Shown here: piece by piece, positions 1 through 41,941 of the stretch
Layout: every line of letters begins with the position of its first letter
Position numbering within the stretch: the stretch's first letter is position 1
Virus record (IMG/VR): IMGVR_UViG_3300027659_000072
Span: 1-41,941 of that record
DNA: 41,941 bases
DNA from: a virus
Reading direction: 5' to 3' (one strand)
Notes under the pieces: generated by a model
What the model was told of the DNA's origin: nothing
What the model saw: the letters and a program-made list of their open reading frames with translations, nothing else
Database searches by the model: none
Translations under genes and position numbers: made by a program

Positions 1-423
1 ATCATAATACTTTTTAAGTGCAGAGAAGTACTTCTTGTGGTTCATCGGGTCCTTTGGTATGCTAACCAAGACCTTTAGTCCATCACCAGATGGTGACGTG
101 AACACACAGTAGCTGTACTTATCCTCCATTAGCATCTCCCTCTTGTTGTACAGGTCCTGCTCATTTTTAAATCCGTCAAAGTCTATGCATATAAATCCGC
201 TGTGCTCTATAATCGCATTGTCTGATCGCCTGCTGAATGTACCAGAGAAACATATCGCTGGTAGCTTCTTCTTCTTATCATTCCTCTCGTCCTTGTTAGA
301 TGAATTTCTTACATCCATCACCTTGTCCTTCGAGGCACCATTTCTTATCCTATCGATTGCCATTGATACGTCCTTGTAGAACGGCTCAGATGTATCGTTT
401 ATGGTCTTGAAGTATGTTATCAT
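1..423 (-). CDS. primase/helicase-type protein, BT4734/VirE-like N-terminal domain (partial)
   Basis: The frame stays open from the ATG at 423 to the window edge, so only the first 141 residues are present and the C-terminus is missing. The protein carries the pattern of the BT4734-like/VirE N-terminal domain common in Bacteroidota primase-helicases: a CFSGTFSRRSDNAI segment (about residues 58-71), then GFICIDFD (about 76-83), then FTSPSGDGLKVLVSIP (about 108-123). In the family these segments form the core of a primase-like fold, and full-length proteins usually continue into a helicase. The start overlaps the stop of the upstream minus-strand gene by four bases (ATGA), so the two are translationally linked. 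Priming of phage DNA replication is the likely role; whether a helicase follows cannot be seen here. Confidence 0.8.
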   Translation of the reverse strand, partial: MITYFKTINDTSEPFYKDVSMAIDRIRNGASKDKVMDVRNSSNKDERNDKKKKLPAICFSGTFSRRSDNAIIEHSGFICIDFDGFKNEQDLYNKREMLMEDKYSYCVFTSPSGDGLKVLVSIPKDPMNHKKYFSALKKYYD

Positions 424-641
424 TTGCTTAGTTCCTTCTTTAGCTTGGTTAGGTATAGTATGTTATCCATCTGCTCCTCTATGGCGTGGTCTATCCACTC
501 AGTGACAGACAAATCATCTCTGTCCATAGTGTTGTTATACTTCTTAATCCCCTTGATCGATCTTTCTTTGAATCGAACAATTACAGAGTCGACTATAGTG
601 TCAACCTGACCTTGTGTTGAGTTTGAATACCACATATACAT
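420..641 (-). CDS. small all-alpha MazG-like protein (EExxD), possible nucleotide pyrophosphohydrolase
   Basis: The 73-aa protein contains ERSIKGIKKYNNTMDR followed by TEWIDHAIEEQMDNILYL, a pattern I know from small phage proteins of the MazG-like group. The EExxD in the second helix would be the metal-binding part of a dNTP pyrophosphohydrolase. It is shorter than typical MazG proteins, and a second acidic motif is not obvious, so activity is inferred. It ends by ATGA overlap with the primase-like gene, fitting a role in nucleotide supply or replication. The leader is AT-rich with no Shine-Dalgarno site. Confidence 0.5.
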   Translation of the reverse strand: MYMWYSNSTQGQVDTIVDSVIVRFKERSIKGIKKYNNTMDRDDLSVTEWIDHAIEEQMDNILYLTKLKKELSK

Positions 642-660
642 TAAAATTAAATTGATTACT

Positions 661-696
661 TAAAAAAGAGGGTAGGCCATCCATAACTGCCTACCC
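661..696 (-). terminator. intrinsic terminator, minus strand
   Basis: An 8-bp perfect stem (670-677 with 689-696, GGGTAGGC/GCCTACCC) closes an 11-nt loop and is followed on the minus strand by six U residues (plus 662-667). It lies 3' of the tRNA-like element, so it would end a short RNA containing that element, or the transcript of the 57-aa gene at 814-987. The next gene (ATG at 641) would then need its own promoter. Confidence 0.75.
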
Positions 697-753
697 AGAG
701 TTTTTCCAAAAATGGTTGGTTAACCACAGAACCCTAACTGTACCTATGAAGTG

Positions 754-806
754 AAGTCGGGATAGGACTCGAACCCATGACCATGTGACCATCTCACATC
801 CCGACT
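754..806 (-). ncRNA. tRNA-like element lacking an anticodon arm
   Basis: On the minus strand a perfect 7-bp acceptor stem (AGTCGGG with CCCGACT) encloses a canonical T arm: 5-bp stem with one G-U and loop TTCGAGT. The only other arm is a short stem-loop whose loop AGATGGT looks like a D-loop with G18-G19. Total length is 52 nt plus discriminator, against about 73 or more for a tRNA. Read as a D-arm, the anticodon arm is missing. The alternative reading, a 5-bp anticodon arm with the D arm missing, would put G at position 33 where U is nearly universal, so I prefer the first. CCA is not encoded. It is either a remnant of a deleted tRNA or a deliberate tRNA mimic. The perfect acceptor stem argues against long decay. 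Confidence 0.6.
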
Positions 807-813
807 TATTAAC

Positions 814-987
814 CTAATTCTTTTTCATCATGCTTACTAGCCAGTGTCCGATGAAGATTGGCATTGATATCCATCCTAGGCACACACACCATACTATGAT
901 GATGAAATGTCCTATGCCATCTGCCAATCGATCATGCAGTACACCAAACATGAATGCTGATGAAAATAAATAATAAAACAACAACAT
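814..987 (-). CDS. small membrane protein, 57 aa
   Basis: The ATG at 987 lies two bases after the stop of the DUF3127 gene, and the frame ends with TAG at 814. The product has two hydrophobic stretches (about residues 2-16 and 27-51, the second rich in I, V, W and C) separated by a charged DRLADG turn, with a basic MMKKN tail, so it is probably a two-helix inner-membrane protein. No family recognised. It is the last coding gene before the tRNA-like element and terminator. Position and reading frame support it as a real gene. Confidence 0.6.
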   Translation of the reverse strand: MLLFYYLFSSAFMFGVLHDRLADGIGHFIIIVWCVCLGWISMPIFIGHWLVSMMKKN

Positions 988-989
988 AA

Positions 990-1331
990 TTAAAAGGGTA
1001 AGTCTGCGTCAGTGTCGTTTGCGTCACCTACAGCAATAGCTGGCTCTGGCATCTTAGCTCCCTCTATCGCATCTACCCTCCATGCCTCTAAATTGTTGAA
1101 GTACTTGCCTTGGTACTCACGTCCTCTGATACGAAAACATACCTCAACCTCTTGACCCTCAGCGATTTGATCTAACTTTTCGCAGTTGTTTTGAGTCAGC
1201 TGAAATGAAATATCTTGTGGATACTTCTCGTCAGGCTCGTTCAATACAAACTCTCGCTTTTGGAACTTGTCCGTGATCTGAACCGTTTCATTGATCACCT
1301 TAATCACCCCCCTCATTTTAAAATCACTCAT
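990..1331 (-). CDS. DUF3127-like single-stranded DNA-binding candidate
   Basis: The 113-aa protein looks like the DUF3127 family of Bacteroidota and their phages: GVIKVINETVQITDKFQKREFV at the N-terminus, then VEVCFRIRGREYQGKYFNNLEAWRV, which fits an OB-fold. The acidic C-terminus ends DADLPF, closely resembling the DDDIPF tip by which bacterial SSB recruits replication and repair proteins. The neighbouring nuclease and partner protein make a single-strand binding role in replication or recombination likely. The start overlaps the nuclease stop by four bases. No biochemical role is proven by the sequence alone. Confidence 0.7.
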   Translation of the reverse strand: MSDFKMRGVIKVINETVQITDKFQKREFVLNEPDEKYPQDISFQLTQNNCEKLDQIAEGQEVEVCFRIRGREYQGKYFNNLEAWRVDAIEGAKMPEPAIAVGDANDTDADLPF

Positions 1332-2098
1332 GTGTTTTTTGATTTTAGTAAATTATAATACTCATTTGCATACTTCTCGGCAGCAGCTAGCCGTTTGTCC
1401 ATCTTGACAATATCATCGCTCGTAAGCTTTACAGGTACTATTGTAGCCCTCAATTCATCGTTTAGGTCCTCCATGTAGTGAAGGCTGTCGTGTTCGTACT
1501 CTGGCTTTAATGCCTCTGGAGTGGTTGTCAAAATAAATGCAACCTCACCATCAGACCAGTCATCTCCAGTCATCTTAGTCAGCATGTATAGGTAGTGTTT
1601 TACTTGCCACTCATAGCCACTATCGTATGCCTTCTTCAACGTTTTAGGGAACGTCTTCTTTGACCATGACGATTTCAAGTCGATCACTCTTCTTCTTTCA
1701 CAATCAACAACGTCTGGGTGACCACCCGATATTCCGTACTCAAGTTCGTAGAAATTGTCAAACGATTCCTGCTTGTGGTAGCTCGTAAAGAAGATACGAT
1801 TATATATCTCGCACGACTCTGCCTCCACGTCCCACCCCTTCTGTGTCTTTGAGTTGGAGAAGTTCTCCTCGTACTTGTACACCTGCTGATCGATGATGTC
1901 CTCGATTAAGCTCTTGGCACCAGCACTCAAATCTACCGAGTCCTGCTTCATCTCTAACTTGTCACGCTCCCTTGCCTGTGCCTCTGTCAACTTTATCTTA
2001 GACTTTAGTTCAATAAGCTTTGCCAATTGGATGTCTGTCAGTCCGTCATCGCCCAAGAACAATGGTGCGCATGACGATGATCTAATTCTTAATTTCAT
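1328..2098 (-). CDS. PD-(D/E)XK family nuclease (RecB/Cas4-like exonuclease)
   Basis: The 256-aa protein has the motif series of this nuclease superfamily: an upstream acidic region (around E92/E120), GHPD at 126-129, DLK at 140-142, and a downstream WQVKHYLYM that matches the QxxxY motif of RecB-like members. These residues bind Mg and cut the phosphodiester bond. Phages commonly use such enzymes to resect DNA ends for recombination-dependent replication. It is encoded between an SSB-like protein and a conserved partner, with overlaps on both sides (4 and 17 bases), so the three form one unit. The direction of exonuclease action cannot be read from the sequence. Confidence 0.85.
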   Translation of the reverse strand: MKLRIRSSSCAPLFLGDDGLTDIQLAKLIELKSKIKLTEAQARERDKLEMKQDSVDLSAGAKSLIEDIIDQQVYKYEENFSNSKTQKGWDVEAESCEIYNRIFFTSYHKQESFDNFYELEYGISGGHPDVVDCERRRVIDLKSSWSKKTFPKTLKKAYDSGYEWQVKHYLYMLTKMTGDDWSDGEVAFILTTTPEALKPEYEHDSLHYMEDLNDELRATIVPVKLTSDDIVKMDKRLAAAEKYANEYYNLLKSKNT

Positions 2099-2567
2099 TT
2101 AGTATCTCCATTTGTTCGTTAGTAATAGTGTACGCCTTATTGATCTTGTCAATGGTCGTTCTGCCAGACTCTAGGGCCTCGATGGCCTTTGTCATCTGGT
2201 CAGCTGTTAGTGTAGGTAGCTCCTTCTTTGGTAAAGGTCGGACGCTAAATCGTAGCGCATCAACCAATCCTTGTGGACTCTTGACCTTCTCTGTCATCAT
2301 TACAATCTGCTTGCCTACGTAGTCCTCTGCGTTGAATGAGTTAAAGAATGTCTCTAGTCGCTTGAAGTTTGACCTGTTGCATATCATTGGCTTGTCAAAT
2401 TCTTTTAGCTTAACGAAGACCTTGTCCTCCTTGCCCATCTCTCCCACAAATACGTCTTGGTATATCCGTTCGATTGTTACAACCTTTGGCTCGTATTTTC
2501 CATTTACCTCCAAGTCCCACGAGCCTAGGTACTTGTTGTCTTTCATTAGATTTCTCCAGTGTGCCAT
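2082..2567 (-). CDS. conserved phage protein associated with recombination nuclease
   Basis: The 161-aa protein starts MAHWRNLMKDNKYLGSWDLE, a beginning I recognise from a widespread phage family found next to RecB-like nucleases. The core (VTIERIYQDVF, then KPMICNRSNFKRLETFF, then DYVGKQIVM and VDALRFSVRP) suggests a compact beta-rich, OB-like fold. The C-terminal 45 residues are predicted helical. It overlaps the nuclease gene by 17 bases, so the two are probably made together. A DNA-binding or annealing role is an inference from context. Upstream is the AT-rich leader AATTAAATAAATATAT and a near-match to a TAnnTTTG box. Confidence 0.65.
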   Translation of the reverse strand: MAHWRNLMKDNKYLGSWDLEVNGKYEPKVVTIERIYQDVFVGEMGKEDKVFVKLKEFDKPMICNRSNFKRLETFFNSFNAEDYVGKQIVMMTEKVKSPQGLVDALRFSVRPLPKKELPTLTADQMTKAIEALESGRTTIDKINKAYTITNEQMEILNEIKN

Positions 2568-2598
2568 ATATATTTATTTAATTAGGGGGTTACAAAGA

Positions 2599-2988
2599 TT
2601 ATAAAATTTCGCTTAACAGCAATGAATATCTATCTTTTTTTATTAACAATTTTTGTTTTCGTTCCGTTAGCTCGTTAATGTTGTACAGGTCAGAGTCCAT
2701 CTCAGCGTATCGTATCAAAGAATCTACCTTCTTAATCTTTCGTTCGCAAACGTCTACGTTTAGGTTGTAGCAACCTGCCAGCCAGCCGTTGTTCTCGAAT
2801 ACAAGCATCTGAAATTCATCTATCTTCTCGTACTTGTCGCTAGAGGTCATGGTATTCATAATCTCAATGCGATTGTCAGAGTCAAACAACTCTATCTTAA
2901 CTCCGTGGTCTACGTACCACGAGCTGTATCCCGTTCGGTAGATCTTGTCTTCCGATGTCAGATCGTTCCATGATTTATTCTGGTTCAT
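2599..2988 (-). CDS. hypothetical protein, 129 aa
   Basis: No family recognised. The N-terminal half is mixed alpha/beta with several Trp and Tyr residues; the C-terminal third (from about residue 80) is a charged helical segment, NINELTERKQKLLIKKDRY, likely a coiled coil. It has no signal peptide or membrane segment, so it is expected in the cytoplasm. Its start overlaps the end of the exported protein gene at 2975-3361 by 14 bases, so the two are co-transcribed. Leader is AT-rich (TTAAATAAATAT), as in other genes of this block. Confidence 0.7.
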   Translation of the reverse strand: MNQNKSWNDLTSEDKIYRTGYSSWYVDHGVKIELFDSDNRIEIMNTMTSSDKYEKIDEFQMLVFENNGWLAGCYNLNVDVCERKIKKVDSLIRYAEMDSDLYNINELTERKQKLLIKKDRYSLLLSEIL

Positions 2989-3361
2989 ATATATATAGAT
3001 ATTTATTTAATAATAATAATTCATCATACACATTCTCTTGGTGTTTGACAACTAATATATAACCTCCATTTTGTATTTTGTTACAAGATAAAAAATATAT
3101 ACGATTTTTGTTTTTATAGTCAGGCCAATATGTTACTATTAAAACATCAGACTTTTTATCTATAACAGTATAGTTTGTGTCTCGATCATTAGCGTCTATT
3201 ACACGCATGATTGTATGAATAGCCTCGTTTTTTGTCTTCAAGACTGAGGAGAATACATCGTCCCCGTTATCTAATCGCACCGAGTCTAAACCCACGAAGT
3301 TTTGTGCGAATGATGTTACCGATATTCCTATGAATAACATCGTTGTTTTAAGTTTTCTCAT
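2975..3361 (-). CDS. exported hypothetical protein with signal peptide
   Basis: The first 20 residues are a clear Sec signal peptide (MRKLKT, hydrophobic LFIGISVTSF, cleavage after AQ), of the style common in Bacteroidota. The mature part of about 108 residues is mixed alpha/beta with no recognised family. Exported early phage proteins are often thought to act in the periplasm, for instance in superinfection exclusion, but nothing here proves that. A second exported protein of similar size is encoded at 4354-4806. Confidence 0.7.
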   Translation of the reverse strand: MRKLKTTMLFIGISVTSFAQNFVGLDSVRLDNGDDVFSSVLKTKNEAIHTIMRVIDANDRDTNYTVIDKKSDVLIVTYWPDYKNKNRIYFLSCNKIQNGGYILVVKHQENVYDELLLLNKYLYIYEPE

Positions 3362-3373
3362 TTCATATTTAAT

Positions 3374-3541
3374 TTAAATTAGTAATTCTCCAAGTGCAAT
3401 AATCATATAGTACACAAGAAATATAGACGACCCCATAGCTATTATTATACCTGAAAGTGCTATGAATCTGTACCTTATAAACTTTAATGGAAGCCAACAC
3501 GATAACGTGAAGACTGTAAACGATATTAAAAAATTTGTCAT
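3374..3541 (-). CDS. small membrane protein, 55 aa
   Basis: The frame runs from the ATG at 3541 to TAA at 3374. It encodes two hydrophobic segments (about residues 3-17 and 28-49) joined by a basic KFIRYRF turn, giving a two-helix membrane protein. No family recognised. It lies three bases after the stop of the 89-aa gene (3545) and 12 bases before the exported-protein gene, which supports it as part of the operon. The role is unknown; small membrane proteins in early phage blocks often target host envelope functions. Confidence 0.6.
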   Translation of the reverse strand: MTNFLISFTVFTLSCWLPLKFIRYRFIALSGIIIAMGSSIFLVYYMIIALGELLI

Positions 3542-3544
3542 GTC

Positions 3545-3814
3545 TTAAGTTTTAGTGAACCTTGGACTGCACCCAAGGATTATGCTCGGGCGGAAGCCCC
3601 TCTCTTTTATCTTGTAAATTTTAATCGTGTCATCTACTATCTCATCGAACACCTTCTCGTCTATCTCGTAGTCCATGTATGGTATCACCTTCTGACCCCT
3701 CTCGTTTATCTCTGCATTATTGAATAGCTCGTCAAACGATGCTGAAGGTGTAGAGTATGCGTATAGCTGTCGGTAGCAGTGCATGATCGCTATGTCTATT
3801 TTTTTTTGTCTCAT
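3545..3814 (-). CDS. hypothetical protein, 89 aa
   Basis: No family recognised. The protein is soluble, with a basic N-terminus (MRQKK), a central acidic stretch (DYEIDEKVFDEIVDD) and a basic C-terminus. The start overlaps the stop of the preceding gene (TAATG at 3812-3816), a sign of translational coupling. Likely an early accessory protein. Confidence 0.65.
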   Translation of the reverse strand: MRQKKIDIAIMHCYRQLYAYSTPSASFDELFNNAEINERGQKVIPYMDYEIDEKVFDEIVDDTIKIYKIKERGFRPSIILGCSPRFTKT

Positions 3815-3981
3815 TACTCTAGTTTTAGTTTCTCGATTAGTGTTAGTAGTGTTGTGTACTTAGTTTGTAGTCTCTGAGTACTTTGGTCTTTGTATCCAAA
3901 TTCCGATACCATCTCCTCGTACTCATCCTTTAGCTCTAGCATGTAGGCAAGGATAATTGCTGTCATTTGTTCTTTGTCCAT
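3814..3981 (-). CDS. hypothetical helical protein, 55 aa
   Basis: The frame runs from the ATG at 3981 to TAA at 3814 and shares its last base with the next start. The product is strongly helical and charged (KDEYEEMVSEFGYKDQ, then TLLTLIEKLKLE) and may form a short coiled coil or dimer. No family recognised. Tight packing between 3993 and 3814 supports it as a real gene. Confidence 0.6.
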   Translation of the reverse strand: MDKEQMTAIILAYMLELKDEYEEMVSEFGYKDQSTQRLQTKYTTLLTLIEKLKLE

Positions 3982-3992
3982 TTGTCTTTATT

Positions 3993-4175
3993 TTAATAGT
4001 TCATACCATAATCTTTTAGGTCTATTGGAGAAATTTTTCCGCTCTCTAATAAATCAATTAGCCCGTGAAATTGTTCTGCTCCATCAATTCCCATGTCGTT
4101 CATATCCTTTATAAAACGAATTACGTGATCATAACAATAGTCAATCGCATCGTCTGTTGTTGTTTCTTCTGTCAT
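3993..4175 (-). CDS. hypothetical acidic protein, 60 aa
   Basis: An acidic, probably helical protein (TEETTTDDAIDYCYDHVIRF). No family recognised. The start overlaps the stop of the 60-aa gene at 4172 by four bases, so both are read from one transcript. Confidence 0.6.
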   Translation of the reverse strand: MTEETTTDDAIDYCYDHVIRFIKDMNDMGIDGAEQFHGLIDLLESGKISPIDLKDYGMNY

Positions 4176-4354
4176 ATCGTTTTTTTATAGTCAATAAAAA
4201 ATCCTATCGCCACAATGATGTTCATGCCACACGACATTAGTATCTCGTGGATGTCAGCATATACATTCATTGATAAATGTACATGACCAACCATCCAAAA
4301 AGGTATGGATAAGTTTTGGCTCACCCATACCAATAGATATCTTACAAAGTGCAT
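4172..4354 (-). CDS. small membrane-associated protein, 60 aa
   Basis: I take the ATG at 4354, which overlaps the TGA of the upstream gene by one base (TGATG), rather than the TTG one codon earlier. The protein has an amphipathic hydrophobic N-terminal half and a hydrophobic C-terminal helix (IIVAIGFFI) before a basic KK tail, so it is probably membrane bound. No family recognised. Confidence 0.55.
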   Translation of the reverse strand: MHFVRYLLVWVSQNLSIPFWMVGHVHLSMNVYADIHEILMSCGMNIIVAIGFFIDYKKTI

Positions 4355-4806
4355 CAAGGAGCAACCACATAGTTATATGCACTTGTGCTTCCTGACATCT
4401 TGAACTCATATGTTTCTGATTTACATGTAGTATCATTAATTCTTACCTTTACTGATGAAGCACTTTTGAAGCTAGATAGCATCTCATGTGTTGTCAAATT
4501 GTCTACAAAGAATACTGTCTCATTATCATCAGAGACATAACAATCTAATAGATTGTATTTTTGATATACCCCGTTAACCAAAAAGGACATGTCTACATTT
4601 ACAATATCATCACATATGTATACACCTCCAATATAAAAAGATATTTCATTATTATAATTCTCAAGTTTTAACCATTGATTTTTAGCAACATTAGTATATG
4701 CAATCTTGTATGGAGTATCAAATCCATTGTCAACCTTTTTGGTTACCCATTGTGAACTTGCTGTATAGCTTAGTGCTAATCCTATTGTCATTAATAAAAT
4801 TTTCAT
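4354..4806 (-). CDS. exported hypothetical protein, 150 aa
   Basis: Residues 1-19 form a signal peptide (MKILLMTIGLALSYTASSQ). The mature part is beta-rich with Cys residues that could form a disulfide in the periplasm (YICDD, LLDCYV, TTCKSE). No family recognised. It is the second exported protein in this block and is coupled to a small membrane protein by a one-base overlap. Together they may form an envelope-acting pair; that is inference. Confidence 0.7.
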   Translation of the reverse strand: MKILLMTIGLALSYTASSQWVTKKVDNGFDTPYKIAYTNVAKNQWLKLENYNNEISFYIGGVYICDDIVNVDMSFLVNGVYQKYNLLDCYVSDDNETVFFVDNLTTHEMLSSFKSASSVKVRINDTTCKSETYEFKMSGSTSAYNYVVAP

Positions 4807-4872
4807 ATTATAATTTATTTAATTGCGCCTACTCTATAAGGTTTTCAGCGTCCCCTTTCACTCGTAATGAAT

Positions 4873-5058
4873 TTAGTTTGAATTAGTTTCATGAACCAAA
4901 AATTGAACGACCGATGGCTCGATCGATATGATTGTGGCTCCTATGTCAATAAAGAACATGTTGAAATAAAAAGTAGCGTCTTCCTTAGAATTTGCCCATA
5001 CCTTGTCTACAAATCTATCCTTCCCGAATACAGTGTAGTTGATCTTATACGCTCTCAT
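4873..5058 (-). CDS. hypothetical protein, 61 aa
   Basis: A small mixed alpha/beta protein that begins MRAYKINYTVFGKDRFVDKV, resembling tiny phage proteins that alternate two beta strands, a helix and a strand. No function known. The start overlaps the preceding stop by four bases (ATGA). The 66 bases after it hold no gene. Confidence 0.6.
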   Translation of the reverse strand: MRAYKINYTVFGKDRFVDKVWANSKEDATFYFNMFFIDIGATIISIEPSVVQFLVHETNSN

Positions 5059-5189
5059 AACTTACAAATATATATAATGTTATTACTATCGCCAAACTTT
5101 TTTAAGGCCTCAGCATAATTCCTTGCGTCTACGTTCACTCCCGAACATAGACCCCTCGATATCTCGAAGCATATGTGGTAGGTAGTCAT
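5055..5189 (-). CDS. hypothetical protein, 44 aa
   Basis: A 44-aa frame fits exactly between its neighbours with ATGA overlaps at both ends (5187-5189 and 5055-5058), strong evidence that it is translated. Composition is mixed, with three Cys (HICFEI, GLCSG, YICKL). It shares the layout strand-helix-strand with the 61-aa product downstream. No family recognised. Confidence 0.6.
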   Translation of the reverse strand: MTTYHICFEISRGLCSGVNVDARNYAEALKKFGDSNNIIYICKL

Positions 5190-5605
5190 AGCTCTAGCTC
5201 TATATGGTTAATAACTTGGTACTCGTAGTCAACGTCATTGTTGTACGGGTATGCCTGTATGATGTAGTTTAGCCACTCTCTCTCGTTCTTAAATTCGTGC
5301 TTCTGCATGTAGTCGAAGTGAACGTCAAACTTGCCCTCGGCAAACTCGATGGTGTACCACTCGTCTAGGTCATCAAATTGGATGGTCTTGGTCTCAACTC
5401 CGTAAGTCAAGTCGACATATCGGAGGATAGGATTGATTTTTGCTTTCATAGTTTTATGGGTTAGATTAAATTTACTCATTATCTGCTCCTCCTCCATTAT
5501 TAAGGCGGAGCCGTATACATTCATCAATTCATTTGTAGTCATTTGTTCATCTCTCATTAACATTAATTGGCTGAATAGCCATTCTACTGCGGTTTGTTCT
5601 TTCAT
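5186..5605 (-). CDS. conserved-type phage protein, 139 aa
   Basis: Begins MKEQTAVEWLFSQL and continues with a MEEEQIMSKFNL helix, a start motif I have seen in many small proteins of Bacteroidota phages. The rest is acidic and aromatic-rich (DEWYTIEF, FDVHFDYM). Function unknown. Its leader, AACCCCTAAACAA then ATG, is a variant of the AAAACCTAGAA leader used further upstream, so it is probably the same expression class. Confidence 0.7.
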   Translation of the reverse strand: MKEQTAVEWLFSQLMLMRDEQMTTNELMNVYGSALIMEEEQIMSKFNLTHKTMKAKINPILRYVDLTYGVETKTIQFDDLDEWYTIEFAEGKFDVHFDYMQKHEFKNEREWLNYIIQAYPYNNDVDYEYQVINHIELEL

Positions 5606-5616
5606 TTGTTTAGGGG

Positions 5617-5820
5617 TTAAATTATACTTTCTGAAATTTCATTAAATCGAATAGTCGCCTCTTCAAGAGAGTCATAGCATTCATCACATGTATCGTACAT
5701 ATAATATACCCGATACGGATATGTATTGCCATCAATCTTGTCAAGTTTAGCAGTTATTTTTTTGAAATAACCACCCATGTTCGTTTGACCCGTTTTTGAT
5801 AATATTGTTGTCGTTGTCAT
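5617..5820 (-). CDS. hypothetical protein, 67 aa
   Basis: A small soluble protein with a Thr-rich N-terminus and a YDTCDECYDSLEEATIRF segment, whose CxxC pair could bind metal although only two Cys are present. No family recognised. The start overlaps the upstream stop by four bases. Confidence 0.6.
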   Translation of the reverse strand: MTTTTILSKTGQTNMGGYFKKITAKLDKIDGNTYPYRVYYMYDTCDECYDSLEEATIRFNEISESII

Positions 5821-6008
5821 AAGTTCTCCTTTAAATAATTATCCATGTACTCCTCAAATGATTCGTCTTCCCAATTTTTGTCTTGGCTGTAGCTGTTGAC
5901 AAACTTCTCAGATAGGCTGTACACCTTATCGAATGTTTGCCATACGCTCTCGTTCTGCTCGAAGCCCCAATAGTAGTAAGCTACGAATAATGCTCTGTCT
6001 TTTTCCAT
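5817..6008 (-). CDS. hypothetical acidic protein, 63 aa
   Basis: An acidic, aromatic-rich small protein (FVAYYYWGFEQ; EDESFEEYMDNYLKENL). No family recognised. It is the first gene downstream of the iteron/AT-rich region at 6009-6350, whose nearest repeat is about 5 bases from its start codon. Transcription or repression of this gene could therefore be tied to that region. Confidence 0.6.
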   Translation of the reverse strand: MEKDRALFVAYYYWGFEQNESVWQTFDKVYSLSEKFVNSYSQDKNWEDESFEEYMDNYLKENL

Positions 6009-6350
6009 TTTGTGTTGGTTTTTAGTGATTAGTGTTGGTTTATGTTGATTTTATGTTGATTTGAAATTCTGTAGCCCTTGGTACTGCTAGGTTAGTGTTA
6101 GAATGTTAATTTTTACCCTTCTATAGAGAAAAAAAAAATAAATTATATATATATAGTACTATATAGTTCTACTATATAGTTTTATTTAATTTCACGCTAG
6201 TTTTGTCTTCAAAATCAACATTCCGACACAAAGTCAATGGTAGCAAGGCTTTCAGAAAAAAAAATCAACACTAAATCAACACGAGTCAACACTGAAAATA
6301 GTTAAACGATTGATTGATAGGTTTTTAGGTGATTTGATTTCAACACTCAC
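6009..6350. other. iteron-flanked AT-rich region, candidate replication origin
   Basis: No gene fits in this 340-base gap. The left part carries TGTTGRTT at 6013-6020, 6033-6040, 6043-6050 and 6054-6061. The right part carries the inverse, AATCAACA, at 6213-6220, 6263-6270 and 6274-6281, and AGTCAACA at 6284-6291. Between them is a very AT-rich core (about 6127-6190) made of TATA and CTATATAG runs. Inverted iteron arrays around an easily melted core are what phage and plasmid origins show. An operator region for a repressor is the main alternative. Confidence 0.5.
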
Positions 6351-6352
6351 AA

Positions 6353-6709
6353 TCATAGGTCGATTGAATGGCCGTTGTCAATGTTGAAGATAGCCTTCTG
6401 ATTGTTAATCCTGCCCATCAAGATTGCGTCCACTAGGTTTGGAAGAACAATTGATACGTCAAGGTACAGCCATCCATCGTCTACCCATCCGCCTATATGG
6501 TTCTCGGGCATAGATAGTTCTAGCCCGTGTATAGAGATGAATTCCTTGATTGTCTGCTCGATCGATTGTCGGGTCTCGTCTATTGGTGTCTTGGAGCCTC
6601 CCTTCAGACTGACCGCATAGCCCGTTGTTGGTGATGTACCATTTGATAGATTGAATGTGGCTCCACCATTCTCGATGATGGAGTCCACGAAGTCATGTAG
6701 GTTTTTCAT
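6353..6709 (-). CDS. conserved-type phage early protein, 118 aa
   Basis: The layout HDFVDSIIENGGATFNLSNG, then GYAVSL, then GGWVDDGWLYLDVS and GRINNQKAIFNI matches a small family seen in many phages and actinobacterial viruses, for which I know no function. The mixed alpha/beta protein has no membrane segment. Its leader AAAACCTAGAAC is followed by AT and the ATG, and the stop codon of the upstream 54-aa gene lies 12 bases before the start region, inside the same leader. Confidence 0.7.
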   Translation of the reverse strand: MKNLHDFVDSIIENGGATFNLSNGTSPTTGYAVSLKGGSKTPIDETRQSIEQTIKEFISIHGLELSMPENHIGGWVDDGWLYLDVSIVLPNLVDAILMGRINNQKAIFNIDNGHSIDL

Positions 6710-6721
6710 ATGTTCTAGGTT

Positions 6722-6886
6722 TTATTTGGTTTGTAAATTTTTATCTAAATTATATTTTTGAATTAAATGGAATTGTTCCCATGAATCTAGCCAATTGAAA
6801 TACATAGTTCCAAAAATTCTCTGTGCTAATAAATCTTTTTCTTGATACGTACATCCAATTGGTTTTTTAAATCTTTCATCAGTCAT
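6722..6886 (-). CDS. hypothetical protein, 54 aa
   Basis: Runs from the ATG at 6886, preceded by TTTAAAACCTAGAAC, to TAA at 6722. The stop is itself part of the next gene's leader. The product is helical and aromatic-rich (FNWLDSWEQFHLIQKY), with no recognised family. The conserved leader and exact spacing support it as a real gene. Confidence 0.65.
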   Translation of the reverse strand: MTDERFKKPIGCTYQEKDLLAQRIFGTMYFNWLDSWEQFHLIQKYNLDKNLQTK

Positions 6887-6898
6887 ATGTTCTAGGTT

Positions 6899-7123
6899 TT
6901 AAAATATTAGTTTATCGAATTCAGTGTACATGTCCGCATACTCCATTGGAAATCTATCCTTCAATGCTTGTAACAAGATGTAGTTGTCGTAGTACTCCTC
7001 GCCGTCTCTCTCTGCGTTAACGATTGGTTGGATGACCTCAGCGATTTGGTCATCGTCTAGTGTTGTCAATAGATAGAAGTCCTCTTCCATCCATGCTGTT
7101 GTGTTGATTCTAATTACTCTCAT
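6899..7123 (-). CDS. hypothetical acidic protein, 74 aa
   Basis: Acidic and mostly helical (TTLDDDQIAEVIQPIV; EEYYDNYILLQALKDRF). No family recognised. It has the AAAACCTAGAAC leader, and its TAA is embedded in the leader of the next gene. Confidence 0.65.
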   Translation of the reverse strand: MRVIRINTTAWMEEDFYLLTTLDDDQIAEVIQPIVNAERDGEEYYDNYILLQALKDRFPMEYADMYTEFDKLIF

Positions 7124-7147
7124 TTGTTCTAGGTTTTTAAAGGTTAA

Positions 7148-7363
7148 TTACATTTCAATTCCACACTCAATTGCCGACATCTCGTCTATGTCCCCGTTAG
7201 GCATGATGATGCCTCGGTCGATTAATAGCTTGGCCGTCCGTCCGTAGTGACCTTGTAGACTCCATGCTGAGCCATCTTTTATTAGTTCAGCGAATAGGTA
7301 CACCATACCTGCTCCGTCTAGCATACCACATTCGTATGCTATAATTTGATCAATTTTGTTCAT
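7148..7363 (-). CDS. conserved small phage protein, 71 aa
   Basis: The pattern IIAYECGMLDGAGMVYLF followed by LIKDGSAWSLQGHYGRTA and LLIDRGII is one of the commonest small-protein families in tailed phages; in my recollection it is annotated as a domain of unknown function. It is a compact helical protein. The ATG at 7363 has the TTTAAAACCTAGAA leader. A 24-base gap separates it from the next gene. Confidence 0.75.
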   Translation of the reverse strand: MNKIDQIIAYECGMLDGAGMVYLFAELIKDGSAWSLQGHYGRTAKLLIDRGIIMPNGDIDEMSAIECGIEM

Positions 7364-7385
7364 AGTTTCTAGGTTTTAAATTTGG

Positions 7386-7598
7386 TTATCCGTATGTATA
7401 GTCGATTAGCTCGTAAGCCTTGAGCATCATTTCGAATGCCTTGACTTGCTTTTTTAATTCATTAATATCGATTTCCTCCTCGTCAAGGTATCCGTCAATA
7501 TCGTAGGACATAGCATCAAAATGCACCATCGTGTAGTCCATTAAATCATCTCGTAGGCCAATGTACTTTCGTATTAATTTAATTTCTTTAGTTGTCAT
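7386..7598 (-). CDS. hypothetical helical protein, 70 aa
   Basis: Two helical segments flank an acidic turn (YLDEEEIDINELKKQ). The second helix, VKAFEMMLKAYELI, is amphipathic and could mediate dimer formation. No family recognised. The leader is the AAAACCCAGAACCT variant of the block consensus. Confidence 0.65.
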   Translation of the reverse strand: MTTKEIKLIRKYIGLRDDLMDYTMVHFDAMSYDIDGYLDEEEIDINELKKQVKAFEMMLKAYELIDYTYG

Positions 7599-7616
7599 AG
7601 GTTCTGGGTTTTAAAG

Positions 7617-7838
7617 TTAGTATATAGGGTATATGTCTTCCCATCCGTCACATGCATCTTCATTATAATGCCTTTCATTTGGTGGTTCATCATCGTGCTG
7701 TTCTATAATCCAATCTGATTCGGGGAAGTCATTAGCATGTTCATCACGCATTGATTCCGCTTCTTCTATCGTTAGCCATTCCGTGTGAGTATTGAAATAT
7801 CCCATTCCATCACTCTCAAGTAGTTTATACATGTCCAT
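7617..7838 (-). CDS. hypothetical acidic protein, 73 aa
   Basis: I place the start at the ATG at 7838, four bases after the upstream stop, because the region before it is the end of another gene and because TTTAAAACT stands just before it. The longer reading from 7886 would overlap the upstream gene. The product is acidic, rich in D, E, W and Y (EWLTIEEAESMRDEHAND). No family recognised. This gene has only a reduced leader that lacks CCTAGAA. Confidence 0.65.
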   Translation of the reverse strand: MDMYKLLESDGMGYFNTHTEWLTIEEAESMRDEHANDFPESDWIIEQHDDEPPNERHYNEDACDGWEDIYPIY

Positions 7839-7842
7839 AGTT

Positions 7843-8124
7843 TTAAAGTTCATACTCGTTTCCATCCTCGTCATAGTACACATCATCGTCTATCTCTTCC
7901 CACTCTGTGTAGTAGTAGAACTCCTCGTTGTAGAAGTAATCCATCAAGTCAGCATCTGTGTCCATCTCGCTTGAACTAACGTCATTGCTATCTTCCCATT
8001 CTACACCTCGTAAGTATTCTATTAAGTGTTGCTTCTCAGAGAAGTGTAGGTCACCTGCTCCAACAACATAACCCTCGTTCATACCACGTCCCGTAGCATC
8101 ACATTTTCTTGCATATCTTTCCAT
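7843..8124 (-). CDS. acidic protein with N-terminal Cys motif, 93 aa
   Basis: RKCDATGRGMNEGYVV at the N-terminus and FYYYTEWEEIDDD near the C-terminus match a family I recognise from Bacteroidota and their phages, without known function. The C-terminal half is extremely acidic, with Tyr and Trp, which can mimic DNA surface charge; several phage DNA mimics look like this, but that is only a possibility here. The start has the AAAACCTAGAACTT leader. Confidence 0.7.
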   Translation of the reverse strand: MERYARKCDATGRGMNEGYVVGAGDLHFSEKQHLIEYLRGVEWEDSNDVSSSEMDTDADLMDYFYNEEFYYYTEWEEIDDDVYYDEDGNEYEL

Positions 8125-8136
8125 AAGTTCTAGGTT

Positions 8137-8355
8137 TTAAATTGTATAACTTCCTTTGCTTTGTGTTTCTGCAACAACGATATATCTATCGAAGTCTGAA
8201 TTGTTTAGCTCCTCTATCATTGCACTACCATAAGATGTTAACATATGTTCAGCATCTTTTTTACATAGCTTTGTTGCCAATGATTTGTCATCAACTAATT
8301 TATGTGTCCCATTTTCTAAGACACAATAAACTTTTCTTGTTTGGTTAGTTTTCAT
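8137..8355 (-). CDS. hypothetical protein, 72 aa
   Basis: Short alpha/beta protein (RKVYCVLENGTHKLVDD, then a helix, then RYIVVAE). No family recognised. Leader AAAAACTAGAACTT precedes the ATG at 8355. Spacing of 12 bases to each neighbour is typical of this block. Confidence 0.65.
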   Translation of the reverse strand: MKTNQTRKVYCVLENGTHKLVDDKSLATKLCKKDAEHMLTSYGSAMIEELNNSDFDRYIVVAETQSKGSYTI

Positions 8356-8367
8356 AAGTTCTAGTTT

Positions 8368-8724
8368 TTATTGGTTAATAAATTTAGCTGTGTAATCTTT
8401 GTCTGAAATAGCCTTGTAGTTATCAGTATCGAACGGGTTCTTTACTACGTTTCTGAACTCCCTACCATTAGGCATGCTGTACTCTATGACATAGCCGTGT
8501 ACAGGTGAATAGTTTACAAAGTATCCATCCCTGTCCGCTTGATTTCTGAACACCTGTACGTTGTTATTTTGTACAAGCATCTGTACCTCTCTCATTGTAA
8601 AGTCTACGAGGATTGTCTCGTGTTCTAGCACACATTCTAACGTTACTCTGTTACCGATTATCTCGTGTACCTTGTGGTCACGACCTTTCATATCTCTGTG
8701 GTTTACATTTACGATTGCTCTCAT
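8368..8724 (-). CDS. hypothetical protein downstream of hammerhead 1, 118 aa
   Basis: Mixed alpha/beta protein (MRAIVNVNHRDMKGRDHK; ETILVDFTMREVQMLVQNN; GYVIEYSMPNGREF). No family recognised. It is the first gene after the hammerhead ribozyme at 8742-8798: cleavage would leave a 23-nt leader containing AAAACCTAGAA before the ATG at 8724. Its expression from a processed mRNA is therefore expected. Confidence 0.7.
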   Translation of the reverse strand: MRAIVNVNHRDMKGRDHKVHEIIGNRVTLECVLEHETILVDFTMREVQMLVQNNNVQVFRNQADRDGYFVNYSPVHGYVIEYSMPNGREFRNVVKNPFDTDNYKAISDKDYTAKFINQ

Positions 8725-8741
8725 GTTTTCTAGGTTTTATT

Positions 8742-8798
8742 GGTTAAGACGGCACATCTATATGCCGTTTCGGATATTGAATCCATCATCAGTTAACC
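8742..8798 (-). ncRNA. hammerhead ribozyme 1 (type I)
   Basis: On the minus strand: stem I GGTTAA with TTAACC, core CTGATGA, stem II GGAT/ATCC with loop TCAAT, core GAA, then stem III ACGGCA/TGCCGT with an 8-nt loop, and cleavage site GTC. Cut expected between 8748 and 8747. It differs from the other three in one respect: an extra U sits between CTGATGA and stem II, where a G-C pair is normally found directly, so its activity may be lower. It lies directly after the stop codon of the 73-aa gene. Confidence 0.8.
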
Positions 8799-9020
8799 TT
8801 ACATAAATTCTTCGGGTGACATATCTCTTAGCTCCTCCTCTGTAAACTTCAACAAGTCTTCTAGCTTGTCTCTATCAACGTCAATTATGCCGTGTATTGG
8901 ATGCTTGATGTCGTTGATGCCCACAAGGTTTATGTTGCGGTTCAATTGCTCTCTGATGGTTATCTCTCTGATGTATCCATCGGTCTTGTGGAAGCCGATG
9001 TTGTTCATTCGCTCGTTCAT
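8799..9020 (-). CDS. hypothetical protein upstream of hammerhead 1, 73 aa
   Basis: A small protein with a basic-polar N-terminus (MNERMNNIGFHKTDGYI) and an acidic helical C-terminus (KLEDLLKFTEEELRDM). No family recognised. TAA at 8799-8801 abuts the first base of stem I of hammerhead 1, so the stop is preserved on the 5' cleavage product. Leader is AAAAAATAGAAATT, a variant of the block consensus. Confidence 0.65.
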   Translation of the reverse strand: MNERMNNIGFHKTDGYIREITIREQLNRNINLVGINDIKHPIHGIIDVDRDKLEDLLKFTEEELRDMSPEEFM

Positions 9021-9025
9021 AATTT

Positions 9026-9175
9026 CTATTTTTTAATAATGTTAAATACTCCATACTTGTGGCTTCCTTGAGCCATCAATTGATTTCGCTTCCAATAGCA
9101 TAATGCCATATTTGGAAAGTAATAGCTCTCATATATAGTCGAGCCATTAATGATGTATTGCAGTTGATATATCAT
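9026..9175 (-). CDS. hypothetical protein, 49 aa
   Basis: From ATG at 9175 to TAG at 9026; the start overlaps the TGA of the 31-aa gene (ATGA). Aromatic-rich soluble protein (QYIINGSTIYESYYFPNM; WKRNQLMAQG). No family recognised. The TAG forms part of the next gene's TAGAA leader. Confidence 0.6.
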   Translation of the reverse strand: MIYQLQYIINGSTIYESYYFPNMALCYWKRNQLMAQGSHKYGVFNIIKK

Positions 9176-9267
9176 GGCTTTGTATTTAAGCTAATAGTGA
9201 CATATATAATCATAGATAATGATAAAATCATTAAGCAAACACCGATATATGTTGTTATATTATCCAT
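9172..9267 (-). CDS. single-helix membrane peptide, 31 aa
   Basis: From ATG at 9267 to TGA at 9172. One hydrophobic helix (about residues 7-26, IGVCLMILSLSMIIYVTIS) spans the membrane. An ATGA overlap with the next gene supports translation. The leader is a poly-A stretch ending GAA, a degenerate form of the block leader. No family recognised. Confidence 0.5.
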   Translation of the reverse strand: MDNITTYIGVCLMILSLSMIIYVTISLNTKP

Positions 9268-9281
9268 TTCTTTTTTTTTAG

Positions 9282-9521
9282 TTAATTATTAATTATTGCA
9301 TAGCGTTGGTTAAATTGCTCTTGAGTTACCTCACTATTCTCGATGCCTAAGTTGAACGCCACCTCAGTTATGAATTCCTCGTTCTCAGGGTTCAAGATGC
9401 TGTCAGGCCAATAGCCAGTGCATGTTTCGGTCTCTTTGACCATAGCGCAACCGCTTATCGTTGCTATTAAAATTGATATGCTTATGACTATCATTGCGAT
9501 TAAAATTGATATCGGTTTCAT
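9282..9521 (-). CDS. lipoprotein-like small protein, 79 aa
   Basis: I choose the ATG at 9521, preceded by AAAACTAGAACCT, over an upstream in-frame start that lies inside the previous gene. The N-terminus is a hydrophobic signal (ISILIAMIVISISILIATI) followed by SGC, a plausible lipobox, so the mature protein may be lipid-anchored. The rest is acidic and helical (NPENEEFITEVAFNLG; EVTQEQFNQRY). No family recognised; an envelope function such as exclusion is possible. Confidence 0.6.
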   Translation of the reverse strand: MKPISILIAMIVISISILIATISGCAMVKETETCTGYWPDSILNPENEEFITEVAFNLGIENSEVTQEQFNQRYAIINN

Positions 9522-9526
9522 AGGTT

Positions 9527-9676
9527 CTAGTTTTGGTACCACGCCTCGTCAAACATGTAGTTATAACGATTCGTGATATAGTTGATAAAATTGTTTAAGT
9601 GACCCTCGTTTGAGAATTTTTTCTTCATAACGACCTGCTTTCCGCTGATGTTTATGAACGTCAGTACTACCTCCAT
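9527..9676 (-). CDS. hypothetical protein, 49 aa
   Basis: From ATG at 9676, overlapping the end of the 35-aa gene by 10 bases, to TAG at 9527, which is embedded in the leader of the lipoprotein-like gene. Product MEVVLTFINISGKQVVMKKK then a helix (EGHLNNFINYITNRYNYMF). It resembles a two-strand/helix mini-fold. No family recognised. Confidence 0.6.
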   Translation of the reverse strand: MEVVLTFINISGKQVVMKKKFSNEGHLNNFINYITNRYNYMFDEAWYQN

Positions 9677-9774
9677 GCTCTTACTCTTAATTTGTTAGTT
9701 CTGATTAATACTCCCTCGTTGTAGAAGCCCCATATCTCGAATGCTCCCTCGATTTTAATGATTTTACTAGTCAT
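9667..9774 (-). CDS. mini-protein downstream of hammerhead 2, 35 aa
   Basis: From ATG at 9774 to TAG at 9667. It reads MTSKIIKIEGAFEIWGFYNE and ends with a basic LRVRAWR tail; likely two or three beta strands. It sits 24 nt after the predicted cut of hammerhead 2, with the full AAAACCTAGAA leader. No family recognised. It is short, but the leader and coupling to the next gene support translation. Confidence 0.6.
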   Translation of the reverse strand: MTSKIIKIEGAFEIWGFYNEGVLIRTNKLRVRAWR

Positions 9775-9792
9775 TTTTTCTAGGTTTTAATT

Positions 9793-9849
9793 GGTTAAGA
9801 CAGCACCTTGCGAGTGCTGTTTCGTCTAGCTAAGACTCGTCAGTTAACC
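9793..9849 (-). ncRNA. hammerhead ribozyme 2 (type I)
   Basis: Minus strand order: stem I GGTTAA, CTGACGA, stem II GTCT/AGAC with loop TAGCT, GAA, stem III ACAGCAC/GTGCTGT (7 bp) with a 7-nt loop, GTC cleavage triplet, TTAACC closing stem I. All invariant core positions (CUGANGA, GAAA, GUC) are present, including the G-C pair at the base of stem II. Cut expected between 9799 and 9798. It begins one base after the stop of the 34-aa gene. Confidence 0.92.
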
Positions 9850-9850
9850 T

Positions 9851-9955
9851 TTAGATAGAGCAATGTACTCCTACGGTCATTACGTTGTAGATGATAACTA
9901 CTGCTAATAGAATTACACCGCTTAAAAAAACGATTGGGGCTTTCTCAGTTTTCAT
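9851..9955 (-). CDS. membrane mini-protein downstream of hammerhead 3, 34 aa
   Basis: From ATG at 9955 to TAA at 9851. A short charged start (MKTEKAP) precedes one membrane helix (IVFLSGVILLAVVIIYNVM). It lies 22 nt after the predicted cut of hammerhead 3 with leader AAAACCTATACA, a slightly changed copy of the block consensus. No family recognised. Confidence 0.6.
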   Translation of the reverse strand: MKTEKAPIVFLSGVILLAVVIIYNVMTVGVHCSI

Positions 9956-9971
9956 TGTATAGGTTTTAATT

Positions 9972-10021
9972 GGTTAAGACGCTTCACAGCGTTTCGGTCA
10001 TTGAGACCTCGTCAGTTAACC
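9972..10021 (-). ncRNA. hammerhead ribozyme 3 (type I), overlapping a coding region
   Basis: Minus strand order: GGTTAA, CTGACGA, stem II GGTC/GACC with loop TCAAT, GAA, stem III ACGCT/AGCGT closed by a GTGA (GNRA-type) tetraloop, GTC, TTAACC. The full catalytic core is present. Cut expected between 9978 and 9977. The last 12 codons and the stop (TGA at 9984-9986) of the 49-aa gene lie inside this ribozyme, so a translating ribosome would unfold it. Confidence 0.93.
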
Positions 10022-10133
10022 TTATCATTTTAACTATTGCTATTACATCTTCAATGTTTAATTTTTCAACACCTCTTTTATTCATATACTCAAGATGTGA
10101 TAATACTTGCTCTAATGTGATTTCGCTTTTCAT
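9984..10133 (-). CDS. mini-protein downstream of hammerhead 4, 49 aa
   Basis: From ATG at 10133 to TGA at 9984. The first 38 residues (ending IAIVKMIR) are a normal helical mini-protein (MKSEITLEQVLSHLEYMNKR). The tail LTDEVSMTETL is encoded by the stem I, core and stem II/III sequence of hammerhead 3, so it is fixed by the RNA rather than the protein. It lies 24 nt after the predicted cut of hammerhead 4 and is the first protein gene of the whole leftward block. No family recognised. Confidence 0.65.
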   Translation of the reverse strand: MKSEITLEQVLSHLEYMNKRGVEKLNIEDVIAIVKMIRLTDEVSMTETL

Positions 10134-10151
10134 AAGTTCTAAGTTTTTATT

Positions 10152-10203
10152 GGTTAAGACGACCCGAAGGCCGTTTCGTCCACTAAGGACTCGTCAGTTA
10201 ACC
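10152..10203 (-). ncRNA. hammerhead ribozyme 4 (type I), promoter-proximal
   Basis: Minus strand order: GGTTAA, CTGACGA, stem II GTCC/GGAC with loop TTAGT, GAA, stem III ACGGCC/GGTCGT (one G-U) closed by the stable TTCG tetraloop, GTC, TTAACC. The catalytic core is complete. Cut expected between 10158 and 10157, giving a 24-nt leader before the ATG at 10133. Being first in transcription order, it would free the whole 5' leader RNA from the early mRNA. Confidence 0.93.
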
Positions 10204-10205
10204 TT

Positions 10206-10450
10206 ATCAGATGCTATCTGATAGATTCTATATTGTTTCGTGCCTCAAGCCTTTGGTTATGCTATTTGGCGATAGTGTTACGCACTACCTCTGTCTATTT
10301 TCGGTGTTTAACCTCCTGCTTGACCGCAGTCCCGATACTAATACCCTCGAGGGGGGAGTGACCTGTTTGTCAAGACCTACTGAATTTCAGTCATAACGGG
10401 GATTGCCGATTCGCCCTTCAAAATCAACCTCGGCTCGTTTGCCGACATTA
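10206..10450 (-). ncRNA. structured early leader RNA, released by hammerhead 4 (candidate)
   Basis: No convincing gene lies here. On the minus strand it contains a series of perfect hairpins: CGGC/GCCG (10431-10444), ACTGA/TCAGT (10379-10391), CCCTCGAGGG (10344-10353), AGTG/CACT (10274-10286) and ATCAGAT/ATCTGAT (10206-10222). GC content is higher than around it. If transcription of the leftward block starts near 10460-10480, hammerhead 4 would cut this RNA off as a separate molecule of about 250-300 nt. A 23-codon frame (ATG at about 10449) exists but has no supporting evidence. Confidence 0.45.
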
Positions 10451-10504
10451 CTATAACTCCATTTGTTTATAAATGTTACAATTTGTGTGAAAGTTTTTTT
10501 TCAA

Positions 10505-10533
10505 TTGACACGTTATTATTACAAATATATGAT
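10505..10533 (+). promoter_or_regulatory. sigma70-consensus-like promoter (candidate)
   Basis: TTGACA at 10505-10510 is followed after exactly 17 bases by TATGAT at 10528-10533, a near-perfect match to the enterobacterial housekeeping consensus. Bacteroidota use a different -7/-33 promoter, so this may be chance in AT-rich DNA. It would transcribe rightward through the repeats toward 11017, leaving a leader of about 470 nt. Confidence 0.3.
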
Positions 10534-10896
10534 GTATCTTGCTGTATATCAATGAGTTACGAGGACAAAAAATAATTAAAAAAAGTTTGTTATTTTTTTG
10601 TAACGGCTGTTGTTATCCCCTCACTACAGCCGTGCGATTGGTTCAGATGCATTCATTTCGGTCGGTCGATTGGTCGACATATCGATTGGTCTCAATGCGT
10701 TTCTATTTAACATAATGCAAATTATAGTACAACATTTTTGGGCGGTAGGTCGGTCGGACTATCGGTCGGTCGGCTGATAGATGGTCATCAGAGGTAGCAC
10801 AGGTGTAGTGGTAGCGATGGCTGTAGTGGTATCAACTGCACAGCGGAGGTGCATAGCTACGCCCTAGGAAAAGCTAGAAAATTCTGACTCAATAGA

Positions 10897-10942
10897 CCAA
10901 AAGGTAGACCCCCCCTTCGATTTCAAATCGTTTTCCTTTTGG
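10897..10942. repeat. composite inverted repeat before the late block
   Basis: Outer arms CCAAAAGG (10897-10904) and CCTTTTGG (10935-10942) are perfect; nested inside are CGATTT and AAATCG (10918-10930) and a run of seven C. It could be a terminator for RNA entering from the left, a protein-binding site, or a structured leader. It is about 60 bases upstream of the first late promoter. Confidence 0.5.
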
Positions 10943-11004
10943 GCTGGCTCATGTCAGATGGCCCTATTACCCAAAACCTACACATATCCAATCATATTTT
11001 TTCA

Positions 11005-11012
11005 TATCTTTG
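11005..11012 (+). promoter_or_regulatory. Bacteroidota-type promoter -7 box
   Basis: TATCTTTG matches TAnnTTTG. The ATG of the 45-aa gene follows only four bases later, so a transcript started here would be nearly or fully leaderless for that gene. The start of the 449-aa gene lies 133 bases downstream. No clear TTG -33 element is visible. Confidence 0.55.
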
Positions 11013-11016
11013 TATC

Positions 11017-11154
11017 ATGGAAGTCTACATAGAAAACAGAATGTCATTTGGTTTAAACTTAGGTTTCGAATTATTCCAACCAGACGATATATATGACGAC
11101 TATGAGCTAGAGATCAATTTGTTAATAATAAAAATAATAATAGTATGGCACTAA
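11017..11154 (+). CDS. hypothetical small protein, 45 aa
   Basis: I take the ATG at 11017 just after the promoter box rather than an upstream in-frame start at 10939, which would lie before the promoter. The product MEVYIENRMSFGLNLGFELF has an acidic middle (QPDDIYDDYELE) and a hydrophobic C-terminal helix (INLLIIKIIIVW). Its end overlaps the 449-aa gene by 10 bases. No family recognised; it may serve mainly to couple translation. Confidence 0.5.
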   Translation: MEVYIENRMSFGLNLGFELFQPDDIYDDYELEINLLIIKIIIVWH

Positions 11155-12494
11155 AATTTGGTAGGAGTACCGTTAAAACTACAAATCCACCAACAGAGAT
11201 TATTGTAAAGTCTGAAAAACAGACACCAAAAAAAACTCCAGAGCGTATTGCTAAAGAGGCTAAGTATAACGCTGATTTAGAAGTATACAATAAATCTAAA
11301 GCTGATCAGTCTTCTGCTGAATCTGAATACTCATCCAGTATGGCTAAGTATAACGAGAACATGAAGAAATACAATGAGTATACTAAGATGGGAACTCCAA
11401 TTGAAAGTCAGTGGGGATCAAGTTTAAATAAAGAACAACTGGCTAGGGTTAATGCTTCAGATCAAAAAACTAATCCAGGAATGATGGTATCTTCAAAAAT
11501 TAGAGTACCAAAGGGAGCAGATACAGAAGCATTCACAAAAAATTACGAAAATAATACAGATAGAGGGTCTGGTGCTAAGTCTTTACCTACGTATGTAAAA
11601 CCAATAGCCCCACAAAAGAGAAAGACATCATCAGTTTCGGAGCCCGTTCAGGATTGGGATGAAGAGATACTTCCAATGAAGATAACATCAGTTTCAACTA
11701 AAAAACAAAAACTAAGACCAGCAAGTGAGGCACCTAGTTGGACTGCTCCAGTAATGACAGAAAAAAAGGGATCTCGTATGGGATACACTAAAATAAAGTC
11801 AGGTGGTGGGACTGGTATTGAGGGAGCGTCACAGCCATTTAATAAGAGATCTGTTGGACCTAATAAAATAAAATATAACACTGAGCAACGTAGATCTGCT
11901 GCATACTATGGAGACAACACTTCAACAGGTGAAAAAATAACAGGTAAAACTGAAAGCGAACTAAGGACATTAAAGCAGGAGACAAAGGGAGAGGTAAAAC
12001 GTATTAGAAAAGAGGGTCGATTTGAAGATGCGAAAGCAGTTCGTGCTGACCTTTCTCAAATCAGAAAGGCAACTAGATACGCTAAAGATGCTGACTTGTC
12101 TATAGGTTCAGTAACAGGGCTTACTGTGGAGGGTAAAGGGTCAAATCTACGTTACTTTACACCAGAGAGAACTAAAACGGTTATTGAAGACGGTAAGCAG
12201 GTAAGAGGAGAGGGAGCTATGTCTGGATATAAAGAATTTCAGACATACAAAAGCCAAATGGCAAACGCAGCCAACAGAAATACCATCTCAACCCAGCAGG
12301 CTAAAATTGCAGATGTTACACCAACTAGTTCTTTTTCTACATCCCCTATTACTAGAGGCCAGATGAAGGATAAGTTTGCAACAGCAAACCCAACCGCTAC
12401 TCCAAGACAGGTTCGGCAAGGAGTTCGGGCAGAAGCTGCTGCAAACAGACAGCTGATTAAAACTGTAGTATCAAAACAAAAAGAAAAACAATAA
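11145..12494 (+). CDS. large basic low-complexity protein, 449 aa
   Basis: Rich in K, S, T, E and Q. Residues about 30-85 form a charged helical stretch (KTPERIAKEAKYNADLEVYN) with repeated KYN elements; the middle is disordered and basic; residues about 265-310 are again helical (RTLKQETKGEVKRIRKEGRF). No signal peptide or membrane segment. No family recognised. Disordered, basic, late-expressed proteins in short-tailed phages are sometimes packaged or ejected internal proteins, but that is only a possibility. It forms its own unit between a promoter and a strong terminator. Confidence 0.75.
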   Translation: MALKFGRSTVKTTNPPTEIIVKSEKQTPKKTPERIAKEAKYNADLEVYNKSKADQSSAESEYSSSMAKYNENMKKYNEYTKMGTPIESQWGSSLNKEQLARVNASDQKTNPGMMVSSKIRVPKGADTEAFTKNYENNTDRGSGAKSLPTYVKPIAPQKRKTSSVSEPVQDWDEEILPMKITSVSTKKQKLRPASEAPSWTAPVMTEKKGSRMGYTKIKSGGGTGIEGASQPFNKRSVGPNKIKYNTEQRRSAAYYGDNTSTGEKITGKTESELRTLKQETKGEVKRIRKEGRFEDAKAVRADLSQIRKATRYAKDADLSIGSVTGLTVEGKGSNLRYFTPERTKTVIEDGKQVRGEGAMSGYKEFQTYKSQMANAANRNTISTQQAKIADVTPTSSFSTSPITRGQMKDKFATANPTATPRQVRQGVRAEAAANRQLIKTVVSKQKEKQ

Positions 12495-12500
12495 AAATTA

Positions 12501-12523
12501 CCCACCAATCGGTGGGTTTTTTG
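12501..12523 (+). terminator. intrinsic terminator after the 449-aa gene
   Basis: CCCACC (12501-12506), loop AATC, GGTGGG (12511-12516), then a T-run. A textbook rho-independent terminator, separating the first late unit from the chaperonin unit. Confidence 0.9.
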
Positions 12524-12544
12524 TTTTATATGATAAAATTTTAC

Positions 12545-12552
12545 TAAATTTG
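12545..12552 (+). promoter_or_regulatory. Bacteroidota-type promoter -7 box for groEL-groES
   Basis: TAAATTTG matches TAnnTTTG and lies 16 bases before the chaperonin start, directly after a terminator. The spacing fits the other late promoters in this window. Confidence 0.65.
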
Positions 12553-12568
12553 ACCAAAATATAATCAA

Positions 12569-14128
12569 ATGATAGTAAAACAAGTCTATTTTGGCGATGA
12601 AGGCCAGAAAAAATTAAAAAACGGCATTAAAATTATCGCTGGGGCGGTAAAAAGCACCTTGGGTGCCAGAGGTCGGACGGTATTAATAGAGTCAGAGAAC
12701 CACGTAGGTGGTATTACCGTAACAAAGGACGGTGTGACGGTTGCAAAGTCGATCAACCTGTACGACCCCACCGAGAACTTGGCCGTTATGATGATGCGTC
12801 AGGCGGCAGACAAGACATCGACAGTTGCTGGTGACGGAACGACCACCTCGATCGTATTGGCAGAGGCAATAATCAATTCAGCAGACGAGCACGTTGAGCC
12901 AAACACTAACGTGATAGAGGTGATACGTGAGATCAACGACATCACGGCATCTGTTGTGGCTAGGCTTAGCAAGATGAGCAAGAAGGTCACTGGCAAGAAG
13001 CTGTATGACGTGGCATCTATCAGTGCAAACAACGACAAGCATATCGGCAAGATGATCTCTGACGCATTCAGCGAGGTTGACATGGTTACCGTGGAGAACA
13101 GTATGAACTCTGAGACTCACGTAGAGATTATTAGTGGAATGAAGATAGATCGTGGATACACGTCTAAGTACTTCATCAACGACCACAAGAAGCAGGAGTG
13201 TGTGCTAGACAATCCATACGTACTGATCACAGATCACGAGATAAACAACCTATCAAACCTAGAGTCTATACTGGCTCCAATTGTTAGTCAGGGTAGATCG
13301 TTATTGATCATAGGCACGCTTGGTCAGAACGCAGTGAACACACTAAATGTGAACGTGGCACAGGGCAAGATCAAGGCCTGCAATATTATACCACCATCGT
13401 TTGGATATAGGAAGAAGGACCTGCTAGAGGACCTAGCCGTGGCACTTGGCGGTACGTACCTCTCAGAGGACACTGGAGACGACCTAACACTTATTTCTAT
13501 GTCTGACCTAGGAAGAGCATCCAAGGTCGTTGTGAAGAAGAATATGACGGTATTTATGAACACATCAGAGATGAAGGATGCCATCGACATGAGGGTGGCT
13601 GACCTGAAGCACCAGGTGTTGGAGACTACAGACGTAAACGACAGAGAGTTCTTGAAGGAGCGGATTGCAAACATATCTGGAGGTGTTGGCGTTATATATG
13701 TTGGTGCGCTTAGTGACATCGAGCAGAAGGAGAAGAGGGACAGGATCGATGACGCTGTGTGTGCGGTGATGGCTGCGATGGAGGACGGGATACTTCCTGG
13801 AGGTGGTGTTGCACTGCTGAACTGCTTAGACTTGGTGATGGGCGACAGCATAGCTCAGAACATAATGTTCGATACCTTGAGCTCACCATTTAATCAGATA
13901 CTTATAAATGCAGGCAAGGACCCACATGCTATTAAGCTAGAGTTGGCAGGCATGGGCGAGGGATATGACGTAAAGAACGAGGTGTACGGTAACATGATGA
14001 AGATGGGCATTATAGACCCAACGAAGGTTACTAAGAACGCACTGCTTAACGCTGTGTCTGTGGCAACAACAATTATGAGTACAAACGCAATTATAACAAA
14101 CATAAGAGACTATGAAGGTTCTAAATAA
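12569..14128 (+). CDS. groEL: phage-encoded chaperonin GroEL (Hsp60)
   Basis: The 519-aa protein aligns by eye over the full group I chaperonin: KLKNGIKIIAGAVKSTLGARGR near the N-terminus, the ATP site GDGTTTSIVLA at about 88-98, and RIDDAVCAVMAAMEDGILPGGGVALL at about 392-417, whose Asp corresponds to the residue that drives ATP hydrolysis. It is about 25 residues shorter than bacterial GroEL and lacks the GGM-repeat tail. In the cell it should form a folding chamber, presumably for capsid or adhesin proteins that the host chaperonin handles poorly. Base and codon use are more G/C-rich than in neighbouring genes, which suggests separate acquisition. groES follows with a 17-base overlap. Confidence 0.95.
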   Translation: MIVKQVYFGDEGQKKLKNGIKIIAGAVKSTLGARGRTVLIESENHVGGITVTKDGVTVAKSINLYDPTENLAVMMMRQAADKTSTVAGDGTTTSIVLAEAIINSADEHVEPNTNVIEVIREINDITASVVARLSKMSKKVTGKKLYDVASISANNDKHIGKMISDAFSEVDMVTVENSMNSETHVEIISGMKIDRGYTSKYFINDHKKQECVLDNPYVLITDHEINNLSNLESILAPIVSQGRSLLIIGTLGQNAVNTLNVNVAQGKIKACNIIPPSFGYRKKDLLEDLAVALGGTYLSEDTGDDLTLISMSDLGRASKVVVKKNMTVFMNTSEMKDAIDMRVADLKHQVLETTDVNDREFLKERIANISGGVGVIYVGALSDIEQKEKRDRIDDAVCAVMAAMEDGILPGGGVALLNCLDLVMGDSIAQNIMFDTLSSPFNQILINAGKDPHAIKLELAGMGEGYDVKNEVYGNMMKMGIIDPTKVTKNALLNAVSVATTIMSTNAIITNIRDYEGSK

Positions 14129-14369
14129 ATATATTATCGTTGATAAGTTAGTAGAAAAAAAGACCACCTCGAGTGGTCTTATAATGAGTGGAGACGAGTA
14201 CAAAGACATGCGCTACCAGTACGGTAATGTCATCAACTTTGGCCCTCTAGTTTCTGGTATGGAGATAGGGGACAAGATAATGTTCGACAGGGTATCTGGT
14301 CACGAGGTAATTATAGAGAACGACAGGATGTTCATTCTTCAAGAGAAGGATGTTGTTTGTGTTCTTTAG
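14112..14369 (+). CDS. groES: co-chaperonin GroES
   Basis: An 85-aa protein with GroES layout: KVLNKYIIVDKLVEKKTTSSG at the start, with the mobile loop around KKTTSSGLIMSG, then YGNVINFGPL, IGDKIMFDR and a C-terminal VVCVL strand. GLIM in the loop takes the place of the hydrophobic contact with GroEL. It would cap the phage GroEL ring. The start lies inside the end of groEL in another frame. Its 3' end overlaps the convergent minus-strand gene by 38 bases. The order groEL-groES is opposite to the usual bacterial groES-groEL. Confidence 0.9.
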   Translation: MKVLNKYIIVDKLVEKKTTSSGLIMSGDEYKDMRYQYGNVINFGPLVSGMEIGDKIMFDRVSGHEVIIENDRMFILQEKDVVCVL

Positions 14370-14841
14370 CCTCCTTATTAATTCTTTTTATTGCTATGGC
14401 TAGAGTCTTCTGTGCAAATGTAGCGTTAGGTCGAAACACGATGTTTCTTCTTGGCGATTCAGGTATAGGCTCTAGCCCCATTAGCTTTCGGTAGACACTA
14501 GCCACCATCTTCTTTGCCTTGAACGACAGCTCGTACATGTCGTACTCTCCCTTTCTGCGTTCTCTCCACTTGGATATAAATCCGTCACGCAGCAGCTTAT
14601 CAAATCTAGCACGATCCCAGCTCATGAATTTAGAGTACTCATGGAACTTAGCCCTGGTGAACAGGTTTTCTGTGTATAAAAACATCAGCATGTCCATGTC
14701 AGCCTGCGACTTTATACCATAGTTGTGTATGGCCCACTTGCGTATTATACCCCAATTCTTAAGAAAGTCATATCTAACTTCCTTTCTTTGGTATATTTTT
14801 TCTTTTCTTTTACTTATTACTTGTTTTATATTTGGAATCAT
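14332..14841 (-). CDS. winged-helix-like DNA-binding protein, 169 aa
   Basis: I choose the ATG at 14841 (MIPNIKQ) because a TAnnTTTG box on the minus strand ends 24 bases before it; a longer reading would need a TTG start inside that spacing. The basic N-terminus is followed by a helical region with MLMFLYTENLFTRAKF and SWDRARFDKLLRDGFISKW, then a basic turn and YDMYELSFKAKKMV, which looks like a MarR-type winged helix (helix, recognition helix, wing, strand). Similar proteins are common in Bacteroidota phages. As the only minus-strand gene in the late half, with a promoter facing the next unit, it may control that divergent promoter pair. Confidence 0.7.
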   Translation of the reverse strand: MIPNIKQVISKRKEKIYQRKEVRYDFLKNWGIIRKWAIHNYGIKSQADMDMLMFLYTENLFTRAKFHEYSKFMSWDRARFDKLLRDGFISKWRERRKGEYDMYELSFKAKKMVASVYRKLMGLEPIPESPRRNIVFRPNATFAQKTLAIAIKRINKEAKEHKQHPSLEE

Positions 14842-14846
14842 TTGAT

Positions 14847-14873
14847 TATATTTGTGCTTAGAAAACAAAGTTA
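14847..14873. promoter_or_regulatory. overlapping divergent promoters
   Basis: TATATTTG on the plus strand (14847-14854) serves the gene starting at 14873. TAACTTTG on the minus strand (14873 back to 14866) serves the regulator at 14841. The two -7 boxes are only 11 bases apart and the minus box covers the plus start codon, so the two transcripts should interfere with each other. Confidence 0.65.
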
Positions 14874-15238
14874 TGAAAAATAGAAAGACATCTGTTACTA
14901 CTGGCCCAAAAAAAATGGAAAGGACTACTAGTAACTCTACTCCTTCTCCATTGATGCAAGTACTTATGCAACAGATAGAGAGTGACAGATTAAACGCTAT
15001 ACCATTTAAGAACTCTTCTATTAACGTATTTGATAAAAAACGTTACGATATCTCTAGAGAGTTTGACGGACAAGAGGTACCTGGATCACTGACTGTTAGA
15101 CCTACCATTTCTGGTGGCACTGTCGAGACAGAGAGATTTGACATCCCTGGAGCTGGAACGAATATGTCTAGAGTTAGAAAAAACGCTGAGGGTCAACCTA
15201 TGCGAAGAATTGTAAAAGATAAAAACATAAACAAATAA
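14873..15238 (+). CDS. hypothetical protein, 121 aa
   Basis: I use the ATG at 14873, 18 bases after the promoter box, not an alternative start upstream of that box. The basic, Ser/Thr-rich protein begins MKNRKTSVTTGPKKMERTTS and is mostly disordered (FDKKRYDISREFDGQEV; FDIPGAGTNMSRVRK). No family recognised. It heads a run of small basic proteins typical of the virion region in Bacteroidota phages. Confidence 0.65.
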   Translation: MKNRKTSVTTGPKKMERTTSNSTPSPLMQVLMQQIESDRLNAIPFKNSSINVFDKKRYDISREFDGQEVPGSLTVRPTISGGTVETERFDIPGAGTNMSRVRKNAEGQPMRRIVKDKNINK

Positions 15239-15240
15239 AC

Positions 15241-15399
15241 ATGAAAGCAAAATCAAAAATGGTTGCAGAAAAGAAGACTGGTGAAAAATATGCGTCTAAG
15301 ACAGGTATGAAGAAACACGAGAAGAAAGAAAGTCCAAAAGAGATGATCAAGGAGTACGGAATGAAGGCCGCAATGGCAAAGATGGCAAAGAAGAAGTAG
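15241..15399 (+). CDS. lysine-rich small protein, 52 aa
   Basis: From ATG at 15241 to TAG at 15399. About a third of residues are Lys (MKAKSKMVAEKKTGEKY; MKAAMAKMAKKK). Likely disordered or helical and nucleic-acid binding. It is two bases after the previous stop and overlaps the next GTG start. Small Lys-rich virion proteins are frequent in crAss-like phages; a DNA-condensing role is inference. Confidence 0.6.
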   Translation: MKAKSKMVAEKKTGEKYASKTGMKKHEKKESPKEMIKEYGMKAAMAKMAKKK

Positions 15400-15617
15400 T
15401 GATTATAATCAAGAGACACAAAGGAATTGGCGACACTGTAGCAGCTATCACAAAGGCGACTGGTTTAGATAAGTTAGCTACTGAAGATTGCGGATGTGGA
15501 AAGAGACAAGAGGCATGGAATAGTCCAGACCTATTAATAAATAAAATATTCTATGGGACAGAGCAAGACATCAAAGTTTTACGCAGAGAATCCGAAGGCA
15601 GCGGAGAAGAGGCGTGA
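15399..15617 (+). CDS. conserved small phage protein with DCGCGKR motif, 72 aa
   Basis: Starts with GTG at 15399 overlapping the previous TAG. The segment HKGIGDTVAAITKATGLDKL followed by EDCGCGKRQEAWN matches a small protein very common near structural genes of Bacteroidota phages. The CxC pair could bind a metal or form a disulfide. Function unknown. The end overlaps the next gene by 65 bases in another frame. Confidence 0.7.
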   Translation: MIIIKRHKGIGDTVAAITKATGLDKLATEDCGCGKRQEAWNSPDLLINKIFYGTEQDIKVLRRESEGSGEEA

Positions 15618-15816
15618 GTACCAGAGGGATTTAAACAAGACAGAGGTACAGAAAAAATACAGGGCCGACCACAATAAAGCAAACAGAAAGGCTGGCACAT
15701 ATGGCAACGGTGACGGTGTGGATATGAGTTCAACAAAAAGTGGTAAATTTGTAAAAGAAAAAGCAAGTATAAACCGTGCTCGAAACGGATCTAACGGAAA
15801 GAGCACAAAAAAATAA
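15553..15816 (+). CDS. conserved basic phage protein, 87 aa
   Basis: MGQSKTSKFYAENPKAAEKR and the later NRKAGTYGNGDGVDMSSTKSG and NRARNGSNGKSTKK match a family seen in many marine and Bacteroidota phages next to structural genes. The protein is highly basic and probably disordered, so DNA binding or a virion location is likely. The YGNGDGxD turn is the most conserved part. No catalytic residues are evident. Confidence 0.7.
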   Translation: MGQSKTSKFYAENPKAAEKRREYQRDLNKTEVQKKYRADHNKANRKAGTYGNGDGVDMSSTKSGKFVKEKASINRARNGSNGKSTKK

Positions 15817-15820
15817 AAAG

Positions 15821-16081
15821 ATGGCATATCAAAAATTACAAGTAGGAAGAGTTAGTGCAGTAGTACCTAGCGACACAGTTGACATTCCATATGTTGGAGA
15901 CGCAACATCTGTTTGGCCGTGTGTATTATATTCTGGGTCTGGTGGTGACATAAGAGTCATGACCGCAGGTGGTGATGACGTATTGTTTGTAGGTGTACCT
16001 GCTGGGTCATTCCTACCCGTACAAGTTATAAGAGTATTCGCTACAAATACAGCTGCTACTGACATTATGGCTTGTTGGTAA
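15821..16081 (+). CDS. spike-base-like protein (Rcc01079 type), 86 aa
   Basis: Starts at ATG 15821, four bases after the previous stop. The pattern VVPSDTVDIPYVGDATSVWP, then GDIRVMTAGGDDVLFVGVPAGSFLPVQV and a final TDIMACW resembles the small beta-sandwich proteins that anchor spikes in gene transfer agents (RcGTA Rcc01079) and many phages. It would join a receptor-binding spike to the virion. The next gene, a repeat adhesin, starts on the last base of this one (TAATG), which fits a base-plus-spike pair. Confidence 0.7.
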   Translation: MAYQKLQVGRVSAVVPSDTVDIPYVGDATSVWPCVLYSGSGGDIRVMTAGGDDVLFVGVPAGSFLPVQVIRVFATNTAATDIMACW

Positions 16082-17235
16082 TGATACAGATAGGAATAAA
16101 TATAGCAGTCAATGGAGAATCTATTACAGCACCTTTGCCTCCTCCTTCTGTATATTTCACTACTACATGGACTACTACAGCTCCAAACGAAACTATAACT
16201 CTACCTTATGATGCAGCAGGTACTTATTCAGGAGGTATAAATTGGGGAGATAGCAGCATATTCTTTACTCCAAATAGTTTTGCTAACAATACTCATACTT
16301 ATGCTGTAGCAGGCACTTATACAGTTCAAATAATTGGTGATTGTATTGGGTGGAATTTTGGGGCCTATGCGGGCTCAACTTATATTACCTCAATAGTGCA
16401 TTGGGGGCAGCTTCAGTTAGGTGCTGACACAGGAGCATATTTTGATGGCTGCCCTAACTTAGATTTATCATCAGTATCTGATGTACTTGATTTAACAGGA
16501 ATAACTAGTTTAAACAGTATGTTTGGTTCATCAGGTATAACTACAATTAACAACATTAATCTTTGGAATACAAGTGGGGTTACTAGTATGGTTGCTATGT
16601 TTCAATCTGCTAGCTCTTTTAATCAAGCCTTGAGTTTTGATACTTCAGCAGTTACTAATATGAGTAGCATGTTTGGTGGTGCTATCTCTTTTAACCAATC
16701 ATTGACTTTTGACACAAATAATGTTACTAATATGAGTAATATGTTTCAAGCTGCTATCTCTTTTAATCAGTCATTAAGTACTTTTGATACAAGTAATGTT
16801 ACTAATATGGGTTTCATGTTTAGAAATGCTTTCTTATTTAACCAATCATTAAGTACTTTTGACACAAGTAATGTTACTAATATGTTTAGAATGTTTAATA
16901 ATGCTACATCATTTAATCAGCCATTAAGTACTTTTAACACAAGTCAAGTTACTAATATGGCTAGTATGTTTAATGGAGCTGATGCTTTTGATCAAAACAT
17001 AGGTTCGTGGAATGTGGCCAATGTTACAGGTTTTATGACTTTTATGAACTCTAAAACACCTGCCACTTTTTCTACTGCTAATCTTGATGCTATCTACAAT
17101 GGATGGAGTGCCTCAGGAGTGCAAGCAAATTGTAATATAAGTTTTGGTACAGCTAAGTATACAGTGGCAGGAGTAGCAGGTAGAGCTATACTTACAGTTG
17201 TTAATACATGGACTATAACAGATGGAGGATTGTAA
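16081..17235 (+). CDS. BspA-like (DUF285) repeat adhesin, putative receptor-binding protein
   Basis: I place the start at ATG 16081, overlapping the previous stop, so the protein has 384 aa. After a Pro-rich start, residues about 25-80 (ETITLPYDAAGTYSGGINWG, ending TYAVAGTYTVQIIG) resemble a PKD-type beta domain. From about 135 onward come repeats of about 25 residues of the form FDTSNVTNMxxMFxxAxxFN, the DUF285/BspA leucine-rich-like repeat best known from bacterial surface proteins that bind host molecules. In a phage this is probably the tip that contacts the cell surface. The repeats share DNA identity, so copy number could change by recombination. Confidence 0.8.
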   Translation: MIQIGINIAVNGESITAPLPPPSVYFTTTWTTTAPNETITLPYDAAGTYSGGINWGDSSIFFTPNSFANNTHTYAVAGTYTVQIIGDCIGWNFGAYAGSTYITSIVHWGQLQLGADTGAYFDGCPNLDLSSVSDVLDLTGITSLNSMFGSSGITTINNINLWNTSGVTSMVAMFQSASSFNQALSFDTSAVTNMSSMFGGAISFNQSLTFDTNNVTNMSNMFQAAISFNQSLSTFDTSNVTNMGFMFRNAFLFNQSLSTFDTSNVTNMFRMFNNATSFNQPLSTFNTSQVTNMASMFNGADAFDQNIGSWNVANVTGFMTFMNSKTPATFSTANLDAIYNGWSASGVQANCNISFGTAKYTVAGVAGRAILTVVNTWTITDGGL

Positions 17236-17272
17236 TGAAATATAAACAGAACTACATAAATATATTTTTATA

Positions 17273-17599
17273 ATGATTGGAAAATTCAGTAATCAAGGAG
17301 ACATAAATCCAGCTGGCACTATAATACATACGTGTCCGTTAAACAATATTACTGAAATTGTAAGCATGAGATTTAATAACTCATATAACAACTATATCAT
17401 AGATGTTTATAAGTATGACAGCTCTATATCTTTAGCTTTAAAACTTTATAGCAAGAGTCTAACACTCGGAGACACTATTACTGACAGCATGCTGTACATA
17501 TTAAATCCTGGTGACTATATATACGTAGAGTGCAGTGTATCTGATACGACATACATTATAACTGGCCAAGACATGCCAAATGTAAACATGATACGATAA
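17273..17599 (+). CDS. hypothetical virion-region protein, 108 aa
   Basis: A beta-rich protein without Lys/Arg clusters (GKFSNQGDINPAGTIIHTCP; GDYIYVECSVSDTTYIITG), compatible with a small trimeric or sandwich fold used for fibres or decoration. No family recognised. Its last base is shared with the next ATG. Confidence 0.6.
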   Translation: MIGKFSNQGDINPAGTIIHTCPLNNITEIVSMRFNNSYNNYIIDVYKYDSSISLALKLYSKSLTLGDTITDSMLYILNPGDYIYVECSVSDTTYIITGQDMPNVNMIR

Positions 17600-17883
17600 T
17601 GCAGGTAGTCGATGCGAATGGCAACATGTATGGTGACGACAATTTAGAGATAAATGACGTAAACGGTAAGCCTAAGACTACGGGTGGTGGTGGTGGATTA
17701 AATTACGAGAGAAGAAGTGACTTTATAAATCCTTATCAATACTCAGGCACTGCTGTAGTAGGTACATTAGAAAGCTCACCTACATGGACAATAAAAAGAA
17801 TTAACTTTACAACACCAGGTTCACCAATTACACAAACAGCTGTAGGTGCATGGACAAATAGATTATCATTAATATATATATAA
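17599..17883 (+). CDS. tail-fibre-region protein, 94 aa
   Basis: MQVVDANGNMYGDDNLEIND followed by a Gly run and SDFINPYQYSGTAVVGT, then WTIKRINFTTPG and a final NRLSLIYI. I recognise this layout from small proteins near fibre genes in Bacteroidota phages. Probably part of the adsorption apparatus. Starts on the last base of the previous gene. Confidence 0.65.
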   Translation: MQVVDANGNMYGDDNLEINDVNGKPKTTGGGGGLNYERRSDFINPYQYSGTAVVGTLESSPTWTIKRINFTTPGSPITQTAVGAWTNRLSLIYI

Positions 17884-17884
17884 T

Positions 17885-18049
17885 ATGAAATACTCAATAA
17901 TAATTAATTCTATTGATTTAGGTTATGCCTTAATTTTGAAAGTTTCTGACAGTGAAAATGTTGAAATAAAATCTGAGGTATATAGTGGGTTAACACTTGA
18001 AGAATGTATTAATTTACAGTCAAAATTTATAGAAGATTATGGCAATTAA
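17885..18049 (+). CDS. hypothetical protein, 54 aa
   Basis: From ATG at 17885 to TAA at 18049, overlapping the start of the next gene by 11 bases. A small protein with two strands and a helix (SIIINSIDLGYALILKVSDS; TLEECINLQSKFI). No family recognised. The position between fibre proteins suggests an assembly helper, but this is a guess. Confidence 0.5.
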   Translation: MKYSIIINSIDLGYALILKVSDSENVEIKSEVYSGLTLEECINLQSKFIEDYGN

Positions 18050-19052
18050 ACACGCAGTAGCTACAGGACTTTGGAGTGCAACTACCACTTGGGATGGTGG
18101 GGTTATACCTATTGCAGGAGATGATGTTTACGCAAATGGTTTTGTCGTTACTATAAATCAAAATATTACAGTAACTAAAATATCTACAGAAATATGTCCA
18201 ACGACATTATTGCCAGGTGGTCAATTTATTGTAAATGCAACTAGAACACTTGTTTGTAATGTTGTAGCAGGTACTACACTTTGTTTACTTCAATCATTAC
18301 CAAATACTACATTAACATTAATTGGTAATATTAATGGTGGTACATCTATAAATGCTTATGGGTTATCTATAAATTGTCAAACTAATGGTTCATTGACATC
18401 ATTAAATATGACAGGAGATATTACTGCTGGTACAGCTTCAGGTTGTCATGGAGTTTTTCAACTGTGGACAGGTGGTGTTGCACAAAACATGGCTGTTAAT
18501 TTAACAGGTAATGTGCACTCTTCCGCAACATCAAATGGTATTGCGGCTTCAACAACTACGGCTCATCAAATGACTGTATTTACATTAGTAGGTAATTTAT
18601 ACTCATCAGTAGTACCAGCTGTTGGTGGATTTACTGTTAATGCTACAATTACAGGTAGTATAATTGCAAGTAGTACAGCTGCTACAATATCACCACTTAA
18701 CTCTAGTAGTACATTAGTAATATCAGGTTTTATAACACAAGTTAGTGATTTATTAGCCCATACATTTAATAGAGTCAAAATAAAACAAGGTGGTACTTTA
18801 GTAACTAATTACATTGAGAATGTTACTAATGCTTCTATAACTTTAAGAACTCCAATAGCAGGAGGTAACTATCCAGTAGTAACGAATGTTAAAAGTGCTA
18901 TAGTGTACGGAAGCGTTAATGAATTTACAGGAACTTTAGCAGTACCCCCCGCAAGCTCAGTAGCAGTAGCTGTGCCTGTAGATAATACAGTAGGAACTGC
19001 AATAATATCAATAACTGACATGGGTGCTTTATTAGCTTCATATAATGTTTAA
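18039..19052 (+). CDS. putative fibre protein, 337 aa
   Basis: Begins MAIKHAVATGLWSATTTWDG, with GDDVYANGFVVTINQNITVT, a start seen in many phage fibre-like proteins. The rest is made of short hydrophobic/Thr-rich strands alternating with Gly/Asn turns (about residues 60-250), as in beta-solenoid fibres. No enzymatic residues are apparent. It probably forms part of a fibre or spike trimer. Ends about 12 bases before the next promoter. Confidence 0.6.
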   Translation: MAIKHAVATGLWSATTTWDGGVIPIAGDDVYANGFVVTINQNITVTKISTEICPTTLLPGGQFIVNATRTLVCNVVAGTTLCLLQSLPNTTLTLIGNINGGTSINAYGLSINCQTNGSLTSLNMTGDITAGTASGCHGVFQLWTGGVAQNMAVNLTGNVHSSATSNGIAASTTTAHQMTVFTLVGNLYSSVVPAVGGFTVNATITGSIIASSTAATISPLNSSSTLVISGFITQVSDLLAHTFNRVKIKQGGTLVTNYIENVTNASITLRTPIAGGNYPVVTNVKSAIVYGSVNEFTGTLAVPPASSVAVAVPVDNTVGTAIISITDMGALLASYNV

Positions 19053-19063
19053 TTCTTTTTCAT

Positions 19064-19071
19064 TAACTTTG
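19064..19071 (+). promoter_or_regulatory. Bacteroidota-type promoter -7 box
   Basis: TAACTTTG matches TAnnTTTG and lies 15 bases before the start at 19087. It gives the repeat fibre, and perhaps the lysis cassette, its own transcription start. Confidence 0.65.
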
Positions 19072-19086
19072 TAAAAAAAAACAGAC

Positions 19087-20403
19087 ATGGCAATTATACC
19101 AATTTCAGAGCAATTTATTGGCGCTTCATCAAATGTAAATACTAGTGAGAAAAGGTCAGCATTAGTAAACTCAAATAGTCAAGCATATACAATGCAAGAC
19201 TTTATTGATACTATAGGTGGCGGATTAGGAGGTACACAATATGTATTTGTAGCAGCAGATGGTACAAATGTACAAAATGCAGCAGAGCTACAAGCAGCTT
19301 ATGTTACTGCTCAGGGTATGTCTCCAAGTATAACAAATAGAATTACTGTAATTGCTGCACCCGGCAATTATGATTTTAGCACTGCTAATTTTGAAATGGA
19401 TACAGAATACATTGACTTAGTTTCATTAGATGGAAATAGGAGCATAGTTTTTAATGGCTTATCTACAATAGAGATAACTGCAAATGATGTATTTGTAAGA
19501 GGTGTAGATGTAGGAACATTAAACTTTACTATAGCAGATTCATTAAATTTATTAAGAGTTGAAAATTGCATAGGTGGATTGGGTTCATTTGGTGGTGGTG
19601 GCACAGCAAGTGGCGAGTTTAATAATTGCACAGGTGGAGATTTTTCATTTGGCGGTGATGGTGGCACAGCAAGTGGCACGTTTACTAATTGCATAGGTGG
19701 ATTGGGTTCATTTGGTGGTGGTGGCACAACAGATGGCACGTTTAATAGTTGCACAGGTGGAGTTGGTTCATTTGGTGGTGGCGGTGGCGCAGCATATGGT
19801 GTGTTCACTAATTGCACAGGTTTAGATGATTCATTTGGTGGTGGTGGTGGCACAGCAAGTGCCACGTTTAATAGTTGCACAGGTGGATATGCTTCATTTG
19901 GTGGTGGTGGTGGCACAGCAAATGGCGAGTTTAATAATTGCACAGGTGGAGATTATTCATTTGGTGGTAGTCAAGGCATAGCAAGTGGCACGTTTACTAA
20001 TTGCATAGGTGGAAATAATTCATTTGGTGGTGTTGTCGCTACAGCAAGCGGTGTGTTTACAGATTGCACAGGTGGAGAGATGTCATTTGGTGGTAATGGT
20101 GGCATAGCAAGTGGCACGTTTAATAGTTGCACAGGTGGAATTGAGTCATTTGGTGGTGACAATAGCACAGCAAGTGGTGTGTTCACTAATTGCATAGGTT
20201 TAGATTATTCATTTGGCAGTGGCACAGCAAGTGGTGTGTTTAATAGTTGCATAGGTGGAGGTAGTTCATTTGGTGGTAGTGGTGCCACACTTGATGGCTT
20301 TTTATATTATTGCAGACTAACATCAGGGACATTTGTAACTGTATCAGGGGGTGGTAGAACTGTATTATGTATAGATGGAAATAACAATCAAAATAATCAA
20401 TAA
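19087..20403 (+). CDS. G-rich repeat fibre/spike, predicted beta-solenoid, 438 aa
   Basis: The N-terminal 55 residues (MAIIPISEQFIGASSNVNTS) look like an attachment part. Residues about 55-160 resemble the start of a pectate-lyase-like beta-helix. From about residue 160 to 410 there are 12 repeats of 19-21 residues, with pattern NCTGGxxSFGGGGGTASGxF, each with one Cys, one invariant SFGG and a FxN/FxS closing strand. This would wind one coil per repeat. It may bind or degrade surface polysaccharide, but no catalytic residues can be named. The DNA repeats are prone to gain and loss. Confidence 0.75.
   Translation: MAIIPISEQFIGASSNVNTSEKRSALVNSNSQAYTMQDFIDTIGGGLGGTQYVFVAADGTNVQNAAELQAAYVTAQGMSPSITNRITVIAAPGNYDFSTANFEMDTEYIDLVSLDGNRSIVFNGLSTIEITANDVFVRGVDVGTLNFTIADSLNLLRVENCIGGLGSFGGGGTASGEFNNCTGGDFSFGGDGGTASGTFTNCIGGLGSFGGGGTTDGTFNSCTGGVGSFGGGGGAAYGVFTNCTGLDDSFGGGGGTASATFNSCTGGYASFGGGGGTANGEFNNCTGGDYSFGGSQGIASGTFTNCIGGNNSFGGVVATASGVFTDCTGGEMSFGGNGGIASGTFNSCTGGIESFGGDNSTASGVFTNCIGLDYSFGSGTASGVFNSCIGGGSSFGGSGATLDGFLYYCRLTSGTFVTVSGGGRTVLCIDGNNNQNNQ
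19564..20310 (+). repeat. 12 imperfect tandem repeats of about 57-63 bp inside the fibre gene
   Basis: Units share GGTGGAnnnnnTTCATTTGG, a variable Gly stretch, ACAGCAAGTGGC and TTTAATAGTTGCACA. They are in frame (all lengths multiples of three), one coil of the encoded solenoid per unit. Different unit lengths and swapped variants (GTGTTC versus ACGTTT) suggest past recombination between units. Confidence 0.85.
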
Positions 20404-20404
20404 C

Positions 20405-20725
20405 ATGAAAAATTATCAATTAGTAAACGAAGGTGCTTGGATAGAAATCCTTAAAGTAGAATTAACAGAAGAACAAAAAGCTATTTTATTATCAGGTGAT
20501 GATAAAAAAGATTTGCTTTCTTTAATTAAATCTCAAAGAGAAGGAGAAATGTCTAATGAAAAAAAAGATTCTTTATCAGCTTTTTATGATTCAGTAAAAC
20601 CTGAATTAAAAGAAGAAGATATTTATGAATTAATTTCTATAGATGTATCTGACAAAGAAGATGGCATATTTAAAGGAATTTTAAATTGTAGAATCAACGA
20701 AGAACATATACAAATTAGATTTTAA
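20405..20725 (+). CDS. hypothetical protein, 106 aa; possible fibre chaperone
   Basis: Starts at ATG 20405, one base after the fibre stop. Acidic and helical (VELTEEQKAILLSGDDKKDLL; VKPELKEEDIYELISI). No family recognised. A small acidic protein encoded directly after a fibre is often an assembly chaperone, and that is a reasonable but unproven guess. Confidence 0.6.
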   Translation: MKNYQLVNEGAWIEILKVELTEEQKAILLSGDDKKDLLSLIKSQREGEMSNEKKDSLSAFYDSVKPELKEEDIYELISIDVSDKEDGIFKGILNCRINEEHIQIRF

Positions 20726-20737
20726 TTATTTGTATCT

Positions 20738-21226
20738 ATGAAGTACTTACCAATATTACTTATATTATTTTCTTCTTGTTCTCTTGAAAAGAGACTTGCT
20801 AAGTACTGTCCACTGTGCGTTCAAAAGGATAGCACATCAGTAGTTACTCAAGTTAGAGACACTACCATTACTATTCCTGGAGAGACGGTATATATTCAGG
20901 ACACACTATACTGCGACTCACTTGGTAATATTATTTCAAAGCTTGGAGATAAGCTAAGAGATAATGACGGAAAGATAATTACGCTAGAGACAAGGTTAAG
21001 GAATAATGTTTATACTTCTGAGGCTAAGGTGCATACTATTTATAAGACTATAAAGGGAAATGACATTATCAAAACTAAGATTATAACTAAGACACTTAAG
21101 CCAGAGAGAATAAAATTTATACCATGGTGGGTAAATTTCCTAGCTGTACTTGGGGGTATTGTATTCATTATATTATTAGTGTATATAATAATAAAAATTA
21201 TTAAAAAAACATTAATACCTATCTAA
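20738..21226 (+). CDS. unimolecular spanin (u-spanin) candidate
   Basis: Residues 1-14 (MKYLPILLILFSSC) are a lipoprotein signal with the lipobox Cys at 14, so the N-terminus would be anchored in the outer membrane. Residues about 131-155 form a C-terminal transmembrane helix (FLAVLGGIVFIILLVYIII) before a basic tail, for the inner membrane. Between lie strands and a helical linker (IITLETRLRNNVYTSEAKV). One protein joined to both membranes is the defining layout of a u-spanin, which fuses the membranes in the last step of lysis. It is coupled to the holin by TAATG. Confidence 0.75.
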   Translation: MKYLPILLILFSSCSLEKRLAKYCPLCVQKDSTSVVTQVRDTTITIPGETVYIQDTLYCDSLGNIISKLGDKLRDNDGKIITLETRLRNNVYTSEAKVHTIYKTIKGNDIIKTKIITKTLKPERIKFIPWWVNFLAVLGGIVFIILLVYIIIKIIKKTLIPI

Positions 21227-21717
21227 TGAGAATGCAACTAGCTATACTGTTAACGACAATACAGAAATCAATCGTGCAATTATTAACGATAGTTGGTGCC
21301 TTCTTCCTTCCCATATCTGGGATCTTATTTTTAATTGGTTTCGCTATAATAGTGGATACGCTTACAGGAATATGGAAGGCTAAGAAGTTAAAGATAGCGA
21401 TTACATCCAGGAAACTTTCAGCTATCATCTCTAAGCTAATGCTGTATGAGGTGGCTGTTATTGGTTTCTACTTGATAGACTACTGGATCCTAAATGATAT
21501 CATTATGAAATTCTTTTCTATACCATTAATGCTCACAAAAATTCTATCGCTAGTTCTTGTCAGTATCGAGGCCATCTCCATATCGGAGAATTATAAAGCT
21601 GTGAAGGGCATCGACATATGGTCAGCTTTTAAGAATTTACTACAAAGATCAAAAGAAATTAAAAACGATATAGATGGAGTTAGATATAGAAAAGATAGTT
21701 CAGATTCGTCTATCTGA
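21226..21717 (+). CDS. phage holin
   Basis: A 163-aa protein with three to four hydrophobic helices (about residues 17-46, 69-90, 93-120) and a charged C-terminus with KEIKNDIDGVRYRKDSS. The FLIGFAIIVDTLTGIWKAKK signature and TSRKLSAIISKLMLYE match holins of Bacteroidota phages. It would make the inner-membrane lesion that releases the endolysin. It sits between spanin and amidase; the amidase start overlaps its end by 44 bases. Confidence 0.85.
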   Translation: MRMQLAILLTTIQKSIVQLLTIVGAFFLPISGILFLIGFAIIVDTLTGIWKAKKLKIAITSRKLSAIISKLMLYEVAVIGFYLIDYWILNDIIMKFFSIPLMLTKILSLVLVSIEAISISENYKAVKGIDIWSAFKNLLQRSKEIKNDIDGVRYRKDSSDSSI

Positions 21718-22321
21718 CGATCAGTACTTTCAGGACTTTCACGAAAAAAAACAAATCTACTTGCATCACACGGCTGGTGGTGGGAATGCAGTTTCAGTTG
21801 CAAAATACTTCCAACAGAAGGAGGGGCGTGTAGCTACTGCATTTGTTATTGGTGATAAGGGTACAATAGTGCAGTTATTCTCATCAAAGCATTGGGCATA
21901 CCACCTTGGATTGAAGCCTGAAGTGTTCGCAGAAAATGGCGTAGATTATAGAAGCTTAGACAAAATATCAATCGGTATAGAGATCTGTAACTATGGACCA
22001 CTTACTAAAAGAAACGGTTACTACTATAACTATGTAGGTGGAAAGGTAGACTATACACAGGTAACTATTTTAAGTAAGAAGTACAAAGGCCACATATACT
22101 GGCAAAAGTATACAGACGAGCAGATTGAGTCTACAAGACAGCTTCTGGTTTACTTGTGTGATACTTATGGTATATCTAAAGAGTATAACGACTCTATTTT
22201 TGATATTGATAAGCGTGCGCTAAATGGTGAGAATGGTATATTTACACATAACTCAGTTCGTCACGACAAGAGTGATATTTACCCTTGTCCTAGGATGATC
22301 GAAATGCTTAAAAACTTATGA
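21674..22321 (+). CDS. endolysin, N-acetylmuramoyl-L-alanine amidase (amidase_2/PGRP type)
   Basis: The 215-aa protein has the Zn site of T7-lysozyme-type amidases: HH at 31-32 (YLHHTAGGG), His197 and Cys205 (VRHDKSDIYPCP), with the same spacing of eight as in the T7 enzyme. HWAYHLG and SIGIEICNYG are further family marks. It cuts the bond between muramic acid and L-alanine in peptidoglycan. There is no signal peptide, so export depends on the holin. Ends by ATGA overlap with the next small gene. Confidence 0.92.
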   Translation: MELDIEKIVQIRLSDDQYFQDFHEKKQIYLHHTAGGGNAVSVAKYFQQKEGRVATAFVIGDKGTIVQLFSSKHWAYHLGLKPEVFAENGVDYRSLDKISIGIEICNYGPLTKRNGYYYNYVGGKVDYTQVTILSKKYKGHIYWQKYTDEQIESTRQLLVYLCDTYGISKEYNDSIFDIDKRALNGENGIFTHNSVRHDKSDIYPCPRMIEMLKNL

Positions 22322-22470
22322 AAATAATAAGTCATTGGCCAAGAATTTCTTTTGGACTAGTTTATTTTAAATTAGTATTAGGACCTATTAGAGTTTTATC
22401 TTTGGATATAGACTTGTATAGGAAATTTTATTCATTTACTTTTCTTAACTTTACAGTTAGAAACAGATGA
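22318..22470 (+). CDS. hypothetical protein, 50 aa
   Basis: From ATG at 22318, overlapping the amidase stop, to TGA at 22470, overlapping the next ATG. Aromatic and hydrophobic with basic residues (WPRISFGLVYFKLVLGPIR; YRKFYSFTFLNFTVRNR). Overlaps at both ends support translation. Possibly membrane-associated. No family recognised. Confidence 0.55.
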   Translation: MKIISHWPRISFGLVYFKLVLGPIRVLSLDIDLYRKFYSFTFLNFTVRNR

Positions 22471-22601
22471 AGAAACAATCAGAGGTTAGGACAATGGTGA
22501 AAAGGTTTATTAGTAGACCTGGGATTCACGCTAAAACAAAAACATCTAAGATGAAGTCATCTAAGAACTATAAGAAACAATATAAAGGTCAAGGAAAATG
22601 A
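22467..22601 (+). CDS. small basic conserved phage protein, 44 aa
   Basis: From ATG at 22467 to TGA at 22601 with ATGA overlaps at both ends. The tail RPGIHAKTKTSKMKSSKNYK and final KGQGK are a pattern I recognise from tiny basic proteins across Bacteroidota phages. Almost certainly nucleic-acid binding or disordered. Function unknown. Confidence 0.65.
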   Translation: MKKQSEVRTMVKRFISRPGIHAKTKTSKMKSSKNYKKQYKGQGK

Positions 22602-23002
22602 AAGTACAAAATTATAACATAGTTGCTCCAAGTATAAACGACACTGTCTTTGGTACAGCAAATGGCGACACGGCAAATTTTAATGTGCAAAGTCTTTTAG
22701 CGTTAAATTCAGTTCCATTGATAAACTCTACTGCAACATTAACTGTAGCTACTATATCAAGTACAAACACATACTTTACATCAGCAGTTGTTGGGGCTAG
22801 TTTTGCAATAACAATGCCTACAGCTAGCTCATCAATCAACGGTGCTAAGTACGTTATTATGTCTACAGCTACACGTGCAACTACAACATGGATCACTCCT
22901 GGAGCAACAGCTATACTGGGTGCACCATCTACATTAACAGCAAATACCCCTATTTGTTTTCAGTACGACAATGCTACTACTACGTGGTATATATCTATGT
23001 AA
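22598..23002 (+). CDS. virion-region protein, 134 aa
   Basis: Ser/Thr/Ala-rich beta protein beginning MKVQNYNIVAPSINDTVFGT, with ASFAITMPTASSSINGAKYV and a final TTTWYISM. The layout fits small fibre-tip or decoration proteins that recur near fibre genes in these phages. No enzyme motif. Followed by a promoter for the packaging unit. Confidence 0.6.
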   Translation: MKVQNYNIVAPSINDTVFGTANGDTANFNVQSLLALNSVPLINSTATLTVATISSTNTYFTSAVVGASFAITMPTASSSINGAKYVIMSTATRATTTWITPGATAILGAPSTLTANTPICFQYDNATTTWYISM

Positions 23003-23013
23003 CGAATTTTTAC

Positions 23014-23021
23014 TATATTTG
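23014..23021 (+). promoter_or_regulatory. Bacteroidota-type promoter -7 box for the packaging unit
   Basis: TATATTTG lies 21 bases before the ATG at 23043. From the TTTG on, through the leader into the first codons, the sequence is identical for about 31 bases to the promoter at 29293, so both units share one expression cassette. Confidence 0.75.
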
Positions 23022-23042
23022 TAACAAATTAAATTAAATAAA

Positions 23043-23288
23043 ATGGAAGATAAAAAAATCTCAGACGAAGAGTTAGATAAACTTAGGTCTTTAAACCAGT
23101 CTTACAAAGACTTAAAATTTCAAATAGCTGACATCGAGGTAACATTCTCTCGGTTAAAGAGTCAGAAAATCTCTACTATCGCCAATCTAGAAACATCTGC
23201 GTATGATCTTTCATCTTTTCAGGATGAACTGATTGCAAAGTACGGTGCTGACATCAAGATTAATCTTCAAACAGGTGAATATAATTAG
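23043..23288 (+). CDS. coiled-coil protein conserved in Bacteroidota phages, 81 aa
   Basis: A single long amphipathic helix (about residues 5-60: LDKLRSLNQSYKDLKFQIAD) and a C-terminal INLQTGEYN. This is a familiar small protein placed upstream of terminase in these phages. It is probably a coiled-coil dimer; function unknown. Overlaps the next gene by 14 bases. Confidence 0.7.
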   Translation: MEDKKISDEELDKLRSLNQSYKDLKFQIADIEVTFSRLKSQKISTIANLETSAYDLSSFQDELIAKYGADIKINLQTGEYN

Positions 23289-23496
23289 AAAAATATCTAT
23301 AGGTCCAGACTACATGAAGTGCATGCACTACGTAGTTGGACAGGAGGTCTTAGATAGGACGTATAGAATTGAGTCTATACTATCAGAAAAAGACGGGTCT
23401 ATATGTATATGGATAATTAAGGATGGAGAAATAATAAAGTGGAAGCAGTTCTCCAATACAATGCCAATTTCAATAGAATTTAAAATTGATTTTTAA
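23275..23496 (+). CDS. conserved small phage protein, 73 aa
   Basis: I use the GTG at 23275 near the end of the upstream gene; an earlier in-frame start would lie wholly inside that gene. GPDYMKCMHYVVGQEVL followed by a short beta protein (ICIWIIKDGEIIKWKQF) is typical of a small protein upstream of terminase in Bacteroidota phages. Function unknown. Ends on the first base of the next gene. Confidence 0.6.
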   Translation: MNIIRKISIGPDYMKCMHYVVGQEVLDRTYRIESILSEKDGSICIWIIKDGEIIKWKQFSNTMPISIEFKIDF

Positions 23497-24056
23497 TGAA
23501 GTCACCCTACTGTTTCATCATCAAACCATTTGATGGGAGACGGTATGATAACTTAAGGACGTATGGTGACATAAGATTCATCATAAGTTCTTCTCAAGAT
23601 GATCATACTGTGTCTAATAGATTCGCTATAGTTGAGTCTGTGCCTATATACTATGACGGACCTGTACTACCAGGAGACCTAGTAGTTGTTCACCATAACG
23701 TATTTAAGTTTTACCATGACATGAAGGGCAGGCAGAAGTCTAGCTGGCATCACCTTATTGATGACTATTTCATTATTGAGCCTGAACAGATGTACTTATA
23801 CAAGAGAGGTACTGAAGACTGGAAGGCCACGCCCCCATTTTTATTTATAAAGCCGATAGACTCTGAGGATAAGATGTTTACTAATTTAGGTAGATTTGAA
23901 GAACTTTGGGGAGAGATAGTGTACAAGAACGATGACTTCACTTCGGCAGATATTGGAGACGTGGTGTCATTCACACCAGAGAGCGAGTACGAGTTCAATA
24001 TAGATGGAGAGATGCTTTACAGAATGTTTAATAAGAACATATGTCTAAAAAAATAG
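23496..24056 (+). CDS. GroES-like-fold protein, 186 aa (candidate second co-chaperonin)
   Basis: Two similar halves can be seen. Each has strands, then a 'GD.V.F/V' element: VLPGDLVVVHHNVFKFYHD (about 58-76) and IGDVVSFTPESEYEFNIDGE (about 152-171), the latter followed by LYRMFNKNIC. This matches phage proteins with a tandem GroES-like beta-barrel. It differs from the true GroES at 14112, which has the mobile loop. It lies just upstream of terminase, as in related phages, and may aid head assembly. The fold is inferred by pattern only. Confidence 0.55.
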   Translation: MKSPYCFIIKPFDGRRYDNLRTYGDIRFIISSSQDDHTVSNRFAIVESVPIYYDGPVLPGDLVVVHHNVFKFYHDMKGRQKSSWHHLIDDYFIIEPEQMYLYKRGTEDWKATPPFLFIKPIDSEDKMFTNLGRFEELWGEIVYKNDDFTSADIGDVVSFTPESEYEFNIDGEMLYRMFNKNICLKK

Positions 24057-24316
24057 AGATACTAGAGGCTGGTAAGGCGGCAATTGATGAGCTTATAAAG
24101 GTGCTTAAGTCTCCTATAATAACTCACGCTGAGGACGATCTATCGGCAGATAAGTTGAAGAATGCTGCTGCATCAAAGAGGCTTGCATTTGAGGATGCGC
24201 TATCTATGTTGTATAAAATAGAGGAGGAAGAGAACAGAGAGAATGACGTTCCAGTAAAGGACATAAGTATGCAGGGTTTTGCCGAGGGAAGGGCCAAGAT
24301 AAAGAATGGAAAATAG
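24041..24316 (+). CDS. putative terminase small subunit-like protein, 91 aa
   Basis: A helical protein (KIEILEAGKAAIDELIKVL; DKLKNAAASKRLAFEDAL; MLYKIEEEENRE) ending with a basic GRAKIKNGK tail. A protein of this type is regularly encoded directly before the large terminase in crAss-like phages. The overlaps (16 bases with the previous gene, 11 with terL) show tight coupling. I infer a DNA-recognition role in packaging from position; no HTH is certain. Confidence 0.5.
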   Translation: MSKKIEILEAGKAAIDELIKVLKSPIITHAEDDLSADKLKNAAASKRLAFEDALSMLYKIEEEENRENDVPVKDISMQGFAEGRAKIKNGK

Positions 24317-26528
24317 ACTATATAGTGTAATCACAGACTACATTCCAAAGGGTGTAGTATCTACAAAGAACAAGTTCAAGACTTGGGCCTATGGATATAA
24401 TAGTGACTACGATGTAATAGTTATATCTAAGGATGGAACCATAGGTGAAATATACGAAGTAAATAGTATAAAGATTGCACTACCACCAGCACCAGCAGAG
24501 GTTGATAACACAAATAATAGATGGTCTCCACATGAGTACGACAAGGACTTATTAAGAATAAAGACAATATTTGACTGGAATAGGAGAGACAATAAATTTA
24601 AGTCTCAGTACATAGACTATATAGAAAGAGAGTTTGACAGACGTGACTCTGGTTATTGGTTTACGAACAACAATAAGAAGACATATGTAACGGGTACACA
24701 TTACATGTACCTACAGTGGACTAAGATAGATATTGGTCTTCCAGACTTTCGTGAGTCAAATAGAATATTTTATATATATTGGGAGGCTTGCAAGGCTGAC
24801 AATAGGGCGTTTGGTATATGCTATCTAAAGAACAGACGATCTGGGTTTTCATTTATGTCATCTGGAGAGGTATGTAATACTGGCACGATTGTTCGTGACT
24901 CTAGGATAGGCATACTTTCTAAAACTGGTAATGATGCCAAGAAGATGTTTACCGATAAGGTAGTTCCGATAGTAAGAAACTATCCATTCTTCTTTAAGCC
25001 TGTTCAGGACGGTATGGACAATCCAAAGACAGAGCTATCATTTAGAGTTCCAGCCAGCAAAATTACAAGAAAAAATATTGACGAGGAGAAGAACAACGAC
25101 ATAGATGGACTTGACACCACTATTGACTGGAAGAATACAGCTGACAATAGCTATGACGGTGAAAAGTTGTTGCTACTTGTTCACGACGAATCTGGTAAGT
25201 GGCTTAAGCCTGAGAATATATTAAACAACTGGCGAGTAACCAAGACGTGTCTACGATTGGGTAGCAGGATTATAGGCAAGTGTATGATGGGGTCAACATC
25301 TAATGCACTGTCAAAGGGTGGTGACAACTTCAAGAAACTTTATAACGACAGCGACCCTAGAAATAGATCTGCAAATGGTCAAACAAAGAGCGGTCTGTAT
25401 TCATTATTCATTCCAATGGAGTGGAACTATGAAGGGTATATTGATGAATTTGGATGGCCTGTACTAGAGGATCCATCTAAGGCAGTAGTAGGGATAGACG
25501 GTAACAAGATACAAAATAGCGTTATAACATATTGGAATAACGAGGTGTCATCATTGAAGTCTGACGCTGACGCACTAAACGAGTTTTATAGACAATTTCC
25601 TAGAACGGAGTCTCATGCCTTTAGAGATGAGTCCAGACAGTCTATCTTCAATTTGACGAAGATATATCAACAGATAGACTACAATGACTCTTTGATAAAG
25701 GAGAGATTCCTAACTAGGGGGTACTTTCACTGGTTAAATGGTGAGAAAGATTCGAAGGTGGTGTGGACTCCAGACCCAAAGGGTCGTTTTAATGTGTCTT
25801 GGGTCCCAGAGGTATCTCTAAGAAATAATGTGATAACTAGAAATGGCAAGAAATATCCAGGTAATGAGGGCATGGGTGCGTTTGGGTGTGACCCATACGA
25901 CATATCTGGAGTAGTTGGTGGTGGTGGATCGAATGGTGCGCTTCACGGTATGACAAAGTTCCACATGAACAATGGCCCAACTAACGAATTCTTTTTAGAG
26001 TATGTTGCTAGACCACAAACAGCAGAGATATTCTTTGAGGATGTTTTGATGGCTTGTATCTTTTATGGTATGCCCATACTAGCAGAGAACAATAAAGCGA
26101 GGTTGCTGTATCATTTTAAGAATAGGGGATACAGGGGATACTCAATGAACAGGCCAGACAAACACCTTAATAAGCTATCTAAGACAGAGTTAGAGATAGG
26201 CGGCATACCAAACTCATCGGAGGACGTAAAGCAAGCTCACGCATCATCTATTGAGTCTTATATTGAGGAGTATGTTGGACTAGATACAGAGGGTACATAT
26301 AGAGATGCAAGTAATATTGGCTCTATGTATTTTACAAGAACACTTGAGGATTGGGCAAGATTTGATATTAATAATAGAACTAATTTTGATGCCTCCATAA
26401 GCTCTGGTTTGGCTATTATGGCTACACGTAGATATATGTTTGTGCCAGAGTCTAAAGAATCAAAAATAAGTATTAAATTTGTAACATACGATAATCGTGG
26501 AACAAGAAGCGAAATTATAAAAAAATAA
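24306..26528 (+). CDS. terL: terminase large subunit
   Basis: A 740-aa protein with both terminase domains. In the ATPase part, CYLKNRRSGFSFMSSGE (about 174-190) stands for a deviant Walker A and KLLLLVHDES (about 287-296) for Walker B plus catalytic Glu. In the nuclease part, FGCDPYDISG (about 526-535) and PILAENN (about 588-594) give acidic metal ligands. It drives DNA into the prohead and cuts the concatemer. The length (740) fits crAss-like terminases and is longer than most others. Its last base region overlaps the portal start (TAATG). Confidence 0.9.
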   Translation: MENRLYSVITDYIPKGVVSTKNKFKTWAYGYNSDYDVIVISKDGTIGEIYEVNSIKIALPPAPAEVDNTNNRWSPHEYDKDLLRIKTIFDWNRRDNKFKSQYIDYIEREFDRRDSGYWFTNNNKKTYVTGTHYMYLQWTKIDIGLPDFRESNRIFYIYWEACKADNRAFGICYLKNRRSGFSFMSSGEVCNTGTIVRDSRIGILSKTGNDAKKMFTDKVVPIVRNYPFFFKPVQDGMDNPKTELSFRVPASKITRKNIDEEKNNDIDGLDTTIDWKNTADNSYDGEKLLLLVHDESGKWLKPENILNNWRVTKTCLRLGSRIIGKCMMGSTSNALSKGGDNFKKLYNDSDPRNRSANGQTKSGLYSLFIPMEWNYEGYIDEFGWPVLEDPSKAVVGIDGNKIQNSVITYWNNEVSSLKSDADALNEFYRQFPRTESHAFRDESRQSIFNLTKIYQQIDYNDSLIKERFLTRGYFHWLNGEKDSKVVWTPDPKGRFNVSWVPEVSLRNNVITRNGKKYPGNEGMGAFGCDPYDISGVVGGGGSNGALHGMTKFHMNNGPTNEFFLEYVARPQTAEIFFEDVLMACIFYGMPILAENNKARLLYHFKNRGYRGYSMNRPDKHLNKLSKTELEIGGIPNSSEDVKQAHASSIESYIEEYVGLDTEGTYRDASNIGSMYFTRTLEDWARFDINNRTNFDASISSGLAIMATRRYMFVPESKESKISIKFVTYDNRGTRSEIIKK

Positions 26529-28957
26529 TGGATAAATCACCAGTTATAATCAATCAATACCCGTTTCCCAATCAAATGGCATCTGAGGAAGAGAAAGCCA
26601 CTGAAAAATACGGACTAAATGTTGGCAAGGCCATAGAGGGTGAATGGTTTAAAAGAAGAAATAATTCATGTAGGTTTTACGACCAACGTGGAGAGTTCAA
26701 TAGACTTAGGCTATACGCTAGGGGTGAGCAGCCTGTACAAAAGTATAAGGACGAGCTATCTATAAATGGAGACATGTCTATGCTAAATCTTGACTGGACT
26801 CCAGTACCTATTATACCCAAGTTTGTAGACATCGTAGTAAACGGTATGTCAGACAGACTTTTTGAAATAAGGGCTGAGTCTCAAGATGTTATGTCTGCTG
26901 AAAAGAAGAACATATTTCAGGACATGATCGAGGCTGACATGGTGGCAAAAGACTTCTTAAATATTACTAAGGAGGAATTTGGTATCGATGCATTTAATGT
27001 TGATCCAAAAGAATTGCCAGAGAATGATGAGGAGTTATCATTGTATATGCAATTAAAGTATAAGCCAAGCATAGAAATAGCACAAGAGGTTGCGATCGAT
27101 ACGCTTTTTAAGATGAATGATTATTCAGAAACAAGAAAGCTGGTAGATTATGACTTGACTACTATTGGTATAGCCTGTGTTAAACACTCATTCCTACCAA
27201 ATGATGGGGTAAATATTGAGTACGTAGATCCTGCTAATTTAATACATAGCTATACAGACAAGGCTGACTTTTCTGATTGCTATTATTTTGGTGAGGCCAA
27301 GCAGGTACATTACACTGAATTATTAAAGATAAATCCAAACTTAACGGACGAACAACTAACGGAAATTAAAAATGCTGGTTCGGCTTGGACTAGTTATTTC
27401 CCTATAATTAGAAGCTATCAAGATGATGCATTTCAAAATGAAGTTGTTACGTTGTTATACTTTAATTACAAGACATCTAAACACTTTGTGTGGAAAAAGA
27501 AGATACTAGAAAATGGTGGTGAAAAGATAATAAGAAAGGATGAGTCATTCAATCCTCCAGTTGAGGAGGGTATGATGTTCGAAAAGGTTGAGGCGGTTAG
27601 AGACGTATGGTATGATGGTATACTTGTAGCTGGTTCAAATATTTTATTAAAGTGGGAGTTGATGCGTAACATGGTTCGTCCTAAGTCTGCAACACAGATG
27701 GCACTACCAAACTACGTATTGCACGCACCTAGGATGTACAAGGGGATGAAGGAATCTCTAGTTAGACGAATGATCCCATTTGCTGATCAGATCCAACTTA
27801 CTCACCTTAAGCTTCAACAGGTAATGGCTAGAGTTGTTCCTGATGGGGTATTTATTGATGCAGATGGTATTAATGAGGTTGACTTGGGTACTGGTGCTGC
27901 ATACAATCCAGAGGATGCACTTAAGTTATACTTCCAGACTGGTAGTGTTATTGGTAGAAGTTATACACAAGATGGTGACTTTAATAACGCAAGAGTTCCG
28001 ATTCAAGAGTTAAGCTCAAATAGTGGTCAAGCAAAAATGGCTGCACTTGTTAATAACTATAACCACTATCTAAGTATGATTAGAGATGTGACAGGTATTA
28101 ATGAGGCTAGAGATGGAACGTTACCTCATCCAGATGCGCTAGTTGGTGTACAAAAGTTGGCAGCTATGAATTCTAACGTAGCTACTAGACACATACTAGA
28201 GGCTGGCCTTAACATAACTAAGCGTTTAGCTACATGTGTATCAATTAGGGTTGCAGACATACTAGAGTACTCTGATTTTGCTGAAGAGTTTGCTATGCAG
28301 ATTGGAAAGTCCAATGTATCTATATTGAGCGAAATAAAAGATTTATATCTACATGATTTTGGAATATTTATAGAGCTGTCTCCAGATGAAGAGCAAAGAG
28401 CAAACCTAGAGGCTAACATACAGATAGCGTTACAGCAACAGACGATTGACCTAGAGGATGCTATTGACATACGAAACATCAAGAATATTAAGCTTGGCAA
28501 TGAGTTGCTAAAGGTTAAGAGGCGCAAGAGAATGGAGAAGCAGCAGCAGGATAAGCAGATGGAATATCAAATGCAGATGCAGACTAATATGCAATCTCAA
28601 CAGGCAGCTGCTGAACAAAAGGCTCAATTGTTTCAAATGGAATCTCAGTCTAAGATACAGATCAAGCAGGCAGAGGCTGAGTATGGTATACAGCAGTTGA
28701 CAGCGGAGGCTAATCTAAAGAAAGAGTTAATGGCTATAGAGTTTAACTATAACATGCAACTAAGAGGTATGGAGTCAAGTCAATTAATGAGTAGAGAAAA
28801 AGAAAAAGAAAAGGCAAAGGACAATAGAGTTGACTTACAGGCAACTAGACAATCAGATCTAATTAACCAAAGAAAAAATAATCTTCCGCCTTTAAACTTT
28901 GAGAGTAATGAGGATACACTAGATGGATTTGACTTAGAATCTTTTAATACTATGTAA
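26528..28957 (+). CDS. portal protein
   Basis: An 809-aa protein of the crAss-like portal type: WFKRRNNSCRFYDQRGEFNR near the start, PKFVDIVVNGMSDRLFEI (about 98-115), and RDVTGINEARDGTLPHPDAL followed by TRHILEAGLNITKRLATCVS (about 520-570). The C-terminal 130 residues are Gln-rich and helical (KQQQDKQMEYQMQMQTNMQS), as expected for the portal crown or barrel. Twelve copies form the DNA channel at one vertex. Location between terL and the scaffold/capsid genes agrees. Confidence 0.9.
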   Translation: MDKSPVIINQYPFPNQMASEEEKATEKYGLNVGKAIEGEWFKRRNNSCRFYDQRGEFNRLRLYARGEQPVQKYKDELSINGDMSMLNLDWTPVPIIPKFVDIVVNGMSDRLFEIRAESQDVMSAEKKNIFQDMIEADMVAKDFLNITKEEFGIDAFNVDPKELPENDEELSLYMQLKYKPSIEIAQEVAIDTLFKMNDYSETRKLVDYDLTTIGIACVKHSFLPNDGVNIEYVDPANLIHSYTDKADFSDCYYFGEAKQVHYTELLKINPNLTDEQLTEIKNAGSAWTSYFPIIRSYQDDAFQNEVVTLLYFNYKTSKHFVWKKKILENGGEKIIRKDESFNPPVEEGMMFEKVEAVRDVWYDGILVAGSNILLKWELMRNMVRPKSATQMALPNYVLHAPRMYKGMKESLVRRMIPFADQIQLTHLKLQQVMARVVPDGVFIDADGINEVDLGTGAAYNPEDALKLYFQTGSVIGRSYTQDGDFNNARVPIQELSSNSGQAKMAALVNNYNHYLSMIRDVTGINEARDGTLPHPDALVGVQKLAAMNSNVATRHILEAGLNITKRLATCVSIRVADILEYSDFAEEFAMQIGKSNVSILSEIKDLYLHDFGIFIELSPDEEQRANLEANIQIALQQQTIDLEDAIDIRNIKNIKLGNELLKVKRRKRMEKQQQDKQMEYQMQMQTNMQSQQAAAEQKAQLFQMESQSKIQIKQAEAEYGIQQLTAEANLKKELMAIEFNYNMQLRGMESSQLMSREKEKEKAKDNRVDLQATRQSDLINQRKNNLPPLNFESNEDTLDGFDLESFNTM

Positions 28958-28959
28958 TT

Positions 28960-29295
28960 ATGAAAAAAAGAGCAATTAAAACTACTACAGCTCCCCCATT
29001 AAAGCTTATTCCAGATTTATATGGTCACTATAACAATGTTGATGATTATTCTTCATCTGCTGGATTAACACTACAGAAAAATAATTTTACTTTAAAGTCT
29101 CATGCAGGTGCTTCTCCAGGATATAAGTTTGGAGATATTGGTGGTGAGTATACAATTCCTATTAAAAATAATAACTTAAGTTTATCTGGATCCATTAGTA
29201 AGGAGTCATTAAACCCATTTAGTTTTGATATAGGAGCAAAGTATACAATTAACATAGGTAATAAATATAAAAATAAAGATAAAAAAAAGTTATAA
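28960..29295 (+). CDS. hypothetical beta-rich protein, 111 aa
   Basis: ATG at 28960, two bases after the portal stop. Basic N-terminus (MKKRAIKTTTAPP), then alternating strands and turns (GLTLQKNNFTLKSHAGASPG; LSLSGSISKESLNPFSFDIG; AKYTINIGNKY) like hairpins of an outer-membrane-type barrel, but with no signal peptide. No family recognised. The end overlaps the next promoter. Confidence 0.6.
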   Translation: MKKRAIKTTTAPPLKLIPDLYGHYNNVDDYSSSAGLTLQKNNFTLKSHAGASPGYKFGDIGGEYTIPIKNNNLSLSGSISKESLNPFSFDIGAKYTINIGNKYKNKDKKKL

Positions 29296-29300
29296 CTTTG
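29293..29300 (+). promoter_or_regulatory. Bacteroidota-type promoter -7 box for the scaffold-capsid unit
   Basis: TAACTTTG overlaps the stop region of the previous gene and lies 21 bases before the ATG at 29322. The leader is the same as that at 23014. High expression of scaffold and capsid would be expected from it. Confidence 0.75.
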
Positions 29301-29321
29301 TAACAAATTAAATTAAATAAA

Positions 29322-30413
29322 ATGGAAGGAGAATTTAAAGTAAGGGCTGTAGAGTTCGAGGAAAAAAGTGTGTCAGAAATTGAAAATCAATTGCTAAAGG
29401 AGCATGATGAGAAATTAAATGGCACACCTGAATCTGAGAATATAGATACTGTAAACTTACAACCAGTAGTAGAAGGAAATATTGTTGAAGATCTAGATGA
29501 TAATAGAGTTCTTTCATATCTTGGGAAAAGATGGAATCGAGAGATTACATCGTTAGATGAATTGGCAGACCAACGTAGGGATAACGAAGAGTTACCTGAA
29601 GATGTGTCTACCTTTTTAAAGTATAAAAAAGAAACGGGACGAAGTATCCAAGACTTTATTCAATTGAGTAAAGACTATGATGCTGAAGAACCAAATTCTT
29701 TGTTGTTTGAATATTATAAGAGTCAAAATGCAGATTTAGACGCTGAAGATATTAAGTTTGATATAGAAAGTAACTTTTCATATGATTCAGATTATGATGA
29801 TGAAAAAGATATCAAGAAAAAACAAATAGCAAAGAAAAAAGAGCTTGCTAAAGCGAAGAAGTATTTCAACGAGTTGAAAGAACAGTACAAGGTTCCACTT
29901 GAGTCAAGGGAGTCCTTTGTTCCACAAGAAGAAAGAGATGCTTATGATGCTTACAAGAAAAATAGAGAGTCTTCCTCGCTTAACGATGAAGAGCAACAGA
30001 AGAGGTCTAGGTATTTCTCTGACAAAACAAATGAATTATTTTCAGATAAATTCGAAGGTTTCGGGTTTAACATTTCTGAGAATAAGAAGTTAGTTTATAA
30101 GCCAGCAGAACCTAAAACCTTATTGCAAGAACAAGCTAATTTAAGTGGCTTCATTTCGAAGTTCTTAAATGATGATGGATATCTTGCAGATGCTGAAGCC
30201 TTTCACCGTGCTATTTCTGTAGCCTCAAATCCAGAAAAATTTGCTAAGTTCTTTTATGAGCAAGGCAAATCAGAAGCAATTGATGGTGTATCTAGGGAAT
30301 CAAAGAATATTGACATGACTAGACAAACACCTCAAACCGCTCCTAGTAATGGAATGCAGGTTAGAGTTTTAGATCAAGAACGTGGAAGCAAATTAATAAT
30401 AAAAAAACGTTAA
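29322..30413 (+). CDS. putative head scaffold protein, 363 aa
   Basis: Highly charged and acidic (SEIENQLLKEHDEKLNG; SDYDDEKDIKKKQIAKKKEL), with long helical segments (about residues 155-200) and little hydrophobic core, ending with a basic tail (LDQERGSKLIIKKR). Position directly before the capsid gene, charge pattern, helical content and basic C-terminus fit a scaffold that is removed during maturation. No protease motif is visible. In crAss-like phages a protein of this size and place is assumed to have that role. Confidence 0.6.
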   Translation: MEGEFKVRAVEFEEKSVSEIENQLLKEHDEKLNGTPESENIDTVNLQPVVEGNIVEDLDDNRVLSYLGKRWNREITSLDELADQRRDNEELPEDVSTFLKYKKETGRSIQDFIQLSKDYDAEEPNSLLFEYYKSQNADLDAEDIKFDIESNFSYDSDYDDEKDIKKKQIAKKKELAKAKKYFNELKEQYKVPLESRESFVPQEERDAYDAYKKNRESSSLNDEEQQKRSRYFSDKTNELFSDKFEGFGFNISENKKLVYKPAEPKTLLQEQANLSGFISKFLNDDGYLADAEAFHRAISVASNPEKFAKFFYEQGKSEAIDGVSRESKNIDMTRQTPQTAPSNGMQVRVLDQERGSKLIIKKR

Positions 30414-30434
30414 ACAATTTAAAAACTAAAAAAA

Positions 30435-31859
30435 ATGTCTGGTATATTACAAACAAGTCCAGGTGTACAAATTACACCTAGCTCAGTAAAGGCAACATTG
30501 CCTACAAACTATATTACAAACTTTGATTTCTTAAATCAGTATCTTCCTGATACATACGAGCAAGAATTCGAGCGTTATGGTAATAGATCAATTGCATCTT
30601 TCTTACGTATGGTAGGTGCAGAACTTCCTTCTAACTCTGACATGATCAAGTGGGCAGAACAAGGTCGTTTACATACAAAATATACAACTGTAACTTTTGG
30701 TACATTAGGAGTTCCTGCTGCTGGTCAGCAAGTATTTACATTGGCTGCATCTGCTATTTGTAACTTCCGTGTAGGACAAACTGTTTTTCTTTCTTCAGAA
30801 AGCATAGCATCTGAATCGGAAAAAGCTTTAATAGTTGATGTTACGGGAAGTACATTTACAGTTGCTTACTATAACAACGTAGCTACAACTTTTACTGCCG
30901 CTACTACAGTAACTGTATTTGTTTATGGTTCTGAATTTAGAAAAGGTACTTCAGGTATGCTTGGATCTAACGAAGCTGAAGATTTGTTCTTTGACAATAA
31001 ACCAATTATCATAAAGGACAAGTATACTGTGTCTGGTTCAGATATGGCACAAGTTGGATGGGTTGAAGTAACTACTGAAAATGGAGCTACTGGATACTTA
31101 TGGTACATCAAGTCAGAGCATGAAACTCGTCTTCGTTTTGAAGATTACTTAGAGATGGCTATGGTTGAGGGTGTTCCTGCTGAGGCATCTTCTGGAGCTG
31201 CTACGGAATTAAACTCTTCTGCTTACCCAGCTGGAAGTACATTAACTCAATCTGCTGGTACACAAGGTATGTTCAATGCTATTGAAACTCGTGGTAACGT
31301 TTGGTCTGGTGGTACCCCATCTTCATTGGGTGACTTTGATACAATCGTACAACGTCTTGACAAGCAAGGAGCTATCGCTGAGAATGCATTGTTCTTAAAT
31401 CGTCAGTTCTCTTTTGATATTGATGATATGTTAGCTGCTCAAAACTCTTATGGAGTAGGTGGTACATCTTATGGTCTATTTGACAACTCAGAAGAGATGG
31501 CACTTAACTTAGGTTTCTCTGGATTCCGAAGAGGGTATGAGTTCTACAAGACTGACTGGAAATACTTAAACGATGCTACCCTTCGAGGTGGTTTAGTTGG
31601 AGGTCTAATCAATGGTGTATTAGTTCCAGCTGGAACAATGAGCGTATACGATCAAGTGTTAGGTAAAAATGCTCGTAGACCATTCTTACACGTTCGTTAC
31701 CGTGCTTCAGAGACTGAAGACAGACGTTACAAGACTTGGATCACAGGTTCAGCAGGTGGTGCACAAACAAGTGACTTAGATGCAATGGAGGTTAACTTCT
31801 TGTCTGAAAGAGCTTTATGTACATTAGGTGCAAATAACTTCTTCATCTTTAAAGGATAA
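30435..31859 (+). CDS. major capsid protein (HK97-type, crAss-like)
   Basis: The 474-aa protein begins MSGILQTSPGVQITPSSVKA and soon reads TNFDFLNQYLPDTYEQEFER and IASFLRMVGAELPSNSDMIK, which I recognise from crAss-like major capsid proteins. Later parts (ETRGNVWSGGTP; LFLNRQFSFDIDDML; FSGFRRGYEFYKTDW; SERALCTLGANNFFIFKG) fit the family as well. Codon choice is the most uniform in the window, as expected for the most abundant protein. A terminator follows. It builds the icosahedral shell. Confidence 0.9.
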   Translation: MSGILQTSPGVQITPSSVKATLPTNYITNFDFLNQYLPDTYEQEFERYGNRSIASFLRMVGAELPSNSDMIKWAEQGRLHTKYTTVTFGTLGVPAAGQQVFTLAASAICNFRVGQTVFLSSESIASESEKALIVDVTGSTFTVAYYNNVATTFTAATTVTVFVYGSEFRKGTSGMLGSNEAEDLFFDNKPIIIKDKYTVSGSDMAQVGWVEVTTENGATGYLWYIKSEHETRLRFEDYLEMAMVEGVPAEASSGAATELNSSAYPAGSTLTQSAGTQGMFNAIETRGNVWSGGTPSSLGDFDTIVQRLDKQGAIAENALFLNRQFSFDIDDMLAAQNSYGVGGTSYGLFDNSEEMALNLGFSGFRRGYEFYKTDWKYLNDATLRGGLVGGLINGVLVPAGTMSVYDQVLGKNARRPFLHVRYRASETEDRRYKTWITGSAGGAQTSDLDAMEVNFLSERALCTLGANNFFIFKG

Positions 31860-31873
31860 GAATAATTGATATA

Positions 31874-31904
31874 GAGGGGGGCACAGTGTCTCCCTCTTTA
31901 TTTT
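31874..31904 (+). terminator. intrinsic terminator after the capsid gene
   Basis: GAGGG (31874-31878) pairs with CCCTC (31892-31896), with further pairing of GGCAC-type bases inside, followed by TTTATTTT. Placed 15 bases after the capsid stop. Confidence 0.75.
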
Positions 31905-31928
31905 AAATTTTAATTTAAATTATATATA

Positions 31929-32693
31929 ATGGAAAAGATCAAAAGAGTAAAATTAGACCCTAAGGATAGGATTTATTTATTAAGAGGAGAAGCATCTCCA
32001 CTAAGCTATTTTATAGCATCAAAAGACACACCAAGAAAGAGGTTGCTTTACTATAACGAAGAGACAAACTCTAATCATCCACTTAGGTATGCTAGAAATT
32101 CTAATTCACCATTTCAAGAAGAACAAGACGCAAATGTAATTTTAGAGCCTATTGTTTTTGAGGATGGCGTATTAAATGTACCAAAAAACAATCCTGTTTT
32201 GCAAGAGTTTTTACATTATCACCCAAGCAATGGGGGTGAGTTTTATGAGTTTGACAATGAAAACGATGCTCAGAAAGACATGATGATGTTGTATGACCAA
32301 CTTGATGCGCAGTTAGCAGCAAGAGACTTAGATGTTTCTACACTTGAGTCAGTAGCAAGGTTGTTGATGGGATCAAATGTAGATTCTATGAAGACCTCTG
32401 AATTAAAGAGAGACGTGATGATGTTTGCAAAACGATATCCTCAAGACTTTATGGAGGCTATTAATGACCCAGCACTAAGGGTAACCAATATAGCTGCTAG
32501 AGCTATGTCTGATGGATACTTATCTTATCGAAACAATAAAAAAGAAATTTTTTATAACCTTAAGGATAATAAGAAAAAATTAATGACAATTCCATTTGGA
32601 GAAGATCCATTGTATGTGTTGTCTTCTTATCTACAGTCTGACGAGGGATTAGATCTATACAAATACCTTGACGATAAGTTCTCAGAAAATTAG
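31929..32693 (+). CDS. conserved phage structural-region protein, 254 aa
   Basis: LLYYNEETNSNHPLRYARN, then SPFQEEQDANVILEPIVFED and NPVLQEFLHYHPSNGGEF match a protein seen beside head genes in several marine phage groups. The C-terminal 120 residues are helical (LYDQLDAQLAARDLDVSTLE; ELKRDVMMFAKRYPQ). Function unknown; a head-associated role is likely from its place. The AT-rich leader lacks a TAnnTTTG box, so read-through from the capsid unit may supply its mRNA. Confidence 0.65.
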   Translation: MEKIKRVKLDPKDRIYLLRGEASPLSYFIASKDTPRKRLLYYNEETNSNHPLRYARNSNSPFQEEQDANVILEPIVFEDGVLNVPKNNPVLQEFLHYHPSNGGEFYEFDNENDAQKDMMMLYDQLDAQLAARDLDVSTLESVARLLMGSNVDSMKTSELKRDVMMFAKRYPQDFMEAINDPALRVTNIAARAMSDGYLSYRNNKKEIFYNLKDNKKKLMTIPFGEDPLYVLSSYLQSDEGLDLYKYLDDKFSEN

Positions 32694-32701
32694 TATATTT
32701 G
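32694..32701 (+). promoter_or_regulatory. Bacteroidota-type promoter -7 box
   Basis: TATATTTG begins on the base after the previous stop, 30 bases before the ATG at 32732. Confidence 0.65.
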
Positions 32702-32731
32702 CATTGTTATTAACAATTAAAACATTTTAAA

Positions 32732-33052
32732 ATGAACAGAAAATTCTTACAATTTACAATTGGAGCAGCGAATGCTCTTGAAAGAAAATTATTCTCGGCT
32801 AACGCTGATTACTTTATTGCAATGCCTAGTACTAGCACATTGACGCTTCACGCTTATGCAGCACATGCAGCATCTGATTTAATTACAATTACGTTTACTA
32901 CTGCTGATGCTACTTATGCATCTCACTATGCAGTTATTGATGCTTTAGCAAGTGCTAATAGTTCTTCATCTAATCCTGATGCGATTATCGTACCAGCTTT
33001 ACCAATGGTTGGAGCTACGCAACAATTGATTACTAGTATAACATTTGCATAA
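32732..33052 (+). CDS. small virion-region protein, 106 aa
   Basis: MNRKFLQFTIGAANALERKL starts a protein with alternating strands and a conserved YAVIDALASANSSSS helix and SITF end. It has the same plan as the next gene (strand, strand, 'AVIDALA'/'AIQNAVVSAL' helix, final strand), so the two are diverged paralogues. It has its own promoter and terminator, which suggests high expression; a capsid decoration or minor head role is plausible. Confidence 0.65.
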   Translation: MNRKFLQFTIGAANALERKLFSANADYFIAMPSTSTLTLHAYAAHAASDLITITFTTADATYASHYAVIDALASANSSSSNPDAIIVPALPMVGATQQLITSITFA

Positions 33053-33076
33053 TATTTACATTATTTAATGGTTAGA

Positions 33077-33108
33077 AAGGGCACTTTAATAGAGTGCCTT
33101 TTTTTATT
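33077..33108 (+). terminator. intrinsic terminator
   Basis: AAGGGCACT pairs with AGTGCCTTT (nine pairs, one G-U) around loop TTAATAG, followed by a T-run. It overlaps the next promoter region by design. Confidence 0.85.
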
Positions 33109-33116
33109 TATCTTTG
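33109..33116 (+). promoter_or_regulatory. Bacteroidota-type promoter -7 box
   Basis: TATCTTTG directly follows the terminator T-run and lies 31 bases before the ATG at 33148. The 25 bases 33093-33117 recur exactly at 33666-33690. Confidence 0.65.
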
Positions 33117-33147
33117 TTTTTTAATAATTAATTAAAACTTTTTAATA

Positions 33148-33651
33148 ATGGAAAAATTTATATCTATCCCTGTAGTCAATGAAGCAAATGAATCTGTGAA
33201 TCAATTAATATCTGCAACGCAAATTTTATTAATTGAGCAAACAGGCCCATCAACTATTAGTATTTACTATAAATATGGTGGATCAATGTACCCTTTAACA
33301 ATTGAATATTTAGGAAATTCAAGTTCAAGTGAACAACTTTATACTGCTAGAGCTATTGATTCTGTAAGCGTTTTTGGTGAAAACACCAATATTGGTGAAC
33401 CCTCAACTATTGATGATGGCATGCGTATCGCTATTCAAAATGCAGTTGTTTCTGCTTTACAGACTTCATCGACAAATGTTTCATATACTGTTTCAAACTT
33501 ACCTTTTACAGTATCAAGCATTTCCTTTCAAATGAGACCTAAAGGAGATACTACAACTACTACAACTACTACTATCCCACCAATGACAACTACTACGACT
33601 ACTATCCCACCAATGACAACTACTACGACTACTATTCCATCAATGAAATAA
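33148..33651 (+). CDS. virion-region protein with Thr-rich repeat tail, 167 aa
   Basis: Residues 1-133 (MEKFISIPVVNEANESVNQL; QILLIEQTGPSTISIYYKYG; MRIAIQNAVVSAL; final VSSISFQM) form a small domain very common in Bacteroidota phages next to capsid genes. Residues 134-167 are three copies of T6-8 followed by IPPM or IPSM. Such tails are probably extended and exposed on the particle. The DNA of the tail is a perfect 30-bp repeat. The paralogue just upstream lacks the tail, so the tail is a later addition. The upstream gene probably supplied it by duplication. Confidence 0.7.
   Translation: MEKFISIPVVNEANESVNQLISATQILLIEQTGPSTISIYYKYGGSMYPLTIEYLGNSSSSEQLYTARAIDSVSVFGENTNIGEPSTIDDGMRIAIQNAVVSALQTSSTNVSYTVSNLPFTVSSISFQMRPKGDTTTTTTTTIPPMTTTTTTIPPMTTTTTTIPSMK
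33571..33650 (+). repeat. 30-bp tandem repeat coding for TTIPPMTTTT units
   Basis: Units begin at 33571, 33601 and 33631 (ACTATCCCACCAATGACAAC and so on). The first two are identical over 30 bases; the third is partial with two changes. In-frame, so copy number can change without a frameshift. Confidence 0.9.
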
Positions 33652-33652
33652 G

Positions 33653-33689
33653 GATTCTTAGTTTAAGTGCCTTTTTTTATTTATCTTTG
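33653..33689 (+). promoter_or_regulatory. weak terminator plus Bacteroidota-type promoter
   Basis: AAGG to CCTT with inner CTTA/TAAG (33654-33674) is followed by a T-run, then TATCTTTG at 33682-33689, 14 bases before the ATG at 33704. The segment 33666-33690 is an exact copy of the terminator-promoter joint at 33093-33117. Confidence 0.6.
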
Positions 33690-33703
33690 TAAAAAGCATC
33701 CCA

Positions 33704-34432
33704 ATGATAGATGACGTTAGACGTACCGTACTAAACATAGTAAACAAAGATAATAGAGGTTACATAACTCCTGATGAATTTAATACATTTGCTAGGATGG
33801 CTCAAAATGAAATATTTGAGCAGTACATGTACTCGTACACAAATGAGATAGTTAAGCAAAATAATCGACTGAATGGGGAGGGGTATTCAAATATTCCACA
33901 AAAGATATCAGAGATGCTTGACAGGTTTTCGGTGTACACCCCACTTACATATGATTCAGCTCCTGCAAAGTTTAATACGCCTACTGACTATTACTACATA
34001 GAGAAGATAGTGTACAATAACATTACTGAAGTAGAAAGGGTTGAACATAGCAAGATTTTCAATCTATTGGCATCAAACTTGACTGCTCCAACGGTGAACT
34101 ATCCAGTTTATATATTGTCAACTGGAACATCGAGTGTCTTGAATCCCCAGCTATTATCTGAGGACATAAAAATTTATCCTTTATCTATTACTAATAACGT
34201 ACTCATAAGGTACATAAGATACCCATACATACCCCTTTGGTCATTTATATCTACTCCAAATGGTGAGGCTTTATTTGATTCAGCAACATCTATTGACTTT
34301 GAATTACCAGACAGCGACTTTGTTAATTTGGTTGTAAAGATACTACAGTATGCAGGTATTTCGATAAGAGAACAAGAGGTGGCAGCGGCAGCAAAATCAG
34401 AAGAGATACAGGACGCTCAACAAAAACAATAA
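33704..34432 (+). CDS. neck/ring-type structural protein, 242 aa
   Basis: Begins MIDDVRRTVLNIVNKDNRGY with TPDEFNTFARMAQNEIFEQY, a helical N-terminus I know from proteins encoded between capsid and muzzle genes in crAss-like and other Bacteroidota phages. A mixed middle and the sequence FVNLVVKILQYAGISIREQE near the C-terminus complete the pattern. By position it is one of the ring proteins that connect portal and tail. The exact ring cannot be told. Confidence 0.65.
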   Translation: MIDDVRRTVLNIVNKDNRGYITPDEFNTFARMAQNEIFEQYMYSYTNEIVKQNNRLNGEGYSNIPQKISEMLDRFSVYTPLTYDSAPAKFNTPTDYYYIEKIVYNNITEVERVEHSKIFNLLASNLTAPTVNYPVYILSTGTSSVLNPQLLSEDIKIYPLSITNNVLIRYIRYPYIPLWSFISTPNGEALFDSATSIDFELPDSDFVNLVVKILQYAGISIREQEVAAAAKSEEIQDAQQKQ

Positions 34433-34435
34433 GAT

Positions 34436-35344
34436 ATGTCATATATAACTAATTATCAGTACTACACAAATAATGGAACTATCCCACAAGATACCAATTG
34501 GGGGTCTTATCAGTACGTAAGTCTATTTGACATTGTTAACAACTTTATGCTTATGTATGTAGGCAACGACAAGCTAGTAAACAATGTTGATAGGTACACG
34601 CTATTGTTTCATGCAAAGAGGGCTGTGCAGGAGTTAAACTATGACGCACTTAGAAATATTAAGGTTCTAGAGATAGAGATGGGAGACGATCTAAAGTTAA
34701 TCCTTCCTCCAGACTACGTGAACTATGTTAGAATATCAATGCTTCGTAATGGACTACTTATCCCATTGGTTGAGAATAGAACGGTAATGTCAGCAACGGC
34801 TTACCTACAAGACAATGACTTAGAGGTTGTGTTTGATTCAAACGGTCAGGTTGTGATCGCTGACTCAAAGCTAGACATACTAAGACAAAATAAGGAGCTA
34901 TATACTGGTCCAGGTGCGTATAACGGATCTATGGGTTGGTGCTGTAATGGTGACTGGTTCTTTGGATATAGACTAGGTCAGCGGTACGGAATGAATCCTG
35001 AAGACTCTAACATTAATCCTAAGTTTTCAATCAACAAATCATCAGGGATAATTGATTTTTCTAGTGGTGTTGAGAATTCATTCATCATACTTGAGTACGT
35101 GTCAGACGGAATGGAGAATGGTGACGAGACAAAAATTACAATAAATAAATTAGCAGAAGAGTATCTATATTCTTACCTAAAGTGGGCTGTGCTTAATAAT
35201 AAAATTGGTGTTCAAGAATACGCCATTGCTAGAGTTAAGAAAGAGAAGACAGCGACCCTTAGAAATACTAAAATACGACTAAGTAACATGCACCCATCAA
35301 GGCTATTGATGAGCTTGAGAGGTAAAGATAAATGGATTAAATAA
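34436..35344 (+). CDS. ring protein 1-like neck protein, 302 aa
   Basis: LFHAKRAVQELNYDALRNIK, VLEIEMGDDLKLILPPDYVN and YVRISMLRNGLLIPLVENR (about residues 63-120) are strongly reminiscent of the crAss-like ring/neck protein next to the muzzle gene. The C-terminal helix region (LAEEYLYSYLKWAVLNNKIG) resembles T7 tail-tubular A-type adaptors. It likely forms the dodecameric adaptor under the portal. Spacing to both neighbours is 2-3 bases. Confidence 0.75.
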   Translation: MSYITNYQYYTNNGTIPQDTNWGSYQYVSLFDIVNNFMLMYVGNDKLVNNVDRYTLLFHAKRAVQELNYDALRNIKVLEIEMGDDLKLILPPDYVNYVRISMLRNGLLIPLVENRTVMSATAYLQDNDLEVVFDSNGQVVIADSKLDILRQNKELYTGPGAYNGSMGWCCNGDWFFGYRLGQRYGMNPEDSNINPKFSINKSSGIIDFSSGVENSFIILEYVSDGMENGDETKITINKLAEEYLYSYLKWAVLNNKIGVQEYAIARVKKEKTATLRNTKIRLSNMHPSRLLMSLRGKDKWIK

Positions 35345-35346
35345 TT

Positions 35347-38300
35347 ATGCCTGACTTACAAAGAACATTCCTTGCTGGAAAGATGAACAAAGATATTGAC
35401 GAGAGGCTACTGCCTGACGGACAATATCGACATGGGCTAAATGTTACCATAGACACATCTTCTGGATCTAATATAGGCGCACTTCAGAACGGATTGGGTG
35501 CGACAAAAGTATACCCTGTTACACAGGCAGTAAATAGCTTTGTCGGACAAGAGAGCGTAACCACCACCATAGGTGCGGTTTCGTATGAGGCTAAGAACCT
35601 TATATATTGGTTTATTACATGTCCTACATCAAACGCTATAATAGAGTACAATCAATCAAGCGGAACAACGTCAAGAGTACTCGAGTGCACTGTAGCTGGT
35701 GGTAACTATCTAAATTTTGACCCAAGCCAAATAATAACAGGTGTAAATTACTTAGAGGGAGAGATCGGTGATTCGTACTTATTTTGGACTGACAACTATA
35801 ATGCTCCTAGAAGAATCAACATAACAAGGTGCAAGTCTTATGGTGTAGACGATCCAAGAATTCCATTAGACATAAATGTTATTCTTAACCCTCCAATGAA
35901 CGCTCCGTACATATTACTAAGTAATGACAGTACAATCCAAACAAATAATTTAGAGGAGAAGTTTCTATACTTTGCGTACAGATATAAGTACATAGACAAC
36001 GAGTACAGCTCAATATCTCCGTTTTCTTCAGTTGCATTTGTTCCAGGCCAACTTAACATAGACTTTGAAACTGGTGACAATAAGGGAATGGTTAACACCA
36101 TGAACAAGGCTGATATTACATTCGAGACAGGAAATCAATTTGTAACAGAGATACAGCTGCTTGTTAGAGATACACGCAGCTTAAATGTAATGATTATCGA
36201 GAGCTTGAATAAGGCAAACATGTCAATACAAAGTAACAGTACGTTTAACTTTACATTTAGAAATAATAAAATATATGCTCCTATATCTACAGATCAGATA
36301 ACAAGACTGTTTGACAATGTACCGTTAAGGGCTCAGGCACAAGACATGATAGGGAACAGGTTGCTATATGGTAACTACCTACAATTTAGAAACATTGCAG
36401 ACTGCAATGACATTGGCATAAACATGAATTTTACTGTTAACTATGCATCATCTGCTGTTGTAAATACTTCATCTCCAAAGCCAACATTTAGAAGTGACAG
36501 GGACTACGAGGTAGGGATTATATATGGTGATGACTATGGACGTATGACAACGGCACTTACGTCTACAGAAACTAATTTTACAAACAGTAGCAGCAACGCT
36601 GTATACATTCCACCAATAAATTCAGATACAGCAAATAGTTTAATTGTTGAAATAAAAAATTCTCCTCCTTGTTGGGCTACAAACTATAGACTTGTAATAA
36701 AACAGGCTAAACAGACATACTACAATATATTTCCAAGGTTGTTTTATGCAAGTGGATCATTTAGATACTTTTTGATTAACGAGTCAGATAGAGACAAATT
36801 TAAGGTTGGTGGGTATTTGATATTTAAAACAGCTACTGGAGGTGCTACTCACGTAAATAAACAGTTTAAGATACTAGAGCTAGAACAAAAGGCGGCAGCG
36901 TTTATACCTAATGCTATCGAGGGTTTATATTTTAAGATTAAAATTGACTCAGGAGACGTATTTTTAATTGCTCCTACGGCACAAACTTGTGGTGGTACAG
37001 CTCTAGGAACTAATAACCCAAATCCTAATACACTAGCTATAGGATACACTGTTCCTGTACTTGTAAATAGTTCTAATGCTGCTGGAACTGGTGGATATGT
37101 GAACATGCAAGATAGATATACAACATCTCCTATATTTTATGGTAGTAGTACATCAGATGCAGGAGCAATAATTACTAGCTTTCAAGATCCAGGTATTCAA
37201 GCCATTGCTGGATTTAATGGTATAGGAGTTTCAAATCGTTTTTATGGAGGCATAGATTTAAGATATACAATACAGATAAGACCTGGAAATACGTACAGAT
37301 ATACTTCTGATGTTGCTGGTCTTATAGGGTGGTCAGCAGATATTCCAATAACTATAAATACATTACACTACATAAATCTACCTACTGGACAAACTGGCAC
37401 AGCTATTAACTTACCAAACTTAGCATTTGTAGTTAAATGGACTTCTACATCTGTATCTCTAGGAGATAAATTTATTGTTAATTGTAGATCTTTTAACGGG
37501 AATAATTATTTTAATAGTTCAAATGGTAATAATTTAGGATTATTAGAAACACACTACAAAAAAACAGGTGGTTTTGCAATAGTTAACTGTAACTGTAATG
37601 GACCAGTGTATGCAGGTGCATTAATATCAATTACAATAAAAAGAGATAAATATAATACAAATGCATATACAACGTTACAAACATTTCCTGCCTCTCAACA
37701 GAACTACAATAATATAGAGGAGTGGTTTATAGAGTCAGGGGCGTATTTATCATTTAAAGAATATGATAATAGTGGATCTGATATTGGTAGTCGTGGTGTA
37801 TGGTTTAGAAATACAACTGGTGCTGCACAAACACAAGTATATCCACCATATCCATCAATAGCAAATATTCAGCTATATAATTCAACTGCTGGAAATCAAG
37901 AAGCAACTAATTTTACATACAATAGATGGGATGGAACTAATGTAAAAATGTTTTTGAAGGGATATGGGAAAAGAGATGGAAATAATAAGCAAAACGTAAT
38001 TGAAACCTATTTTACAATAACACAAACACCCCCATCTAATTTTATTGTGTGCGAAACTGTTCCATCCGAGAATGATGTAGATATATTTCATGAACTAACC
38101 AAGACATATCCAATTATAAATCACAAACATATATCAAGGTGGCAGTATAACACAAAACAAAATGCTACAGGATTTACTAGGTTAACACAAACAGCTAAAA
38201 CTCAACCACATTATTTTACTGTTGGAGAAAAGGTATATGTAAATTCAGTTGGAATAACACCAACAACATTATACACAATCACTGCTGTACCTAGCAGATA

Positions 38301-39420
38301 CGCTATAGTTATAGACCTTCCGTTCCCTGGTGGACCAACAGTTCCTGGAGGCGTGGCATACACTATTGGTGAGAAAGATCAAACGTCTGTAACAAATGGT
38401 GCAACAATACAATTAAATCATCCAGACTCTGTAAACAGTGACTACAATGCCTTTTGTTTTGGGAATGGCCTAGAGTCATACAGGATTAAGGATGACTATG
38501 CGAATGCAACCATGGGCTATAGTCCAAGAGTTACAACAATAATAGAGGACTACTCCGAGCAAAATCAATTTGCATCGTTAACCTATAGTGGAATATTTAG
38601 GGGTGACTCATCTGTAAATAGACTAAATGAGTTTAACCTATCACTTGCAAATTTCATGAATTTAGACAAGCAGTACGGGCCTGTAAGAAAGCTACATGCT
38701 AGAGACTCAGATCTATTGGTTTTGCACCAAGACAAGGTCACATCTGTATTGTATGGTAAGAACTTACTAGTTGATGCTCTAGGAGGTGGTCAGGTAGCAT
38801 CTATACCAGAAGTACTTGGTAATCAGATAGCATATCCAGGGGAGTACGGTATAAGTAATAACCCTGAGAGCTTCGCTTATAATGGAAGTGATATTTACTT
38901 TACAGACGAAAAGAGAGGTGTCGTATTAAATTTAACTGGAAATCAAATATCTAGTATATCGTCAAATGGGATGACAGACTACTTTAGAGACTTAATGATC
39001 GACACAACGAATAAGCAAAAAATAGGAGGTTATGACCCATACAACAGAGCGTATGTAATTTCTTCTAATCAAATATCATCAATACCTTGTGAGTTGTCAT
39101 TGTTTCCAACTCAAAAATCAGTTGGATCTGCAATAGGTGGTACTCCTATATTTTTATTTGCTGTTACCACACCTCAGCCTACTTGGGGTATACAATTAAT
39201 TGACAATGGATTTGGGACAAATTGGGTAACTTACTTTTTACCTCCAGGAGGATACGATCAGTTTATATGGGGCAACGTAGCTCCAAACAATACTGGAGCA
39301 GTAAGAAGCGTTATATTCCAAGTCGGTTATTGTGGCGGAGTTAAGCAATTTATATTAACACAGGGTAGTGGTACTCTTATTGGAATAACAAACATTGTAC
39401 TAACAAAACCAACATCTTAA
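35347..39420 (+). CDS. large tail muzzle/nozzle-type protein, 1357 aa
   Basis: MPDLQRTFLAGKMNKDIDER followed by LLPDGQYRHGLNVTIDT is the hallmark start of the largest tail protein of many Bacteroidota phages, including crAss-like phages. Long stretches (about 50-330 and 1020-1260) look like beta-propeller blades, as in nozzle proteins (LHARDSDLLVLHQDKVTSVL; GGYDPYNRAYVISS). The centre (about 540-900) is a Thr/Asn-rich beta insertion. It would close the short tail and steer DNA release. Base composition drops to very AT-rich in the insertion compared with both ends, which hints at a foreign insert. The assignment as muzzle versus 'stabilization' protein is uncertain. Confidence 0.7.
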   Translation: MPDLQRTFLAGKMNKDIDERLLPDGQYRHGLNVTIDTSSGSNIGALQNGLGATKVYPVTQAVNSFVGQESVTTTIGAVSYEAKNLIYWFITCPTSNAIIEYNQSSGTTSRVLECTVAGGNYLNFDPSQIITGVNYLEGEIGDSYLFWTDNYNAPRRINITRCKSYGVDDPRIPLDINVILNPPMNAPYILLSNDSTIQTNNLEEKFLYFAYRYKYIDNEYSSISPFSSVAFVPGQLNIDFETGDNKGMVNTMNKADITFETGNQFVTEIQLLVRDTRSLNVMIIESLNKANMSIQSNSTFNFTFRNNKIYAPISTDQITRLFDNVPLRAQAQDMIGNRLLYGNYLQFRNIADCNDIGINMNFTVNYASSAVVNTSSPKPTFRSDRDYEVGIIYGDDYGRMTTALTSTETNFTNSSSNAVYIPPINSDTANSLIVEIKNSPPCWATNYRLVIKQAKQTYYNIFPRLFYASGSFRYFLINESDRDKFKVGGYLIFKTATGGATHVNKQFKILELEQKAAAFIPNAIEGLYFKIKIDSGDVFLIAPTAQTCGGTALGTNNPNPNTLAIGYTVPVLVNSSNAAGTGGYVNMQDRYTTSPIFYGSSTSDAGAIITSFQDPGIQAIAGFNGIGVSNRFYGGIDLRYTIQIRPGNTYRYTSDVAGLIGWSADIPITINTLHYINLPTGQTGTAINLPNLAFVVKWTSTSVSLGDKFIVNCRSFNGNNYFNSSNGNNLGLLETHYKKTGGFAIVNCNCNGPVYAGALISITIKRDKYNTNAYTTLQTFPASQQNYNNIEEWFIESGAYLSFKEYDNSGSDIGSRGVWFRNTTGAAQTQVYPPYPSIANIQLYNSTAGNQEATNFTYNRWDGTNVKMFLKGYGKRDGNNKQNVIETYFTITQTPPSNFIVCETVPSENDVDIFHELTKTYPIINHKHISRWQYNTKQNATGFTRLTQTAKTQPHYFTVGEKVYVNSVGITPTTLYTITAVPSRYAIVIDLPFPGGPTVPGGVAYTIGEKDQTSVTNGATIQLNHPDSVNSDYNAFCFGNGLESYRIKDDYANATMGYSPRVTTIIEDYSEQNQFASLTYSGIFRGDSSVNRLNEFNLSLANFMNLDKQYGPVRKLHARDSDLLVLHQDKVTSVLYGKNLLVDALGGGQVASIPEVLGNQIAYPGEYGISNNPESFAYNGSDIYFTDEKRGVVLNLTGNQISSISSNGMTDYFRDLMIDTTNKQKIGGYDPYNRAYVISSNQISSIPCELSLFPTQKSVGSAIGGTPIFLFAVTTPQPTWGIQLIDNGFGTNWVTYFLPPGGYDQFIWGNVAPNNTGAVRSVIFQVGYCGGVKQFILTQGSGTLIGITNIVLTKPTS

Positions 39421-39424
39421 TAAA

Positions 39425-41941
39425 ATGAATACAAATCAATCGTTTGAATATACAGGCAGCTCTCAGTATGACATAAATAATGTTATACTTAGTAATGCTA
39501 GCATTGCATTATTTGATACGTTGACTGGAGTTGGTGGGGTTGACTTTATGCCATCTAACGGATCAGTTGTTACGATAAAATCGGGAGACCCATCTGGAGC
39601 ATTTAGTGGCTTAGTGCCTACACTAAACAATAAGCTATACTATTTAGTTTCAGATCAACTTTATGATCAGTCAGACAGAGACATAATAATAGCCGACCGA
39701 ATAGAAATACCTGTGATTTATAACTCAGGAATATATGAGGGTACGTTTACCTTTGTCAATCCAAATGACTATGAATATTTATACTTATTGTGGGACTATT
39801 CTGACAATATTGGTACAGGTACTGCGTCGTTTTTAGGTGAAACATCAGACAGGTCTATATCTTTTCCACTTGGAGTTGATATTGGTATATCAGGTATAAA
39901 CTATAATGCAGTAGATTACCCTACTAGATTTCAGATAATGTGGGGTGATGTTATTGTTGCCGACTCGCAGTATGTTGGTTTAAATTCATTAGCGAACTAT
40001 AATGCATTAATAGCTTATGGTGTAGACCCATCAAATATAGCTTTGCAATCACCGTATGATGGACTAGTAAACAATGGTGTTGGGAGTCTTTTATTTAAGA
40101 AATTTGCTGCTGGAACTGGATTTGACGATGCTACAATTATAGTGTCATCTCCTGTTTCTGCAAGTTCAGTTTGGATTGTAAGCAAGATAGATATCTATTT
40201 AAATAGTTTTTGGATAGACATAACTGACGGCACTGATGCTGATGTGTGCACTCAGTGTCCTTTAGATCTATACTATCATAATGGCTTAGGATTACTTCCA
40301 GTATCAGGTGACACTATATACACAACTGCAATTGGCTCGTCAGTATTCGATGGTAATGATGCGTATCATATGATTGATACTTCTATCTGTACTATTCCAA
40401 CGCCTGTAAATAAGACATACTGTCTGGTAAGTGATTCAGGGATAGTAGTATCTGTATCTGAATGTAACTGCCCTGATTTTGCGGTACCATTTATATATCA
40501 AGAGGATATATACTTTAATATAAATGAAAACGTAAGTATCCCAATAAGTGTAACTAATTCTCCAACATCATGGATCGTTAACACTCCATGTCTTCAGTAT
40601 ATATTGACAGGAGGAACTGATTCTACATTGTTTGAGTATACTGACTGCGATGGTAATTTAAATAACGTAACAGTGTCACAGGGTCTTGACATAACGCTAT
40701 GTGCACTATCAATTCCAACTGTTGTACGAGGTAGTGGATCGGCTTCAGATAATGGCACATGTAACTCTGTAGTTTTTCCATCTGGGATTACATTTGAAAA
40801 TGGGATACTATATGGAACCGTCAACGAGGCTACAAATTTTAATGTAGAATTAATTGCTGAGAATTGTTTTGGAACAGGTGACCCTAGAACAATAGGTGTG
40901 TACATAGGACAGTCAAGTGAATATAATCCATTTTTAATAGATATAGAACAATTTAAAAAAACATCCGCTGACTGTTGCACTATAACACCATCGTTTACGC
41001 TTTCGTACTTTATTGGTTCTGGACTAGTTCCAACAAAGGGAGATCAAATATTTTTAGATAGAAATCAAGAAGACTTTATTATTGGTGGTAATAAGTGGTA
41101 CTATATAGACAAGTCAGACTACGTAATAAAGGTTGACTCGAATGGATACGTAAACGATATAGCTGTGTGCCCTGGAAGTACTACAACTACAACTACAACT
41201 ACAACTACTACCTTGCCTGCTGGTGATTATTTTGAGGCAACGTCTTGTTCAGATCCAACTATATCTGTAACATTATTAGATTCAAGTATGTTTGGGATAT
41301 TGGTTGGAGATGTAGTTAAAACTACAGATGGTAACTGCTGGACCATAACGGCATCGTCTATTGGAGGATTTCCATTTTACTATATAGAGAATCCAGTTAC
41401 TATATACCCAGACTGTTCAACATGTACGGGCACAACAACAACGACAACTACGACAACTACTACGACAGCTCCAGTTATTACTCCATTTAGTATGGACATT
41501 ACTGGTATGACATCTAACTTTAATGCATGTACCATAACACCCTCTCTAGTAACTATGTACCATAATGGTGCTTTCCTTTATCCAGGAGTAAACGACTTTG
41601 TTTACTCTGATGCATTGGGTGCTAATTTGTTTAATGGTGGTTACCTCTGGTACTACTGTGATTTTGGCGGTTACTTAGCTGCGATTAACATAGCTAATAC
41701 GGGGCAGGTGTTGCAGGAGAATAACTGTCTAGCCGTTACTACTACAACCACAACAACTACAATGCCGTTCTTCTATTATTATGGTGAGAAATGCACAAAC
41801 TTGGGCGGTCCTTCATACTTACTAGAGTATCAGAATCTATCTGGTCTTGATATTGGAGCAATAGTAAAAGATAGTGCTGGTGAGTGTTATCAGATAATGT
41901 CGGTTACAGTACCAGGTATAATTGACGGAACAATATTTTTT
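39425..41941 (+). CDS. large Cys-rich modular tail protein with poly-Thr linkers (partial)
   Basis: The frame is open from ATG 39425 to the last base (839 codons), so the C-terminus lies outside the window. Residues 1-270 are a beta-rich domain; from about 275 there are many Cys (TQCPLDLYY; SECNCPDF; SADCCTI) in domains of about 80-100 residues. After about 585 the domains are joined by runs of 9-12 Thr, as in CPGSTTTTTT then LPAGDYFEATSCSDP, GTTTTTTT then APVITPF, and AVTTTTTT then MPFFYYYGEKC. Modules share 'YYF...C...G.VVK...G.CY.I'. Likely an exposed tail or fibre protein; not recognised in detail. Confidence 0.75.
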   Translation, partial: MNTNQSFEYTGSSQYDINNVILSNASIALFDTLTGVGGVDFMPSNGSVVTIKSGDPSGAFSGLVPTLNNKLYYLVSDQLYDQSDRDIIIADRIEIPVIYNSGIYEGTFTFVNPNDYEYLYLLWDYSDNIGTGTASFLGETSDRSISFPLGVDIGISGINYNAVDYPTRFQIMWGDVIVADSQYVGLNSLANYNALIAYGVDPSNIALQSPYDGLVNNGVGSLLFKKFAAGTGFDDATIIVSSPVSASSVWIVSKIDIYLNSFWIDITDGTDADVCTQCPLDLYYHNGLGLLPVSGDTIYTTAIGSSVFDGNDAYHMIDTSICTIPTPVNKTYCLVSDSGIVVSVSECNCPDFAVPFIYQEDIYFNINENVSIPISVTNSPTSWIVNTPCLQYILTGGTDSTLFEYTDCDGNLNNVTVSQGLDITLCALSIPTVVRGSGSASDNGTCNSVVFPSGITFENGILYGTVNEATNFNVELIAENCFGTGDPRTIGVYIGQSSEYNPFLIDIEQFKKTSADCCTITPSFTLSYFIGSGLVPTKGDQIFLDRNQEDFIIGGNKWYYIDKSDYVIKVDSNGYVNDIAVCPGSTTTTTTTTTTTLPAGDYFEATSCSDPTISVTLLDSSMFGILVGDVVKTTDGNCWTITASSIGGFPFYYIENPVTIYPDCSTCTGTTTTTTTTTTTTAPVITPFSMDITGMTSNFNACTITPSLVTMYHNGAFLYPGVNDFVYSDALGANLFNGGYLWYYCDFGGYLAAINIANTGQVLQENNCLAVTTTTTTTTMPFFYYYGEKCTNLGGPSYLLEYQNLSGLDIGAIVKDSAGECYQIMSVTVPGIIDGTIFF
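41178..41760 (+). repeat. ACN-triplet runs coding for poly-Thr linkers
   Basis: Three runs of ACN codons (about 41180-41212, 41428-41468 and 41734-41760) separate Cys-rich domains. They are made of ACT/ACA/ACG in mixed order, a simple-sequence tract of (ACAACT)-like units. The same kind of tract occurs at 33546-33650 in a different gene. Confidence 0.85.

Follow-up and report, generated by a model that had tools for sequence, protein, structure and literature searches.

Four elements on the minus strand of a virus genome stretch are probably self-cleaving type I hammerhead ribozymes (HHRs) that act as punctuation between the cistrons of one early transcript. The window, by which we mean the whole stretch of DNA analysed (41,941 nt, or 42 kb; IMGVR_UViG_3300027659_000072, positions 1-41,941), holds all four within 1.5 kb, where the first-pass annotation had already placed complete hammerheads:

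10152..10203 (-), HHR1, type I hammerhead, predicted cleavage 10158/10157, at the operon head
9972..10021 (-), HHR2, type I hammerhead, predicted cleavage 9978/9977
9793..9849 (-), HHR3, type I hammerhead, predicted cleavage 9799/9798
8742..8798 (-), HHR4, type I hammerhead with an extra U after A9, predicted cleavage 8748/8747

All four read CUGANGA, GAAA and GUC in that order and have GGUUAA/UUAACC as stem I, and the stem II pairs listed earlier are likewise present. The one extra U of HHR4, between A9 and stem II, recurs in other loci; a viroid hammerhead with an extra core nucleotide is cited in PMC6155905. The topology is type I throughout, with an open stem I, loops closing stems II and III, and covariation, and for each of the four the minimum-free-energy fold is the hammerhead secondary structure, leaving the leader unpaired. 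Stem III had been described as 5-7 bp long; the stem is there, but it extends to 8 bp in two of the copies.

At Rfam's curated thresholds there is no hammerhead match in the window. Hammerhead_1 (RF00163), which has the type I order and core in common with the window HHRs, reports HHR1 alone (10153-10203, 29.2 bits, E 1.2e-4, short of the gathering score of 34) and not HHR2-HHR4. A gathering threshold is a curation limit and not a defining biochemical feature, and the lack of a match points to limits of the stock models rather than to an absence of HHRs. Because the stock models miss the window HHRs, we built our own covariance model from 22 HHRs (alignment A1), all on contigs other than the window, and its matches in the 42-kb window are exactly the four HHRs (E 8e-18 to 6e-12; 78 bits for HHR2). 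These matches support the reading of the four elements as real HHRs with an RNA structure under selection. RAGATH-1-hammerhead (RF03152) has the hammerhead core and a similar 3' side, and scores 26.1 bits at HHR3 and 31.5 bits in L133; we rejected membership in this family, given scores of 26.1 and 19.9 bits against a gathering score of 56.3 and an upstream hairpin that is not kept.

Selection on the RNA structure had been proposed from covariation among the four copies, and it stands up in a wider comparison. A search pattern that requires no pairing in its variable parts (GTTAACTGANGA..CGAAAC..GTCTTAAC) is present in at least 119 IMG/VR stretches; among the matches listed, the descriptor gives 152 distinct HHRs, and 32 of 90 loci carry at least two, with a maximum of seven in one stretch. 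Of 134 unique pattern matches, 92% have a paired stem II (4 bp or more) and 93% a paired stem III (5 bp or more), compared with 21% and 23% in a control in which halves were swapped between elements, which excludes chance. In alignment A1, double changes are found at 9 of 15 pairs and 99.4% of cells are paired, a value to which selection by the descriptor contributes. Related phages keep the pairing, with compensatory changes in the stems. How constant stem I looks among the seeds is in part a product of the search pattern. That search did not pick the four window copies, however, and of 24 elements that miss the seed on other grounds, 19 still have GGTTAA/TTAACC. Since stem I is short and no tertiary partner is recognised, the speed of cleavage is uncertain. 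Across the HHR set, stem I almost invariably has an A on each side (130/131 and 131/132), and the sequence of loop II resembles UNARU; these features may reflect a tertiary contact between loop II and stem I.

The pattern occurs in only 4 contigs among 84,980 species genomes, so lytic phages are its likelier home, and prophages were rejected as its main setting. Restriction to Bacteroidota was rejected as well: SD-like motifs at similar spacing stand in some HHR leaders elsewhere, the pattern turns up on MAG contigs from other phyla (stray phage contigs may have entered those bins), and there are HHRs in Pelagibacter phages. Family scans of 95 HHR-preceded proteins assigned few functions, namely two DUF932, one ArdC-type and one anti-restriction PHROG.

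The genes, leaders and likely promoter around the four HHRs are as follows:

10522..10552 (-), likely early promoter, TTG-N20-TATATTTG, Bacteroidota-type
10204..10510 (-), noncoding-looking leader ahead of HHR1, its upstream part conserved in relatives
10134..10157 (-), 24-nt leader of HHR1, UUAACCAAUAAAAACUUAGAACUU
9984..10133 (-), 49-aa ORF after HHR1, reads through HHR2 and stops (TGA) in stem III
9956..9977 (-), 22-nt leader of HHR2, cleavage site to ATG
9851..9955 (-), 34-aa ORF after HHR2, hydrophobic stretch by eye
9775..9798 (-), 24-nt leader of HHR3, cleavage site to ATG
9667..9774 (-), 35-aa ORF after HHR3, homologues in 23 loci
8725..8747 (-), 23-nt leader of HHR4, cleavage site to ATG
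8368..8724 (-), 118-aa gene after HHR4, marginal PHROG match

The first-pass annotation had each HHR directly before a mini-gene, which is true of HHR1-HHR3 (49, 34 and 35 aa) and fails for HHR4, whose 118-aa gene matched no known family beyond the marginal PHROG match. The gene-sized pieces it envisaged would likewise amount to two fragments only, since the piece between HHR3 and HHR4 contains six ORFs and the RNA past HHR4 is the remaining operon.

Upstream genes usually end at or within the ribozymes. HHR4 begins directly after a TAA, and the C-terminus of the 49-aa ORF is encoded inside HHR2. Across the wider set (146 cases), about 86% of upstream stops fall between -6 and +10 relative to where the HHR begins; in many cases the HHR itself supplies the stop, as the TAA of GGTTAA (n = 42) or the TGA of CUGA (n = 22), and GGTTAACTGA contains a stop codon in each of two reading frames out of three. 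About half of the stops fall inside stem I or the core. With the stop at or inside stem I or the core, there is no room for a promoter between the genes, and on the minus strand from 5095 to the operon head a full match to TTG-N20-TANNTTTG is found nowhere except at 10522-10552. This single match supports one transcript, as far as a motif can, without proving it. At the place of window 10204-10510, relatives carry several unrelated-looking leader types, and the 23-aa ORF at 10377-10448 is probably no gene. A block at 10701-10732 (-), TTGTACTATAATTTGCATTATG, is conserved in more than 15 loci and is probably a promoter or small RNA; a hairpin, ACGGCTGT..ACAGCCGT, lies shortly downstream of it.

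Leaders of uniform length (22-24 nt) had been noted at the outset, and we measure 24, 22, 24 and 23 nt from cleavage site to ATG. Over the whole set, this distance has a median of 22 nt and falls between 18 and 28 nt in 83% of cases, versus 7.7% at random positions. HHR leaders have A at -12, -13 and -3; in F. johnsoniae, A's at -12/-13 and -3 favour initiation, and start regions are unstructured from -20 to +20 (PMC6847099). The predicted pairing of the first leader bases drops after cleavage. The same leader, often with TTAACC at -23/-24, also precedes many HHR-less genes of the window, and before HHR-less genes in relatives TTAACC is enriched at -27..-19 (24 observed, 3.9 expected; 75 against 11.8 in a wider set in which a few unrecognised HHRs remain). 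We therefore rejected leader conservation as evidence specific to HHRs, and the ribozymes are unnecessary for translation of the many operon genes that use this leader without one. The shared leader also explains why stem I is invariant: its 3' strand, UUAACC, doubles as part of the leader, leaving stems II and III free to change.

From these observations we infer that cleavage takes place in the cell, and from the same features when it would happen and how it would affect stability and translation. RNA polymerase would start near 10515 and read leftward, and each HHR would fold as it emerges and cut itself co-transcriptionally after GUC. Two hairpins would be left as a 3' tail on the upstream mRNA, whose stop codon, lying at or within the ribozyme, would be retained. 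The downstream mRNA would start with a 5'-hydroxyl and, freed from stem I, an A-rich leader about 22 nt long, in which UUAACC, paired before cleavage, would become accessible; such a length would just suffice for a ribosome on an SD-free message. Among the observations that count against punctuation are the many operon genes that use the leader without an HHR, the six-ORF piece between HHR3 and HHR4, and the lack of HHR4 at the orthologous gene in relatives, where none of 13 homologues of the gene it precedes was found with an HHR ahead of it.

At orthologous junctions, HHRs are gained, lost and swapped between genomes. Many relatives keep HHR3 ahead of their orthologue of the 35-aa ORF, with stems that differ and compensatory changes that keep the pairing. 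HHR presence or absence varies between close relatives, stem II and III modules reappear in new combinations, and within one genome HHR flanks and leaders are nearly identical. An HHR follows gene g9020 in the window and in L083, L035, L045 and L060, and the next genes mostly differ, so HHR and leader together also behave as a cassette boundary. It could be that this is their main role, early genes being shuffled by homologous recombination and self-cleavage rendering the junctions harmless without being selected for regulation. All of the shuffling just described favours such a reading, but a pure recombination site needs neither core nor pairing, both of which are kept despite the divergence of stems II and III, and HHR-less genes shuffle too, with the leader alone. 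We consider it unlikely as the main explanation, and punctuation by cleavage remains our preferred one.

At the operon head, the window has HHR1, L003 has an HHR, and 8 of 13 virus records have a different element, which we call X. X is a conserved three-way-junction RNA (for example L074:1497-1549, + strand) with P1 of 7 bp, P2 and P3 of 4 bp each, and AAUGA-like and AGCGAUA loops. Double changes are found at 10 of 15 pairs, including in P2, which the search did not require. It occurs once per genome, at the head of the early operon, in L006, L035, L037, L050, L072, L074, L079, L128, L129, L146, L148, L150, L154-L156 and L166, and in most loci its end lies 21-25 nt before the ATG. In L074, ORF2 is 97% identical to the 34-aa ORF of the window, and X stands where the window has HHR2. 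In L128, L129, L074, L037 and L133, none of the Rfam models (twister, twister-sister, pistol, hatchet, HDV and hammerhead) matched X at E up to 1, and a tRNA was rejected, as ARAGORN calls none at X. X is a lead towards a further RNA class, and there is some small chance that it is an undescribed self-cleaving ribozyme and that these phages use interchangeable ribozyme classes as mRNA-end punctuation. Upstream of X in L006, L050, L070, L072, L147, L148, L154 and L156 is an element Y, whose covarying outer stem NNCTTG/CAAGNN surrounds a T-arm-like hairpin, GATGG-TTCGATT-CCATC; ARAGORN calls no tRNA at Y either.

Since X keeps the spacing of the HHRs without known cleavage activity, folding alone might be what matters: the hairpins would guard the 3' end of the upstream cistron and would have to keep out of the ribosome zone (-20 to +20), which is the region unstructured at F. 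johnsoniae starts, and cleavage would be incidental. A protective hairpin, though, needs none of CUGANGA, GAAA and UH, which are exactly kept, and an uncut stem I would mask the start of the leader, so that we regard folding alone as very unlikely. Much the same can be said for gating by translation, in which a ribosome terminating at the HHR or reading through it keeps it unfolded and cutting reports on translation upstream. Such gating would fit the roughly half of stops that fall in stem I or the core, as well as the 49-aa ORF that traverses HHR2, but overlaps of this kind may be mere genome compaction, and HHR1 follows a noncoding RNA, which means that the rule is not general; we give gating slender odds. 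That the elements are chance resemblances or decayed, inactive motifs, as their scores under the Rfam gathering thresholds might suggest, is scarcely credible given the independent covariance model and the compensatory changes, and chance resemblance is refuted.

Clustered phage HHRs, and the idea that they cut polycistronic phage RNA, have been known since 2011. In the parts of Perreault et al. 2011 (PMC3088659) drawn on here, multiple HHRs flank genes in prophages, and a long phage RNA is proposed to be processed into operon- or single-gene mRNAs. Two statements of the first-pass annotation, that phage hammerheads usually occur singly and that such an expression system was undescribed, are thereby corrected. 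In the same parts, three loci cleave in vitro, one of them also in E. coli, and 4 of 18 consensus HHRs are inactive in vitro (PMC3088659). The window resembles those prophage clusters in having at least two same-strand HHRs, here four, flanking genes; unlike them, as far as those parts of the paper describe (PMC3088659), it has a fixed stem I and leader, fusion to the stop codon and a uniform distance of about 22 nt. According to a 2017 review, HHRs flank ORFs that encode small, unknown proteins, and what they do in phages is an open question (PMC6155905). As far as the open-licence literature was searched, the stop-to-start fused format with its fixed leader, the spread of this format and the swap with X are new.

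Other phage HHRs share parts of this arrangement. The HHphage element of haloviruses HF1/HF2 is like the window HHRs in lying 13 nt upstream of an early-gene start codon, and has a mapped 5' end within three nt of the cleavage site; unlike them, it is single-copy, has an archaeal host and contains inserted core nucleotides. Flavobacterium phage elemoC 14-1A has an HHR (44 bits, E 1e-8) about 28 nt before the start codon of gp69, with GGCAAA/UUUGUC as stem I and, unlike the window, no UUAACC leader. The annotated gp68 of elemoC (L137:8938-9045; NC_062743 16937-17044), which runs antisense to this HHR and overlaps it, is probably spurious. Pelagibacter phages HTVC019P and Jormungand have, as the window does, a type I HHR in the early region, but with GCAAAA/UUUUGC as stem I and no UUAACC leader. 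The Pelagibacter HHRs (L138:2948-3008 and L139:4220-4280) lie upstream of regulator, integrase and RNA polymerase genes.

Under the punctuation model, ribozymes rather than promoters or RNases would set phage mRNA ends where hosts initiate without Shine-Dalgarno pairing. The model comes with testable rules (a fixed distance from cleavage to start, a stop codon within the ribozyme, stem I as leader, and gain and loss at orthologous junctions among close relatives), and elemoC, which grows on Flavobacterium sp. BAL314, is a cultured relative that carries an HHR.

As for the phage itself, its portal and virion proteins are nearest to those of Flavobacteriia podoviruses, and comparing the DNA of the window region with that of named phages gave no match. 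The window encodes a GroEL-like chaperonin at 12569-14128 (+) (PHROG E 3e-128), and the related MW202828 also has groEL together with a 10-kDa chaperonin. A 1357-aa protein at 35347-39420 (+) carries a crAss muzzle domain (PF25731) at its N-terminus, in a phage whose closest kin are otherwise elemoviruses, and a 387-aa protein at 16072-17235 (+) strongly matches DUF285 repeats (E 1e-55), a family whose name comes from Mycoplasma. A DUF805b RNA (RF02914, 38.9 bits) lies at 4826-4858 (-), upstream of a 150-aa gene (4354-4806), and is also present in L128.
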